From NCBI GenBank assembly GCA_944321765.1, contig CALUMQ010000015.1:1-56316 (forward strand): DNA of 56,316 nucleotides. Direction: 5' to 3'. The notes under the pieces were generated by a model. It did not search any database. It was not told where the DNA came from and was given only the letters and a program-made list of their open reading frames with translations. The DNA comes from an uncultured Alistipes sp. (GTDB lineage Bacteria; Bacteroidota; Bacteroidia; Bacteroidales; Rikenellaceae). A program made the translations under genes and the position numbers. Shown here one piece after another: positions 1-56,316 of this stretch (its first letter is position 1; every line of letters begins with the position of its first letter).

Positions 1-314
1 CCGCGGGCGATGAACAGACCGTCCATCTTCTCGAGGTCGTTCTGAAGACCGTCGTAGTTGCGCGAGAGCAGTCCCGGAGCCAGCGTCACTTCGAGCATAT
101 GGCCTTCGAACTCGACCTTGTCGCCGATCTTCAGCCCGCGGGTGCTGTCAAAAACCTGTACATAGGCCGCATCGCCTATGACCTTGATGACCTCGGCCAT
201 CATTCTGGTATCGCCCGTCCACACGTGGCAGATCTCGTTCTGGCCCACAGGTCCGTCGGCCTTGACGATCACGATGTTGGAGATGATACCGTTTACACGT
301 CCTGTCGTTTTCAT
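1..314 (-). CDS. atpA: V-type ATP synthase subunit A, N-terminal part (cut by window edge)
   Basis: The first 104 codons of the catalytic A subunit of a V/A-type ATPase, read leftward from the ATG at 314 and running off the left edge. The visible part begins MKTTGRVNGIISNIVIVKADG and continues through the N-terminal beta-barrel domain (GDTRMMAEVIKVIGDAAYVQV, TRGLKIGDKVEF). The nucleotide-binding domain lies outside the window. The family couples ATP turnover on the A3B3 head to ion movement through the membrane ring. It is third in the E, DUF2764, A order, 9 nt after the preceding stop, so almost certainly co-transcribed. The symbol follows common bacterial usage for V-type operons (ntpA is equivalent). 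Confidence 0.93.
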   Translation of the reverse strand, partial: MKTTGRVNGIISNIVIVKADGPVGQNEICHVWTGDTRMMAEVIKVIGDAAYVQVFDSTRGLKIGDKVEFEGHMLEVTLAPGLLSRNYDGLQNDLEKMDGLFIAR

Positions 315-323
315 TGTATGTCG

Positions 324-1160
324 TTATTGTTTATTTTCAATCAGCTCCCGCCCGTCGAGCTCCTGCAGCAGCCGGGCGAAGAGTTCCCGGCCCCGGGCGA
401 CGTCCAGATGCGCCCAGCGCGCCACGATGTTCACGCGCACCAGGTAGGACAAAATCGCATTGATGTCGAAGTAGTCGAACGTGGAGAGTTCCGACGCCTC
501 GTTCCAGCGGATGCGGTCGATCTTGTGCTCCTTTTCGAGGAGGTTCGACTCGTCGTTCACCGCCGCGATCACGGCATCGATATAGGGAAGTTCGCCGCGC
601 AGTCCGAAATCGGAGGCCGAACTGCGGCACATCTGGCTCACCAGGTCGTCGTTGCCCACGACAACCTCCTCGACGGCACGCCCCGCGGCGCGTGCGGTCA
701 CGGCCGCGGCGACGTTGCGCAGCGTGCGGTCGAACTCCGACCACTGACGCAGGAAGCGGCTCTTCGACGCGGCGCACGTCGTGTAGTAGGCGCCGAACAG
801 CGCCTTTTCGAAACGTTGCGCCGTGTCGACCGTCTCGGCATCCTCACCCTCGGGCTCCGACCAGGCGCGCAGCACCTGCGCCACGGCCTCGGGCAGACGC
901 CGCGGCCGCTTCATCTCCTCCTCGAGCTCCTCGCGCGAGAGGTTGCCCAGCGGGTTGTGCGCCGTACGGCCCGCACGCAGAGCGGCGAGATTTTCGCAGT
1001 CGTAGTAGCCGTAGAGCAGGTGCACCGTACGGGCATCGCTCTTCGAGAGCTCCTCGAGGATCGAGGCCCGGATGGCCGCCGCATCGAAGCCCTTCGTATC
1101 GGCATCGAGCGCGTACTCCCGCAGCGAGGCTACCAGACAGTAATATTCGTTCCCGAACAT
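324..1160 (-). CDS. DUF2764 family protein of the V-type ATPase operon
   Basis: A 278-residue soluble protein starting MFGNEYYCLVASLREYALD; the short aromatic start followed by LVASL is the hallmark I associate with DUF2764. It has no signal peptide or membrane segment, is rich in charged helices, and ends ELDGRELIENKQ. DUF2764 genes are found between subunits E and A in the V-type ATPase operons of Bacteroidota and related phyla, where the protein is thought to stand in for, or work with, a C/d-type subunit linking stalk and ring; that role is inference from context. It lies 5 nt after atpE and 9 nt before atpA on the same strand. Confidence 0.85.
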   Translation of the reverse strand: MFGNEYYCLVASLREYALDADTKGFDAAAIRASILEELSKSDARTVHLLYGYYDCENLAALRAGRTAHNPLGNLSREELEEEMKRPRRLPEAVAQVLRAWSEPEGEDAETVDTAQRFEKALFGAYYTTCAASKSRFLRQWSEFDRTLRNVAAAVTARAAGRAVEEVVVGNDDLVSQMCRSSASDFGLRGELPYIDAVIAAVNDESNLLEKEHKIDRIRWNEASELSTFDYFDINAILSYLVRVNIVARWAHLDVARGRELFARLLQELDGRELIENKQ

Positions 1161-1165
1161 CTCGT

Positions 1166-1780
1166 TTAGGCCTTAAACAGCAATTGATAGACTTTGTCGC
1201 GCAGGTACTCGGCCAGCAGCGCCTCGACATCGGCGTCGGAGAAGGAGATGTAGTAACCGCCATCCTTGGCGCCGACCTTGAAGCCGCTCTTCACCTCCTT
1301 GGAGTAACCCACCTCGATGCCGGCGTCGAGCAGCGCCCGGGCGCTCTTGGCAAAGGCCGCGTCGAACTTCGCACGCTCGGACTCGGGAAGCAGCGCCTGC
1401 AGCTCCACCTTGCCCGAATCGGCGCCGTTCCAGTTCTTGGCTACCGCCACGAGCATCTCCTCGACAAACGCGGGATCCACGACAGCACTCTTCACCCCTT
1501 CCGCGGTGGATTTGGTGATGATCAGCGACGCGATCTCCGCCTTGATCTTCGACACGGCCTGCTTTCCGGCCAGGGAGATTTCGGTCATGGTGTTCTTCTC
1601 GACATCCTCGGCCTTGCTCTGGGCCTTGCGGAGGATCTCCTCGGCCTTGGCGTTGGCCTCGGCGACGATTTTCTGAGCCTCGGCGCGGGCATCGGCAACC
1701 AGTTTGTCGGCATCGGCGCGACCCTTTTCGAGCCCTTCGTCGTAGAGCTTCCGGGTCAACTCTTGCAGTTTGTTTTCCAT
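1166..1780 (-). CDS. atpE: V-type ATP synthase subunit E (peripheral stalk)
   Basis: A 204-residue stalk subunit starting MENKLQELTRKLYDEG. Residues of about 15-85 form a long Ala/Glu/Lys-rich coiled coil with repeated KAEEILRKAQ-like heptads, followed by a globular C-terminal domain, the E-subunit architecture. The stalk holds the catalytic head against rotation. An in-frame ATG 24 codons further upstream (1852) is less likely, because it would include the sequence around the promoter box at 1820-1827. It is the first gene of the visible operon, 5 nt before the DUF2764 gene. Confidence 0.9.
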   Translation of the reverse strand: MENKLQELTRKLYDEGLEKGRADADKLVADARAEAQKIVAEANAKAEEILRKAQSKAEDVEKNTMTEISLAGKQAVSKIKAEIASLIITKSTAEGVKSAVVDPAFVEEMLVAVAKNWNGADSGKVELQALLPESERAKFDAAFAKSARALLDAGIEVGYSKEVKSGFKVGAKDGGYYISFSDADVEALLAEYLRDKVYQLLFKA

Positions 1781-1819
1781 ATTATGTTGTGTTTGATTAT
1801 ATTTTTCAATTTGCGCACA

Positions 1820-1827
1820 CAAATATA
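1820..1827 (-). promoter_or_regulatory. Putative -7 promoter box of the V-ATPase operon
   Basis: TATATTTG on the minus strand matches the Bacteroidota -7 consensus TAnnTTTG. It lies 40 nt before the atpE ATG, which gives a short leader. No convincing -33 TTTG was seen. Confidence 0.6.
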
Positions 1828-1903
1828 GAAAAGATTCTTCGAAAATCGACAACCCCCCGCGTCGTTATCGCCCATTTTGACAAAATTAGGGAGAAAAACG
1901 GCG

Positions 1904-1935
1904 AAAAAAGATCCGGACGCCGCAGCATCCGGATC
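1904..1935 (-). terminator. Rho-independent terminator after the DUF4301 gene
   Basis: On the minus strand GATCCGGA pairs with TCCGGATC across a 10-nt loop and is followed at once by six T. It lies about 85 nt past the stop of the leftward DUF4301 gene. Confidence 0.75.
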
Positions 1936-2019
1936 CGAAAACGACGAACGGGTATTCCGTTCTTTCAGCATTCAGGGAGAGTCGGGGAGAAACGGCGGGT
2001 CTCCGCCCCCCGGCGCCCG

Positions 2020-3465
2020 TCAACGGTGCTGCGGGCGCAGCAGGTCGAGCACCACCTTTACCGGGGAGAAGGTCGTGATCGGAACGTCGACAAAGACCGT
2101 GTTCCAATGCGCCATGGCGCCGTTCCACAGCCCGGGAAGCTCCTGGGCGCGCAGCTCGCGACCGCCGCTCGATTTCGACGAGATGAATCCCGTGGAGGGA
2201 TCGGTGTAGCGCCGCAGGTCGAATTTGCCACCCTGCGAGGTGCGTACGCCGCAGACCAGATCCACCGGGTTGAAGTGCGTGGCGGACTTCATCAGCGGCA
2301 GATCCTCCTCGGCGATCTGGCTCGACTCGGCAATCTGCAGCGACTCCGTACCGTCGGGATTCGCCACCCAGAAGGGGCCGCCGCCCGGCTCGCCCTCGTT
2401 GCGGACCATGCCGCAGACGCGGATCGGACGGTCGAGAACCGCACGCAGCAGCGCCGCATCGTACGACGCGGGGAGCTTCACGCACAACTTCCGCTCGACG
2501 AACGCCGCAACGGATGCCAGGTCGGCCGTGGCGTTGTCCAGCGCCCGGAGGTGTGCGAAGGCCTGCTCCTGCAGGTCGAGCAGCACGCCGGCCAGCACCT
2601 TCTTGTAACGGATCGTGTCGCCGCGATGCGCGTCGGTGGTCACGTTGTCGATATTCTTGATGAAGATCACGTCGGCATCGATCTCGTTCAGATTCTCGAT
2701 CAGCGCCCCGTGGCCTGCCGGACGGAAGAGCAGCCTTCCGTCGTCCTGGCGGAAGGGCGTGTTGTCGGGATTCACGGCAATGGTGTCGGTCGAGGGTTTC
2801 TGCACCGAGAAGGTGATCTCGTAGCGGATGCCGAAACGCGCCTCATAATAGGGCACCTTCTTCGCGAGCAGGCTCCGGAAGGCCTCCATATGTTCGGGTG
2901 AGACGGTGAAGTGGATGCGCGCCACACCCCCCGCGGCGGCGTAGGTCGCCCCTTCGACCAGATGCTCCTCGACAGCCTTGCGCGCCCCTTCGGGATAGGC
3001 GTGGAAGGTCACCAGCCCCTTGGGTTTGTGGCCGTATCCGAGTCCGTGGTTGACGATGGCATCGACCGTCGTGCGGTCGTCGGCGCCATCGGGCAGCACC
3101 CGCAGCAGTTCGGGCCAGAAGGCGAACTCCGGGAGATGTTCGAGCAGAATGTCGATACCCGGGCCGCGCCGGCCCTCGTTGACAAACGCGAAGAGCTCCT
3201 TGAACATGCGCGTCGCGGCGCCCGACGCCGGGACGAACTTCACGACGCGCAGTCGCCCGACCGTCTCTTCGTAACGCTTCACGGCGGCATCGGCCGCCGC
3301 CCCGTCGACCGGCAGCACGCCGTCACCCGGCGAAGCGGCCCGTACGACATTCAGCGGAGGAAATCCGCGGCGGAAGTTCTCCAGTTGAAGTTCCACCTGT
3401 TCCGGCGTCAGACCGTGTTCGGCGATCTGCTGCAAATCCTGTTCGGTAAACATGTTGTCCATCAT
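2020..3465 (-). CDS. DUF4301 family protein, nucleotidyltransferase-like
   Basis: A 481-residue cytosolic protein of the DUF4301 family, common in Bacteroidota. Two parts look like a sugar-nucleotidyltransferase fold: FVPASGAATRMFK (about residues 97-109) resembles the GxGTRM loop of UDP-sugar pyrophosphorylases, and GHGALIENLN followed by IKNIDNV resembles their uridine-binding and metal segments. The product is therefore plausibly a nucleotidyltransferase-like enzyme, but no substrate can be read from the sequence. It is a single-gene unit divergent from murB with its own terminator at 1904-1935. The start is one of two adjacent ATGs (3465 or 3462). The family has no assigned reaction that I know of. 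Confidence 0.8.
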   Translation of the reverse strand: MMDNMFTEQDLQQIAEHGLTPEQVELQLENFRRGFPPLNVVRAASPGDGVLPVDGAAADAAVKRYEETVGRLRVVKFVPASGAATRMFKELFAFVNEGRRGPGIDILLEHLPEFAFWPELLRVLPDGADDRTTVDAIVNHGLGYGHKPKGLVTFHAYPEGARKAVEEHLVEGATYAAAGGVARIHFTVSPEHMEAFRSLLAKKVPYYEARFGIRYEITFSVQKPSTDTIAVNPDNTPFRQDDGRLLFRPAGHGALIENLNEIDADVIFIKNIDNVTTDAHRGDTIRYKKVLAGVLLDLQEQAFAHLRALDNATADLASVAAFVERKLCVKLPASYDAALLRAVLDRPIRVCGMVRNEGEPGGGPFWVANPDGTESLQIAESSQIAEEDLPLMKSATHFNPVDLVCGVRTSQGGKFDLRRYTDPSTGFISSKSSGGRELRAQELPGLWNGAMAHWNTVFVDVPITTFSPVKVVLDLLRPQHR

Positions 3466-3639
3466 TTAAAGTTGCACACGATGTTCCGCCCCGGGAGATC
3501 CGCACATGGACGCCGCCGGAAGGATTCCGGCATCACCCGCGGGCCGCACGGCGGAACATTCGCAAAAGACGGGAGAACCGATTCGGCACTCCGCGGCACA
3601 ATGACGTCCGCCGTCATTCAAAAATAGTAAATTATTTCG

Positions 3640-3647
3640 TAACTTTG
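3640..3647 (+). promoter_or_regulatory. Putative -7 promoter box of murB
   Basis: TAACTTTG, a full TAnnTTTG match, ends only 6 nt before the murB ATG at 3654. Transcription would begin at or next to the start codon, so the message is probably leaderless or nearly so. Confidence 0.6.
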
Positions 3648-3653
3648 CACATC

Positions 3654-4661
3654 ATGATCCGAGAATTTCACCATATCGGCCTGCGCGACCGCAACAGTTT
3701 CGGTGTCTGCCAGCAGGCCGCCCGTCTCGTCGAGTTCGAAACGCCCGACGATCTGCGCGATTTTTTCGCCCCGGGGATCCCCGACCGCTGGACGGTCCTC
3801 GCCGGAGGCAACAACATCCTCTTCACCGAAGACTACGACGGCGTGCTGCTGACGCCCGTCGCCCGCGCCATCACCCCCCTATCCGAAGAGGGCGACACCG
3901 TGCGCGTGCGCGTCGAGGCGGGTGTCGAGTGGGACGATCTGGTGGCCTGGGCCGTCGACCGCGGACTCTGGGGCATAGAAAACCTCTCGCTCATCCCCGG
4001 CAGGGCGGGCGCCGCTCCGGTCCAGAACATCGGCGCCTACGGCTGCGAGGCGAAGGATGCGATCCGCCGCGTGGAGACCTTCTGCGTCGAGTCGGGGGCG
4101 CTGCTGACCCTCGACGCCGCGCACTGCGGATTCGGGTACCGCGAAAGCGTCTTCAAGCACATGCTCAAGGGGCGGGTCATCATCACGGCCATCGAGATAG
4201 AACTCTCGCGCACGCCGCACCCGAAGCTCGGATACGGAGACGTCGAGCGCGAGGTCGCGGCGCGCGGAGGCGCCACGCTGCACAACATCCGCGAGGCGAT
4301 CTGCGCGATCCGCCGCGCGAAGCTGCCCGATCCGGCCGTGCTGGGCAACGCCGGGAGCTTCTTCAAGAATCCCGTCGTCGAGGCGCCGGTGGCCGGGGAG
4401 CTGCTGGCACGGTATCCCGACATGCCCCACTACCCGGCCCCCGACGGACGCGTGAAGCTGGCCGCCGGATGGCTCATCGACCGCTGCGGACTGAAGGGCT
4501 GCCGCGAAGGAGCCGTCGGCGTGCACGAACGCCAGGCCCTCGTGCTGGTCAACTACGGCGGCGCCACGGGCCGCGAGGTGATCGACTTCGCCCGCAAGAT
4601 CCAGGCCCGGGTCCGCGAACAATTCGGCATCGACATTGACACCGAGGTGAACATCCTATGA
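3654..4661 (+). CDS. murB: UDP-N-acetylenolpyruvoylglucosamine reductase
   Basis: A 335-residue FAD enzyme that reduces UDP-GlcNAc-enolpyruvate to UDP-MurNAc with NADPH in the cytosolic stage of peptidoglycan synthesis. Visible family motifs are the N-terminal RDRNSFGV (the NTFG-like motif near residue 14), GGNN for FAD binding, IPGRAGAAPVQNIGAYG, and GNAGSFFKNP containing the Ser that serves as proton donor in this family. I chose the ATG at 3654: the NTFG-like motif then sits at its usual distance from the N-terminus, and a TTG at 3645 would lie inside the promoter box. The stop overlaps the tilS start (ATGA), so the two are translationally coupled. Confidence 0.95.
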   Translation: MIREFHHIGLRDRNSFGVCQQAARLVEFETPDDLRDFFAPGIPDRWTVLAGGNNILFTEDYDGVLLTPVARAITPLSEEGDTVRVRVEAGVEWDDLVAWAVDRGLWGIENLSLIPGRAGAAPVQNIGAYGCEAKDAIRRVETFCVESGALLTLDAAHCGFGYRESVFKHMLKGRVIITAIEIELSRTPHPKLGYGDVEREVAARGGATLHNIREAICAIRRAKLPDPAVLGNAGSFFKNPVVEAPVAGELLARYPDMPHYPAPDGRVKLAAGWLIDRCGLKGCREGAVGVHERQALVLVNYGGATGREVIDFARKIQARVREQFGIDIDTEVNIL

Positions 4662-6016
4662 ATACGAATCTTCAGGAGGCTTTCCAACACTACATCGACG
4701 AGAACGAACTCGTCACGCACGACGACCGCATTCTGCTCACCGTCTCGGGCGGCGTCGACTCGATGGTGCTGCTTTCGCTCTTCATCAACGCGGGATACCG
4801 GGTGGGCGTCGCCCACTGCAACTTCCAGCTGCGCGGGGCCGAGAGCGACGAGGACGAGGTGCTCGTCGAGCAGCAGGCGGCGAAATTCGGCGTGCCGTTC
4901 TACAACCGGCGCTTCGATACCGCGGGCGAGATGGAGCGCACGGGCGAATCGATGGAGATGGCGGCCCGGCGGCTGCGCTACGCCTGGTTCAACGACCTGA
5001 GCCACGAACACGGATACTCGGCCATCGCCATTGCCCACCACGCCGACGACTCGATCGAGACCTTCTTCATCAACCTGCTGCGCGGCACCGGGCTGCGCGG
5101 CCTGACCGGCATCTCGACGCAGGTCGGGAAGGTCATCCGCCCGCTGCTGTTCGCCTCACGCAAGGAGATCCTCGAATACGCCGTGCAGCACCACATTCCG
5201 TTCCGCGAGGACTCGACGAACCGTTCGACGAAATACCTGCGCAACAAGATCCGCCTGGGGCTCATCCCCCGCATCCGGGAGATCAACCCCAAGTTCACCC
5301 CGCTGATGATCCGCAACCTCGCGCGGCTGACCGACGCCCAGCGCTTCATCGACCACGGCATCGAGCGCATCCGCCGGGAGGCCGTGACCTCGGAGGCGGG
5401 CATCGACACGATTCACCTCGAACGGCTTGACCCGGACTTTCCGCGCGAATTCGTCATCTACGAACTCCTCGCCTCGGCCTACGGATTCAAGGGCGACGTC
5501 ATCGACTCGCTCTGCCGGGCCCTCGAACAGAAGGGGGAGACGACCACCGGCAAACGCTTCTACGCCCGCGACCGGGTGGCCTACATCGACCGCGGACGGA
5601 TCGTCGTCACGCAGATCGCCCCGGACGACGAGTGTCGGACGACCATCCCCCGCGGAACCCCGCGCGCCTACTGCGGCAACGCGGCGCTCTACTTCGAGAC
5701 ACTCGACATCGACGCCATCAAGAACTTCGGTGTCCCGGAGCAGATCGCCCAGGTCGACGCCGACCGCCTGCACTACCCGCTCACGCTGCGCCGCTGGAAG
5801 GAGGGCGACTGGTTCATACCCTTCGGCATGACGGGCCGCAAGAAGGTGAGCGACTTCCTGATCGACGCCAAGGTCTCCGCCGCCGAAAAGCAGCGGCAGT
5901 TCGTGCTGCTCTCGGGCGACGACATCGTCTGGCTCGTCGGCCGGCGCATCGACGACCGCTACCGCCTCACGCCCGAGACCGAGAACGTCCTGCGCATCAC
6001 CAAAGAGATCGTCTGA
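4658..6016 (+). CDS. tilS: tRNA(Ile)-lysidine synthase
   Basis: A 452-residue ATP pyrophosphatase that places lysine on C34 of the CAU-anticodon tRNA-Ile so that it reads AUA. The PP-loop SGGVDS is at residues 30-35, followed by HCNFQLRGAESDEDE and the IAIAHHADDSIETFFINLLRGTGLRGL stretch that typifies TilS, with tRNA-binding C-terminal domains and an RRWKEGDWFIPFGM segment near the end. Length is normal for the full-length form. It overlaps murB by 4 nt and is followed after 1 nt by holA, so these genes form one operon. Confidence 0.95.
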   Translation: MNTNLQEAFQHYIDENELVTHDDRILLTVSGGVDSMVLLSLFINAGYRVGVAHCNFQLRGAESDEDEVLVEQQAAKFGVPFYNRRFDTAGEMERTGESMEMAARRLRYAWFNDLSHEHGYSAIAIAHHADDSIETFFINLLRGTGLRGLTGISTQVGKVIRPLLFASRKEILEYAVQHHIPFREDSTNRSTKYLRNKIRLGLIPRIREINPKFTPLMIRNLARLTDAQRFIDHGIERIRREAVTSEAGIDTIHLERLDPDFPREFVIYELLASAYGFKGDVIDSLCRALEQKGETTTGKRFYARDRVAYIDRGRIVVTQIAPDDECRTTIPRGTPRAYCGNAALYFETLDIDAIKNFGVPEQIAQVDADRLHYPLTLRRWKEGDWFIPFGMTGRKKVSDFLIDAKVSAAEKQRQFVLLSGDDIVWLVGRRIDDRYRLTPETENVLRITKEIV

Positions 6017-6017
6017 C

Positions 6018-7088
6018 ATGGCCAAGGGAACGCTGAAATTCAAGGATTCGGTCGCCGCGTTCGAACGCCTCAGCGCCGACATCGGGGCGCGGAAGTTCGC
6101 CCCCATCTATCTGCTCATGGGCGAGGAGAGCTACTTCATCGACGCACTGTGCGAGCAGCTCGCCTCGACGATTCTCGACGAGGCGGCCCGCGCCTTCAAC
6201 CAGACGACCGTCTACGGCAAGGATACCGAGGCGGGGCAGGTCATCAACCTCTGCCGCCAGATGCCGATGATGGGACAGTGGCAGGTCGTGATCCTCAAGG
6301 AGGCACAGCAGCTGCGGGGGCTCGACAAGCTCTCGTACTACACGCAGAAGCCCTCGCCGACGACTATCCTCGTCATCTGCCACAAGGAGAAGAACGTCGA
6401 CCGCCGGTCGGCCTTCTACAAGGGCTGTGCGGCCCACGGCGAGGTCTTCGAGTCGGTGCGCCCGCGCGACTACGAGATCGCCTCGTGGCTGCAGCAGTTC
6501 ATCGCCCGCCACGGCTTCACGATCGACCCGAAAGCCCTCTCGATGCTCACCGACCACCTGGGAACCGACATCGCGAAGATCTCCAACGAGCTGCACAAGC
6601 TGACCGTCTCGCTCCCCGAGGGTACCAAACGCATCACCGATGCCGACATCGAGGCGAACATCGGCATCTCGAAGGATTTCAACAACTTCGAATTGTGCAG
6701 GGCGGTCGTCACGCGCGACATGTCCCGGGCGCTGATGATCGCCGACCACTTCGCCCGCAATCCCAAGGACAATCCGCTGCTGCTCACCGTCATGGCACTC
6801 TTCGGACAGTTCCGCGACCTCTTCATCGTGAACTACCTGCGCTGGCTCGCACGCCGCCGCAACCAGCCCTTCCCGTCGGACCAGGAGCTGATGCGCCTGC
6901 TGCGCAAGAACAACACCTTCGTACTCGGGGAGATCAAGCAGCAGGCCGCGCTGTGGGACAACCGCAAGGTCTTCCAGGTGCTGGGGCTGCTGCGCGAATA
7001 CGACGCCAAGAGCAAGGGACTCAACGCCGGCGGGGCATCGGACGGCGAACTGCTGCGCGAGCTGCTGCTGAAAATCTTCCTCCAGTGA
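6018..7088 (+). CDS. holA: DNA polymerase III subunit delta
   Basis: A 356-residue clamp-loader subunit that opens the beta ring during replication. The N-terminal segment APIYLLMGEESYFIDALCEQL is typical of HolA, followed by an AAA+-like domain with no Walker A motif (expected for delta) and an all-helical C-terminal collar domain. Length matches the family. It starts 1 nt after tilS stops, and its TGA overlaps the GTG start of the next gene, placing it in the murB-tilS-holA operon. Confidence 0.9.
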   Translation: MAKGTLKFKDSVAAFERLSADIGARKFAPIYLLMGEESYFIDALCEQLASTILDEAARAFNQTTVYGKDTEAGQVINLCRQMPMMGQWQVVILKEAQQLRGLDKLSYYTQKPSPTTILVICHKEKNVDRRSAFYKGCAAHGEVFESVRPRDYEIASWLQQFIARHGFTIDPKALSMLTDHLGTDIAKISNELHKLTVSLPEGTKRITDADIEANIGISKDFNNFELCRAVVTRDMSRALMIADHFARNPKDNPLLLTVMALFGQFRDLFIVNYLRWLARRRNQPFPSDQELMRLLRKNNTFVLGEIKQQAALWDNRKVFQVLGLLREYDAKSKGLNAGGASDGELLRELLLKIFLQ

Positions 7089-7828
7089 GCGACATCTACC
7101 TGTATCAGACGCTGCACCTGGCAGCCGGACGCACGGTGCGCAACCTCGAGGCACACATCGCCGTGCTCGACGGAGCGTCGCGCCGGCTCTTCGGACGTCC
7201 CTACGCGCCCGGCGCCGAGGCGCTCGCCCGGCGCATTGCGGCCCTGGCCACGGAGGAGCGTCTCCCCACGCGGGTCTCGGGATTCGTCCGTCTGGAGCTC
7301 GGGCCCGACGGCGAAGAGCGCCTCTCGCCGGCCGGCGTCTCGCTCTATGCGGGCTATGCGTTCCGCAGCCTCACCCCCTCGGCCGCCATTCTCAACTACG
7401 ACATCCCCTTCTCCGAAGCACCGACATCGGTCCGCGAGGCCACCGCACGCTGGGCCTGTCACGAAGCCATGCGCCGGGGGGCCGACATCGCCGTGCGCTG
7501 CGACCGCACGGGGGTGCTCCGCGAGAGCGACAACGCCCCGCTGCTGTGCGCGACGGACCGCATCGTGCGCATCGCCCCGGGGCTGGCGAGCGTCGAACGG
7601 CAGCTGGCCACGGAGGCGGTCCGCGCCGCCGGACTGGAGCTTCGCGAGGAGCCGTTCGGCCGCGACGAGCTGCCGCAGCTCGACGAGCTCTTCTTCGTCG
7701 ACCACCGCGGCGTCACGGCCCTCTCGCACTGCGACGGACAGCCGCTGATGACACTCCTCGCCGAGCGTGTCGCCGAAGCGCTGGAGGGGCTTTTTGCGAA
7801 GAAGGAGCGGCCTTTCGCGAAAAAATAG
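7085..7828 (+). CDS. Class IV aminotransferase-fold protein lacking the PLP lysine
   Basis: A 247-residue protein read from a GTG at 7085 that overlaps the holA stop. The C-terminal half follows the branched-chain aminotransferase/aminodeoxychorismate lyase pattern: a GADIAVRCDRTGVLRESDNA stretch in place of GADEALLLDxxGxVxExxxxN, then IAPGLASVERQL for the cofactor-phosphate region, then LPQLDELFFVDHRGV and a final pocket loop. The lysine that should carry pyridoxal phosphate is missing, and the whole protein has no lysine before the last ten residues, so normal transaminase chemistry looks impossible. It may be a pseudoenzyme or use the fold differently. No upstream ATG gives a better start. 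Function unknown. Confidence 0.72.
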   Translation: MSDIYLYQTLHLAAGRTVRNLEAHIAVLDGASRRLFGRPYAPGAEALARRIAALATEERLPTRVSGFVRLELGPDGEERLSPAGVSLYAGYAFRSLTPSAAILNYDIPFSEAPTSVREATARWACHEAMRRGADIAVRCDRTGVLRESDNAPLLCATDRIVRIAPGLASVERQLATEAVRAAGLELREEPFGRDELPQLDELFFVDHRGVTALSHCDGQPLMTLLAERVAEALEGLFAKKERPFAKK

Positions 7829-7889
7829 AAACCCCGCGGGCCCCAAGGCAACTATCTTTCGGGAACAAATCCCCCAGATTCCCGAAATC

Positions 7890-8483
7890 ATGCAGAAATA
7901 CCTTATTCTTTACGCGGCGGTCGCCACCGCCCTGCTCATCTTCGTCTTCCGCCACTACCGGGGCGAGAACCGACGCCTTACGCAGAACCAGACGGCCCTG
8001 GCCTCCGAGGTCGAGCATTACCGCACGCGGCTGGGCGAGGAGGCCGCCTCAACCCAGGCATTACGCCTCCGCTGCGCGGAGTTCGAGGAGCTGCGGGCCG
8101 CCGATGCCGAGCGGATCCGACAACTGGGAATCCGGCTCCGGAGGCTCGAAGCCGCCGGGAAGCACATCACGCAGAGCGACCTCTCGCTCCGGGCGCCGCT
8201 GCGCGACACCCTTGTCGTGCTGCGGCGCGACACGCTTCCGATTGCCGAGCCGGCCCGTCATTTCCGCTGGCAGGATCCCTGGGTGCGGGTCGAGGGCATC
8301 GTCGGCCGCGACTCGGTAGAATGCCGCGTGCGGAGTGTCGACACGCTGCGGCAGGTGGTGCACCGCATTCCGCGGCGGTTCCTCTTCATCCGCTGGGGGA
8401 CGAAGGCCCTGCGGCAGGAGATCGTCTCGTCGAACCCCCACACGCACATCGTCTATACGGAATACATCCGGATCGAGCGGTAA
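7890..8483 (+). CDS. DUF6549 family membrane-anchored coiled-coil protein
   Basis: A 197-residue protein starting MQKYLILYAAVATALLIFVF: one N-terminal membrane helix (residues 4-20), then a charged coiled coil of about residues 25-95, then a compact C-terminal domain with RRFLFIRWGTKALRQEI and SSNPHTHIVYTEYI. The C-terminus closely resembles what I remember of DUF6549 proteins, which mostly occur in Bacteroides prophages and integrative elements near lysis genes. Here it stands alone, with no other phage gene nearby. The short spacing (61 nt) from the preceding gene suggests read-through from the holA operon, and a terminator follows at 8509. The ATG at 7890 is chosen because it begins the signal-anchor; an upstream in-frame extension is low-complexity. 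Confidence 0.75.
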   Translation: MQKYLILYAAVATALLIFVFRHYRGENRRLTQNQTALASEVEHYRTRLGEEAASTQALRLRCAEFEELRAADAERIRQLGIRLRRLEAAGKHITQSDLSLRAPLRDTLVVLRRDTLPIAEPARHFRWQDPWVRVEGIVGRDSVECRVRSVDTLRQVVHRIPRRFLFIRWGTKALRQEIVSSNPHTHIVYTEYIRIER

Positions 8484-8508
8484 AAAACCGAAAAAAAACA
8501 GAAAAAAG

Positions 8509-8542
8509 AGCGGTTCTTCCCGTAAGGGTGGGCCGCTTTTTT
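8509..8542 (+). terminator. Rho-independent terminator after the DUF6549 gene
   Basis: AGCGG pairs with CCGCT, with an inner CCC/GGG pairing around GTAA, followed by six T. It separates the holA operon from the FecR-SusCD locus, whose first ATG is 28 nt further on. Confidence 0.7.
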
Positions 8543-8570
8543 CGTGTCTTAAAGGTAAAAACGAGATCGT

Positions 8571-9572
8571 ATGGCCATCGACAACGAACACTGGAACCTC
8601 ATCATCGGCGCACTGAAGGGCACGCTCGATGCCTCGTCGCAACAGGAGTTCGACCGGTGGTCGGCCGACCCCGAGAACCGCCGCTTCTTCGCCCGGATCT
8701 CCGGAATCTGGAACGATATCCAACGACGCGCCGCGGCCTACGAACCCGACCGCGAAAGGCTCTGGCAGCAACTGCGCCAGCGCATCGAGGCCGGCAACGC
8801 CGCACCGCAGCCCCGCGTCCGCAAGCGGCGCTGGATGCCGCTGCTGCGAACCGCCGGACTCATTGCCGCGAGCGTCGTGCTGACACTGCTCGTCGCCCGG
8901 GAGTGGAGCGCAGCCCCGGCTCCCGAGGAGCACCGGCAGGAGCTGCACGCCTTCGGCGGAAAGTCCCGCGCCACGCTCGCCGACGGCTCGACCGTCTGGC
9001 TCCAGAACGGCTCCTCGCTGCTCTTCGACACCCGTTTCGACCGCAAGGAGCGCCGCGTGGCGCTGCAGGGCGAGGGATTCTTCGAGGTGGCCCGGGATGC
9101 CGAACGCCCCTTCATCGTCGACGTGAAGGGACTGCACATCCGCGTCCACGGCACGAAGTTCAACGTCCGTACCCTCGGGGACGAGGCTGTCACCGTGTCG
9201 CTGGTCGAAGGCTCCGTAGCCCTCGATGCCGGAAACGGCATGCAGCAATGGCTCCGCCCGGGAGAGATCGCCCGCTACACCCCCTCGACACACGACCTGC
9301 GGATCATGAGCGGCAACGTCGAGCTGGAGTCCTGCTGGGCCGCCGGGAAACTCGTCTTTACACAGCAGCCCCTGGGCGAAATCTGCCGCTACCTCTCGCG
9401 GTGGTACGACATCCGGATCGACATCGCCCCGGCCCTTATCCACAACTACGCCTACACGTTCACCATCACCGACGAACCGCTCGAGGAGATTCTGCGCATC
9501 ATGAGCCGCATCAATCCGATCGACTACAGCTTCTCGGATAACAACTCCGTCTCGATCACCGAGCTTGAGTGA
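8571..9572 (+). CDS. FecR family anti-sigma factor
   Basis: A 333-residue inner-membrane anti-sigma factor. Residues 1-80 form the cytosolic sigma-binding part (DNEHWNLIIGALKG start), residues of about 90-109 a single membrane helix (LLRTAGLIAASVVLTLLVA), and the periplasmic part carries the FecR domain (ATLADGSTVWLQNGSSLLFD, then GEGFFEVARDAERPF) and a C-terminal DUF4974-type domain with TFTITDEPLEEILRIMS. In this signalling family a ligand-loaded SusC/TonB receptor contacts FecR through its STN domain, and FecR then releases an ECF sigma factor. The next gene encodes an STN-containing SusC, and the only ECF sigma gene in the locus is five genes downstream at 17325, so that one is the likely partner. 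Confidence 0.92.
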   Translation: MAIDNEHWNLIIGALKGTLDASSQQEFDRWSADPENRRFFARISGIWNDIQRRAAAYEPDRERLWQQLRQRIEAGNAAPQPRVRKRRWMPLLRTAGLIAASVVLTLLVAREWSAAPAPEEHRQELHAFGGKSRATLADGSTVWLQNGSSLLFDTRFDRKERRVALQGEGFFEVARDAERPFIVDVKGLHIRVHGTKFNVRTLGDEAVTVSLVEGSVALDAGNGMQQWLRPGEIARYTPSTHDLRIMSGNVELESCWAAGKLVFTQQPLGEICRYLSRWYDIRIDIAPALIHNYAYTFTITDEPLEEILRIMSRINPIDYSFSDNNSVSITELE

Positions 9573-9749
9573 ACACCTTTCCAGGCACACTTCCCTACCG
9601 AAAACCAACCAACCAACCCATCACGAATTATTAACCCTGAATAAACCCGACGCCTATGAAACCCTGATCTACACTCTACGACCCATCGCAACGCAGCATC
9701 ACAAAGTATTCGCTGCCAACCCCATTCACCCATACTTAACATTGCAATC

Positions 9750-12700
9750 ATGAAACATTTCAGACTATTCGCAATGCTGTTGCTATTCGTCTGCGGATGG
9801 ACATCGGGCGTACACGGCCAGAGCGGGGAGGCCACGCTGAACGTGGAGTTCTCCGACATACCGCTTTCGGAAGCGATCTCACGCATCGAACAGAACAGCA
9901 AATATACCTTCTTTTATGACGCCGGGCAGACCGATCTGACCCAGCACGTGAGCCTCAAGGCGTCGAACATGCCCATCTCGCAGGCCCTGCGCGAGATGCT
10001 CGCCCCGACGGGCATGGAGTTCACCATCTCCGAGCGGCAGATCGCCCTGATCCCCGCACGCACAACCGCTGGGACACAGCGCACCATCACCGGCGAGGTT
10101 CACGACTCGGCCGAGACGCCGCTGGCCGGTGTGGCCATCACCCTCGAGGGCGACAACACGCGCGGAACCGTCTCCGAGGCCAACGGAACCTTCTCGATCT
10201 CCGTGCCCGACGGCGACGTGACGCTCAACGTCTCCTACCTGGGATACATCGGCAAGAAGATCTCCGTACCGGCGACCCAGCACCACGTCACGGTCTACCT
10301 GACCGAGGATGCCGTGCGGATGGACGATGTCGTGGTCGTGGGCTACGGCACGCAGAAGAAGGTCAACCTCACGGGCGCCATCTCCACGGTCGACGACACG
10401 CAGCTGCAGAGCCGTTCGGCACCGTCGGTCGCCCACATGCTTCAGGGTTCGGTCCCGGGACTGACGATCACCACCTCGTCGGGACGTCCGGGCAACGAGG
10501 CGAGCCTGAACATCCGCGGCATCACCTCGATCAACGGCGGTTCGCCGCTCGTGCTGGTCGACGGCGCCGAGGGCGACCTGATGAAGATCAACCCCAACGA
10601 CGTGGCCTCGATCTCGGTCATCAAGGACGCCTCGGCCGCAGCGATCTACGGAGCCCGCGCCGCCTACGGCGTGATTCTGGTCACCACCAAGGAGGGCGAC
10701 AACTCGGGCAAGACCCGCGTGACGTACAGCGGCCGCTGGGGATGGAACGAACCGACGACCTCGACCGAATACGAAACCCGCGGCTACTACTCGGTCTACA
10801 TCAACGACCTCTTCTGGCATGCCGACGCCGGCACCAACTACTCGAACTACACCGAGGCCGACATGATGGAGCTCTGGGCGCGCCGCAACGACAAGACCGA
10901 GAACCCCGCGCGTCCGTGGGTGAAGATCGACCAGCGCGACGGCCGCGACACGTATGTCTACTACGCGAACTTCGACTGGTACCACTACCTCTTCAAGGAC
11001 GAGCACCCCAACACGAGCCATAACATCACGCTCTCGGGCGGCAACTCCAGAGTCAAGTACATGCTCTCGGGAAACTACTACAGCGAAGAGGGGCTCTTCC
11101 GTCAGGATCCCGACCGGCTGCAGCGGGTGAATTTCCGTTCGAAGATCTCGTTCGATATCAACAAGTGGCTGAAGATCAGCAACAACACCAGCTACTACAA
11201 CTACCAGTACTACTATCCGGGACCGAGCGGTGTCAACACGGCCTTCTCGCTGGGCACCGTGCATGCCCTGGCGTCGATGATGCCCTACAACCCCGACGGA
11301 ACGAGCGTCTACTACACCTCGCTGTCGAAGTATGCCATCATGGACGGACTGCCGACGATCATGAACAAGGGCGGGCACTACAACAAGGACAAGACCGACA
11401 ACATGTCGACCACCACGGAGTTGACCTGGACGCCCGTCAAGGGGCTGGAGATCAAGGGTAACTTCACCTACATGTTCAACACCACGCGTTATCTCAACCG
11501 TCAGGTCAACACCGAGTACTCGCAGTATCCGGGCGAGATCAAGACCCTCTCGACCGGCAGCCGCTTCGAGGACAAGCTCTACGAGAAGACCATGATGCAC
11601 AACTACTACCAGGCCAACGCCTACGCCACCTACGAACACACGTTCGGCGAGAACCACAACTTCAAGGCCATGGTCGGCTTCAACTGGGAGACGAAGTATC
11701 TGAAGGATGTTGCGGCAACGGGCTACAACCTGCTCTCCGAGACGCTCATGGACCTGAATCTCGTGGGTCAGGGCGCCGACGGAAACGAACGCATGGAGGT
11801 CAGCGGCGGACAGAACGAATACGCCCTGATGGGTTACTTCGGACGTCTGAACTACGACTACAAGGGCAAATACCTCGTCGAGGTGAGCGGCCGCTACGAC
11901 GGCACGTCGCGCTTCAAGCGCGGACACCGCTGGGGCTTCTTCCCCTCGTTCTCGCTCGGATGGCGCATCTCCGAGGAGCCCTTCTTCGACGCCATCCGCG
12001 ACAAGTTCAACAACCTCAAGATCCGTTACTCGTACGGACAGCTCGGCAACCAGAACGTCGGCTACTACGACTACATCCGCAAGATCTCGATCAGCAACCA
12101 GAGCTATCTGTTCGGCGGCGACAAGCCCACCGTGGCAACGATCTCCGACCCCGTGGCCTCGAACCTCTCGTGGGAGACCAGCGTCCACAACAACCTGGGT
12201 CTGGACATGAGCTTCCTGAACAACCGGCTGGGACTCACCGCCGACTTCTACATCCGCGACACGAAGGACATGCTCACCGAGGGTGTCGCCCTGCCGTCGA
12301 CCTACGGCGCCGGATCGCCCAAGATGAACAGCGCCGACCTGCGGACCAAAGGCTACGAGCTGACGCTCAACTGGCGTGACGAGTTCCAGGTGCTGCGACG
12401 CCCGTTCACCTACAGCGTGACGCTCACCTTCAACGACTACGTGACCAACATCACGCGCTACGACAACCCCGACCGCACGTTCGCCAAGGCCTACTACGAA
12501 GGCATGCGCTGGGGCGAGATCTGGGGATACCGCATCGGAGGGCTCTTCGCCTCGGACGAGGAGGCCCGGAACTATGCGGTCGACCAGACGGCGGTCAACA
12601 ACCGCATCAACGCCGCCGCGGGATCCGAACGCGGACTGCATGCCGGCGACCTGAAGTTCCTCGATCTGGACGGTGACAACGTCATCTCGATCGGCAAGAA

Positions 12701-13262
12701 CACGGTGGACGATCCGGGCGACCGCGAGATCATCGGCAACAGCCAGCCGCGCTTCCAATACGGAGCCACGCTCAGCATGTCGTGGATGGGCTTCGACTTC
12801 TCGATCTTCTTCCAGGGCATCGGACGCCGCCACTGGTATCCGACGGCCAACACCATCGCCTTCTGGGGTCCCTACGCACGTCCCTACGCAAGCTGGATTC
12901 CGAAGGATTTCCACACGATGTACTGGACCGAGGAGAATCCCGACGCCTACTTCCCGCGTCCGCGCGGATACGTGGCCCTCTCGGGCACCAACCGCGAGCT
13001 GACGGCCGTCAACGACCGCTACCTGCAGAACATCCGCTACTGCCGACTGAAGAACCTCACGGTGGGATACACCCTGCCGAAGAAATGGACCCGCAAGGTG
13101 CTGATCGAAAGCCTGCGCGTCTACTTCACGGGAGAGAACCTCGCCACCTGGTCACCCATCCACTCGGACTACATCGACCCCGAGATGGCGGCCATGAACG
13201 ACCAGATGCGTACCTACCCCTGGCAGAAGACCTACATGTTCGGCGTGGACGTCACGTTCTAA
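9750..13262 (+). CDS. SusC/RagA family TonB-dependent transporter with STN signalling domain
   Basis: A 1170-residue outer-membrane transporter. Order: signal peptide (residues 1-23), STN domain (about 29-101, LSEAISRIEQNSKYTFFY) for contact with FecR, carboxypeptidase-regulatory-like domain (about 112-188, starting RTITGEVHDS), TonB box and linker (MDDVVVVGYGTQKK), plug domain (VAHMLQGSVPGL, LNIRGITSINGG, IYGARAAYGVILVTTK) and a long C-terminal beta barrel ending in GVDVTF. It imports an oligosaccharide or other ligand using TonB energy. It is preceded by a 177-nt gap holding CAACC repeats and a weak TAnnTTTG-like box (TAACATTG) just before the ATG, and followed 21 nt later by its SusD partner. 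The ligand cannot be read from the sequence. Confidence 0.96.
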   Translation: MKHFRLFAMLLLFVCGWTSGVHGQSGEATLNVEFSDIPLSEAISRIEQNSKYTFFYDAGQTDLTQHVSLKASNMPISQALREMLAPTGMEFTISERQIALIPARTTAGTQRTITGEVHDSAETPLAGVAITLEGDNTRGTVSEANGTFSISVPDGDVTLNVSYLGYIGKKISVPATQHHVTVYLTEDAVRMDDVVVVGYGTQKKVNLTGAISTVDDTQLQSRSAPSVAHMLQGSVPGLTITTSSGRPGNEASLNIRGITSINGGSPLVLVDGAEGDLMKINPNDVASISVIKDASAAAIYGARAAYGVILVTTKEGDNSGKTRVTYSGRWGWNEPTTSTEYETRGYYSVYINDLFWHADAGTNYSNYTEADMMELWARRNDKTENPARPWVKIDQRDGRDTYVYYANFDWYHYLFKDEHPNTSHNITLSGGNSRVKYMLSGNYYSEEGLFRQDPDRLQRVNFRSKISFDINKWLKISNNTSYYNYQYYYPGPSGVNTAFSLGTVHALASMMPYNPDGTSVYYTSLSKYAIMDGLPTIMNKGGHYNKDKTDNMSTTTELTWTPVKGLEIKGNFTYMFNTTRYLNRQVNTEYSQYPGEIKTLSTGSRFEDKLYEKTMMHNYYQANAYATYEHTFGENHNFKAMVGFNWETKYLKDVAATGYNLLSETLMDLNLVGQGADGNERMEVSGGQNEYALMGYFGRLNYDYKGKYLVEVSGRYDGTSRFKRGHRWGFFPSFSLGWRISEEPFFDAIRDKFNNLKIRYSYGQLGNQNVGYYDYIRKISISNQSYLFGGDKPTVATISDPVASNLSWETSVHNNLGLDMSFLNNRLGLTADFYIRDTKDMLTEGVALPSTYGAGSPKMNSADLRTKGYELTLNWRDEFQVLRRPFTYSVTLTFNDYVTNITRYDNPDRTFAKAYYEGMRWGEIWGYRIGGLFASDEEARNYAVDQTAVNNRINAAAGSERGLHAGDLKFLDLDGDNVISIGKNTVDDPGDREIIGNSQPRFQYGATLSMSWMGFDFSIFFQGIGRRHWYPTANTIAFWGPYARPYASWIPKDFHTMYWTEENPDAYFPRPRGYVALSGTNRELTAVNDRYLQNIRYCRLKNLTVGYTLPKKWTRKVLIESLRVYFTGENLATWSPIHSDYIDPEMAAMNDQMRTYPWQKTYMFGVDVTF

Positions 13263-13283
13263 ACACTTAACAAGAAGAGAATC

Positions 13284-15056
13284 ATGAAAAAGATACTTTG
13301 GATCCTGACCGCATGCGGCGCGCTGACGCTCGCCTCGTGCGAAGAGTGGCTCGACAAATACCCGCTGGCCCAGATGTCGCCCGAGACGTTCTTCTCCAAC
13401 GAGAACGAACTGCAGGCCTTCAGCAACCAGTTCTACGTCATGTTCCCCGCAGGGGGCATCTACAGCGAATACTGGGACAACATCATCCACAACGATCTGC
13501 CCGAGGAGATGCGCAACGGGCGGACGATTCCCGCCTCGGGAGGCGGCTGGTCGTGGGGCGACCTGCGCGACATCAACACCCTGCTCGAATATTCGGGCAA
13601 CTGCACGGATGCCGAGGTCAGAACCCACTACGACGCCCTGGCACGCTTCTTCCGCGCCTACTTCTACTTCGAGAAGGTCAAGCGTTTCGGTGACGTGCCC
13701 TGGTATGCGAAGCCGCTCGGTTCGGCCGATCCCGAACTCAAGCGTCCGCGCGACTCGCGCGAATACGTCATGCAGGAGATGATCAAGGACATCGACTACG
13801 CCATCCAGAACCTGCCGACGCAGCACGACCTCTACCGCATCACGAAGTGGACCGCCCTGGCCCTGAAGTCGCGTTTCTGCCTCTTCGAGGGGACCTTCCG
13901 CAAGTACCACGGCATCAACGGATACGATCACGACTGGGCGTGGTACCTCGACCAGGCGGCCAAGGCCTCCGAGGAGTTCATCACCAACAGCGGCTACGGC
14001 ATCTACACGGGCAGCGGCACCAACGTCGCCTACCGCGATCTCTTCGTCTCGGAGCAGGCCCAGGAGATCGAGGTCATCCTGGCCCGCGACTACAACAAGA
14101 GCCTCGGGGTGTTCCACAATGCGACGTTCTACTCGCTGAACACCTCCTACGGACGTCCGGGCCTGACGCGCAAGATCGTCGACAGCTACCTGATGGCCGA
14201 CGGCTCGCGCTTCACCGACCGCACCGGCTGGGAGACCATGGAGTTCAAGGATCAGTGTCAGAACCGCGACCCGCGGCTGGCACAGTCGATCCGCACCCCG
14301 GGCTACACGCGCATCGGCTCCACCGAGAAGCTCACGCCCGATCTGGTGACCTCGATGACCGGCTATCAGCCCATCAAGTTCGTCGCTCCGGTGAGCTTCG
14401 AGTCCGACGGATACAACCTCTCGTACACCGATCTGCCGATCTTCCGCAGCGCCGAGGTCTACCTGAACTTCGCCGAGGCCAAGGCCGAACTGGGAACGCT
14501 CACGCAGGAGGATATCAACATCTCGATCAAGAAGCTCCGCGACCGCGTCGGGATGCCCAACCTGGATCTGGACGAGGCCAATGCCAACCCGGACCCCTAC
14601 CTGTCGGATCCCAAGACGGGATATCCGAACGTCAGCGGCCCGAACAAGGGGGTGATTCTCGAGATTCGCCGCGAGCGGACCATCGAGCTGCTGCAGGAGG
14701 GCTTCCGCTACTACGACATCATCCGCTGGAAGGAGGGCAAGGCCTTCGAGCAGCCGCTGCTGGGCATCTATATCCCCGCCAAGGGCGAATATGACCTCGA
14801 CGGCGACGGAACGCCCGACGTCTACTTCGCCTCCAAGGGGGAGACGCCCTCCACACAGGCCAAACTCACGCTGGTGCTCGATCAGGATATCGTTCTCTCG
14901 GAAGGCACCTACGGATACGTCTCGCCGCACAAGAACAACCCCGGAGAGTGGAACGAGGAGCGCGACTACTTCTACCCGATTCCGACCGACGACCGTTCGC
15001 TGACGGGCGGCGCCCTGACGCAGAATCCCGGGTGGAACGACGGACTCGAATTCTAA
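13284..15056 (+). CDS. SusD/RagB family surface lipoprotein
   Basis: A 590-residue outer-membrane lipoprotein that captures substrate at the cell surface and caps the SusC barrel. It has a lipobox LASC with Cys19, then the SusD N-terminal pattern EEWLDKYPLAQMSPETFF, helical TPR-like repeats, and the C-terminal RagB signature (VILEIRRERTIELLQEGFRYYDIIRWKEG). It lies 21 nt after susC and 19 nt before the phosphatase-fold gene, in one operon. The ligand is unknown; no glycoside hydrolase or peptidase is encoded in the locus to indicate it. Confidence 0.95.
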   Translation: MKKILWILTACGALTLASCEEWLDKYPLAQMSPETFFSNENELQAFSNQFYVMFPAGGIYSEYWDNIIHNDLPEEMRNGRTIPASGGGWSWGDLRDINTLLEYSGNCTDAEVRTHYDALARFFRAYFYFEKVKRFGDVPWYAKPLGSADPELKRPRDSREYVMQEMIKDIDYAIQNLPTQHDLYRITKWTALALKSRFCLFEGTFRKYHGINGYDHDWAWYLDQAAKASEEFITNSGYGIYTGSGTNVAYRDLFVSEQAQEIEVILARDYNKSLGVFHNATFYSLNTSYGRPGLTRKIVDSYLMADGSRFTDRTGWETMEFKDQCQNRDPRLAQSIRTPGYTRIGSTEKLTPDLVTSMTGYQPIKFVAPVSFESDGYNLSYTDLPIFRSAEVYLNFAEAKAELGTLTQEDINISIKKLRDRVGMPNLDLDEANANPDPYLSDPKTGYPNVSGPNKGVILEIRRERTIELLQEGFRYYDIIRWKEGKAFEQPLLGIYIPAKGEYDLDGDGTPDVYFASKGETPSTQAKLTLVLDQDIVLSEGTYGYVSPHKNNPGEWNEERDYFYPIPTDDRSLTGGALTQNPGWNDGLEF

Positions 15057-15075
15057 AACCGAAAAACCCACAAAA

Positions 15076-15990
15076 ATGATTACTGCCATGTTAAACCTGC
15101 TGAAAAAATACTTTGCCGTCGTGCTGCTGCTCGCCTTCATCTGCCCGGCCACGGCCTGCGGAGGCGACAACTCGGGAGCCGGAGACGAGATTCCGCCCCA
15201 TCTGAAACCCGACGAACCGGGCCAGCTGCCCGACAAGGTCTACTATCCGAAGGAGGATGGCGTGACCCGTCTGGTTACCTACAACGTCGGGGTCTTCTCG
15301 AAATACGACGAGAACGGATGCTACCAGATGGTGGCCGACATGATGACCGAGGTCGGAGCCGACGTCATCGGCTTCAGCGAGCTGGACAGCTGCACGGTGC
15401 GCACGAAGCGGATCTTCCAGCTGAAGAAGTTCTCCGAGCTGATGGGCAAGGAGTGGAGCTACGAATACTCCCGGGCCATGGCCTACCAGGGCGGCGCCTA
15501 CGGCGACGGAATCGCCAGCCGCGAGAAGCCGCTGCGGGCCTTTGCCGCCCCGCTGCCCCAGGGCGACGGCGCCGAGCCGCGCGTGATGGTGGTCATGGAG
15601 TTCGCCGACTACGTCTTCGCCACGACGCACCTCGACCATGTGTCGGACCGTGCGCAGCTCGGGCAGGTGGACGAGATCAACAAGGTCATCGGCGAGGAGT
15701 TCGCCGAATCGCGGAAACCGGTGTTCCTGGGCGGCGACTTCAACGCGCGCCCCGATTCGCAGACCATCCTCAAACTGCAGAACGACTGGACGATCCTCAC
15801 CCCGCACGGGGCCGGAGACTTCACCCACTCCTCGGAGAATCCCAACAAGTGCATCGACTACATCATGCAGTGGAAGGGCAACGGAGCCTCCTGCGAGGTG
15901 AAGGGCACGAAGATCATGCTCTACTTCAACAAGGGCGACATCAAGAAGGCCTCGGACCACATTCCCGTGCTGCTCGATGTACGCTTCTAA
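15076..15990 (+). CDS. Endonuclease/exonuclease/phosphatase-fold lipoprotein
   Basis: A 304-residue lipoprotein (lipobox around Cys28) of the EEP/DNase I-like superfamily. The catalytic motifs appear intact: RLVTYNVGVFS at the N-terminus, GFSELDS carrying the metal Glu, GDGIASR, TTHLDH with the His, GGDFNARPDS with Asp and Asn, CIDYIM, and SDHIPV with the C-terminal His. Members of this family cleave phosphoesters in nucleic acids, inositol phosphates, sphingolipids or other small molecules. The position directly after susD suggests a surface or periplasmic enzyme acting on the imported ligand. An internal ATG at 15088 is an alternative start. The substrate is not determinable here. Confidence 0.9.
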   Translation: MITAMLNLLKKYFAVVLLLAFICPATACGGDNSGAGDEIPPHLKPDEPGQLPDKVYYPKEDGVTRLVTYNVGVFSKYDENGCYQMVADMMTEVGADVIGFSELDSCTVRTKRIFQLKKFSELMGKEWSYEYSRAMAYQGGAYGDGIASREKPLRAFAAPLPQGDGAEPRVMVVMEFADYVFATTHLDHVSDRAQLGQVDEINKVIGEEFAESRKPVFLGGDFNARPDSQTILKLQNDWTILTPHGAGDFTHSSENPNKCIDYIMQWKGNGASCEVKGTKIMLYFNKGDIKKASDHIPVLLDVRF

Positions 15991-16020
15991 CGCAAAACGA
16001 ACCGTCAAAAGCAAACGATT

Positions 16021-17082
16021 ATGAAACGACATAACAGAATGCGTCTTCTCACGGCCGCGCTGCTGCTTCTGGCAGCGGCGGGCTGCAAGGAGGACGACGG
16101 ACCGGTGCTGACACAGCCGGCCGTCCTGGGGATCCAGGGCGCCACGCCCGAGGCCGAGGTGTTCTCGGTGGAGAGCCCCAAGAAACAGACCGTCAACGTG
16201 CGTGTGGCAGCCGAGCAGATCAGCGGCCACTACGTCACCGTCACCCTGAAAACCGCCCCGGAGCTGGTCGAGGTCTACAACAAGGCCCACGGAACCTCGT
16301 ACACGCTCTGCCCGTCGGAGGCCTACGAGGTATCGACCTCGGAGGTCATGCTGCCGCGCTACAACACCGTCTCCTCGACCATGGAGCTGGAACTGCTCAG
16401 CGAGCGCATGCCCGACGAAAATCCCTACCTGCTGCCGATCACCATCGACTCGATCAAGGGAGATTCCCGCGCGACGGTCTCGGCAACGAGCGGCGTGCTC
16501 TACATCCTCTTCAACAAGATCGTCAAGCCGGGACCGCCCGATCCCGTGCTGCTCGACCGCGACGGATGGAAACTCCTGGCCTCGCCCAAGACGAAGGTGA
16601 ACTACGAGGTGGAGAAGGCCTTCGACGACGACATCAACACCTTCGGCTATTGCAACGCCGACGAGGAGAAGGCCGAACCGCCCTATGACTTCGTGCTCGA
16701 CCTGGGCAAGACGGTCACCGTGCGCGGCTTCCAGTTCAACCAGCGCTACATGACCACCGGCAAGCCCGAGGACGGCGCGCGCTACGGCATCGCCCACATG
16801 GAGGTCTGGACGGCCGAGACGATCACGGGCGACGGCCTGGGCTCGGAGAACGACGCCAACTGGACCTATCACCAGGAGTACTGGGACTACCGGACCGATC
16901 CCGAATCGCCGCTCGATCCGCTGGCCGTCATCATCAATCCGATGCTCGATGACTACCAGCACGCCCGCTACATCAAACTGCGGATCCACAACAGCTACAC
17001 GAACAAGACCTACAATCCGGTGTTCCGCGGCTGGTGCATTGCCGAATTCAACGTCTGGGGCAACAACGAGCTGCTCGAGTAG
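16021..17082 (+). CDS. DUF1735 and F5/8 type C (discoidin-like) domain lipoprotein
   Basis: A 353-residue lipoprotein (lipobox ending in Cys22). The N-terminal half is a DUF1735 domain of the BT_3987-like type (VNVRVAAEQI, VEVYNKAHGTSYTLCP, ELELLSERMPDENPYLLPI, SGVLYILFNKI). The C-terminal half (about residues 185-350) looks like a discoidin/F5-8C carbohydrate-binding beta sandwich: GWKLLAS, KAFDDDINTFG, FVLDLGKTVTVRGFQF, and ARYIKLRIHNS near the end. Such proteins usually serve as surface glycan-binding partners of SusCD systems. It is the last gene of the susC operon, and a strong palindromic hairpin follows. Confidence 0.88.
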   Translation: MKRHNRMRLLTAALLLLAAAGCKEDDGPVLTQPAVLGIQGATPEAEVFSVESPKKQTVNVRVAAEQISGHYVTVTLKTAPELVEVYNKAHGTSYTLCPSEAYEVSTSEVMLPRYNTVSSTMELELLSERMPDENPYLLPITIDSIKGDSRATVSATSGVLYILFNKIVKPGPPDPVLLDRDGWKLLASPKTKVNYEVEKAFDDDINTFGYCNADEEKAEPPYDFVLDLGKTVTVRGFQFNQRYMTTGKPEDGARYGIAHMEVWTAETITGDGLGSENDANWTYHQEYWDYRTDPESPLDPLAVIINPMLDDYQHARYIKLRIHNSYTNKTYNPVFRGWCIAEFNVWGNNELLE

Positions 17083-17112
17083 CCCGTCCCCCGCGAAGCG
17101 ACCGAACGGAGT

Positions 17113-17140
17113 CTGCCGAGAGATCTCTCGGCAGGCTCTT
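17113..17140 (+). terminator. Palindromic hairpin and terminator after the SusCD operon
   Basis: A perfect 22-nt palindrome (11-nt half-site CTGCCGAGAGA, 17113-17134) is followed by GCTCTTTT. It lies 31 nt after the DUF1735 gene stop and 154 nt before the likely promoter of the sigma factor gene. A terminator is the simplest reading; its full symmetry would also suit an operator. Confidence 0.6.
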
Positions 17141-17265
17141 TTCGGCATTCGGCGGCAGGAGGCCCGGAAGCCCCGGAAGGTTGAGAAGGGGCCCGCGGAG
17201 GAAGGTTGCGAAGAGACTCGCGGGGAAGCCGGCATTTTGTCACACCAAATTCACGACTCCGCGCG

Positions 17266-17295
17266 TTGCATTGTGCCGCAAAGGACGTATCTTTA
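17266..17295 (+). promoter_or_regulatory. Putative promoter of the ECF sigma factor gene
   Basis: A -33 element GTTGC (TTG at 17266-17268), a 19-nt spacer and a -7 element TATCTTTA (17288-17295) fit the Bacteroidota layout closely. The sigma gene ATG follows 29 nt later, so it appears to be transcribed on its own. Confidence 0.6.
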
Positions 17296-17324
17296 CTGTC
17301 GAAATACTCATCCAAGGCGTAAAA

Positions 17325-17864
17325 ATGACGGAAAACGACCATGACATCATGCTCTGGGGACGCATCTGCCGGGACCGGGATCTGACGGCCTTCCGGGAGC
17401 TGTTCGACCGGCATTACCTTCCGTTGTGCCGCTTTGCCGAGTACTGGCTGCGCGACGCCGGGGCGGCGGAGGAGATCGTTCTGGACCTCTTCACCCATCT
17501 CTGGGAGCATGCCGACGAACTGCGCATCTCCTCCTCGCTGCGCGCCTACCTCTTCCGCTCCGTGCGCAACCGTGCACTCAACCGGCTGCGCGACGACCGC
17601 TTCGCCTACATCCCGTTCGAGGAGTTGAAAACACTCCTCTACTGTCCGGAATCCCGCCAGCTGGAGTTCGACGAGATCATGCAGCTCACCGTCGAGGCGA
17701 TCGACCGGCTTCCGGAACGCTGCCGCGAGGTCTTCATCAAAAGCCGCACCGAGGAGCTCTCGAACCACGAAATCGCCGACCGGATGCACATCTCGGTAAA
17801 GACCGTCGAGGCCCAGATCACCAAGGCCCTGAAGCAGTTGCGCAAGGCACTCTCCGACGCATAG
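17325..17864 (+). CDS. ECF-family RNA polymerase sigma factor
   Basis: A 179-residue sigma-70 family factor. Region 2 is seen in LTAFRELFDRHYLPLCRFAEYW and AEEIVLDLFTHLWEH, and region 4 in [52 protein letters not shown], the form found in Bacteroidota FecI-like factors paired with FecR. It is separated from the SusCD operon by a hairpin and has its own promoter, whereas such sigma genes normally sit just upstream of fecR. The most likely partner is the FecR protein at 8571 (inference). The ATG at 17325 gives region 2 at the usual distance from the N-terminus. Confidence 0.93.
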   Translation: MTENDHDIMLWGRICRDRDLTAFRELFDRHYLPLCRFAEYWLRDAGAAEEIVLDLFTHLWEHADELRISSSLRAYLFRSVRNRALNRLRDDRFAYIPFEELKTLLYCPESRQLEFDEIMQLTVEAIDRLPERCREVFIKSRTEELSNHEIADRMHISVKTVEAQITKALKQLRKALSDA

Positions 17865-17918
17865 AGGCCCCGGCGGCGAATAATCGCCGGAAAATGCAGG
17901 GCTTTCGGTTTTTTTTCA

Positions 17919-17926
17919 TACCTTTG
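17919..17926 (+). promoter_or_regulatory. Putative -7 promoter box of coaD
   Basis: TACCTTTG fully matches TAnnTTTG and ends 6 nt before the coaD ATG at 17933, the same spacing as at murB. The transcript would be leaderless or nearly so. Confidence 0.6.
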
Positions 17927-17932
17927 TCCGAT

Positions 17933-18403
17933 ATGGAACGGACAGCCATCTTCCCGGGGTCGTTCGACCCCTTCACGCGAGGTCATGCCGCACTGGTCGA
18001 CGAGGCCCTGAACCTCTTCGACCGGATCATTATCGGCATCGGCAACAACTTCGCCAAAAACAGCCTGATGAGTGTCGAGAACCGCAAGCGGCTCATCGAC
18101 GACATCTACCGCGACGAACCGCGCGTCGAGGCCCGCATCTACACGGGGCTGACCGGGGAGTTCGCCGAGCAGGTCGACGCCTGTGCCATCATCCGCGGCG
18201 TGAGAAACACCACCGACTTCGAATACGAACGCACGATGGAGGCTACCAACCACCGCATCTACCCCGCCATCACCACCGTGATGCTCTTCACGCCGGCACC
18301 CGTTGCCGACATCTCCTCGTCGACCGTCCGCGAAGTGCTCGCATTCGGGCGCAACGTCGAGGAGTTCCTGCCCGAAGGAATCGATATCAACAAATACCTA
18401 TAA
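17933..18403 (+). CDS. coaD: Phosphopantetheine adenylyltransferase
   Basis: A 156-residue enzyme that transfers AMP from ATP to 4'-phosphopantetheine, the fourth step of coenzyme A synthesis. The nucleotidyltransferase motif GSFDPFTRGH is at residues 8-17 (TxGH-type His), with IIRGVRNTTDFEYE and the C-terminal ISSSTVRE (ISSTxVRE motif). The length is exactly what is expected. The ATG at 17933 lies directly behind the -7 promoter box. lpxD follows after 12 nt and is probably co-transcribed. Confidence 0.96.
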   Translation: MERTAIFPGSFDPFTRGHAALVDEALNLFDRIIIGIGNNFAKNSLMSVENRKRLIDDIYRDEPRVEARIYTGLTGEFAEQVDACAIIRGVRNTTDFEYERTMEATNHRIYPAITTVMLFTPAPVADISSSTVREVLAFGRNVEEFLPEGIDINKYL

Positions 18404-18415
18404 TAAGAGATTGTT

Positions 18416-19453
18416 ATGATGGAATTTTCGGCCGAAATGATTGCCGGATTTCTCGGCGGAGAGGTCATCGGCGACAAGGATGCCCGGGTGCATACCGTCT
18501 CGTCGATCGAAGAGGGGAAGGCCGGAGCGCTGAGCTATCTGACCAACCCCAAATACGAACCCTTCCTCTACACCACCCACGCCTCGATCGTGCTCGTCGA
18601 CCGTTCGTTCGAGCCCTCGCAGCCGGTATCGGCCACCCTGATCCGGGTCGACAACGCCGCGGAGTGCGTGCTGAAGCTCCTCGAGATGTACAACGCCGCC
18701 AAGCCGCGCCGCGAAGGAATCAGCCCCCGTGCCGTGATCTCGGAGAAGGCTTCGCTCGGCGAGAAGTGCTACGTCGGGGACTTCACGGTCATCGAGGAGG
18801 GCGTCGAGATCGGCCGCGACTGCCAGATCTACCCGCAGGTCTACATCGGCCGCGGCGTCAGGATCGGTGACGGCACGACGCTCTACCCCGGCGTGAAGAT
18901 CTACGAGGGGTGTGTCATCGGCAGCCGCTGCATCCTCCATGCCGGGGCGGTGATCGGCGCCGACGGATTCGGATTCCTGCCCAACGCCGCAGGGGGCTTC
19001 GACAAGATCCCCCAGCTGGGCAACGTCGTCATCGAGGATGACGTGGAGATCGGCGCCAACACCTGCATCGACCGCGCCAAGACCGACTCGACCATCATCC
19101 GCCGGGGCGTGAAGCTCGACAACCTGATCCAGATCGGCCACAACGTGCAGATCGGCGAGAATACCGTTTCGTCGGCACAGACCGGCATCGCCGGAACCTC
19201 GCGCGTGGGCCGCAACTGCTTCCTCGCCGGGCAGGTCGGCATCGCCGATCACGTCACGGTCGGCGACCGCGTGAAGATCGGCTCGAAGAGCGGCGTCGAC
19301 AAGAACGTCCCGGACGACGAGGTGCGCCTCGGCTACCCGGCTCTTCCGGGCATGCAGTACCACCGCTCGTCAGCCGTCTTCAAGAACCTCCCCGAACTCG
19401 CGCGCCGCGTCGCGGAGCTCGAAAAACAGCTCGAGAATCTCAAAAAACAATAA
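18416..19453 (+). CDS. lpxD: UDP-3-O-acylglucosamine N-acyltransferase
   Basis: A 345-residue acyltransferase that adds the second 3-hydroxyacyl chain during lipid A synthesis. It has the N-terminal uridine-binding domain (LTNPKYEPFLYTT), a left-handed beta-helix of hexapeptide repeats (about residues 105-310), the catalytic-His region ILHAGAVIGADGFGF and IGHNVQIG, and a C-terminal helical tail (RVAELEKQLENLKKQ) typical of LpxD. Two adjacent ATGs begin the frame. It lies 12 nt after coaD and 6 nt before the first thioredoxin-fold lipoprotein gene. Confidence 0.95.
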   Translation: MMEFSAEMIAGFLGGEVIGDKDARVHTVSSIEEGKAGALSYLTNPKYEPFLYTTHASIVLVDRSFEPSQPVSATLIRVDNAAECVLKLLEMYNAAKPRREGISPRAVISEKASLGEKCYVGDFTVIEEGVEIGRDCQIYPQVYIGRGVRIGDGTTLYPGVKIYEGCVIGSRCILHAGAVIGADGFGFLPNAAGGFDKIPQLGNVVIEDDVEIGANTCIDRAKTDSTIIRRGVKLDNLIQIGHNVQIGENTVSSAQTGIAGTSRVGRNCFLAGQVGIADHVTVGDRVKIGSKSGVDKNVPDDEVRLGYPALPGMQYHRSSAVFKNLPELARRVAELEKQLENLKKQ

Positions 19454-19459
19454 TCCGTC

Positions 19460-20512
19460 ATGAAAAAGATCCTTCTTTTCGCAGCCTCGGCGGCCTTGTT
19501 GTCGAGCTGCGCGCCCAAGAACCAGTACGTCATCAAAGGCAACCTCGCCGGCTTGACCGGCACGGTCTACCTCTTCGACGAGGAGCAGAATGTCGTAGAC
19601 TCCGCAGCCGTCGACAACGGCGCGTTCCGCTTCAAGGGAACGGTCGAGGGCCCGGCCGTGTACATGCTCAGCGACGCCAAGGACAATCCCGGCTCGTTCT
19701 ATGCCCGCCTCTTCCTCGAACCCGGCACGATCACCATCGCCGACAGCAGCGAGGACCCGATGTACAAGGTGGCTACCGGCACCCCGTCCAACGACGCCAA
19801 TACCGCCTGGGGTGAGGCCGCCGACGCCCTGATCCGCGAAGCCCGCAACCCGGAGATCACCGACGAACGCAGCGCCGCTCTCGAGCAGGAATACTACGCA
19901 CTCTTCGACTCGACCTACCAGGCCAACCGCGACAACTACTTCGGGGCCCTCATGCTCGTACAGCAGGTGACGGAGCGCTCGGCCCAGGAGCTGCTCGACG
20001 AGATCGACGTCTTCCCGCCCGAACTGCAGGCCACGAGTCTGCTGACGGAGCTCAGACAGACGGCCGAGGCAATGCTCCGTACCGACATCGGACAGCCCTA
20101 CATCGATATCGTACAGCCGGATGCCGACGGCAAGGAGGTATCGCTGAAGTCGGTCGTCGAGAATCCGAAGAACAAATACGTGCTGCTCGACTTCTGGGCA
20201 TCGTGGTGCGGTCCCTGCATGGGTGAGGTGCCCCACTTGACGAAGACCTACGAGAAGTTCCACAAGAAGGGCTTCGAGATCTACGGCGTCTCGTTCGACG
20301 ACGACCGCGAGAAGTGGCTCGGCGCCGTCAAGGAGAACAAAATGAACTGGATTCACGTGAGCGCCCTCAGCAGCTGGGACAACCAGGCCCGCGAGGATTA
20401 CGCCGTGCAGGGCATTCCGTCGAACTTCCTGATCGACCACGAGGGCAAGATCGTCGCCAAGAACCTCCGCGGCGAGGAGCTCTACGAGAAGATCGCCGAA
20501 CTGCTCAAATAG
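19460..20512 (+). CDS. DUF4369-thioredoxin (AhpC/TSA-like) lipoprotein, intact CxxC
   Basis: A 350-residue periplasm-facing lipoprotein (lipobox LLSSC, Cys near residue 15). The N-terminal part (YVIKGNLAGLTGTVYLFDE) is the DUF4369 domain that precedes many Bacteroidota thioredoxins. The C-terminal TlpA/ResA-like domain has FWASWCGPCMGEVP with Cys250 and Cys253, and the cis-Pro loop VQGIPSNFLIDHEGKIV. It probably reduces or exchanges disulfides of exported proteins. It lies 6 nt after lpxD and 17 nt before a paralogue in the same orientation, so it is probably part of a coaD-lpxD-led operon. Confidence 0.93.
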   Translation: MKKILLFAASAALLSSCAPKNQYVIKGNLAGLTGTVYLFDEEQNVVDSAAVDNGAFRFKGTVEGPAVYMLSDAKDNPGSFYARLFLEPGTITIADSSEDPMYKVATGTPSNDANTAWGEAADALIREARNPEITDERSAALEQEYYALFDSTYQANRDNYFGALMLVQQVTERSAQELLDEIDVFPPELQATSLLTELRQTAEAMLRTDIGQPYIDIVQPDADGKEVSLKSVVENPKNKYVLLDFWASWCGPCMGEVPHLTKTYEKFHKKGFEIYGVSFDDDREKWLGAVKENKMNWIHVSALSSWDNQAREDYAVQGIPSNFLIDHEGKIVAKNLRGEELYEKIAELLK

Positions 20513-20529
20513 CCCCTCCGCCGCCATCC

Positions 20530-21573
20530 ATGAAAAGGTTCCTGCTTCCAGTCCTTGCCGCAATCGCGCTGTGTGGCTGCGCCGATCCCAACCGGTATGT
20601 TATCGAGGGACAGATCGGGGGCGAGGACCGTACGCTGTATCTGTATCTTTTTCAGGACGACACGCCTCTGGCCACGGTAGACACCCATGAGGGGCGCTTC
20701 CGGCTGGAGGGAGACGCCGGGATTCCCGCCATCTCGATACTGTGCGATGACCCCGACATGGAGGGCGATCTTCTCACGGTCGTATTTCTCGAACCCGGGA
20801 CAATCACCGTCGCCGAAGACGACCAGGCCCCGGGAATGGTTCTCGCCTCGGGAACGGAACTGAACGACTCCTACCGTCACTACTCCATCGCCCAATCCCG
20901 GCTTCTCGACGCGTGGGGATCCGGGAGTTCCGAGGAGGAGCTCCTGTGCACCATGGACAGTCTGTCCGAACTGACCCGGGCGAACCTGGAGGCAAACCGG
21001 GACAACCTCTTCGGCGTCATGATGCTCATTGAGTCGAGTGATCTCTCCGCCCGGGAGATTCTGGACGAAATCGATCGCTTCTCCGAGCACATGCAGCAGA
21101 CCGACGAGCTGACCCGCCTTCGCGAGCAGGCCGAAGGAGATCTCGGAACCGAATCCGGGTATTCCTGCAGCGAGATCGTATTGCCCGACATGGAAGGCTC
21201 CGACGTATCGCTCTTCTCGGTACTCGATGACCCCGGGAACCAATACGTGCTGCTCGACTTCTGGGCTTCGTGGAACGACGAGTGCATGGACGAGGCCGCC
21301 GGGCTGACAACAGCCTATGAAGCCTTCCACGACAGGGGTTTCGAGATTTACGGCGTCTCGCTCGACGACGACTACGAACAATGGTTCAATGCCATCGTGG
21401 AGAGTGGGATGCTATGGATCCAGGTCTGCCCGTGTGAGGAGACGAACCCTGCGGCAGAGGAATACGGCATCGAATCCGTTCCGGCAAACTTCCTGATCGA
21501 CAAGGAGGGTCGGATTATCGCCAGAGACCTTTACGGAGAAGCCCTTTACGAAAAGCTCTCCGAACTGCTCTGA
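20530..21573 (+). CDS. Tandem paralogue of the thioredoxin-fold lipoprotein with lost CxxC
   Basis: A 347-residue lipoprotein (lipobox LCGC, Cys near residue 17) collinear with its upstream neighbour along its whole length: YVIEGQIGG start, FLEPGTITVAED, LEANRDNLFGVMMLIE, YVLLDFWASW, FEIYGVSLDDD, VPANFLIDKEGRI. The redox motif WCGPC has become WNDEC: Asn249 replaces the reactive N-terminal Cys and only Cys252 remains. Two new cysteines, Cys300 and Cys302 (VCPCEE), appear in the segment after the central sheet. It is a recent-looking tandem duplication with altered chemistry; it may be redox-inactive or use a different Cys pair. The start at 20530 gives a clean lipoprotein signal. Confidence 0.9.
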   Translation: MKRFLLPVLAAIALCGCADPNRYVIEGQIGGEDRTLYLYLFQDDTPLATVDTHEGRFRLEGDAGIPAISILCDDPDMEGDLLTVVFLEPGTITVAEDDQAPGMVLASGTELNDSYRHYSIAQSRLLDAWGSGSSEEELLCTMDSLSELTRANLEANRDNLFGVMMLIESSDLSAREILDEIDRFSEHMQQTDELTRLREQAEGDLGTESGYSCSEIVLPDMEGSDVSLFSVLDDPGNQYVLLDFWASWNDECMDEAAGLTTAYEAFHDRGFEIYGVSLDDDYEQWFNAIVESGMLWIQVCPCEETNPAAEEYGIESVPANFLIDKEGRIIARDLYGEALYEKLSELL

Positions 21574-21610
21574 CAAAGGGAACAATGTACAACATCGCAG
21601 TTACGCACAA

Positions 21611-21644
21611 GCCCCTCCTTTCCGCGACAACCGGAGGGAGGGGC
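21611..21644 (+). terminator. Hairpin between the thioredoxin paralogue and ruvC
   Basis: GCCCCTCC pairs with GGAGGGGC around an 18-nt inner segment that can pair further. The following bases (CTTCGTT) are only weakly T-rich, so this may be an inefficient terminator or a processing signal. Confidence 0.45.
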
Positions 21645-21712
21645 CTTCGTTCCGGTGCACCGGCGCCGGGCGGAGCCATCAGCGACCAACAGAAGCCAAC
21701 CGGCAACAAGAG

Positions 21713-22330
21713 ATGAATCCCCAGGAAAAATACCGCATCATGGGCATCGACCCCGGCACGAACTACATGGGTTACGGCGTGCTGGAGATCGAAGGCCGCA
21801 CGCTGCGCTCGGTGGTGCTGGGCGACATCGACCTGCACAAGCTCTCGGACCCCTACGCCAAGCTGCGCTACATCTTCGAACGCGTCGGGGCGCTGGTCGA
21901 CGAATACCGTCCGCGCGAGGTGGCCCTCGAATCACCCTTCTTCGGCGAAAACGTCCAGTCGATGCTCAAGCTGGGACGTGCCCAGGGCGTGGCGATGGCT
22001 GCGGCGCTGAGTCGCGGGCTCGCGGTCTTCGAATACGCCCCGATGCGCATCAAGCAGGCCATCACCGGACGCGGTTCGGCGGCCAAGGAGCAGGTGGCGG
22101 CCATCGTCTGCCGCACGCTCGCCGTCGAACGTCCGCTGCGGAGGCTCGACGCCACGGACGGCATGGCCGTGGCCCTGTGCCACTACTACGCCACGAGCAG
22201 CCCGCTCAACGCCGTGATGGGGCCCGAACGGGTCAAGGGACTCGGCGGGGGGAAGAAGGCTGCCTCGAAAGGGGGTTCGCAGAGCTGGGAACAGTTCCTG
22301 AAGCAGCATCCCGACCGGGAAATCAAGTGA
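21713..22330 (+). CDS. ruvC: Holliday junction resolvase RuvC
   Basis: A 205-residue endonuclease that cuts Holliday junctions together with RuvAB. Visible motifs are IMGIDPGTNYMGYG with the first metal Asp, VALESPFFGENVQS with the catalytic Glu, RIKQAITGRGSAAKEQV for DNA contact, and LDATDGMAVALCHYY with the C-terminal acidic residues. The C-terminal tail (KKAASKGGSQSW) is basic and probably flexible. It begins about 140 nt after the previous gene. Confidence 0.95.
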   Translation: MNPQEKYRIMGIDPGTNYMGYGVLEIEGRTLRSVVLGDIDLHKLSDPYAKLRYIFERVGALVDEYRPREVALESPFFGENVQSMLKLGRAQGVAMAAALSRGLAVFEYAPMRIKQAITGRGSAAKEQVAAIVCRTLAVERPLRRLDATDGMAVALCHYYATSSPLNAVMGPERVKGLGGGKKAASKGGSQSWEQFLKQHPDREIK

Positions 22331-22454
22331 CGAGGCGGAAATCCGCCCCGAATCGGGAATTTTTCACCGGGAGCACAAACAGCTGACAACCAGTAAAAAA
22401 AGCCGCAAAGATCAAGATACACACACAGCGGAGGAAAATTTTTTAAAAGATTTA

Positions 22455-22486
22455 TTTGCGAGTTTGGGATTTTTGCCCTACATTTG
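22455..22486 (+). promoter_or_regulatory. Promoter of tRNA-Arg
   Basis: A -33 TTTG (22455-22458), a 20-nt spacer and TACATTTG (22479-22486) make the most complete Bacteroidota-type promoter in the window, placed 12 nt before the tRNA. Confidence 0.75.
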
Positions 22487-22498
22487 CAATCGCAATTC

Positions 22499-22572
22499 GG
22501 CGCCGTAGCTTAATTGAATAGAGCATCTGACTACGGATCAGAAGGTTACAGGTTTGAGTCCTGTCGGCGTCA
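22499..22572 (+). tRNA. tRNA-Arg (anticodon ACG)
   Basis: A 74-nt cloverleaf. The acceptor arm GGCGCCG/CGGCGTC has one G-U pair, the anticodon arm TCTGA/TCAGA carries loop CTACGGA (ACG), and the T arm ACAGG/CCTGT has loop TTTGAGT. The discriminator is A and CCA is not encoded. It should read CGU/CGC/CGA after A34-to-inosine conversion. Confidence 0.95.
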
Positions 22573-22574
22573 CG

Positions 22575-22612
22575 AAGGAGGAGCGTTCAAAAGAGGCTCC
22601 TCCTTATTTTTT
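22575..22612 (+). terminator. Rho-independent terminator of tRNA-Arg
   Basis: A 10-bp stem AAGGAGGAGC/GCTCCTCCTT, an 11-nt loop and a following TATTTTTT, starting 3 nt past the tRNA. Confidence 0.9.
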
Positions 22613-22707
22613 ATCCCACCGCTGCACCCCTCCCGCCCGGGCGCATATTTGCAAAGGTCGCGCCGATTCACTACCTTCGGTCCCGATACCGAAACATTCG
22701 AAACGGC

Positions 22708-24390
22708 ATGAAACCTCTCTTCCCAACCCTTTCGACGCTCCTGCTGACAGCCCTGGCCGTCCTGATGTCCGCCTGCTCCCCGGGGGCCGACACCCGGGAA
22801 CGCCTCTCCCGGGCCGAACAGCTGCTGCACGAAGCTCCGGACAGCGCCCTGCTCCTGCTGAACGCCATTCCGACCGATGAGCTTCGGGGCAGGGCCCTGC
22901 GTGCCCGCCATGCGCTGCTGCTCGCCGAGGCCGCAGACCGTGCCGACGCCGACGTCAACTGCGGCCCACGGCTCGAAGAGGCCTGGCGCTACTACAAGGG
23001 ACGCCCGCACGAACTGCGCAACAAGTGCAAAACACTCTACTTTCTGGGGCGCGCCCGGCTGCGACAGGGCGACAAACCCGGAGCGCTCCGGGAGTTTCTC
23101 CAAATCGAGGAGATGCTTCAGAAGATCGACGAACCCTATTACCTCGGACTGCTCTATCTGCGCATCGGCGGAGTCTACCACAACGAACTCAACTTCGTGA
23201 GAGCCTACCGCTACTACCGCGACGCACGCGATCTGTTCATCCGTTCGGGAGACTCCCGGCGCACGGCCGAGGCTTTGCTCGGCATGACCGCCTCGGCGCT
23301 GCGGCTTCAGGACGTGGAGCGCGCACAACGCGCCTGCACCATGGCCCTCGACCTGGCCGACGAACTGCAGGACGACACGCTTCGGAAGCGAAGCCTCGCC
23401 AGCTTCGCCACGCTCTATACCATTGCCGACACACTGCGCATCTCCGATGATCTGCTGCGACGCATCGAGCGCACGGTACGCAACGACACGACAACCACAG
23501 GGCTCTGCACCCGGGCCCAGACCCTCCTGCTCCGCAACCGTCCGGACAGTGCGCGCCGCTGCCTGGAGACCGCCCTGGAACGAACCCCGGAGGTGGTCCG
23601 TCACCCGATGCTGCTCTACACGGCCAGCCGCATCGACGAACAGGCCGGGCTCTACCGCCAGGCCATGCAGGAGCTGCGGCGTTTTCTCTTTCTGAACGAC
23701 TCGCTGACCCGTGCGGCGCTGCACACCTCGGCCGGAATGATCGAGAAGGAGTATTTCCGCGAACGCTCCGCCTTCGACGACTACCGCATCCGCAACCGCC
23801 GGACCTGGGAGCTCGTCACGGCGGGATGCATCCTGCTGCTGCTCGGCGTGGCCGCGACAGTCATCCGTCAACGGGTACGCCTGCACAAGGAGCGCAACGA
23901 ACGCTACCTGGTGCTCGTCAGGGAGGCGCAGGCGGAGTATCGCGAACTGGACGGGGCGCTGAAGCAGAAGAGTCGCGCGGAAGCCCGGCTCAAGGGGATC
24001 ATTGCCGCACGTTTCGACATCGTCGACCGCCTCGGGAAGACCCTTTACGAACGCGAAAATACCGTCTCGGGACAGGCCGCCATGGTCCGGGAGGTCAAAC
24101 AGCTCATCGACGGATTCGCCGAGAACGGCGAGATGCTTCAGGAGCTGGAGCAGATCGTCGACATGGCTCACGACAACGCCATGCAGCGGCTGCGAAGGAA
24201 TTTCCCGAAGATGAAGGAGTCCGACTGCCGCCTGCTCTGCTACATCTTCGGAGGCTTCTCGCCGCAGGTCATCAGCCTCTTCATGCACGACAGCGTGGCC
24301 AACGTCTACGCCCGCAAATCGCGCCTCAAGGCCCGCATCAAGGCCTCCGATGCCCCCGATCGGGAGCTGTTTGTATCCCTGCTGGAGTGA
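22708..24390 (+). CDS. Membrane-anchored TPR protein with C-terminal HTH-like domain
   Basis: A 560-residue protein with a lipoprotein-like signal (VLMSACSPG, Cys near 23), a periplasmic helical TPR-type region of about residues 30-365 (RYYRDARDLFIRSGDSRRTAEALL), a membrane helix of about 372-390 (LVTAGCILLLLGVAATVI), a coiled coil, and a C-terminal segment ending DSVANVYARKSRLKARIKAS. The last segment resembles the cryptic helix-turn-helix of large Bacteroidota TPR regulators (NAVYxRKSRLKxKI). This suggests a one-component membrane sensor of transcription (inference). It is preceded by two weak promoter-like boxes (CATATTTG at 22644, TACCTTCG at 22671). The next gene is the unrecognised lipoprotein behind the inverted repeat at 24477-24513, a possible target. 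Confidence 0.75.
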   Translation: MKPLFPTLSTLLLTALAVLMSACSPGADTRERLSRAEQLLHEAPDSALLLLNAIPTDELRGRALRARHALLLAEAADRADADVNCGPRLEEAWRYYKGRPHELRNKCKTLYFLGRARLRQGDKPGALREFLQIEEMLQKIDEPYYLGLLYLRIGGVYHNELNFVRAYRYYRDARDLFIRSGDSRRTAEALLGMTASALRLQDVERAQRACTMALDLADELQDDTLRKRSLASFATLYTIADTLRISDDLLRRIERTVRNDTTTTGLCTRAQTLLLRNRPDSARRCLETALERTPEVVRHPMLLYTASRIDEQAGLYRQAMQELRRFLFLNDSLTRAALHTSAGMIEKEYFRERSAFDDYRIRNRRTWELVTAGCILLLLGVAATVIRQRVRLHKERNERYLVLVREAQAEYRELDGALKQKSRAEARLKGIIAARFDIVDRLGKTLYERENTVSGQAAMVREVKQLIDGFAENGEMLQELEQIVDMAHDNAMQRLRRNFPKMKESDCRLLCYIFGGFSPQVISLFMHDSVANVYARKSRLKARIKASDAPDRELFVSLLE

Positions 24391-24476
24391 GTGTCAGAGG
24401 GTTGTTAGACCGCGCGCTGCCACAGAATCACAACACACTGATTATCAACACTCATTTTTCCGAAGTGTTAGATTTA

Positions 24477-24513
24477 CGGATCCGTATCGCAACCCCCGTT
24501 CGATACGGATCCG
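24477..24513 (+). promoter_or_regulatory. Perfect 13-bp inverted repeat, candidate operator
   Basis: CGGATCCGTATCG (24477-24489) and its exact reverse complement (24501-24513) are separated by 11 nt. The right arm ends 1 nt before the -7 box at 24515, and the left arm covers the -33 region, which is the position of a repressor or activator site. No T-run follows, so a terminator is unlikely. Confidence 0.6.
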
Positions 24514-24514
24514 C

Positions 24515-24522
24515 TACTTTTG
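24515..24522 (+). promoter_or_regulatory. Putative -7 promoter box of the lipoprotein gene at 24594
   Basis: TACTTTTG matches TAnnTTTG and lies directly after the inverted repeat, 71 nt before the ATG. Confidence 0.55.
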
Positions 24523-24593
24523 CATCCAGAAACCCGACACTCCGGGGAGGCCGGAGACGGGAGCAAACAAATCAAGACAAAAAAAAGAGAAAA

Positions 24594-25643
24594 ATGAGAA
24601 TTCATCTGATTACCGCCATAACGGCATGCCTGGCACTGGCCGGGGCGTGCAAGAAAGAGACACCGGAGCCCCGAGCCAAGGAGACCGTGGTAGAGATCTC
24701 GGTCCGGGACATGCAGGGCAAGCCCCTTGGGGGCGTTCCGGTCCGCATCTACGACGAAGCCGGATACAAACGCTTCAGCGAACACTCCGACACGAAGCCG
24801 CTCCTGCTCCTGACTGCCTCGGCGGAGGGAACGATCGTCTGCCGCTTCCCGGCCCGCGTGTGGCTCTCCGGCGGACCGCGCCTGCTGCACTTCGTGATCC
24901 ACGAACAGCTCGATGAGAAGAATTTCCAGACCTGGGCCGTCGGTCGGACCATTGGCGTGAAGGCCACGGAGCAGATCGATTTTCAGATAGACCTCCGCCC
25001 CGCCGTGGAGACCGACGAGGAGGAGACCGGAACGGCCGTCGAACTGCACGACGAACAGAACGGCCGCACGCTGCTGGCCGGAGCCGTCTACCTCGACACA
25101 CAGCGGCACCTCTGCGGCGGAAACCGATACTCGTTCGTTGATGCCGGACCGGTCCGCGGACTGAAGGCCGTAGGCGAGGCGCAGATCGAAGGCTTCGCGG
25201 ACCGTCTCCTCATACAGCCCGGCCGTGGATATTTCATGTACAAGGATATCTCGATGATGGAGTTTCCGTCGGGAAAATGGGGCGTATCGATCGCTACGGA
25301 GTATGCAAAGATATATGTCTCCGAGTGGATCTTCGGCAACGGAAAGGTACGCGGAGCCCGTATCAGCTACTCGACACACAAACCGGCCGGACACGGACTG
25401 CCGGAATGGGGACAGCAGTTCGACGTGTCACTTTCGGGGGAGAGGTCGGCTACGATCTCTCTTCCGGAGGCCGGGGAGTGTGAATGCTCGACCAAGCGGA
25501 CGGATCAGCTCTCGATAGAGACCTCGGCAGACCGGGTGACGGTCCGGGTGACGGATGTCAAGGCTGCAGCCGGCAAAAAGTATCCGCTCTACATCCGCTC
25601 GGGGAGCTTCTACACGGAGGTGAAGATACACATCCAGGATTGA
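24594..25643 (+). CDS. Unrecognised lipoprotein with N-terminal Ig-like domain
   Basis: A 349-residue lipoprotein (LALAGACKKE, Cys near residue 19). I do not recognise the family. The first 120 residues (VVEISVRDMQGKPLGGVPVRIYDEAG) look like an Ig/carboxypeptidase-regulatory-like beta sandwich. The rest is beta-rich, with aromatic stretches (YFMYKDISMMEFPSGKWGV) and a C-terminal strand SGSFYTEVKIHIQD. No catalytic motif is visible. The upstream inverted repeat and promoter box indicate specific regulation, and the TPR regulator upstream is a candidate controller. The ATG at 24594 is preceded by an A-rich, GAGAAAA-type leader usual in Bacteroidota. Confidence 0.78.
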   Translation: MRIHLITAITACLALAGACKKETPEPRAKETVVEISVRDMQGKPLGGVPVRIYDEAGYKRFSEHSDTKPLLLLTASAEGTIVCRFPARVWLSGGPRLLHFVIHEQLDEKNFQTWAVGRTIGVKATEQIDFQIDLRPAVETDEEETGTAVELHDEQNGRTLLAGAVYLDTQRHLCGGNRYSFVDAGPVRGLKAVGEAQIEGFADRLLIQPGRGYFMYKDISMMEFPSGKWGVSIATEYAKIYVSEWIFGNGKVRGARISYSTHKPAGHGLPEWGQQFDVSLSGERSATISLPEAGECECSTKRTDQLSIETSADRVTVRVTDVKAAAGKKYPLYIRSGSFYTEVKIHIQD

Positions 25644-26384
25644 GACGTCGCAAAGTCGTCGGGCGGACGCTGGGAGTGTTCCCGAAGCGGTGCGACGGTC
25701 GTCGCGGACGACCGCACCCTCCGCGCGGAGAAAAGAATGCATGTGGGTAGTAATGAGTAGTAAATAGGGACTCCGCGCAATACGGGAAAGAGCCGCACCC
25801 CGCCAGACGGACATACGAAGAAGGCGCTTGCCGGAGCCGCACAACAGACCGCAGAGGCTCCACATAGACGGCAGGCGGACAACAAGGGTTTGGGCGAATG
25901 AAGCGTATGCAATCCGTCGCGGCAGCGAAGTGCTGCACGCACGAGCGGGAGAAGCCCCGAAGCGCCGTACCCGACGACACGACGGCTCAAAAAAACAATA
26001 CACGCACCGATCCTCGGGTCGGTCACAAAAACACGAAAAGAATGCTCATTGTCACGCTGTTGATTCTTTGGCGCACGGGCGCGGCTCTCCGCCGCGGCCG
26101 TCCCGGCACCCCGCTGCCGGAAACCGGAATGCGGGGATGGAACCTTTGGCGGCAACGGGCGGTCGGGGTCCTGACGGCCTCCGGACGAAGCTCCGGGTCC
26201 GGCCCATCGGACACCTGACAAACTATCCGGAACGGGACGGCCCCTCTTGGCGAAAGCCCGCAATCGGGAGCTGGAACGATCATCGGTGTTCCTTCCCGGA
26301 GCGATGCTTGAGCCTTTTCAGGAGAGAGGATGAAAAAAGCAGAGGGGTCAACCCTTCCGGATATTTTTTATATGGAATATGGAG
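25644..26384 (+). other. Gene-less, hairpin-rich stretch read toward a terminator
   Basis: No convincing coding frame on either strand; open frames here are rich in Arg/Ser/Cys and lack domain-like composition. Several hairpins are visible: GGTG/CACC around CGGTCGTC/GACGACCG (25689-25718), the palindrome CTCCGCGCGGAG (25719-25730), and ACCGA/TCGGT near 26010. The plus-strand terminator at 26385 means the stretch may be a long 3' UTR of the lipoprotein gene or contain a non-coding RNA. Confidence 0.4.
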
Positions 26385-26429
26385 ACGCCACCCGGGGCTG
26401 CCGCTGTTGCAGCTCCGGGTGGCGTTTTT
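26385..26429 (+). terminator. Strong rho-independent terminator ending the gene-less stretch
   Basis: ACGCCACCCGG pairs with CCGGGTGGCGT, with a further GCTGC/GCAGC pairing, followed by five T on the plus strand. It is 742 nt past the nearest plus-strand stop codon and 45 nt from the end of the convergent cyclophilin gene. Confidence 0.85.
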
Positions 26430-26473
26430 CAAGGGCGCAGCTCCAGCCGCGGCGGCACCGGCCGCCGCAGGGA

Positions 26474-27244
26474 TCATTCGGTCCGAAGCCGCGTCGCGTC
26501 GGGTTTGTCGGCCGGAGACGCCGGAGACGCCGGATCGACCACCGCGGTCTTCAGAATGCGCACGTTGGTCAGCGGCCGGTCGGCGGCGTTGGTTGCCGAC
26601 TGTTCGATACGCGTCACGACATCCATTCCCTCGACCACCTCTCCGAAGACCGTATAGCGACCGTCGAGGTGCGGAGCTCCGCCCTGCGTCGTATAGGCTT
26701 CGAGCTGAGCCTCGGTGAAGTGCAGCGGCGCCTCGGCGAGCGTATCGACGATCGAGGCGTTGCGCTGCCGTTCGAGATCGTGAAGCTCCTCGCGCGTGTA
26801 GCGGCGTCCGGTGACGATGTAGAACTGGCTCCCGGAGGACTCCCGCTCGGGATTCACGTCGTCGCCCTGACGGGCCGCAGCCAGCGCCCCCCGCTTGTGG
26901 TAGAGTCCGGGGCGGAACTCCGCCGGAAGCGCATAGCCGATGTCGACCAGCCCGAGCGAGGCGGTATCGGCGGCATGACGGCTCTCGGGATCTCCGGCCT
27001 GCACCATAAACGATGCAATGACACGGTGAAAGAGGATGCTGTCGTAGAAACCTTCGTGGACCAGCCGCAGGAAGTTGTCTCGGTGCACAGGGGTTTCGTT
27101 GTAGAGTTTGAGTGTAAAGTTGCCGAGCGTGGTTTCAAAACGCACGAGAGGCTCGGGTGCCGCCTCGACGTTTTTGGCGCGCCGGGAGGTGCAGGCCGTG
27201 GCGCAGCAGGCCGCCAGCAGCAGGCATAGAAGGGTTCGTTTCAT
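26474..27244 (-). CDS. Cyclophilin-type peptidyl-prolyl isomerase lipoprotein
   Basis: A 256-residue lipoprotein (LLAACCATACTS signal) with a cyclophilin domain: FETTLGNFTLKLYNETPVHRDNFLRL, FYDSILFHRVIASFMVQAGDP (the FHRVI...FMxQxGD active-site segment), SSGSQFYIVTG, and YTVFGEVVEGMDVV. It catalyses cis-trans proline isomerisation during folding of exported proteins. An insertion of about 40 residues between SQFYIVTG and the FGEVVEG strand is common in Bacteroidota versions. The ATG at 27244 starts the lipoprotein signal; the frame stays open further upstream through the tRNA-Ser gene, which is not coding. A good promoter lies 20-50 nt upstream. Confidence 0.93.
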   Translation of the reverse strand: MKRTLLCLLLAACCATACTSRRAKNVEAAPEPLVRFETTLGNFTLKLYNETPVHRDNFLRLVHEGFYDSILFHRVIASFMVQAGDPESRHAADTASLGLVDIGYALPAEFRPGLYHKRGALAAARQGDDVNPERESSGSQFYIVTGRRYTREELHDLERQRNASIVDTLAEAPLHFTEAQLEAYTTQGGAPHLDGRYTVFGEVVEGMDVVTRIEQSATNAADRPLTNVRILKTAVVDPASPASPADKPDATRLRTE

Positions 27245-27263
27245 ATACGGAACAGATTTGCGG

Positions 27264-27294
27264 TAAAAATAGGCATTTTCGCACAGCTTTGCAA
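27264..27294 (-). promoter_or_regulatory. Putative promoter of the cyclophilin gene
   Basis: On the minus strand TTGC, a 19-nt spacer and TATTTTTA make a near-consensus Bacteroidota promoter ending 19 nt before the ATG. Confidence 0.55.
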
Positions 27295-27422
27295 GGTGCG
27301 GCCGAAAGGTCCGGACCGCCCGGAAGGGGCCACGCCCCGTTGTCAACACCGGAAGGAGGAGCGATGTTTCCAGACACACGTCCCGGGTTCCCTTCCCCAA
27401 GCCCCGTGAGCCTCGCGAGCAT

Positions 27423-27452
27423 AAAAAAAGCGACGGACGTGAAGTCCGTCGC
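27423..27452 (-). terminator. Rho-independent terminator of tRNA-Ser
   Basis: A 9-bp stem GCGACGGAC/GTCCGTCGC with a 5-nt loop, followed on the minus strand by seven T, 22 nt after the 3' end of the tRNA. Confidence 0.9.
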
Positions 27453-27474
27453 ATCCGCCTTTCCAGAATCGGAG

Positions 27475-27561
27475 CGGAGAGAGAGGGATTCGAACCCCCG
27501 GTACAGTTACCCGTACACCGCATTTCGAGTGCGGCCCGATCGACCACTCCGGCATCTCTCC
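27475..27561 (-). tRNA. tRNA-Ser (anticodon CGA)
   Basis: An 87-nt tRNA with the long variable arm of the serine class. Acceptor GGAGAGA/TCTCTCC is perfect, the anticodon arm CCGCA/TGCGG has loop CTCGAAA (CGA), the discriminator is G and no CCA is encoded. Reads UCG. Confidence 0.95.
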
Positions 27562-27706
27562 GTGTATCGTCCAAAAGCATCGTTTTGGGACTGCAAATAT
27601 AGACATAATTTTTATTTTTACACACCCCGGAGCAAAAAAATCGCACCTTTTTCTGAAAAATCGCCTCCCGAGGCCCTCAAAACACGTTTCTGTCACGAAT
27701 TATCAC

Positions 27707-27714
27707 TATCTTTG
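27707..27714 (+). promoter_or_regulatory. Putative -7 promoter box of the Trp/Tyr/Gly-rich lipoprotein gene
   Basis: TATCTTTG, a full TAnnTTTG match, 113 nt before the ATG at 27828; this predicts a leader of about 105 nt. Confidence 0.5.
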
Positions 27715-27827
27715 TTCGGAACCCCCGATGCAGTATTGGCCCCCGCCACCCGTTTATAAGGTAGAAACCATACTAAAATCGGTACGGTTTTCGTTTTATC
27801 GACAAAGACACTTAACGTGTGTGCGCC

Positions 27828-28961
27828 ATGAAAAAGTTCAATCTTATACTCGGAACCATCGTCCTGGCAGGAGCCCTCTTCACCTCCTGTTCGTCGGCCT
27901 ACTTCGCTTCGGCGAGCTACGCCTCGGACGATCTTTACGCCGTGCATGACCGCCAGCAGATCGCACTCAAGAAACAGGCCGAAGCCGAGGCCCGCAAAGC
28001 CGAGGCCGAGGCGCGCAAAGCCGAATGGGAAGCCATGATCGCCGAGGCCGAAGCCGCCGCCGCGGAGAATCGCTACTACGGATACAACGCCGATGTGAAT
28101 CCCTACGAAAGCATCCTGGCCGACGACTACCAGAGCGCCTATGCCCGCCGCCTGCGCGGTTTCGAATCACCTACCTACAAGATGCCGTCGAGCTACCTCA
28201 ACGCGCGGTACAGCTCCGCATTCACCTACGCCTCGGCCTATGACCCCGCCTTCTACAACATCGTCATCTCCGGCGATCAGGTATGGGTCGAGCCCAAGTA
28301 CATCACCTCGATGTTCGGCGCCTGGGGCGGAACGGTCCTCTGCGCCGACCCGTGGTACTACGGCTGGAACTACCCCTGGAGCTACGGACTCTCGTTCGGA
28401 AGCTGGGGCTGGAACTTCGGATGGAGCTCCTGGTACAACCCCTGGTATTACGATCCGTGGGGTCCCTGGGGCCCGTGGTACAGTTCGTGGTACCGTCCCT
28501 GGTGGGGCTGGAACTGGGCCTACGGCCCCGGATGGGGTCCCGGTTGGCACGGACATCACCACTGGGGCGCCCCGGGATATGTCCGCCCGCGCTACGGAAA
28601 CCTCGTGCGCCGGCCCAATCCCTACACCTCACCGTCGGGAACCCGCTACGGGATCGGTTCGTCGCGCTACGGAAACGCCCCGTCGAGCGTCTCGCCCTCG
28701 CGCGGAAACTCGAACAGCCGCAACTACTTCGGAATCCGTGACAACAACTCGTTCTACAACAACCGCGGAACTACCAGCCGCTCGTACCGCGACGACAACA
28801 ACAGCCTGTGGAACAACCGCAGCAATACCGGAAGCAACAGCTTCAACCGCGGCAGCAGTTCGTCGTTCAACCGCGGAGGCGGTTCATCGTTCGGCGGCTC
28901 GGGCGGCGGCTCGGGAACCCGTCCTTCGGGAGGCAGCTCGCGCAACGCCGGAGGGCGCTGA
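27828..28961 (+). CDS. Trp/Tyr/Gly-rich low-complexity lipoprotein
   Basis: A 377-residue lipoprotein (GALFTSCSS, Cys near residue 22). After the signal comes a 35-residue Ala/Glu/Lys coiled-coil repeat (AEAEARKAEAEARK), then a folded-looking segment (SPTYKMPSSYLNARYSS), then about 80 residues dominated by Trp, Tyr, Gly and Pro (WYNPWYYDPWGPWGPWYSSW), and a Ser/Asn/Arg/Gly-rich tail. Similar Bacteroides proteins have carried the meaningless name 'vitellogenin II precursor'. No function can be read; an envelope structural or surface role is a guess. It lies 34 nt upstream of a porin-like gene and is probably co-transcribed with it. The start at 27828 is chosen as the first codon of the lipoprotein signal. 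Confidence 0.85.
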   Translation: MKKFNLILGTIVLAGALFTSCSSAYFASASYASDDLYAVHDRQQIALKKQAEAEARKAEAEARKAEWEAMIAEAEAAAAENRYYGYNADVNPYESILADDYQSAYARRLRGFESPTYKMPSSYLNARYSSAFTYASAYDPAFYNIVISGDQVWVEPKYITSMFGAWGGTVLCADPWYYGWNYPWSYGLSFGSWGWNFGWSSWYNPWYYDPWGPWGPWYSSWYRPWWGWNWAYGPGWGPGWHGHHHWGAPGYVRPRYGNLVRRPNPYTSPSGTRYGIGSSRYGNAPSSVSPSRGNSNSRNYFGIRDNNSFYNNRGTTSRSYRDDNNSLWNNRSNTGSNSFNRGSSSSFNRGGGSSFGGSGGGSGTRPSGGSSRNAGGR

Positions 28962-28995
28962 TGCCGGGAACAACCTTTTTTAATGTTTGAAAACT

Positions 28996-30708
28996 ATGAA
29001 ACGCTGGATCTTCATACTGGCCGCTGCCGTCTCGACAACGGTGGCGGCCTCGGCTCAGAATCAGAATGTGAGCGGAACATACGGGGGCCTTATCATGGAC
29101 AAGGACCTGCTGATGCCCTCGGACTTCTTCGAGCTGTCGCAGACACAGTTCAACTTCGGAACGGCCCGCGCCATGGCCATGGCTGGAGCTTTCACCTCGC
29201 TGGGCGCCGACCTCTCGTCGATGTCGATCAACCCCGCCGGTCTGGGCATGTACCGCCACAACGACATCTCTATCACCCCGATGATGTCGTTCATGCGCGC
29301 CGAGTCGAACGCCGACCCCTACGGACGCAACAAGCGTGACCGCTTCTCGATGGCCAACATCGGGTTTGTGGCCAATATCTACGAGGGTTCGGGACGGCTC
29401 GTAAGCCTCAACTTCGGGTTCGGATACACCCGTATCGCGGACCTCAACTACGACTATTCATACCAGCGCTGGGGACAGCAGGCAACCATCGGCGACGTCT
29501 ATTCGCGCCTGCTCAAGTGGGACGGCATCTCGAAGAACGACTTTTACAACAACGGAGGCTCGGGCGACTGGAACTGGGACCGCATCCCGGCCGAATACTT
29601 CAATGCGGCGCTGGGATACCGCGGGTTCCTGATCGACCAGACCGATGCGTCGGATCCCTCGACGTGGCAGCCTACCTGGGTGGTCAACAACGCCGACATC
29701 GCCCACTTCACCTCCATGCGCAGCCGGGGATCGATCGGTGAATACGACATCTCGCTGGGCGCCAACATCAACAACAAGCTCTACATCGGCGCCACGCTGG
29801 GCATCCAGAGCGTCTACCAGCACAAGTACCTCGACTACGCCGAGGAGTTCTTCTACAACGACGGCACGGGTACGGCGGCCGACGGACACGGTCAGTCGGG
29901 GCTCGACTACCAGCTGCTGTGGTGGAAGCTCAACCAGGATGTGGTGATCAACGGCACGGGCATCAACTTCAAGGCGGGCATCGTCTACCGGCCCATCGAG
30001 AACCTGCGGCTCGGTGCGGCGATCCACACGCCGACCTACTACTCGCTCGACTACAAGTTCCAGAGCGCCGCGGCGGGTCTGGCCTACGCCAACAACGACA
30101 CCGATCCGAACGTAAGACCCGACCAGAACGGATTCATCTCGACTGCCGGAGACGGGAACATGACCTCGCCGATGCTGGTCGACGACGGCCCGAACAGCTG
30201 GTCGTTCGTGTCGCCCACACGCCTGATGTTCGGCGCCTCGTACTCGTTCGGCGACCGGGGCCTGATCTCGGTGGACTACGAGCGCGACTGGTACAACGGC
30301 ATCCGTGTCAAGGACAACCCCACGGGACTCGACCCGCAGACGTGGTACAACGACACCTTCCGCAACTGTCTCAAGGGTTCGAACATCCTGCGCGTGGGTG
30401 CGGAGTTCAAACCGCTGCCGGTGCTGGCGCTGCGCGCCGGATTCGGATACAGCGGCTCGGCATTCAAGGATGACAACGTGGTATTCTCCTCGCCGGTCAT
30501 CAAGCAGACCACCTACTACGGCGCCGGTGTGGGATTCGCCATCGCCCGGGGCGTGGTGCTCGACGTGGCCTACCAGTACCTCTCGTCGAAGACCACCGAC
30601 TACTACCTCTTCTACGTCCAGGACAGCGAGGGAATGGCCGAAAGCGCCCGCTACAACACCACCTTCACGCGCCACAACGTGGCGTTGACCCTCGGCTTCC
30701 GGTTCTGA
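28996..30708 (+). CDS. Outer-membrane beta-barrel protein, OmpP1/FadL-like
   Basis: A 570-residue outer-membrane protein with a signal peptide (cleavage after VAASAQ). The N-terminal portion has the pattern [34 protein letters not shown], the hallmark (GARxxAMGGAFxALADDxSAxxxNPAGLA) of FadL/OmpP1 hydrophobic-compound channels. Alternating beta strands follow up to a C-terminal [12 protein letters not shown], the terminal Phe of a barrel. It probably moves hydrophobic small molecules across the outer membrane. The ATG at 28996 begins the signal peptide; an in-frame TTG at 28987 is less likely. A terminator follows at 30732. Confidence 0.88.
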
Positions 30709-30731
30709 TTCCCCGCAGCATGCAATTTATA

Positions 30732-30763
30732 GGGTTCGTCGTGCGGACGAACCCTTATTTTTT
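30732..30763 (+). terminator. Rho-independent terminator after the porin-like gene
   Basis: A 9-bp stem GGGTTCGTC/GACGAACCC with loop GTGCG, followed by TTATTTTTT. Confidence 0.9.
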
Positions 30764-30765
30764 CG

Positions 30766-30773
30766 TATATTTG
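30766..30773 (+). promoter_or_regulatory. Putative -7 promoter box of proS
   Basis: TATATTTG (TAnnTTTG match) immediately after the terminator T-run and 42 nt before the proS ATG. The terminator occupies the upstream promoter region. Confidence 0.6.
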
Positions 30774-30815
30774 CAGTCCGAAACGAAAAAAAGTACAACA
30801 AAAGACAAGATACCT

Positions 30816-32300
30816 ATGGCAAAGGAACTCAAAGACCTCACCAAGTCGGACGAAAACTATTCGCAATGGTACAACGACCTGGTGGTCAAGGCGGGGCTGG
30901 CGGAAAACTCCGCCGTCCGCGGATGCATGGTCATCAAACCCTACGGCTACGCCATCTGGGAGAAGATGCACGACGCCCTGGACAAGATGTTCAAGGAGAC
31001 CGGACACCAGAACGCCTACTTCCCGCTGTTCATCCCCAAGTCGTTCTTCTCGAAGGAGGCCCACCATGTCGAGGGCTTCGCCAAGGAGTGCGCCGTGGTG
31101 ACCCACTACCGACTGAAGAACGATCCCGAGGGGAAGGGTGTCGTCGTGGATCCCGATGCCAAGCTCGAGGAGGAGCTCATCGTGCGCCCGACCTCGGAGA
31201 CCATCATCTGGAACACCTACAAGAACTGGATCCAGTCGTACCGCGACCTGCCGATCCTCTGCAACCAGTGGGCGAACGTCGTGCGCTGGGAGATGCGCAC
31301 GCGGCTCTTCCTGCGCACGGCCGAATTCCTCTGGCAGGAGGGACATACGGCCCACGCCACGCGTGAAGAGGCCATCGAGGAGGCTACGAAGATGATCCAC
31401 GTCTACGAGCGATTCGCCCGGGAGTGGATGTCGCTGCCGGTGATCATGGGACACAAGTCGCCCAACGAGCGCTTCGCAGGCGCCGAGGATACGCTCACCA
31501 TCGAGGCGCTGATGCAGGACGGCAAGGCCCTGCAGAGCGGTACGTCGCACTTCCTGGGGCAGAACTTCGCCAAGGCCTTCGACGTGCAGTACGTCACCAA
31601 GGAGGGCAAGCTCGAATACGTTTGGGCCACGTCGTGGGGCGTCTCGACGCGTCTGATGGGTGCGCTGATCATGGCCCACTCGGACAACAACGGTCTGGTG
31701 CTGCCGCCGAAACTCGCCCCGATCCAGGTGGTCATGGTGCCCATCTACAAGGGTCCGGAGCAGCTCGAAGAGATCCGCCGCCGCTTCGAGGCCATTGCCG
31801 GGGAGCTGAAGGCCAAAGGCATCTCGGTGAAGATCGACGACCGTGACAACGTGCGTTCGGGCTTCAAGTTCGCCGAGTACGAGCTGAAGGGCGTTCCGGT
31901 GCGTCTGGCCATGGGCCCGCGCGACATCGAGAACGGCACGATCGAGCTCGTGCGCCGTGACACGCTCGAAAAGGAGACCGTGCCGCAGGAGGGACTCGTC
32001 GAGCGCATCGAGGGTCTGATGACCGAGATCCAGGAAAACATCTACCGCAAGGCCCTGGCCTTCCGCGACTCGATGATCACGAAGGTCGACACGTGGGAGG
32101 AGTTCAAGGAGGTGCTCGACACGAAGGGTGGCTTCATCTCGGCCCACTGGGACGGCACCGTGGAGACCGAGGTGGCGATCAAGGATGCCACGAAGGCCAC
32201 GATCCGCTGCATTCCGTTCGACGCTCCCGAGGAGGAGGGCACGTGCATCTACTCCGGAAAGCCCTCGCACCGCCGCGTACTCTTCGCCCGCAGCTATTAG
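30816..32300 (+). CDS. proS: Prolyl-tRNA synthetase (archaeal/eukaryotic-type)
   Basis: A 494-residue class II synthetase that charges tRNA-Pro. Motif 1 region: [20 protein letters not shown]; motif 2: [26 protein letters not shown]; motif 3: near [16 protein letters not shown]. It lacks the large editing insertion of the E. coli type and has the extra C-terminal domain ([14 protein letters not shown]...[10 protein letters not shown]) of the short archaeal/eukaryotic-like form used by Bacteroidota. The ATG at 30816 is chosen because the frame upstream crosses the promoter box. Confidence 0.96.
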
Positions 32301-32354
32301 TTATTAGTCGGACCTTCAGCAACAGGGACCCCGTCGGGGGCCGCAAAGAGATTC

Positions 32355-32409
32355 CGGAGCCCACGGAAGCGCCGCACAACGCATGGCGCCGATCCGGGGC
32401 TCCGTTTTT
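32355..32409 (+). terminator. Rho-independent terminator after proS
   Basis: CGGAGCC pairs with GGCTCCG, with an inner GCGCC/GGCGC stem, followed by five T. Confidence 0.75.
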
Positions 32410-32463
32410 AAAACTCCCTGCGCGGCAAATGCGCAGGCAATGCACCGCAAAATCTGGAAAGAC

Positions 32464-33384
32464 ATGTCGAGTGAATCCGAACTCCGCACAAGCAAAATCT
32501 ATCGCGTGACCATCATCGGGTCGATCGTGAACCTCGTGCTGTCACTGCTGAAACTCGCCGCCGGCATCCTGGGGCGAAGCGGCGCCATGGTCGCCGATGC
32601 CGTCCACTCCTTCTCGGACCTGGCCACCGACGTGGTGGTGATCGCCTTCGCGCGCATCTCGTCGAAGCCCAAGGACGACGACCACGACTACGGACACGGG
32701 AAGTACGAGACCCTTGCCACGATCATCATCAGCCTTGCGTTGGGAATCGTCGGCGCAGGGATTCTGGTCAACAGCATCCGCGACATCCGCACCGTGGCCG
32801 AAGGGGGTGTACTCGAACGGCCCGGACTGGTTGCATTCGTGGCGGCGCTCGTCTCGATCCTCGTCAAGGAGGTGCTTTACCGCTACACCGTGCGCGTCGG
32901 GCGCGCTGTCAACAGTCCGAGCGTCATCGCCAACGCCTGGCACCACCGCAGCGACGCCCTTTCGTCGCTCGGCACGCTCGTCGGCATCGGCTGCGCCTAC
33001 TTCCTGGGACGGAAGTGGCGCATCGCCGACCCGATTGCAGCGCTCATCGTGGCGATCTTCATCTTCAAGGTGGCCTTCGATCTGATCCGCACCGGACTGG
33101 GCGAACTGCTCGAGCAGTCGCTCCCGGCCGAAACCGAGGCGGAGATCCTGCAGATCGTCACTGCCAGCCCGGAGATCCGCGAGCCGCACAACCTCCGCAC
33201 GCGGCGCATCGGCGCGGCCATCGCCATCGAGGTGCACGTACGGGTCGACGGCGCGTTGACCGTCGCCCACTCGCACGAACTGACCGTCGACATCGAGCGG
33301 CGGCTGCGGGAGCGCTTCGGACAGGAGACAATGATCGCCATTCACGTCGAGCCGCTCAAGACATCCGCGGAGACCGGCCGATAA
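32464..33384 (+). CDS. Cation diffusion facilitator (CDF) family metal transporter
   Basis: A 306-residue inner-membrane protein with six predicted membrane helices and a cytosolic C-terminal domain, exporting a divalent metal such as zinc, iron or manganese by proton exchange. The transport-site motif DAVHSFSDLATD is in helix 2 and HHRSDALSS in helix 5 (HxxxD pattern at both), with DDDHDYGHGKYETLA between helices 2 and 3. The C-terminal regulatory domain ends AVHSHELT/HVEPLK-like. An upstream ATG at 32440 is possible, but MSSESELRTSKIYRVT is a more typical start. Metal choice cannot be settled by reading; the His-then-Asp site 1 would suit zinc or iron. Confidence 0.93.
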   Translation: MSSESELRTSKIYRVTIIGSIVNLVLSLLKLAAGILGRSGAMVADAVHSFSDLATDVVVIAFARISSKPKDDDHDYGHGKYETLATIIISLALGIVGAGILVNSIRDIRTVAEGGVLERPGLVAFVAALVSILVKEVLYRYTVRVGRAVNSPSVIANAWHHRSDALSSLGTLVGIGCAYFLGRKWRIADPIAALIVAIFIFKVAFDLIRTGLGELLEQSLPAETEAEILQIVTASPEIREPHNLRTRRIGAAIAIEVHVRVDGALTVAHSHELTVDIERRLRERFGQETMIAIHVEPLKTSAETGR

Positions 33385-33633
33385 GCGGAGCGAGGGCGGG
33401 GAGTTGTGGCACGGTATTTGTCTCTACGGCCGCAGAGTCGTTTCACCCCGAAAAAACTCCGGTTGGGCGGGAAAATTTGGATTTTCGAAGAAAAGTTCAT
33501 AACTTGCTCTCGCCGAATCGAGATATACCAATGGCCGTTGAATCGATTCGACGCTAAGAATCAACAGTTTACACTTAACGAATTTGCCTATCGGAACAGA
33601 CTCTACTCTTAGTAACTAACAGGAGAAAAGAGT

Positions 33634-34218
33634 ATGAACGCACAAGTATTGAGCGACAAGAATCTGCTCAACCAGTACCTTTCCGGTGACAAAAGTGCCA
33701 TATCGAGCCTTATTGAACGTCACAGCCGCCGTGTGCGTGACTATATCAATATGATGGTCAAGGACCGCGATGTGGCCGACGATATCTTCCAGGAGACATT
33801 CATCAAAGCCGTGCGCGTGATTGACGAAGGCCGTTATACCGATAACGGCAAGTTCCTCTCGTGGATCCTCCGCATCGCCCACAACCAGGTCATCGACCAC
33901 TTCCGCGCCCAACGCCAGGACAAGATGGTCAGCGAAACCGATGCCGGATACGACGTGCTCGGGACCCTGCGCCTCTCGGAGCGCACCGTGGAGGATGCGA
34001 TGGTCAGCGACCAGATCGAACGCGACGTGCGCGCTCTGGTCGAGCTTCTTCCCGAGGAGCAGCGCGAGGTGGTCATGATGCGCTACTTCGCCGGACTGAG
34101 CTTCAAGGATATCGCCGAACAGACCGACGTGAGCATCAACACCGCCCTCGGACGCATGCGCTATGCACTGATCAACCTGCGGCGCATGATCAAGGAAAAA
34201 AACATCGTTCTGTGCTGA
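33634..34218 (+). CDS. ECF-type RNA polymerase sigma factor (RpoE-like)
   Basis: A 194-residue sigma factor. Region 2: AISSLIERHSRRVRDYINMMVKDRDVADDIFQETFIKAVRVI, followed by GKFLSWILRIAHNQVIDHFR; region 4: LVELLPEEQREVVMMRYFAGLSFKDIAEQTDVSINTALGRMRYALINLRRM. The pattern matches the conserved housekeeping-type ECF factor of Bacteroidota, which is not linked to FecR or SusCD. No anti-sigma gene of known type is adjacent; a 56-codon ORF follows after 39 nt. The 249-nt gap upstream has no gene. An AGGAG sequence lies 9 nt before the ATG. Confidence 0.94.
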   Translation: MNAQVLSDKNLLNQYLSGDKSAISSLIERHSRRVRDYINMMVKDRDVADDIFQETFIKAVRVIDEGRYTDNGKFLSWILRIAHNQVIDHFRAQRQDKMVSETDAGYDVLGTLRLSERTVEDAMVSDQIERDVRALVELLPEEQREVVMMRYFAGLSFKDIAEQTDVSINTALGRMRYALINLRRMIKEKNIVLC

Positions 34219-34257
34219 TCAAGGCACAATATTCTTCCCGGGCTGACCGTTATATTA

Positions 34258-34428
34258 ATGCAAACGATAAAACTGCAGCCTATGGAGGATATCGACCAAT
34301 GTGAAGTCTCAAACAACGGCATCTCCGACGACGAGGATCTGATGATGCGGGAGGTGATACAAGGCGATGCGGATCTCTGCTATCTGCATCATTACCTCTC
34401 GGAAATCTTCCGAAAAGGAGATATTTAA
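34258..34428 (+). CDS. Small acidic protein downstream of the ECF sigma factor
   Basis: A 56-codon ORF beginning MQTIKLQPMEDID and ending HYLSEIFRKGDI, rich in Asp and Glu (for example SDDEDLMM). It starts 39 nt after the sigma factor stop and ends 19 nt before a strong terminator, so the two appear to be a two-gene transcript. A second ATG at 34282 is possible. I recognise no domain. The position suggests a small regulator or partner of the sigma factor, but that is inference. Natural codon choice and a precise fit between stop and terminator argue for a real gene. Confidence 0.55.
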   Translation: MQTIKLQPMEDIDQCEVSNNGISDDEDLMMREVIQGDADLCYLHHYLSEIFRKGDI

Positions 34429-34447
34429 GGGTTAATTTTTGATGGGA

Positions 34448-34477
34448 GAGGGCGCCGCAAGGCGTCCTCGTTTTTTT
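34448..34477 (+). terminator. Rho-independent terminator after the sigma factor and small ORF
   Basis: A 9-bp stem GAGGGCGCC/GGCGTCCTC (one G-U) with loop GCAA, then a run of seven T after one G. Confidence 0.9.
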
Positions 34478-34591
34478 GTGCGCTCTCCGACCGAAAGAGA
34501 ACTCCCGCCCCGGACGACCGCGGCGTGCGCGGGTCCGGAAGCGGGAGTCGGAAAAGGGGTGCCGGAAAAGGGTTTCCGGCAGGTCGGGCGC

Positions 34592-35182
34592 CTACCGATG
34601 GTGAGCCTCGGCCATGTGGTGTGCCGTGCGCAGCTGCATCGACAGCGAGAGCGTCGAGGCTCCGGCGAAGAGCAGCGAGATGCCCACCCATACGACAACG
34701 GCCGTCGAGCCGAAGACCAGCGGCTGGAAGAGGATCCACAGCGCGCAGATCATCAGCAGGATGCCCAGCAGAACGGTCCAACCGGTTCCGGGGATTCCGA
34801 GCAGACGCATGTCGCTGCCCAGACCGATGGTGCTGAATCCGCGCATGAGCAGCCAGAATCCGAGGAAGATCGGCAGCGTGACGGCCGAGAGGGCTACATT
34901 GAGGATGAGGATCGCTCCGAGGACGATCTCGATGATTCCGCCGGCCAGCATCCACCCGCGTCCTGTGACGAAGTGTTTGCTGCTCAGCGCCATCACCATC
35001 TCCATCACTCCGGAGAAGAGGATCAGCCACCCGAAGACGACCGACAGATCGAAATAGCTGCGGGCCGGATAGATGAATACAAGCACCCCGACGACAAGCA
35101 GCGCAATGCCGACGAGCAACAGGAGCCACCAGTGGCGGACGGCCTGTTTGGACTGTTCGATCAGAGAAGAAATTTTATCCAT
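34592..35182 (-). CDS. HdeD family (DUF308) membrane protein
   Basis: A 196-residue inner-membrane protein with six hydrophobic helices and almost no loops, the HdeD/DUF308 architecture: WWLLLLVGIALLVVGVLVFIYP, then SVVFGWLILFSGVMEMVMAL, GWMLAGGIIEIVLGAILIL, and WTVLLGILLMICALWILFQPL. In enterobacteria HdeD is linked to acid resistance; the role in Bacteroidota is not established. The ATG at 35182 (MDKISSLIEQSKQAVRHW) gives a short cytosolic N-terminus; frames further upstream cross a G-rich repeat. A hairpin with ACTCCCGC/GCGGGAGT arms near 34502-34547 may end its transcript. Confidence 0.88.
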   Translation of the reverse strand: MDKISSLIEQSKQAVRHWWLLLLVGIALLVVGVLVFIYPARSYFDLSVVFGWLILFSGVMEMVMALSSKHFVTGRGWMLAGGIIEIVLGAILILNVALSAVTLPIFLGFWLLMRGFSTIGLGSDMRLLGIPGTGWTVLLGILLMICALWILFQPLVFGSTAVVVWVGISLLFAGASTLSLSMQLRTAHHMAEAHHR

Positions 35183-35549
35183 GGCGTAAACGTAAAAAGA
35201 AAAAACTTCCTCGAAGCGGGCAATTTGCGTGCCAACCTCTCCGAAGACCGCATCGGACGCCGAAGCCCCGTGTGGCGTGCCGAGGCCGCATCCGAGGCGG
35301 GAAGGGGAGGGAAGGGGAGGGAAGGGGAGGGAAGGAGCAACCAGCCATCCGCCGTACGGGAAAGCGGGAACTCGCGTGCGCGTTATTTTTTCGACGAGAG
35401 GGGGACAAACGTCGAACCCGCTCCGTCCCAAAGAGCGAATAACCGCCGGAGGCCGATCCCCGGGAAAAGCCCGTGACAAGAGACCTCCGGAAAAGAGATC
35501 CCGGGCAAACCCCGGGAGATGGAAGGCGGGAAATTCAAATGATTTTTTG
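35183..35549. other. Gene-less divergent region between hdeD-like and DUF6377 genes
   Basis: No credible ORF. It holds a possible minus-strand promoter box TACGTTTA just before the HdeD start, the seven-run G-rich tandem repeat at 35299-35335, and the upstream region of the DUF6377 regulator promoter. Confidence 0.4.
35299..35335 (+). repeat. 10-bp G-rich tandem repeat, G-quadruplex candidate
   Basis: GGGAAGGGGA is repeated three times, followed by a partial fourth copy. This gives seven runs of three or four G separated by A or AA, well above the usual four-run pattern for a G-quadruplex. It lies in the divergent intergenic region about 117 bp from the HdeD start. Confidence 0.85.
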
Positions 35550-35557
35550 TATCTTTG
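35550..35557 (+). promoter_or_regulatory. Putative -7 promoter box of the DUF6377 regulator
   Basis: TATCTTTG, a full TAnnTTTG match, 18 nt before the ATG at 35576. Confidence 0.6.
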
Positions 35558-35575
35558 ATCCGGAACTCGAAAACG

Positions 35576-37225
35576 ATGCTGCTACGATCACTCCATATAC
35601 TCCTTTTCGGCATTCTGCCGTTGTGCGGCGCCCTACTCGCGACGTCATGCCATCGGAATGAGAACCAGCCGCTTATCGAGGAACTCGACCAGGCCATCGC
35701 CAACAAGCCGATGTACGATGCCCAAAAAGAGCAGCGCATCGACGGACTGAGGCGCCTGCGCGCCATCCCGGACTTCTCGCCCTCCCAGGAGTATGAAATC
35801 AATACGCAATTGTACCGGGAGTTCAAGAAATACAAACTCGACTCGGCCGTGCGCTACGTCGAGCGCAACCTCGAACTCGGCCAGCAGACCGGCAACACGG
35901 AGTACATCGTCGAGTCGAAGACACGTCTGGCACGCCTCTACTCCTCGTCGGGCATGACCCTCGAAGCGCACGACCTGCTGGAGTCGATACACCCCGACAC
36001 GCTTCCCGACAAACTGCGCCACGACTACTACCGGGCCTACGCACAGTTCTACCAGCACTACGCGGCCCTGGCCGACAAACCCGCCTACAACGAAATCTCC
36101 CAGCGATATGTCGACTCGATGCTCGCGGTCCGGCAGGTCGGATCGCTGCGCTACCGCCTGGCCTACACATCCCGGCTTACGCGAAGCATCCCGGCCGATT
36201 CGCTCGAAAAGGCCCTGTTGCAGCTCTTCGACGAGATTCCCGCCAACGATTCGCACCACGCCGAAGCCGCCTTCATGCTCGGCAGCTTCTACCGGGGACA
36301 GGGCGACGAGACAAACTCCCTGAAATACTTCATGATCTCCGCCCTGACCGACGTGCGTCTCTCGATCAAGGAGAACGCCTCGTTCCAGTCGCTCGCCACG
36401 GTCTACTTCGACACGGGCAATCTGGCCCGGGCCTTCAAGTATTCGCAGGCGGCCATCGAGGATGCGAAATTCAGCAAGGTACAGTTCCGCACGGCCCAGA
36501 TGTCGGAGCTCTACTCGATCATCTCGGACATGCACCAGTCCAAGGAGGTCAACGCCAAGAACAAGCTGCAGCACTATCTGATACTCATCAGCGTTCTCTC
36601 GGTCGTGCTCGTCCTGCTGCTCGGCTTCGTCTTCCGGCAGATGCGCAAGTTCTACCGCATCAAGGAGGAGCTGTCGCACATCAACGGAGAGCTCGCACGG
36701 CTGAACGACGAACTGGCCGAAAAGAACGAGGCGCTCTCCGACGCCAATGCCGTCAAGGTGCAGTACATCGCCCGCTTCTTCGATCTCTGCTCGATGTACA
36801 TCGACAAGATGGACGACTACCGCAAACGACTCAAGAAACTCGCCCAGGACCAGAAGTTCGACGCCCTGTACCGACAACTCAACTCGACCTCGATGCTCGA
36901 AAACGAGCAGGTGGAGCTCTACAAGAACTTCGACGCGATCTTCCTGAATCTCTACCCTTCGTTTGTCGAGGACTTCAACGCCCTGCTCAACGACGACGAG
37001 CGCATCGTCCTTCCGTCGGACGCCCTGCTCAACAAGGAGCTGCGGATCTATGCGCTGCTGCGGCTGGGCATCACCGACAGCATGAAGATCGCCTCGTTCC
37101 TGCGCTGCTCGATCTCGACGGTCTACAACTACCGCTCGAAGGTCCGCAACAAGGCCGCCGTCTCGCGCGAGGAGTTCGAGAAGATGGTCATGAAGATCGG
37201 AACAGCCCGGAAATCCGAGGTCTGA
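35576..37225 (+). CDS. DUF6377 membrane-anchored TPR regulator
   Basis: A 549-residue protein with a lipoprotein-like signal (LLATSCHRN, Cys near residue 25), a periplasmic TPR-type region of about residues 35-335 (AEAAFMLGSFYRGQGDETNSLKYF), a membrane helix of about 342-362 (YLILISVLSVVLVLLLGFVF), a cytosolic coiled coil (LARLNDELAEKNEAL), and a C-terminal DUF6377 segment with LNKELRIYALLRLGI and CSISTVYNYRSKVRNKA. The last part looks like a LuxR-type recognition helix. It is probably a one-piece sensor-regulator acting at the inner membrane (inference). It is transcribed toward the oxidoreductase-Tat operon 225 bp downstream, whose promoter region carries repeats that could be its sites. 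Confidence 0.85.
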   Translation: MLLRSLHILLFGILPLCGALLATSCHRNENQPLIEELDQAIANKPMYDAQKEQRIDGLRRLRAIPDFSPSQEYEINTQLYREFKKYKLDSAVRYVERNLELGQQTGNTEYIVESKTRLARLYSSSGMTLEAHDLLESIHPDTLPDKLRHDYYRAYAQFYQHYAALADKPAYNEISQRYVDSMLAVRQVGSLRYRLAYTSRLTRSIPADSLEKALLQLFDEIPANDSHHAEAAFMLGSFYRGQGDETNSLKYFMISALTDVRLSIKENASFQSLATVYFDTGNLARAFKYSQAAIEDAKFSKVQFRTAQMSELYSIISDMHQSKEVNAKNKLQHYLILISVLSVVLVLLLGFVFRQMRKFYRIKEELSHINGELARLNDELAEKNEALSDANAVKVQYIARFFDLCSMYIDKMDDYRKRLKKLAQDQKFDALYRQLNSTSMLENEQVELYKNFDAIFLNLYPSFVEDFNALLNDDERIVLPSDALLNKELRIYALLRLGITDSMKIASFLRCSISTVYNYRSKVRNKAAVSREEFEKMVMKIGTARKSEV

Positions 37226-37240
37226 GGGGTTCCGAAGCAT

Positions 37241-37319
37241 CTACATTTTCGGGGGCCGTTTTTCACAATCATACGCTGTATAACAGCATATTACGTCAAA
37301 AATACAACTACATTTTTGG
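37241..37319 (+). promoter_or_regulatory. Repeat cluster upstream of the oxidoreductase-Tat operon
   Basis: Three repeats lie in a 225-bp gap: a direct repeat CTACATTTTcGG/CTACATTTTtGG (37241-37252 and 37308-37319, 11 of 12 identical), a palindrome GCTGT-ATA-ACAGC (37275-37287), and CAAAAAT/ATTTTTG arms (37297-37303 and 37312-37318). The last could act as a weak terminator of the regulator gene. The rest look like regulator sites ahead of the promoter at 37352. Confidence 0.45.
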
Positions 37320-37351
37320 CTTTAACACTCGGATTGCCTTTTTTTTCGGAT

Positions 37352-37359
37352 TATCTTTG
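37352..37359 (+). promoter_or_regulatory. Putative -7 promoter box of the oxidoreductase gene at 37451
   Basis: TATCTTTG, a full TAnnTTTG match, 91 nt before the ATG, giving a leader of about 85 nt. Confidence 0.55.
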
Positions 37360-37450
37360 TAAAGAGACGCCGGAGGAGGGTCGGATTCGCATCCGCATCC
37401 ACCGGCCATGACCCGAACGGAAACCTGAACAACCAAACTTCTTCGATACA

Positions 37451-38524
37451 ATGAATCCTATAAAGGTAGGACTGATCGGCTTCGGCAGAATGGGTGAATT
37501 CTATCTCGAGCAAATGCAGAAAAGCCCGAAATGGGAGGTCGCATACATCTGCGACACCTCGGCCGAATCCCGTGAATACGCACATAAAAAAGCTCCGGAA
37601 GCAAAGATCGTTGCCGACGAACAGGCGATCTTCGACGATCCCGAGGTGCAGGTGGTCGGACTCTTCGCCCTGGCCGACTCGCGCAAAGAGCAGATCGAGA
37701 AGGCCTTCGCCGCCGGCAAACACGTCATCGCCGAAAAACCCATCGCCGATAACATGGTTAACGAATGGAAGGCCGTGGAGCTGGCCGAAAAGACCCCGCT
37801 GCTGTCGACGGTAAATCTCTATCTGAGGAACTCCTGGTACCACCAGACCATTAAGGAATTCATCAACAGCGGCGAGATCGGCGAACTGGCCATCATCCGC
37901 GTATGCCACATGACCCCGGGCCTGGCACCCGGCGAAGGACACGAATACGAAGGCCCGGCCTTTCACGACTGCGGCATGCACTACGTCGACATCGCCCGCT
38001 GGTACGCCGGTTCGGAATTCCGGACGTGGCACGCCCAGGCCCTGCGGATGTGGAGCTACAAGGATCCCTGGTGGCTGCAGTGCCACGGCACGTTCGACAA
38101 CGGCGTGGTCTTCGACATCACCCAGGGACACGTCTACGGACAGCTCGCCAAGGATCAGACACACAACTCCTATATAGATATCATCGGAACGAAGGGCATT
38201 GCCCGCATGACGCACGACTTCAAGACGGCCGTCGTCGAGCTGCACGGAGTCACGCAGACCCAGCGTCTCGAAAAGCCCTACGGCGGAAAAAACATCGACG
38301 CCTTGTGCCGCCGCTTCGCCGAGTCGCTCGAAACGGGCGTTCGCGACAGGCATCTGCCTCAGTTCCGTGACGCCGCCATCGCTTCGGAGTATGCCTGGCG
38401 GTTCCTTGAGGATGCCCGCAGCCACGACATGCCGGCCATCGGCACCCTCGAAGAGCTTGAGGCGATCCGCGAACGGCGCCGCACGATGACCAACGGCTAC
38501 GGACTGCTGCACAAACGCCACTGA
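37451..38524 (+). CDS. Gfo/Idh/MocA family oxidoreductase (cytosolic)
   Basis: A 357-residue NAD(P)-dependent sugar oxidoreductase. The Rossmann start KVGLIGFGRMGEFYLEQM (GxGxxG-like) is at residues 5-22, the EKP motif (HVIAEKPIAD) holds the conserved Lys, and FHDCGMHYVDIARW supplies the Asp/His pair of the active site. There is no signal peptide, so it acts in the cytosol. The family oxidises or reduces ring hydroxyls of sugars, inositols or glycosides. It is followed after 173 nt by tatA and a second, exported member of the family. By analogy with Bacteroides gene sets containing two such enzymes plus DUF1080 and an isomerase, it may reduce the 3-keto product after import (inference). Confidence 0.92.
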   Translation: MNPIKVGLIGFGRMGEFYLEQMQKSPKWEVAYICDTSAESREYAHKKAPEAKIVADEQAIFDDPEVQVVGLFALADSRKEQIEKAFAAGKHVIAEKPIADNMVNEWKAVELAEKTPLLSTVNLYLRNSWYHQTIKEFINSGEIGELAIIRVCHMTPGLAPGEGHEYEGPAFHDCGMHYVDIARWYAGSEFRTWHAQALRMWSYKDPWWLQCHGTFDNGVVFDITQGHVYGQLAKDQTHNSYIDIIGTKGIARMTHDFKTAVVELHGVTQTQRLEKPYGGKNIDALCRRFAESLETGVRDRHLPQFRDAAIASEYAWRFLEDARSHDMPAIGTLEELEAIRERRRTMTNGYGLLHKRH

Positions 38525-38640
38525 CATCGGACCCGCCCTGGCCGGAACTCCTTGAGCAGAATCCGGCCGCGGAGAACAAAAAATGACCCCCGGCCGGTGA
38601 ATAGATCGCCCGAAAAGGATGTTTTTCCGCAATAAATTCG

Positions 38641-38648
38641 TACATTTG
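38641..38648 (+). promoter_or_regulatory. Putative -7 promoter box of tatA
   Basis: TACATTTG matches TAnnTTTG and lies 49 nt before the tatA ATG. The tatA-to-tatC genes can therefore be transcribed separately from the oxidoreductase at 37451. Confidence 0.55.
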
Positions 38649-38697
38649 AAAGAATTTTGAACCGAAAGTCATACTCACATTAAAAACGCAAACCAAG

Positions 38698-38913
38698 ATG
38701 AATCACTTCTTATTCCTCGGCAACCTCGGAGCCGGTGAGATCATCATCATCGCACTTATCGTCCTGCTGCTCTTCGGCGGCAAGAAGATTCCCGAGCTGA
38801 TGAAAGGAATCGGCAAAGGCGTCCGCAGTTTCAAGGACGGGATGAACAATATCGAGCGCGATATCGAAAACACCGACCAGGACACCAAACCCACTACCCC
38901 CAGCAAGCAATAA
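38698..38913 (+). CDS. tatA: Twin-arginine translocase subunit TatA
   Basis: A 71-residue pore-forming Tat subunit: a short hydrophobic helix [20 protein letters not shown], the [16 protein letters not shown] amphipathic helix that defines TatA, and a charged disordered tail. It exports folded proteins with twin-arginine signals. The next gene encodes such a substrate and tatC closes the cluster. No TatB-like gene is seen, as in other minimal TatAC systems. Confidence 0.95.
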
Positions 38914-38966
38914 CCAGCTGCCCCACCCCCGAAAAAAGCTACACCAAACCTAAAATAGCGATTATC

Positions 38967-40439
38967 ATGGCAAACGAAATGTCAAGAAGAAAGTTCCTCA
39001 AAGCAGGAGCTGCTGCCGCCCTCGGTCTGGCGGTTGTTCCCAGCACGGTACTGGGCAAGAAGTTCGGCTACACGGCCCCGAGTGACAAACTCAACATTCT
39101 GGGTGTCGGTATCGGAGGCCGCGGCGCCGCCGTGCTCCAGGGCCTCGAAAGCCAGAACATCATCGGTCTGTGCGACGTGGACTGGTCCTATGCCGATCAC
39201 GTCTTCAAGCGCTACCCTGCCGCCAAGAAGTACAACGACTACCGCAAGATGTACGACGAAATGCTCAAGTCGGCCGATGCCGTCATGGTCGCCACGGCGG
39301 ACCATACGCACGCCATCATCGCCGCCGACGCCATCACCGCGGGCAAGCACGTCTATGTGGAGAAACCGCTGACGCACACCGTCTATGAGTCGCGTCTGCT
39401 GACCAAACTCGCCGCCAAGTACAAGGTTGCCACGCAGATGGGTAACCAGGGCGCTTCGGGCGAGGGCGTCCGCAAGATCTGCGAATGGATCTGGAACGGC
39501 GAGATCGGCGAGGTCCGCAAGGTTGAGACCTTTACCGACCGCCCCATCTGGCCGCAGGGCCTCGCACGCCCCGAGAACGACATGCGCGTTCCGAAGACCC
39601 TGAACTGGGATTCGTTCATCGGCCCGGCCCCCTGGCGTCCCTACAACTCGATCTACACCCCGTGGAACTTCCGCGGATGGTGGGATTTCGGTACCGGCGC
39701 CCTGGGTGACATGGCCTGCCACATCCTCCACCCGGTATTCAAGGCCCTCAAGCTCGGATACCCGACCAAGGTGCAGGGAAGCTCGACGCTGCTGCTCACC
39801 GAGTCGGCCCCGATGGCCCAGCGCGTGAAGTTCGTATTCCCGGCCCGCGACAACATGCCGAAGGTTGCCATGCCCGAAGTCGAGGTGCACTGGTTCGACG
39901 GAGGTCTGCTTCCGGAGCGTCCCGCAGGACTCCCCGCCGGCAAGGACCTCAACATGGACGGCGGCGGCGTGATCTTCTACGGCACGAAGGATACGCTCAT
40001 CTGCGGATGCTACGGCGTGAACCCCTACCTGGTTTCGGGTCGCGTGCCCAACGCTCCGAAGATGCTGCGCGAAGTCAAGGAGTCGCACCAGATGGACTGG
40101 GTGCGCGCCTGCAAGGAGGATCCCGAGGATCGTACTCCGTCGGCTTCGGACTTCAGCGAGGCAGGACCGTTCAACGAAATGGTCGTCATGGGCGTACTGG
40201 CCGTGCGTCTGCAGAGCCTCAACCGCGAACTGGAGTGGGACGGCGAGAACATGCGCTTCACGAACATCCCCGACGATGCAACGATCCGCACGGTGATCAA
40301 GGACGGTTTCCACATCAACGACGGTCACCCGACCTTCGACAAGACCTGGACCGATCCGGTCAACGCCCAGCAGTTCGCTCAGGAGCTGATCAAGCACAAC
40401 TACCGCGATGGCTGGAAGCTGCCTGACATGCCCCGCTAA
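38967..40439 (+). CDS. Tat-exported Gfo/Idh/MocA family oxidoreductase
   Basis: A 490-residue oxidoreductase with a twin-arginine signal (SRRKFLKAGAAAALGLAVV, residues 6-24) at its N-terminus. The Rossmann motif GVGIGGRGAAVLQG follows, then the VEKPLTHT segment (EKP Lys) and GDMACHILHPVFKALKLG with the catalytic Asp/His. A long C-terminal domain of the larger secreted subfamily ends HNYRDGWKLPDMPR. Tat export fits an enzyme that must bind NAD(P) and fold in the cytosol before export, as in glucose-fructose oxidoreductase. It lies 53 nt after tatA and 38 nt before the DUF1080 gene. The probable role is oxidation of a sugar hydroxyl of a periplasmic glycoside (inference). Confidence 0.93.
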   Translation: MANEMSRRKFLKAGAAAALGLAVVPSTVLGKKFGYTAPSDKLNILGVGIGGRGAAVLQGLESQNIIGLCDVDWSYADHVFKRYPAAKKYNDYRKMYDEMLKSADAVMVATADHTHAIIAADAITAGKHVYVEKPLTHTVYESRLLTKLAAKYKVATQMGNQGASGEGVRKICEWIWNGEIGEVRKVETFTDRPIWPQGLARPENDMRVPKTLNWDSFIGPAPWRPYNSIYTPWNFRGWWDFGTGALGDMACHILHPVFKALKLGYPTKVQGSSTLLLTESAPMAQRVKFVFPARDNMPKVAMPEVEVHWFDGGLLPERPAGLPAGKDLNMDGGGVIFYGTKDTLICGCYGVNPYLVSGRVPNAPKMLREVKESHQMDWVRACKEDPEDRTPSASDFSEAGPFNEMVVMGVLAVRLQSLNRELEWDGENMRFTNIPDDATIRTVIKDGFHINDGHPTFDKTWTDPVNAQQFAQELIKHNYRDGWKLPDMPR

Positions 40440-40477
40440 ACCTCAATTGAAAAACAAACCTTTAAATTAACGAACCA

Positions 40478-41362
40478 ATGAAAATGAGCGTATTATTCTC
40501 TACGTGCATCGCTCTCTCCGCAGCGCTTGTAGCATGCGGCGGCCAGAGCGGAAAGAAGGCCAAGACCGCCGAAGATGCTGCTGCGGCCGAGGCTGAAACG
40601 AAAGCAGCTCCCGCATACACGGTCATCGAAAAGGAGCAGGTAGACCTCTCGACCTTCCCGAAGGACAAGGACGGCTACTATGTGATCTTCGACGGCAAGA
40701 GCTTCAACGGATGGCGCGGCTACGGCAAGGACTACGTGCCTTCGCGCTGGACGATCGACAACGGTGCCATCAAGTTCAACGGCTCGGGCGGCGGTGAGGC
40801 CCAGACCAGCGAGGGCGGCGACCTGATCTTCGCCCACAAGTTCAAGAACTTCGAGCTCGAACTGGAGTGGAAGGTGTCGAAGGGCGGCAACTCGGGTCTC
40901 TTCTACCTGGCCCAGGAGGTCGCTACGACCGATGACAAGGGCGAGCAGCGCCTCGAGCCGATCTACATCTCCTGCCCGGAGTACCAGGTGCTCGACAACG
41001 AGAACCATCCCGATGCCAAGCTGGGTGTCGACGGCAACCGCATGGCCGCATCGCTCTACGACATGATTCCCGCCAAGCCGCAGAACGCCAAACCCTTTGG
41101 CGAGTGGAACAAGGCCAAGATCATGGTTTACAAAGGCACGGTGGTTCACACGCAGAACGACACCAACGTCCTGGAGTATCACCTCTGGACTCCCCAGTGG
41201 ACCGACATGCTCCAGAAGAGCAAGTTCAGCGAGGAGAAGTGGCCCCTGGCCTTCGAACTGCTCAACAACTGCGGCGGTGAGAACCACGAGGGTTACATCG
41301 GCATGCAGGATCATGGCGACGACGTCTGGTTCCGCAATATCCGCATCAAGGTTCTTGACTAA
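40478..41362 (+). CDS. DUF1080 (3-keto-disaccharide hydrolase-like) lipoprotein
   Basis: A 294-residue lipoprotein (ALVACGGQS, Cys near residue 20). After an Ala/Glu/Lys linker the DUF1080 domain begins at YYVIFDGKSFNGWRGYG, continues with FELELEWKVSKGGNSGLFYL, PEYQVLDNENH, and ends GMQDHGDDVWFRNIRIKVLD, all typical of this jelly-roll family. DUF1080 proteins have been assigned activity on 3-keto-glycosides. Position after the Tat-exported oxidoreductase and before the isomerase supports a joint periplasmic pathway. The ATG at 40478 is used; the second ATG at 40484 would also give a lipoprotein. Confidence 0.92.
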   Translation: MKMSVLFSTCIALSAALVACGGQSGKKAKTAEDAAAAEAETKAAPAYTVIEKEQVDLSTFPKDKDGYYVIFDGKSFNGWRGYGKDYVPSRWTIDNGAIKFNGSGGGEAQTSEGGDLIFAHKFKNFELELEWKVSKGGNSGLFYLAQEVATTDDKGEQRLEPIYISCPEYQVLDNENHPDAKLGVDGNRMAASLYDMIPAKPQNAKPFGEWNKAKIMVYKGTVVHTQNDTNVLEYHLWTPQWTDMLQKSKFSEEKWPLAFELLNNCGGENHEGYIGMQDHGDDVWFRNIRIKVLD

Positions 41363-41380
41363 GCACAGGATTTCCAAAGG

Positions 41381-42289
41381 ATGAGAAAACAGCTTTTGGC
41401 AATCTGCATGCTGCTCGTCGGAGGAGGCATGAGCTCGTGTGGAGCCGCCTCCTCCGCGACCGAGCAGCTGCCCCGCAAGGAGATCGGCATTCAGCTCTAT
41501 TCGGTGCGCGACCTGATCGGTGTCTTCGGACGCAACCAGCAGGACTACAACGACGTACTGAAGAAGCTGGCCGAGATGGGCTATACCTCGATCGAGGCCG
41601 CCAGCTACAGCGACGGAAAACTCTACGGACAGACACCGGCCCAGTTCCGCAAGGATGTGGAGGCCGCAGGTCTCGAGGTGCTCTCGTCGCACTGCACGAC
41701 CAACCTCTCGGACGAGGAGCTGGCCAGCGGTGACTTCTCCCGGGCACTCGCATGGTGGGATGCCTGCATCGCCGCTCACAAGGAGGCCGGCATGAAGTAC
41801 ATCGTGGCCCCCTCGATGCGTAACATCGACAACCTGAAGGATCTGCAGACCTACTGCCGCTACTTTAACGAGGTCGGCGCACGCTGCAACGCCGCAGGGC
41901 TGAAATTCGGGTACCACAACCACTCCGGAGAGTTCCGCAAGATCGACGATCAGGTCGTCTACGACTACATGATCGAAAACACCGACGCCGACAAGGTCTT
42001 CTTCGAAATGGACGTCTACTGGGCCGTGATGGGCCAGGCCAGCCCCGTCGACTACTTCAACAAGTATCCGGGACGCTTCCGCCTGCTCCACATCAAGGAC
42101 CGCCGGGAGATCGGTCAGAGCGGTATGGTGGGCTATGATGCCATCTTCAACAACGCCGACAAGGCGGGCGTGGAGAACATCATTGTCGAGATCGAGGCTT
42201 CGAGCTACAACGACATGCTGCGCAGCGTCGGCGAATGCGTCGACTACCTGCGTCGCGCGCCGTTCGTCAAGGAGTCGTACAAACACTGA
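41381..42289 (+). CDS. TIM-barrel sugar isomerase/epimerase-like lipoprotein
   Basis: A 302-residue xylose-isomerase-like TIM-barrel protein with a lipoprotein signal (GGMSSCGAA, Cys near 20), so it acts in the periplasm. Barrel features: IGIQLYSVRD, YTSIEAASY, LSSHCTTN, FGYHNHSGEF, FFEMDVYWA (metal Glu/Asp), LLHIKDR (His and Lys/Asp) and IVEIEAS (metal Glu), so the metal site looks intact. Family members isomerise sugars or break 3-keto-glycosides by elimination. It lies 18 nt after the DUF1080 gene and 82 nt before tatC. Confidence 0.9.
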   Translation: MRKQLLAICMLLVGGGMSSCGAASSATEQLPRKEIGIQLYSVRDLIGVFGRNQQDYNDVLKKLAEMGYTSIEAASYSDGKLYGQTPAQFRKDVEAAGLEVLSSHCTTNLSDEELASGDFSRALAWWDACIAAHKEAGMKYIVAPSMRNIDNLKDLQTYCRYFNEVGARCNAAGLKFGYHNHSGEFRKIDDQVVYDYMIENTDADKVFFEMDVYWAVMGQASPVDYFNKYPGRFRLLHIKDRREIGQSGMVGYDAIFNNADKAGVENIIVEIEASSYNDMLRSVGECVDYLRRAPFVKESYKH

Positions 42290-42371
42290 ATCTAAACTTT
42301 TCTGCCATCGGAGACATCCGGTTATCTATGGGTAGCCGGATGTTTCTTTGGAACACCAACTCCTACGAGAC

Positions 42372-43220
42372 ATGGAAGACAAACAACTCGACGACGCCCA
42401 GATGATGACATTCTGGGGCCACCTCGAGAATCTGCGCTGGGCTCTGATGCGTGCGGTAGGCGTACTGCTCGTATTCATGATCGTATGCTTCTGCTGCATG
42501 CCCTATCTGTTCGACCACTTCGTGCTGGCCCCCACCAATTCGGAGTTCCCGCTGTACAGGTGGCTCTCGCGGCTCGGAGAGATCAGTTCCCTCTTCCCGG
42601 ACTTCAGCGATGACACCTACTCGGTAGACATCATCAACATCAACGTCGCCTCACAGTTCATGACGCACATCAGTACGTCGTTCTGGTTCGCCCTGGTGCT
42701 GATGTTCCCCTATCTGGTCTTCGAGATCTGGCACTTCGTACAGCCGGCGCTATTCGTCAACGAGCGCAAAAGCGTAGGATTTGCCTTCTTCTTTGGAACC
42801 GTCATGTTCTTTCTGGGGTGTTTCGTGGGATATTTTCTCGTCTTCCCCTTCACGTTCCGCTTCCTGACGGAGTATCAGTTGAGCAGCATGATCACCAACC
42901 AGATCTCACTGAACTCCTACATGAGCAACTTCCTGCTGATGATCTTCATCATGGGAATCGTCTTCGAACTGCCGCTGCTGGCCTGGCTGCTCTCGAAGCT
43001 GGGGCTGCTCACTCGATCGTTCCTGCGGCAATACCGACGCCATGCAATCATCGTGCTGATGATTCTGGCGGCCATCATCACCCCTACGGGCGATCCTTTC
43101 ACACTGATGGTCGTCTTCCTGCCGCTCTACCTGCTCTATGAGTTGAGTATCCGCTTCGTGCAGGAGCGACCCGAGGAGGAAGAGGAGGAGGAGAGCTCCG
43201 GAGAGAAGCAGGAAGCCTGA
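42372..43220 (+). CDS. tatC: Twin-arginine translocase subunit TatC
   Basis: A 282-residue multi-spanning receptor for twin-arginine signals. It begins MEDKQLDDAQMMTFWGHLENLRWALMRA (the HLxELRxR-like N-terminal motif), has six membrane helices with FPYLVFEIWHFVQPAL after the second, an atypical insertion with Phe/Asp-rich sequence between helices 1 and 2 (LFPDFSDDTYS), and an acidic C-terminal tail (EERPEEEEEEES-like). The ATG at 42372 is chosen over an in-frame TTG at 42348. It closes the cluster that begins with tatA; a strong hairpin follows. Confidence 0.95.
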   Translation: MEDKQLDDAQMMTFWGHLENLRWALMRAVGVLLVFMIVCFCCMPYLFDHFVLAPTNSEFPLYRWLSRLGEISSLFPDFSDDTYSVDIININVASQFMTHISTSFWFALVLMFPYLVFEIWHFVQPALFVNERKSVGFAFFFGTVMFFLGCFVGYFLVFPFTFRFLTEYQLSSMITNQISLNSYMSNFLLMIFIMGIVFELPLLAWLLSKLGLLTRSFLRQYRRHAIIVLMILAAIITPTGDPFTLMVVFLPLYLLYELSIRFVQERPEEEEEEESSGEKQEA

Positions 43221-43253
43221 TAAATCCGTCGGCAAGTCTGACCCGGCATGAAA

Positions 43254-43296
43254 CAGCGGCCCGCTCCCGGTTTGGGGGCGGGCCGCTGCCCTGTTT
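43254..43296 (+). terminator. Rho-independent terminator after tatC
   Basis: An 11-bp stem CAGCGGCCCGC/GCGGGCCGCTG with a 13-nt loop, then CCCTGTTTT. Confidence 0.75.
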
Positions 43297-43378
43297 TCGC
43301 AGGTGGCGCGTCGGCAGGAGACACGGTGCAACACTGGCAAGACAACGGATTGGAAAGGCAACGTCAGCACCCACGACA

Positions 43379-43406
43379 ACGGGCCGGGCTGCACAGCCCG
43401 GCCCGT
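43379..43406. terminator. GC-rich hairpin between tatC and the convergent GH92 gene
   Basis: A perfect 12-bp stem ACGGGCCGGGCT/AGCCCGGCCCGT with loop GCAC, without a clear T-run on either side. It may act as a shared weak terminator or transcript-stabilising end for the convergent genes. Confidence 0.45.
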
Positions 43407-43435
43407 CGAATAATACGGGAAAAACCCGACAGTCC

Positions 43436-45784
43436 CTAACGGGCTGCAGCGTCGCCGGCCGCCGCACTCATCGAGAAGGGACGGCTTTCGGGCGAGGTGC
43501 CGCGATCGGTATCGGGCTCGGCCTGCATGTCGATGTGCAGCGTCGCACCCTTGATCAGCTCCGAGTAACGGAGGTAGTTCCGGTCGTACGCCTTGCCGTT
43601 GAAGGTCATCTTGCCGATGTAACGGTGTTCGGCGTCGTTGTCCGGAGCCTCGATCACCACCTTCCTGCCATTCTCCAGATGGATCGTCGCCTTGCGGAAG
43701 AGCGGCGCGCCGAGCGCATACTCGTCCGACCCCGGGCAGACGGGATAGAATCCAAGGGCCGAGAAGACGTACCAGGCCGAGGTCTGCCCGTTGTCCTCGT
43801 CGCCGCAATAGCCGTCGGGCTTGGCCGAATAGAGGCGGTTCATCACCTCACGCACCCAATACTGCGCCTTCCACGGCTGTCCGCAGTAGTCGTAGAGATC
43901 GATCATGTGCTGGGCCGGCTGGTTGCCGTGGGCATAGTTGCCCATGTTGGCCACCTGCATCTCGGTGATCTCGTGGATGCGGCCTCCGTAGTAGCTGTCG
44001 TCGTAGATCGGCGGCACGACGAAAACCGAATCGAGCATCTTTGCAAACTCCGACTCCCCGCCCATCAGTGCGGCAAGGCCTGCGGGATCGTGGAACACCG
44101 ACCACGTGTAGTGCCAGGCGTTGCCCTCGGTGTAGGCGTCGCCCCACTTGTAGGGACTGAACGGCGACTGGAACTCACCGTTTTTGTTACGCCCGCGCAT
44201 GAGCTTCGTCTCGGGGTCGAAGAGGTTCCGGTAGTTGTACGAGGCCTGCTCGATCTTCGCGGCATCGTCGCTCCTGCCCAACTTCTTCGACACCTGCGCG
44301 ATACACCAGTCGTCGTAGGCATATTCAAGGCTGCGGGCAACGTTCTCGTTGATGCCCACGTTGTAGGGAATGTAACCCAGCGTGTTGTAATACTCGTGTC
44401 CGAGGCGTCCGGTCGACGAGACCTGAGGATGGACGGACTCTCGTCCGTGAAGCATCGCCTCGTAAAGTGTGGCGATATCCTCCGCGGGCGTCACACCCTT
44501 GAGGATGGCATCGGAGACCACCGACGCCGAGTTGTTGCCCACCATGCAGCCGCGGTGCCCGGGCGATGCCCATTCGGGCAGGAAGCCGCTCTCGCGGTAG
44601 GTGTTGGCCAGGCCTGCCTGGATCTCGGCGTTGACCGACGGATAGGCCAGGTTCAGCAGCGGAAAGAGGCAGCGGAAGGTATCCCAGAAGCCCGTGTCGG
44701 TATACATGTATCCGGGCAGCACTTCACCGTTGTAGGGGCTGTAGTGCACGGGGTTGCCCTGGGCGTCGATTTCGTAGAATTTGCGCGGGAAGAGCACCGA
44801 ACGATAGAGGCACGAGTAGAAGGTCCGCAACTGATCCTCGCTGCCGCCCTCGACGGCAATGCGTCCCAGCACGTCGTCCCAACGCTGCCGGGCCTGCTGC
44901 TTCACCTGCTCGAAGTCGTTGTCGCCCAGCTCCCCGAGGTTGCGCAGCGCCTGCTCGCCGGAGATGAACGACGAGGCGATGCGCAGGTTCACCTGCTCGC
45001 CGCGCGTGGTGGTGAAGTGCACCTTCGCCACGGCATGGTTGCCGCCGATGCCCTTGCCGCCTTCGGGATAGAGCACCTTGCCGCCCGCCTTGTAGGAGGA
45101 GGGATCATCGGTGAGTTCCACACCGCTGAAGGGCTTGTCGAAGCGGATGACAAAGTAATTGCGGAAATTCTCCGGCACCCCGCCGCTGTTGCGCGTCGTA
45201 TAGCCGACCACCGTACGGTCGTCGACGATCTCCAGGTACGATCCGCGATCGAAGGCGTCGATCACCACGCCCGACTCCGTCGATTCGGGAAAGGTGAAGC
45301 GCATGATGGCAGCCCGCTCGGTGGGCGTCACCTCGGCCAGGATGTCGTGATCGGCCAGATAGACCGAATAGTAGTAGGGTTTTGCAGTCTCCGACTGGTG
45401 CGAGAACCAGCTCTTGCGCGACTCCTCGTCGAGGGCTCCGTCACCACGCACGGGCATCACGGCAAACTGTCCGTAGTCGTTGATCCACGGCGAGGGCTGG
45501 TGCGTCTGCTTGAGGCCGCGAATGGTGTGGGTGTCGTAGGTATAGGCCCATCCGTCACCCATCTTGCCGGTCTGTGGCGTCCAGAAGTTCATGCCCCACG
45601 GAAGGGCAATGGCGGGATAGGTGTTTCCCGTCGAGAGGAGGAACTCCGACTGCGTGCCCACGAGTGTCGAGACATACTCCGAGGGGCGTTTTGTCGAGGA
45701 GCCGCCGAGTGGCTCTGCGCAGGCGGACATACCGCCCAGGAGAAGGGCCAGGCAGATCGGCCAGGTGATTTTCTTCTTCATCAT
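43436..45784 (-). CDS. GH92 family glycosidase lipoprotein with Glu-to-Gln at the catalytic acid
   Basis: A 782-residue lipoprotein (GGMSACAEP, Cys near residue 22) of glycoside hydrolase family 92, calcium-dependent exo-alpha-mannosidases. The N-terminal beta domain has STGNTYPAIALPWGMNFW, and the (alpha/alpha)6 domain has TDTGFWDTFRCLFPL, GNAWHYTWSVFHD and GDEDNGQTSAWY, whose Asp residues supply the catalytic base. The acid motif normally reads HGNEPxHH; here it is HGNQPAQH with Gln622. GH92 enzymes with Gln at this place are known to cleave mannose-1-phosphate linkages, where no acid is needed, so this one may uncap phosphomannans (inference). It is convergent with tatC and 90 nt downstream of the second GH92 gene, with its own promoter-like box. 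Confidence 0.93.
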   Translation of the reverse strand: MMKKKITWPICLALLLGGMSACAEPLGGSSTKRPSEYVSTLVGTQSEFLLSTGNTYPAIALPWGMNFWTPQTGKMGDGWAYTYDTHTIRGLKQTHQPSPWINDYGQFAVMPVRGDGALDEESRKSWFSHQSETAKPYYYSVYLADHDILAEVTPTERAAIMRFTFPESTESGVVIDAFDRGSYLEIVDDRTVVGYTTRNSGGVPENFRNYFVIRFDKPFSGVELTDDPSSYKAGGKVLYPEGGKGIGGNHAVAKVHFTTTRGEQVNLRIASSFISGEQALRNLGELGDNDFEQVKQQARQRWDDVLGRIAVEGGSEDQLRTFYSCLYRSVLFPRKFYEIDAQGNPVHYSPYNGEVLPGYMYTDTGFWDTFRCLFPLLNLAYPSVNAEIQAGLANTYRESGFLPEWASPGHRGCMVGNNSASVVSDAILKGVTPAEDIATLYEAMLHGRESVHPQVSSTGRLGHEYYNTLGYIPYNVGINENVARSLEYAYDDWCIAQVSKKLGRSDDAAKIEQASYNYRNLFDPETKLMRGRNKNGEFQSPFSPYKWGDAYTEGNAWHYTWSVFHDPAGLAALMGGESEFAKMLDSVFVVPPIYDDSYYGGRIHEITEMQVANMGNYAHGNQPAQHMIDLYDYCGQPWKAQYWVREVMNRLYSAKPDGYCGDEDNGQTSAWYVFSALGFYPVCPGSDEYALGAPLFRKATIHLENGRKVVIEAPDNDAEHRYIGKMTFNGKAYDRNYLRYSELIKGATLHIDMQAEPDTDRGTSPESRPFSMSAAAGDAAAR

Positions 45785-45795
45785 GATACGTTTTT

Positions 45796-45803
45796 CAAAT
45801 ATG
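45796..45803 (-). promoter_or_regulatory. Putative -7 promoter box of the first GH92 gene
   Basis: CATATTTG on the minus strand, one mismatch from TAnnTTTG, 11 nt before the start codon. Confidence 0.4.
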
Positions 45804-45874
45804 CGTTGAGTTAATAGAGTTATCTCGTTCAGTCAGCGATCCGCCGTGCGGCGGAACATTCGGACACCCGTGCG

Positions 45875-48076
45875 CTATTGCGCATCGCCGACCGTGTACC
45901 ACAGCGCAGGCTCGGGGCCCATCTCGAAGAGAAGCTCCCCGCCCGCCATCAGCGCCGCATGGTCGATATAAGGTTTCTCGTAGGGCTGTCCGTTGAGCCG
46001 CACGCGCTGGATGTAGCGGTTTTCGGCCGAATTGTCCTGTGCCACGATCGTCAGCGTACCGCCCGGCACGGCGATCTCCACGCGGTCGAACAACGGCGAT
46101 CCGAACCAGTAGCGACCGCCGGCCGGCTCAACCTCGTAGAAGCCCATGGCCGAAAGGATGTACCACGACGACATCTGTCCGACATCCTCGTTGCCCGACA
46201 ATCCGTCGGGGCGGTCGTGGTATAACGTCGTCAGTACCTCGCGCACCTTGTCGGCCGTCTTCCACGGCTCGCCAAGCATCGTGTAGAGGTAGAGGATGTG
46301 GTGCGAGGGTTCGTTGCCGTGGGCATACTGCCCGATCAGCCCCGAGATATCGGGTGAACTCTCGCCGCCTTCGACCACGGAGCTCACCGTGAAGAGCGAG
46401 TCGAGTTTCGAGATCATCCGCTCGCGGCTTCCGAAGCAGGCCTGAAGCCCCTCGATGTCGTGCGGAACAAGCCATGTATACTGCCAGGCGTTGCCCTCGC
46501 AATAGTCGTCAGCGCGGTGTGTCGAGGCAAACGGATTGAAGGGCGTGCGCCAGCCGCCGCGGCTGTCGCGTCCGCGCAGGAAGCCCGTCCCGGGGTCGAA
46601 GTAGTGGCGGTAGGAGTGGCTGCGCTCCGTGAAGCGTGCGGCATCCTCCGTCTTGCCCAGCGCCGCGGCAGCACGTGCGGCGGCCCCGTCGGCCAGGGCG
46701 TACTCCAGGTCATAGGCCACCGCCTCGTTGAACAGATCGCAGGGAATATAGCCGTGCTCCATGCGCAGGCCGTTGCCGCGCCCGGGGTTCATCGCCGTCT
46801 TGCGGATCGCCTCGAAGGCCCGCTCGCGGTCGAAACCGCCGATCCCCTTCACGATGGCGTCGGCCACCACGGGAATGCCCGGATTGCCCACCATGCAGTC
46901 GGTTTCGTTGCCCCAGAGATGCCATACCGGGAGGCGTCCCTGCTCGTCGGCAATGGCCAGCATCGTCTGGATGATCCCTGCCATCTTCTCGGGATGCAGC
47001 ACCGTCATCAGCGGCATCGCGGCGCGGTAGGTATCCCACAGCGAGAAGGTCGTATAGGTCGTGTATCCGGGATTTTCGTGAACCCGGCCGTCGGCGCCGC
47101 GGTAGTCGCCGTTCGCGTCGCAGAACTCCGACGGAGCCACCATCGTGTGGTACAGGGCCGTATAGAAGATCCGCCGGGCCGCGTCGTCCGAGGTCGAGAC
47201 CTTCACCTTCGAGAGCTCCTCGTTCCACTTCTCGGCGGCAGCTTCGGCCGTCTCTTCGAAGTCCCAGCCGGGAAGCTCGGCCTCCAGGTTGGCCTTCGCC
47301 CCCTCGAGGCTCACGGGCGACAGCGCGACCTTCAGCAGCACCTCTTCGCCGTCGGACGTTGCGAACAAGGCCCGTCCGTAGCGGTCTCCGATCTGCTCGA
47401 ACTTCGGAAAAGGCTTCGAGCACTCGGCCACGAACCACACCCGCTGGTCGCGGGCCCACCCTTCGGAGTAGCGCCAGCCGCAGACCGTATGGTCGTCCAC
47501 CACCTCGATGTGGGTCTCCGTGGCCTTGTCCCAGCAGCCGCCGTTCTCGAGGTCAAAGACCAGCGCCGCGGCATTCGAGGCCGGGAACGTATATCGATGA
47601 AAGCCGACGCGCGACGTGGCGGTCATCTCGGCCGTAATGCCGTAACGGGTCAGCGGTACGGAGTAGTAACCCGGGCGCACGACCTCCTTCGAACGGTCGG
47701 CATAGGACCAGAGACCCGACGCAGGATCATCCTCCGTCCCGCGGGCATAGGTCACATCGCCCGTCACGGGCATCACCGTCACGTCGAACAGATCGCCGAT
47801 ACCCGTACCGCTGAGGTGCGTGTGCGAGAATCCGATCACCGTGGAGTCGCTTTCATGGTAGCCCGAGCACCAGTCCCAGCCCTGGGGAATGCTCGTGGGA
47901 CCCACCTGCACGAGTCCGAAGGGGACGTTTGCCCCGACGAATACGTGTCCGTGGCCGCCCGTTCCGATCTTCGGATCGACCCATCGGGTCAGATCTTCGG
48001 CTGCGGGCTGCGGAGCCGCACACGCCGCGAGGGTCACAAGCGCGGCAGCGGCAAAAAGTTGAGAGAGGTTTTTCAT
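45875..48076 (-). CDS. GH92 family alpha-mannosidase lipoprotein (catalytic residues intact)
   Basis: A 733-residue lipoprotein (LVTLAACAAP, Cys near residue 19) of GH92. The N-terminal domain begins WVDPKIGTGGHGHVFVGANVPFGLVQVGP; the helical domain has SLWDTYRAAMPLMTVLHP, WGNETDCMVGNPG, HGNEPSHH with the expected catalytic Glu589, and GNEDVGQMSSWY with the base Asp residues. It is a probable exo-acting alpha-mannosidase for host or fungal mannose glycans. It lies upstream of the first GH92 gene on the same strand, but the two belong to different subgroups: they share only the short family motifs. No SusCD pair is nearby on this strand. Confidence 0.95.
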   Translation of the reverse strand: MKNLSQLFAAAALVTLAACAAPQPAAEDLTRWVDPKIGTGGHGHVFVGANVPFGLVQVGPTSIPQGWDWCSGYHESDSTVIGFSHTHLSGTGIGDLFDVTVMPVTGDVTYARGTEDDPASGLWSYADRSKEVVRPGYYSVPLTRYGITAEMTATSRVGFHRYTFPASNAAALVFDLENGGCWDKATETHIEVVDDHTVCGWRYSEGWARDQRVWFVAECSKPFPKFEQIGDRYGRALFATSDGEEVLLKVALSPVSLEGAKANLEAELPGWDFEETAEAAAEKWNEELSKVKVSTSDDAARRIFYTALYHTMVAPSEFCDANGDYRGADGRVHENPGYTTYTTFSLWDTYRAAMPLMTVLHPEKMAGIIQTMLAIADEQGRLPVWHLWGNETDCMVGNPGIPVVADAIVKGIGGFDRERAFEAIRKTAMNPGRGNGLRMEHGYIPCDLFNEAVAYDLEYALADGAAARAAAALGKTEDAARFTERSHSYRHYFDPGTGFLRGRDSRGGWRTPFNPFASTHRADDYCEGNAWQYTWLVPHDIEGLQACFGSRERMISKLDSLFTVSSVVEGGESSPDISGLIGQYAHGNEPSHHILYLYTMLGEPWKTADKVREVLTTLYHDRPDGLSGNEDVGQMSSWYILSAMGFYEVEPAGGRYWFGSPLFDRVEIAVPGGTLTIVAQDNSAENRYIQRVRLNGQPYEKPYIDHAALMAGGELLFEMGPEPALWYTVGDAQ

Positions 48077-48213
48077 GGATTTGATTTGTATAGGGAATAG
48101 TCGTTGAATTCACATGCCGCCATCCGGGGCTTCAGACCGCGGTGCCGCGGCGTCGGGAAACGACGTCAAAGCAACGTCGCAGCTTCGGCCGCGACGCAAA
48201 GAAGGATTCCCGA

Positions 48214-48446
48214 TCATCCGGGGATATTGTTTTTCTTCGTGAACGCCACGATCTCGGGGATGTAGCCGCGAAGACCATCCCCGTCACCGTATCGGCGCAT
48301 CCGCAGTAGACGGCAATACGCCCGACGACCGGGTTGGCCGGGCAGGGCCACAACACCTCATGCGAACCAGCGGGGCAATCCTCCCGGGGCATCATTGCCA
48401 GGGGTTCGTCCATGATTTTCAGCGCTTCCATAAACGTTTCAGACAT
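48214..48446 (-). pseudogene. Small frameshifted gene candidate
   Basis: An ATG at 48446 opens a frame MSETFMEALKIMDEPLAMM with a natural-looking sequence up to CGCADTVTG (56 codons). At a run of four G (plus-strand C, 48279-48282) the sense shifts by one base to DGLRGYIPEIVAFTKK and stops at 48214. One added G would join the two parts into a protein of about 77 residues. The unshifted frame continues into Arg/Ser-rich sequence that looks non-coding. A near-consensus promoter precedes it. I do not recognise the protein. It could be a true frameshift mutation, a sequencing error, or programmed slippage. Confidence 0.4.
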
Positions 48447-48476
48447 TGGGATCCGGCAAGCATTCGTTTCCGAGCT

Positions 48477-48508
48477 GAAAGATACGATTTTTTGGCCAAA
48501 TGCACAAC
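48477..48508 (-). promoter_or_regulatory. Putative promoter of the small frameshifted gene
   Basis: On the minus strand GTTG, a 20-nt spacer and TATCTTTC fit the Bacteroidota promoter layout, 30 nt before the ATG at 48446. Confidence 0.45.
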
Positions 48509-48621
48509 CCCCGGCCGGGGATTCAGCCCCCCGTGACGAGCCGGGGCCCGTAAACGCGGCCCACGCGGTCTGCCGGGAGAAAATAGCCCGGACAGGAAGG
48601 CACACGCGTCGGAATTTTACG

Positions 48622-48629
48622 TATCTTTG
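48622..48629 (+). promoter_or_regulatory. Putative -7 promoter box of the serine dehydratase gene
   Basis: TATCTTTG, a full TAnnTTTG match, 21 nt before the ATG at 48651. Confidence 0.6.
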
Positions 48630-48650
48630 TGCCCACACAAACATCCGATT

Positions 48651-49853
<1,203 letters not shown>

Positions 49854-49894
49854 CGGCCCCGCCACGAGCGTCTTACGACACTCCTCCGGCAGTC

Positions 49895-49933
49895 ACAAAA
49901 AAGCCTCCTCCCCACACGGGGAAGAGGCTTTTT
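49895..49933. terminator. Bidirectional terminator between sdaA and rpoC
   Basis: A 13-position stem (AAGCCTC...TCCCC with GGGG...GAGGCTT, one mismatch) with loop ACAC has an A-run on its left and a T-run on its right, so it gives a U-tract on both strands for the convergent genes. Confidence 0.9.
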
Positions 49934-50000
49934 CTCTTCATTGGCAGGGTCGGCTGAGTGCTCCACCGCTCACAGCGGAACACTCCCCCACCCGCTATCA

Positions 50001-53000
50001 TCACTGCGCCTGTTGCAGCGCCTCCATGTCGTTCTTCGACGTTACCACCAGGTCTTCGTACTCGCGAAGTCCCGTTCCGCCCGGGATCAGGTGTCCGCAG
50101 ATAACGTTCTCCTTGAGGTTCTCCAGCGGATCGACCTTCGCCTGGATGGCAGCCTCGTTGAGCACCTTGGTCGTCTCCTGGAACGAAGCCGCCGAGATGA
50201 AGCTCGAAGTCTGCAGCGCGGCGCGGGTGATACCCTGCAGCACCTGCGTCGAGGTTGCCGGAACGATGTCGCGAACCTGTACCGGACGCAGATCGCGGCG
50301 CTTGAGGCTCGAATTCTCGTCCCGCAGCTTGCGCAGCGAAACGATCTGCCCCGGCTGCAGCGCCGTCGAATCGCCGGCATCCGTCACGACCACCTTGTCG
50401 TAGAGCTCGTCGTTCACATCCATGAACTCCCACTTGTCGACGATCTGATCCTCGAAGAAGCGCGTATCGCCCGGATCCTCGATCTTGACCTTCGACATCA
50501 TCTGACGTACGATGACCTCGAAGTGCTTGTCGTTGATCTTCACACCCTGCATGCGGTACACCTCCTGCACCTCGTTGACGATGTACTCCTGGACCTTCGT
50601 CGGACCGAGGATGTTGAGGATGTCGCTCGGCGTGATGGCACCGTCCGACAGCGGGCTGCCGGCCTTCACGTAGTCGTTCTCCTGAACGATGATCTGACGC
50701 GACAGCGGCACGAGGTAACGCTTCACATCGCCCTGTTTCGAGGTGATGATGATCTCGCGGTTACCGCGCTTGATCTTGCCGAACGATACCTCGCCGTCGA
50801 TCTCCGAAACGATGGCGGGATTCGACGGGTTGCGCGCCTCGAAGAGCTCGGTGACACGCGGAAGACCTCCCGTGATGTCGCCTCCCGACTTGCCCACGGC
50901 ACGCGGGATCTTGATCAGGATATCGCCCGCCTTGATCTTGGCGTTGTCCTTGATGACGATGTGGGCCGAAACGGGAAGGTTGTACTGCTTGACCTCCTCG
51001 CCCTCCTTGTTCTGGATCTTGATGACCGGGTTCTTCGTCTTGTCCTTCGACTCGATGACCACCTTCTCCGAGAGGCCCGTCTGCTCGTCGCGCTCGTCAC
51101 GGTAGGTGACGCCCTCGATGATGTTCTCGTAGACGGCCTTACCCTCGTATTCCGAGATGATGACGGCGTTGTACGGATCCCATTCGCAGATCAGGTCGCC
51201 CTTCTTGACCATCGCCCCGTCGGCCATGAACAGCGTGGCGCCGTAGGGCAGGTTGTGCGTATAGAGGACGATCTCGGTCTTCGGGTCGACGATGCGGAAC
51301 TCCGACTGACGCGAGATGACGATGTCGATCGCCTCGCCTGCGGCGTTCTTGCCCTTGACGGTGCGCAGCTCGTCGATGTCCAGACGACCCTCGTACTTCG
51401 AAACGACGTTGGTCTCCACGGCCGTACCGCCGGCCACACCGCCGACGTGGAACGTACGGAGCGTCAGCTGCGTACCCGGTTCGCCGATCGACTGTGCGGC
51501 GATCACGCCCACGACCTCACCCTTCTGCACCATGCGTGCCGTAGCGAGGTTTCGTCCGTAGCACTTCGCGCAGACGCCGCGGCGCGACTCGCACGTGAGC
51601 ACCGAACGGATCTCCACGGACTCCAGCGGCGACTTCTCGATGGCTTCGGCAATCGACTCGGTGATCTCCTCGCCGGCCTTGCACATCACCTCGCCCGTCA
51701 GCGGGTGGATCACGTCGTTCAACGCCACGCGTCCCAGGATGCGGTCGTAGAGCGTCTGCACGACGTCGTCGTTGCGCTTGATGGCCGTAGCCGTCAGACC
51801 GCGCAGCGTGCCGCAATCCTCCTCGTTGATGATGACATCCTGCGCCACGTCGACCAGACGACGCGTCAGGTAACCGGCGTCGGCCGTCTTCAGCGCGGTA
51901 TCGGCCAGACCCTTGCGGGCGCCGTGCGTCGAGATGAAGTACTCCAGCACCGAAAGTCCCTCCTTGAAGTTCGAGAGAATCGGGTTCTCGATGACCTGCT
52001 GGCCACCCTCGACTCCCGACTTCTGCGGCTTGGCCATCAGACCACGCATACCGCTCAGCTGACGGATCTGCTCCTTCGAACCACGGGCGCCGGAGTCGAG
52101 CATCATGTAGACGGGGTTGAATCCGTCGTCATCCTTGACGAGCGTGTCGATCACGGCCTTCGTCAGCTTGGAGTTGATGTTCGTCCAGACGTCGATGATC
52201 TGGTTGTATCGTTCGTTGTTGGTGATAAGACCCATGTTGTAGTCGTCCATGATGGCGTCGGCGCGCTCGTAACCCTCCTGCACGAGTTTCTCCTTCTCCT
52301 CGGGGATGATCACGGCGTCGAGGTTGAACGACAGTCCGCCCTGGAAGGCCATCTTGTAGCCCATGTCCTTGATGTCGTCAAGGAAGTTGGCCACCTTGTC
52401 GGCGCCGGCCTTCTTCATCACCACGGCGATGATGTCACGCAGCGAGCGCTTCGTCAGCACCTCGTTGATGTAACCCACCTCCTTGGGGACCACCTGGTTG
52501 AAGAGGATACGGCCGATGGTCGTCTCCTTGAGCACGCGGACCGGATTGCCCTGCTCGTCGATATCGTCGACAAGGCACTTCACGATGGCGTGCAGGTCGG
52601 CGCGCTTCTCGTTGTAGGCGATGATCGCCTCCTCGGGGCCATAGAAGACGTGGCCCTCGCCCTTCACGCCCTTGCGCGGCTTGGTGATGTAGTACAGACC
52701 GAGGACCATGTCCTGCGAAGGCACCGTGATAGGAGCGCCGTTCGCGGGGTTAAGGACGTTGTGCGATCCGAGCATCAGCAGCTGAGCCTCCAGGATGGCG
52801 GCGTTGCCCAGCGGCAGGTGAACGGCCATCTGGTCACCGTCGAAGTCGGCGTTGAAGGCCGTACAGGCCAGCGGGTGCAGCTGCATGGCCTTGCCCTCGA
52901 TCAGCTTGGGCTGGAAGGCCTGGATACCCAGACGGTGCAGCGTCGGGGCGCGGTTCATCAGCACCGGGTGTCCCTTGATGACATTCTCCAGAATGCCCCA

Positions 53001-54257
53001 GATGACGGGATCCTTGCGGTCGATCACCTTCTTGGCCGACTTCACCGTCTTGACGATGCCGCGCTCGATGAGCTTGCGGATCACGAACGGCTTGTACAGC
53101 TCGGCGGCCATGTCCTTCGGAATACCCATCTCGTGCATCTTCAGCTCCGGGCCGACGACGATCACCGAACGGGCCGAGTAGTCGACACGTTTACCCAAAA
53201 GATTCTGACGGAAGCGGCCCTGCTTGCCCTTGAGCGAATCCGACAGCGACTTGAGCGGACGGTTCGACTCGTTCTTCACGGCATTGGACTTGCGCGAGTT
53301 GTCGAACAGCGAGTCGACGGCCTCCTGCAGCATGCGCTTCTCGTTGCGCAGAATCACCTCCGGGGCCTTGATCTCGATCAGACGCTTCAGACGGTTGTTG
53401 CGGATGATGACACGACGGTAGAGGTCGTTCAGATCCGACGTGGCGAAACGTCCTCCGTCCAGCGGCACCAGCGGGCGCAGCTCGGGCGGAATCACCGGAA
53501 TGACGCTCAGCACCATCCATTCGGGCTTGTTCTTGCCCTTCGAGGCGCGGAACGACTCGATGACGTTGAGGCACTTCAGCGCCTCGGACTTGCGCTGCTG
53601 CGAGGTCTCGGTCGAGGCCTTGTGGCGCAGGGCATAGGACATCGAGTCGAGGTCCACCTGCTTCAGCAGCGTATAGATGGCTTCGGCACCCATCTGGGCG
53701 ACGAACTTGTTGGGATCGCTGTCGTCGAGCTGCTGGTTGCCCTTCGGAAGTCCCTCGAGCACCGTCAGATACTCCTTCTCCGAGAGCGTGGCCAGACGCT
53801 CGATGCCCTGCTCCGAAGCGGCGCCGGGGTTGATGACCACGTAGCGCTCGTAGTAGATGATCGCCTCGAGCTTCTTCGACGGAATGCCGAGGAGGTATCC
53901 GATTTTCGAAGGCAGCGAGCGGAAATACCAGATGTGAACCACCGGAACCACCAGCGAGATGTGTCCCATGCGCTCACGGCGCACCTTCTTCTCCGTCACC
54001 TCCACACCGCAGCGGTCGCAGACGATGCCCTTGTAGCGGATGCGCTTGTATTTGCCGCAGTGGCACTCGTAGTCCTTCACCGGGCCGAAGATCCGCTCGC
54101 AGAACAGACCGTCCCGTTCGGGCTTGTAGGTGCGGTAGTTGATGGTTTCGGGCTTCAAGACCTCACCGCTCGACTGCGCCAGGATCTCCTCCGGGGAGGC
54201 CAGGCCGATCGAAATGCGGCTGTAACCATTGTTCGGTTTGTTGTCCTTGGTTGACAT
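50001..54257 (-). CDS. rpoC: DNA-directed RNA polymerase subunit beta-prime
   Basis: A 1418-residue largest catalytic subunit of RNA polymerase. The N-terminal zinc site [20 protein letters not shown], the rudder/lid region, the absolutely conserved [12 protein letters not shown] with the three catalytic Asp residues, the bridge helix region and the second zinc site [13 protein letters not shown] are all present, and the length is normal for Bacteroidota. It lies 37 nt after rpoB on the same strand, in the usual rpoBC operon. The long plus-strand frame opposite it is a coding shadow. Confidence 0.98.
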
Positions 54258-54294
54258 ATCTTATTATCTCGTTTTTCTTGTCTCTAAAAACACC

Positions 54295-56316
54295 TTACTC
54301 GAGTTTGACCGAAAGGGCCAGACCGCGCAACTCGTGCAGCAGCACGTTCATGGCCTCGGGGATGCCGGGCTTCGGAAGGTTCTCGCCCTTGACGATGGCC
54401 TCGTAAGCCTTGGCACGGCCCGTCACGTCGTCGGACTTGATCGTCAGGATCTCCTGCAGGATATTGGCGGCGCCGAAGCCTTCGAGCGCCCAGACCTCCA
54501 TCTCTCCGAATCGCTGACCTCCGAACTGGGCCTTACCGCCGAGCGGCTGCTGCGTGATGAGCGAGTACGGACCGATCGAACGGGCATGCATCTTGTCGTC
54601 GATCATGTGGCCGAGTTTGAGCATGTAGGTGACACCCACCGTCGCCGGCTGGTCGAAACGCTCGCCCGTGCCGCCGTCGTAGAGGTACGTGCGGCCGCTG
54701 TGCGGAAGTCCCGCCTTGGCCGTGTAGTCGTTGATCTGCTCCAGCGAGGCGCCGTCGAAGATCGGTGTGGCGAACTTCACGCCCAGCTCGCGGCCCGCCC
54801 ATCCGAGCACGGCCTCGTAGATCTGGCCGAGGTTCATTCGCGAAGGCACGCCCAGCGGGTTCAGACAGATGTCGACGATCGTTCCGTCCTCGAGGAACGG
54901 CATGTCCTCGTCGCGCACGATCTTCGCCACGATACCCTTGTTTCCGTGACGTCCGGCCATCTTGTCGCCAACCTTCAGTTTACGCTTCTTGGCGATGTAG
55001 ACCTTGGCCATCTGGATGACGCCCGTCTGCGGCAGTTCGTCTCCGTTGGTGATGTTGTATTTCTCACGCTTGATCGCCGCATCGGCCTTCTTCCACTCGA
55101 TGGTGTAGTTGTTGACCGTGGCCTCGATCAGCGCATCGACATGCGCGTCGCCCGTCCAGTTGCAGGTGCCCAGATTCAGGTAGCCCATCGCCACGCCCGT
55201 CTTCTCATCGGTCGTCTTGCGGGCGATCTCCTCGAGCATCTTCTGCGAGAACTTCGTCCCGGCCGGATAGAGCTCCACGCCGAAGTAGTCGGCAACGCCC
55301 GTCGTGGTCTTGCCCTGGAGCAGCGTCCACAGTTTGGAGACCAGACGCTTGGTCAGCTCCGAAATCTCCTCGGCAAACTTCTCGTCGAGCTTCTCGAGCT
55401 GCACCTTCTCGGCCGTCTTGCCCTTCTTGCCCTCCTTGTTGGCGCGGCTGTAGAGCTTCGTGTCGATCACCACGCCGTGCAGCGACGGCTGTGCCTTGAG
55501 CGAAGCGTCCTTCACGTCGCCGGCCTTGTCGCCGAAGATCGCGCGCAGGAGCTTCTCCTCGGGCGACGGATCGCTCTCGCCCTTCGGGGTGATCTTGCCG
55601 ATGAGGATGTCTCCCGGGTGGATGTTGGCACCCACACGGACAATACCGTTGGCATCCAGATCCTTCGTGGCGTCCTCCGAGACGTTCGGAATGTCCGACG
55701 TCAACTCCTCGACACCGCGCTTCGTATCGCGCACCTCCATAATGTACTCGTCGACGTGCACCGACGTGAAGATATCCTCACGCTGGATACGCTCCGAGAT
55801 CACGATGGCATCCTCGAAGTTGTAACCCTTCCAGGGCATGTAGGCCACCTTCAGGTTGCGGCCCAGAGCCAGCTCGCCGTTCTGCGTCGAGTAACCCTCG
55901 GTGAGGATCTGACCCTTGGTCACGTGGTCGCCCGTCAGCACCGTCGGACGCAGCGTCACCGAAGTGTTCTGGTTCGTGCGGCGGTAGCGCGGCAACTCGT
56001 AGGTGGTCACCTCCGGGGCGAACGACACGAGAATCTCGTCCTCCGTGCGTTCGTATTTGATCTGAATCTTCGTGGCATCGGCGAAGACCACCTCGCCGTC
56101 GCCCTCGGCCACAATCTGGATGCGGCTGTCGGAGATCATGTCCTTCTCGATACCCGTGCCGACGATCGGGGCTTCGGTGGTCACCAGGGGCACGGCCTGG
56201 CGCATCATGTTCGAGCCCATCAGCGCACGGTTGGCGTCGTCGTGCTCGAGGAACGGAATGAGGCTCGCGGCGATCGAGGCGATCTGGTTCGGAGCCACGT
56301 CCATGAGGTTCACCTC
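54295..56316 (-). CDS. rpoB: DNA-directed RNA polymerase subunit beta, C-terminal part (cut by window edge)
   Basis: The last 673 residues of the beta subunit; the start lies beyond the right edge. The visible part begins [34 protein letters not shown], the highly conserved segment after the rifampicin-binding region. It contains [30 protein letters not shown] with active-site lysines, and the C-terminal [20 protein letters not shown] and [18 protein letters not shown]. The rifampicin region itself is mostly outside the window. Confidence 0.98.

Follow-up and report, generated by a model that had tools for sequence, protein, structure and literature searches.

Genes and Features of the Locus

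The window, that is, the whole stretch of 56,316 nucleotides analysed here (contig CALUMQ010000015.1 of an uncultured Alistipes sp.), contains six complete genes which follow one another in a single orientation (Table 1). Their order agrees with the preliminary description of this DNA, and the Pfam and NCBIfam families agree both with each other and with the functions named there, including the placement of a Tat-signal dehydrogenase gene between tatA and tatC.

Table 1. Genes and sequence features of the tat-containing cluster (positions refer to the window).
Feature	Position	Strand	Basis
Gfo/Idh/MocA oxidoreductase, BT_2159 family ("disaccharide 3-dehydrogenase")	37451..38524	+	NF058563, 697 bits (cut-off 650)
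TACATTTG, resembling the Bacteroides -7 promoter box, ahead of tatA	38641..38648	+	read from sequence
tatA, Tat translocase subunit, 71 aa	38698..38913	+	PF02416 (TatA_B_E), 54 bits
Gfo/Idh/MocA oxidoreductase with Tat signal MANEMSRRKFLK, BT_2158 family ("glycoside 3-dehydrogenase")	38967..40439	+	NF058561, 901 bits (cut-off 750)
Twin-arginine motif SRRKFLK (second arginine codon 38988-38990)	38982..39002	+	translation; TAT_signal PF10518
DUF1080 / 3-keto-disaccharide hydrolase family lipoprotein	40478..41362	+	PF06439, 161 bits
Xylose-isomerase-like TIM-barrel lipoprotein	41381..42289	+	PF01261, 69 bits
tatC, Tat translocase receptor	42372..43220	+	PF00902, 207 bits
TatC codon at the E. coli E15 column, here Asn	42429..42431	+	alignments
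TatC codon at the E. coli E103 column (second-arginine contact), here Glu (GAG)	42762..42764	+	alignments

No signal peptide was seen in the BT_2159-family protein. Its gene is separated from tatA by 173 bases, and within this gap lies TACATTTG, which resembles the Bacteroides -7 consensus, so that the first gene may form a separate transcription unit. TatA exceeds the cut-off of the tatAE model (TIGR01411, 65 bits against 53.9) and stays below that of tatB (TIGR01410, 28.9 bits against 56.5). The twin-arginine signal reported earlier on the second oxidoreductase is confirmed by the TAT_signal model, which it passes with 23.2 bits against a cut-off of 22.7, and the whole protein matches PDB chains 8tdf_A (1019 bits) and 8tdh_A (999 bits). 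The DUF1080 protein (8v31_A, 525 bits) and the TIM-barrel protein (8tcd_B, 427 bits) carry lipobox-like sequences read as LVACG and MSSCG, respectively. There are six PF10518 matches in the organism's own genome, and the best four of them are Gfo/Idh proteins, each lying no more than a few kb from a PF06439 gene.

The window tatC encodes the sole TatC match in its own genome, which is 88.6% complete; an alternative upstream start, TTG at 42348, is possible. E. coli numbering was obtained by ungapped alignment to the PDB TatC chains 9dzz_A and 9r91_A, whose organism we take to be E. coli. The numbering fits H12, E15, L99, Y100 and E103 as they appear in PMC13323110. At the H12, E15, F94, Y100 and E103 columns the window TatC has H, N, F, F and E; that is to say, E15 is not kept and the other four positions are kept or similar. 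Like other TatA-TatC translocases, the window has one TatA, one TatC and a substrate with an SRRKFLK motif, and the H12, F94 and E103 positions are preserved, but it differs from them in that the tat genes are placed around the substrate and in that the E15 position is Asn. TatC E103 and SRRKFLK are both kept, and the window is in the RR state.

Association of tat Genes with the Enzymes

The complete six-gene order BT2159-tatA-BT2158-DUF1080-TIM-tatC was found at 16 loci, and a second layout (type II), tatA-tatC-TIM-BT2158-DUF1080, in 7 genomes of a family draw of 120 genomes. Among the 34 genomes of this draw which have both genes, tatC lies about 5 kb or less from a BT2158-family gene in 12, and this proximity exceeds chance (about 2e-20 under random placement, relatedness ignored). 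TatC was present in 34 of the 35 genomes with an over-cut-off BT_2158-family gene vs. 48 of the 85 without one (p = 3e-6, relatedness ignored). G075, which is 80% complete, is the lone genome with a BT_2158-family gene in which no TatC was found.

The preliminary description had called for a comparison of gene order around tatA/tatC and had named separation of the Tat genes from these enzymes in close relatives as evidence against its reading. The comparison gives a mixed answer: two linked orders recur, but the enzymes occur without tat in G101, a genome of the same genus, and in the genomes read from g4, g9, g11 and g16, which rules out that tat always surrounds these enzymes. A scan with two peptide patterns found 235 relatives, of which the best 80 were used, so it is not a TatC census. 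A further 40 genomes were matched, with 9 of them already in the sample, 18 further loci read and 13 weaker ones left out; 5 of the 18 further type-I-like TatC loci consist of tatA-tatC without the enzymes and 2 hold an incomplete set, and an operon-exclusive TatC subfamily is ruled out by the former.

It could be argued that a housekeeping tat locus came to stand beside a catabolic operon by happenstance, without any particular functional connection between the two, and the separate loci in g4, g9, g11 and g16, together with the 69 of 84 fetched tatC loci (some on short contigs) that have no BT2158-like gene nearby, would fit such a view. We nevertheless regard it as improbable: tat and enzymes are united in two different gene orders, one of them at 16 loci; the tat loci L119, L123, L118 and L072 adjoin different Gfo/DUF1080 sets; and the BT2158-family dehydrogenases of every layout carry Tat-like signals. 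The link between Tat and the enzymes is real and recurs in two gene orders, but it is clade-bound.

The Enzyme Pathway

The enzyme set had been likened to BT2156-BT2159 of B. thetaiotaomicron, and this comparison is sound: the scores for NF058561 and NF058563 lie over the curated cut-offs, and PF06439 and the TIM barrel complete the set. The same four enzyme kinds are present in both organisms, and for the BT2158, DUF1080 and TIM proteins there are close homologues of solved structure. The likeness is drawn from enzyme kinds; in the window, tatA and tatC stand among the enzyme genes. Because of these curated NCBIfam models and solved homologues, the 3-keto-glycoside pathway counts as already described and its sugar chemistry is not new. 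Literature searches for "disaccharide 3-dehydrogenase" and for a Tat/DUF1080 link found no paper.

Judging from families and signals, the Tat-signal dehydrogenase would fold around NAD(P) in the cytoplasm, be exported by the neighbouring TatA-TatC pair and oxidise a glycoside, its presumed substrate, at C3, after which cleavage of the bond and processing of the product would fall to the DUF1080 and TIM-barrel lipoproteins; the BT_2159 enzyme would work in the cytoplasm. The periplasmic glycoside pathway with its own exporter, as first proposed, is partly supported, namely by the enzyme set and by the position of the dehydrogenase gene between tatA and tatC, with the restriction that the link is clade-bound.

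As for the cofactor, it had been proposed that NAD(P) is recycled with a second sugar, in the manner of glucose-fructose oxidoreductase, and not by re-reduction of the 3-keto product. There are known Gfo/Idh enzymes that Tat exports with their cofactor bound. The Zymomonas glucose-fructose oxidoreductase, which was brought in for its redox cycle, is one of them, and the same is predicted for the window dehydrogenase. However, a 2024 Nature paper is said to describe a redox-neutral cycle of oxidation, elimination, hydration and reduction for homologues; by analogy, recycling may be simpler, with a second sugar unnecessary, and the second-sugar route appears unlikely.

Loss of TatC E103 in Relatives

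In a 2026 cryo-EM study, the first arginine of the signal pairs with E15 of TatC through water, the second is salt-bridged to E103, and E. coli TatC E103A serves as an inactive control (PMC13323110). PMC5539426 regards the paired arginines and E103 as nearly invariant in all forms of life. Among 165 aligned TatC rows, Glu occupies position 103 in 125 and is absent in 40 (Q in 28, V in 5, I in 3, L in 2, A and M in 1 each), which come from 33 distinct genomes, mostly MAGs. Every TatC of the type II layout belongs to these, so that type II relatives differ from other TatA-TatC translocases in the loss of E103. The E15 position is E in all 40 E103-less rows vs. 55 of 124 others, and R17 and F94 are likewise kept in 40/40. 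In 9 of the 40 rows the residue directly preceding position 103 is a Glu, which may take the place of E103, and G148 and G150 have an additional TatC with E103. On a tree of 127 of the 165 rows, the E103-less rows form one clade (SH-aLRT 97), with a single loss of E103.

Loss of the Second Arginine

In the E103-less genomes most of the Tat signals read have also lost their second arginine, in genes linked to tat and in unlinked genes alike. In the linked BT2158 family (second copies in L224 and L241 included), it is missing in 31/31 E103-less vs. 0/27 E103-retaining rows and in 0/13 further type I loci, and in the linked TIM family in 30/30 vs. 0/18; G075 is excluded from the E103-retaining counts and would be the 28th BT2158 and 19th TIM row with RR. 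As for unlinked genes, the figures for GfoB are 29/29 (23 without repeats and 6 of the family draw) vs. 0/19, the second copy in G070 (L352), which has RR, standing outside the 19 controls. The GfoB search of 32 E103-less genomes, in which L243 (the same isolate as L226) was left out, gave an orthologue in 28, only a weaker paralogue in G125 and G129 (both SRLDFLR) and none in G145 and G146. L217, L228, L236, L242, L247 and L258 repeat family-draw genomes and were kept out of the BT2158, TIM and GfoB counts, though they remain among the 165 TatC rows.

For GfoL, whose query contained the motif itself, the second arginine is missing in 17/17 E103-less rows (13 genomes) vs. 0/5; for Gfo486, in 12/13 vs. 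0/11 (controls from 10 genomes; the G009 row starts inside the protein); and for the aldo/keto reductase, in 10/15 vs. 0/6, with 15 of 16 matching E103-less genomes read (not G123) and 6 of 16 E103-retaining ones, own genome included. RR therefore persists in E103-less genomes in 1/13 Gfo486 and 5/15 aldo/keto reductase signals, and in 5/21 readable signal pieces, which overlap with the gene families. In the altered signals position two is A, G, K, L or S, and the first arginine and the FLK part are kept. Wrong frames or starts were set aside as a cause of the missing RR, each motif being taken together with a Met upstream of it and the conserved F-L part; five of the pieces and twelve family rows were re-read.

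A single TatC event underlies the co-loss, so that rows within a clade are not independent, and independent-pair tests, with 1-2 pairs, cannot reach significance. The GfoB rows with R-K do not form one clade, a single origin of the change being rejected (p-AU 0.0004), and the signal of this unlinked family changed at least twice.

A Proposed One-Arginine Tat System

Taken jointly, it is quite probable that the window holds the known 3-keto-glycoside pathway with its own TatA-TatC exporter and that the E103-less relatives have a functioning one-arginine Tat. In its full form the proposal for the relatives is that a natural one-arginine Tat probably exists in Alistipes-like and related Bacteroidales: TatC would have lost E103 first, before the second arginines went, and would read the first arginine only, through E15, which would free signal position two to vary across the genome, possibly after the receptor had spread together with an operon of tat and 3-keto-glycoside genes. 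The altered signals would still be exported by Tat.

A drift of the signals of these lineages to Sec, or a loss of export, could instead have made the second arginine dispensable and so account for its absence; PMC5539426 adds that one arginine is enough in E. coli if the signal is more hydrophobic, and that such signals resemble Sec signals. Drift or loss of this kind seems distinctly unlikely, as the signals keep the remainder of the Tat motif (S-R-x-D-F-L-K and similar), the h-regions of the three families measured are not more hydrophobic, the E15, R17 and F94 positions are intact throughout, and tatA-tatC is retained and adjoins two altered substrates. Compensation by signal hydrophobicity in place of a changed receptor, as in E. 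coli, where E103K and signals with mutated arginines are both rescued by h-region suppressors (PMC5539426), is very improbable, the best 11-residue hydropathy after the motif in E103-less rows being lower in BT2158 (1.61 vs. 1.95) and in TIM (1.49 vs. 1.79), with no difference in GfoB (1.91 vs. 1.91).

The E. coli tatC and signal suppressors do show (PMC5539426 and PMC7317946) that arginine recognition can be bypassed, and in this they resemble what is proposed for the E103-less lineages. The suppressors reported there act through more hydrophobic h-regions or TatB changes, whereas in the E103-less lineages hydropathy is not raised in the three families and the change is spread over several gene families.

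Significance

With both halves of the salt bridge lost together, the E103-less lineage offers a natural double test of the contact map from the 2026 cryo-EM study and an example of how a targeting code can become less strict. Its receptor/signal pair is ready material for finding out why Tat uses a pair of arginines, and beside it the window holds, in the RR state, a catabolic operon carrying its own exporter. If the one-arginine reading is true, substrates in these gut bacteria should escape Tat predictors that require RR.

The six-gene cluster and the Tat cargo of the genome

According to Pfam and NCBIfam, the six genes encode, in order, a BT_2159-family oxidoreductase, TatA, a BT_2158-family oxidoreductase with an SRRKFLK signal, a PF06439 (DUF1080) protein, a xylose-isomerase-like TIM barrel and TatC; in our reading, the PF06439 and TIM proteins appear to have lipobox-like starts. 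Close solved homologues were found for the BT2158 (8tdf_A, 1019 bits), DUF1080 (8v31_A, 525 bits) and TIM (8tcd_B, 427 bits) proteins, and the structure matches of the BT_2159 protein are distant only, the best being at 58 bits.

Coordinates of the tat cluster and its neighbours in the window
Feature	Positions	Strand	Remarks
DUF6377 protein with weak TPR matches	35555-37225	+	just upstream of the cluster, same strand
Six-gene cluster	37451-43220	+	
GH92 gene	43436-45784	-	back to back with the next; convergent with the tat cluster
GH92 gene	45875-48076	-	convergent with the tat cluster

An oxidation-elimination-hydration-reduction route was reportedly described in a 2024 Nature paper. On raffinose-family sugars, deletion of BT2157 or BT2158 was without growth defect, according to PMC11501099. 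In the open PMC literature, no paper was found that ties Tat or tatC to Gfo, 3-keto or DUF1080 enzymes in Bacteroidetes. The window holds a known pathway together with a conserved, clade-bound Tat pair.

A TAT_signal search of the window's own genome (88.6% complete), in which one TatC was found, gave six matches with E-values of at most 10, one of them above the curated cut-off. The top four are Gfo/Idh proteins, each a few kb or less from a PF06439 gene: one in the window, two on contig C14 and one on contig C24, the last being named GfoB together with its orthologues in relatives. A 4Fe-4S aldo/keto reductase ranks fifth, followed by a weak sixth match. C14 (L169) and C24 (L170) carry two additional Gfo/Idh and PF06439 sets with Tat-like signals, and one of these sets includes a 919-aa HEAT-repeat protein with a C-terminal PF06439 domain.

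Linkage of tat to the enzymes

In the draw of 120 family genomes, TatC is present in 82 and a BT_2158-family gene over the cut-off in 35. TatC occurs in 34 of these 35 versus 48 of the 85 without such a gene (p 3e-6, relatedness ignored), the sole exception being G075, a genome 80% complete; the two genes adjoin in 12 of the 34 genomes holding both. Three layouts were observed: type I, as in the window (G000, G046, G087, G099 and G023); type II, tatA-tatC-TIM-BT2158-DUF1080 (G089, G112, G116, G117, G009, G029 and G013); and type III, TIM-BT2158-DUF1080 with no tat nearby (genomes of genera g4, g9, g11 and g16). G101, of the window's genus, has the type-I enzymes without tat, and the type III genome G074 has two DUF1080 genes on a short contig where TIM was not seen. 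A genus-wide search matched 40 of 180 genomes, and the 18 further loci read contain the six genes in order (11), an incomplete set (two: G158 without a tatA match, G167 without BT2159) or tatA-tatC alone (five), so that full type-I loci total 16. Because the layouts differ among relatives (types I, II and III, and G101), the tat-enzyme link is recurrent but clade-bound. The preliminary description had regarded separation of Tat genes from these enzymes in close relatives as evidence against its proposal, and such separation occurs in part: they are separate in type III and G101 but linked in types I and II.

At four loci (L119, L123, L118 and L072), tatA-tatC lies beside other Gfo/Idh and DUF1080 genes. 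TatC went unmatched in 11 of the 32 family-draw genomes of the window's genus g1, five of which have a listed completeness of 99%, and Tat appears dispensable in this genus.

Loss of the TatC glutamate E103

According to a 2026 cryo-EM study (PMC13323110), the first arginine of the Tat signal (R1) is bonded to TatC E15 via water, and the second (R2) forms a salt bridge with E103 (E. coli numbering). Among 85 aligned TatC rows, the first-cytoplasmic-loop glutamate is absent in exactly the seven type II proteins; alignment with solved TatC chains places it at E103, and the E15 contact is retained. These seven proteins were scanned against 84,980 species genomes, and in the best 80 of 235 loci E103 is absent from 33 (L217-L247, L251 and L258) and present in the other 47. 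The 33 loci are labelled Alistipes, Rikenellaceae, Bacteroidales or Bacteroidia, with a ruminant source in 18 record titles and horse faeces in two. Scan and family draw together comprise 165 TatC rows, of which 40 (33 distinct genomes) lack E103 and 125 have it. Glu occupies the E15 position in 40/40 E103-less rows versus 55/124 E103-retaining rows; the other 69 of the 124 often have Ala, Val or Asp, the opposite of what E103-less rows show.

A search for TatC copies in 32 E103-less genomes gave one match in 28 of them, one match and a fragment in G123, two copies, both E103-less (L226 and L243), in G129, and an additional TatC with E103 in G148 and G150. The last two (L448 and L449) are Bacteroidales-type MAGs holding TatC with and without E103, and their GfoB signal is KRKEFLT.

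Signals of linked and unlinked substrates

In all seven type II genomes R2 is absent from the BT2158 signal (SRADFLK or SRGEFLT) and from the TIM signal (DRLxFFK, DRLEFLK or NRLDFLK). With G075 (RR; no TatC found) left out of the E103-retaining counts, BT2158 lacks R2 in 31/31 E103-less rows (29 Ala, 2 Gly) and has RR in 27/27 E103-retaining rows, and position two of TIM, type-I proteins with their lipoprotein-like signals excluded, is Leu in 30/30 versus Arg in 18/18. Further type-I loci have RR in BT2158 in 13/13. At L224 and L241, the type II operon is followed a few kb downstream by a second copy of BT2158, with the signal SRADFLK.

Among families unlinked to tat, GfoB has R-K in 29/29 E103-less genomes and RR in 19/19 E103-retaining ones, and GfoL has R-L in 17/17 versus RR in 5/5. 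RR is missing from Gfo486 in 12/13 E103-less cases (9 Gly, 2 Ser, 1 Lys) and present in 11/11 E103-retaining ones; in the aldo/keto reductase, another enzyme class than the Gfo/Idh substrates, it is missing in 10/15 (6 Gly, 4 Lys; five retain Arg) and present in 6/6. In the first sampled pieces, which overlap with these counts, RR is missing in 16 of 21 readable E103-less signals and present in 18/18 E103-retaining ones. Because some signals in E103-less genomes keep RR, the pair is still tolerated there. The signals are mixed even between close relatives (G143 versus G116 and G134), and for this reason the state seems to reflect a loosening of constraint more than a newly fixed code.

Interpretation and history of the change

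The altered signals are unlikely to have moved to the Sec pathway, since they keep R1 and the F-L portion of the motif and TatC keeps its E15, R17 and F94 positions. Compensation by a more hydrophobic h-region, a change known from laboratory suppressors (PMC5539426), is disfavoured by hydropathy that is equal or lower in E103-less rows of the three families measured. E. coli signals tolerate even lysine poorly (PMC7317946) and E103A TatC is inactive (PMC13323110), which speaks against easy tolerance. Natural single-arginine Tat systems are not described in the open PMC titles or abstract openings listed, nor in the available part of a TatC survey (PMC3827258).

In the TatC tree, a quick tree with long branches, the E103-less rows form one clade (SH-aLRT 97); in the GfoB tree, the R-K rows stand in two places, a separation forced by the starred branches. 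A single clade of GfoB R-K rows was rejected (p-AU 0.0004). One receptor change thus goes with two or more separate changes of the GfoB signal, along with changes in five other families (BT2158, TIM, GfoL, Gfo486 and the reductase). Independent-pair tests point in the same direction, with 1-2 pairs only. The simplest order would be that TatC changed first and the resident signals then drifted. There is strong sequence evidence that in these relatives a natural, putatively functional Tat system gave up the second arginine.
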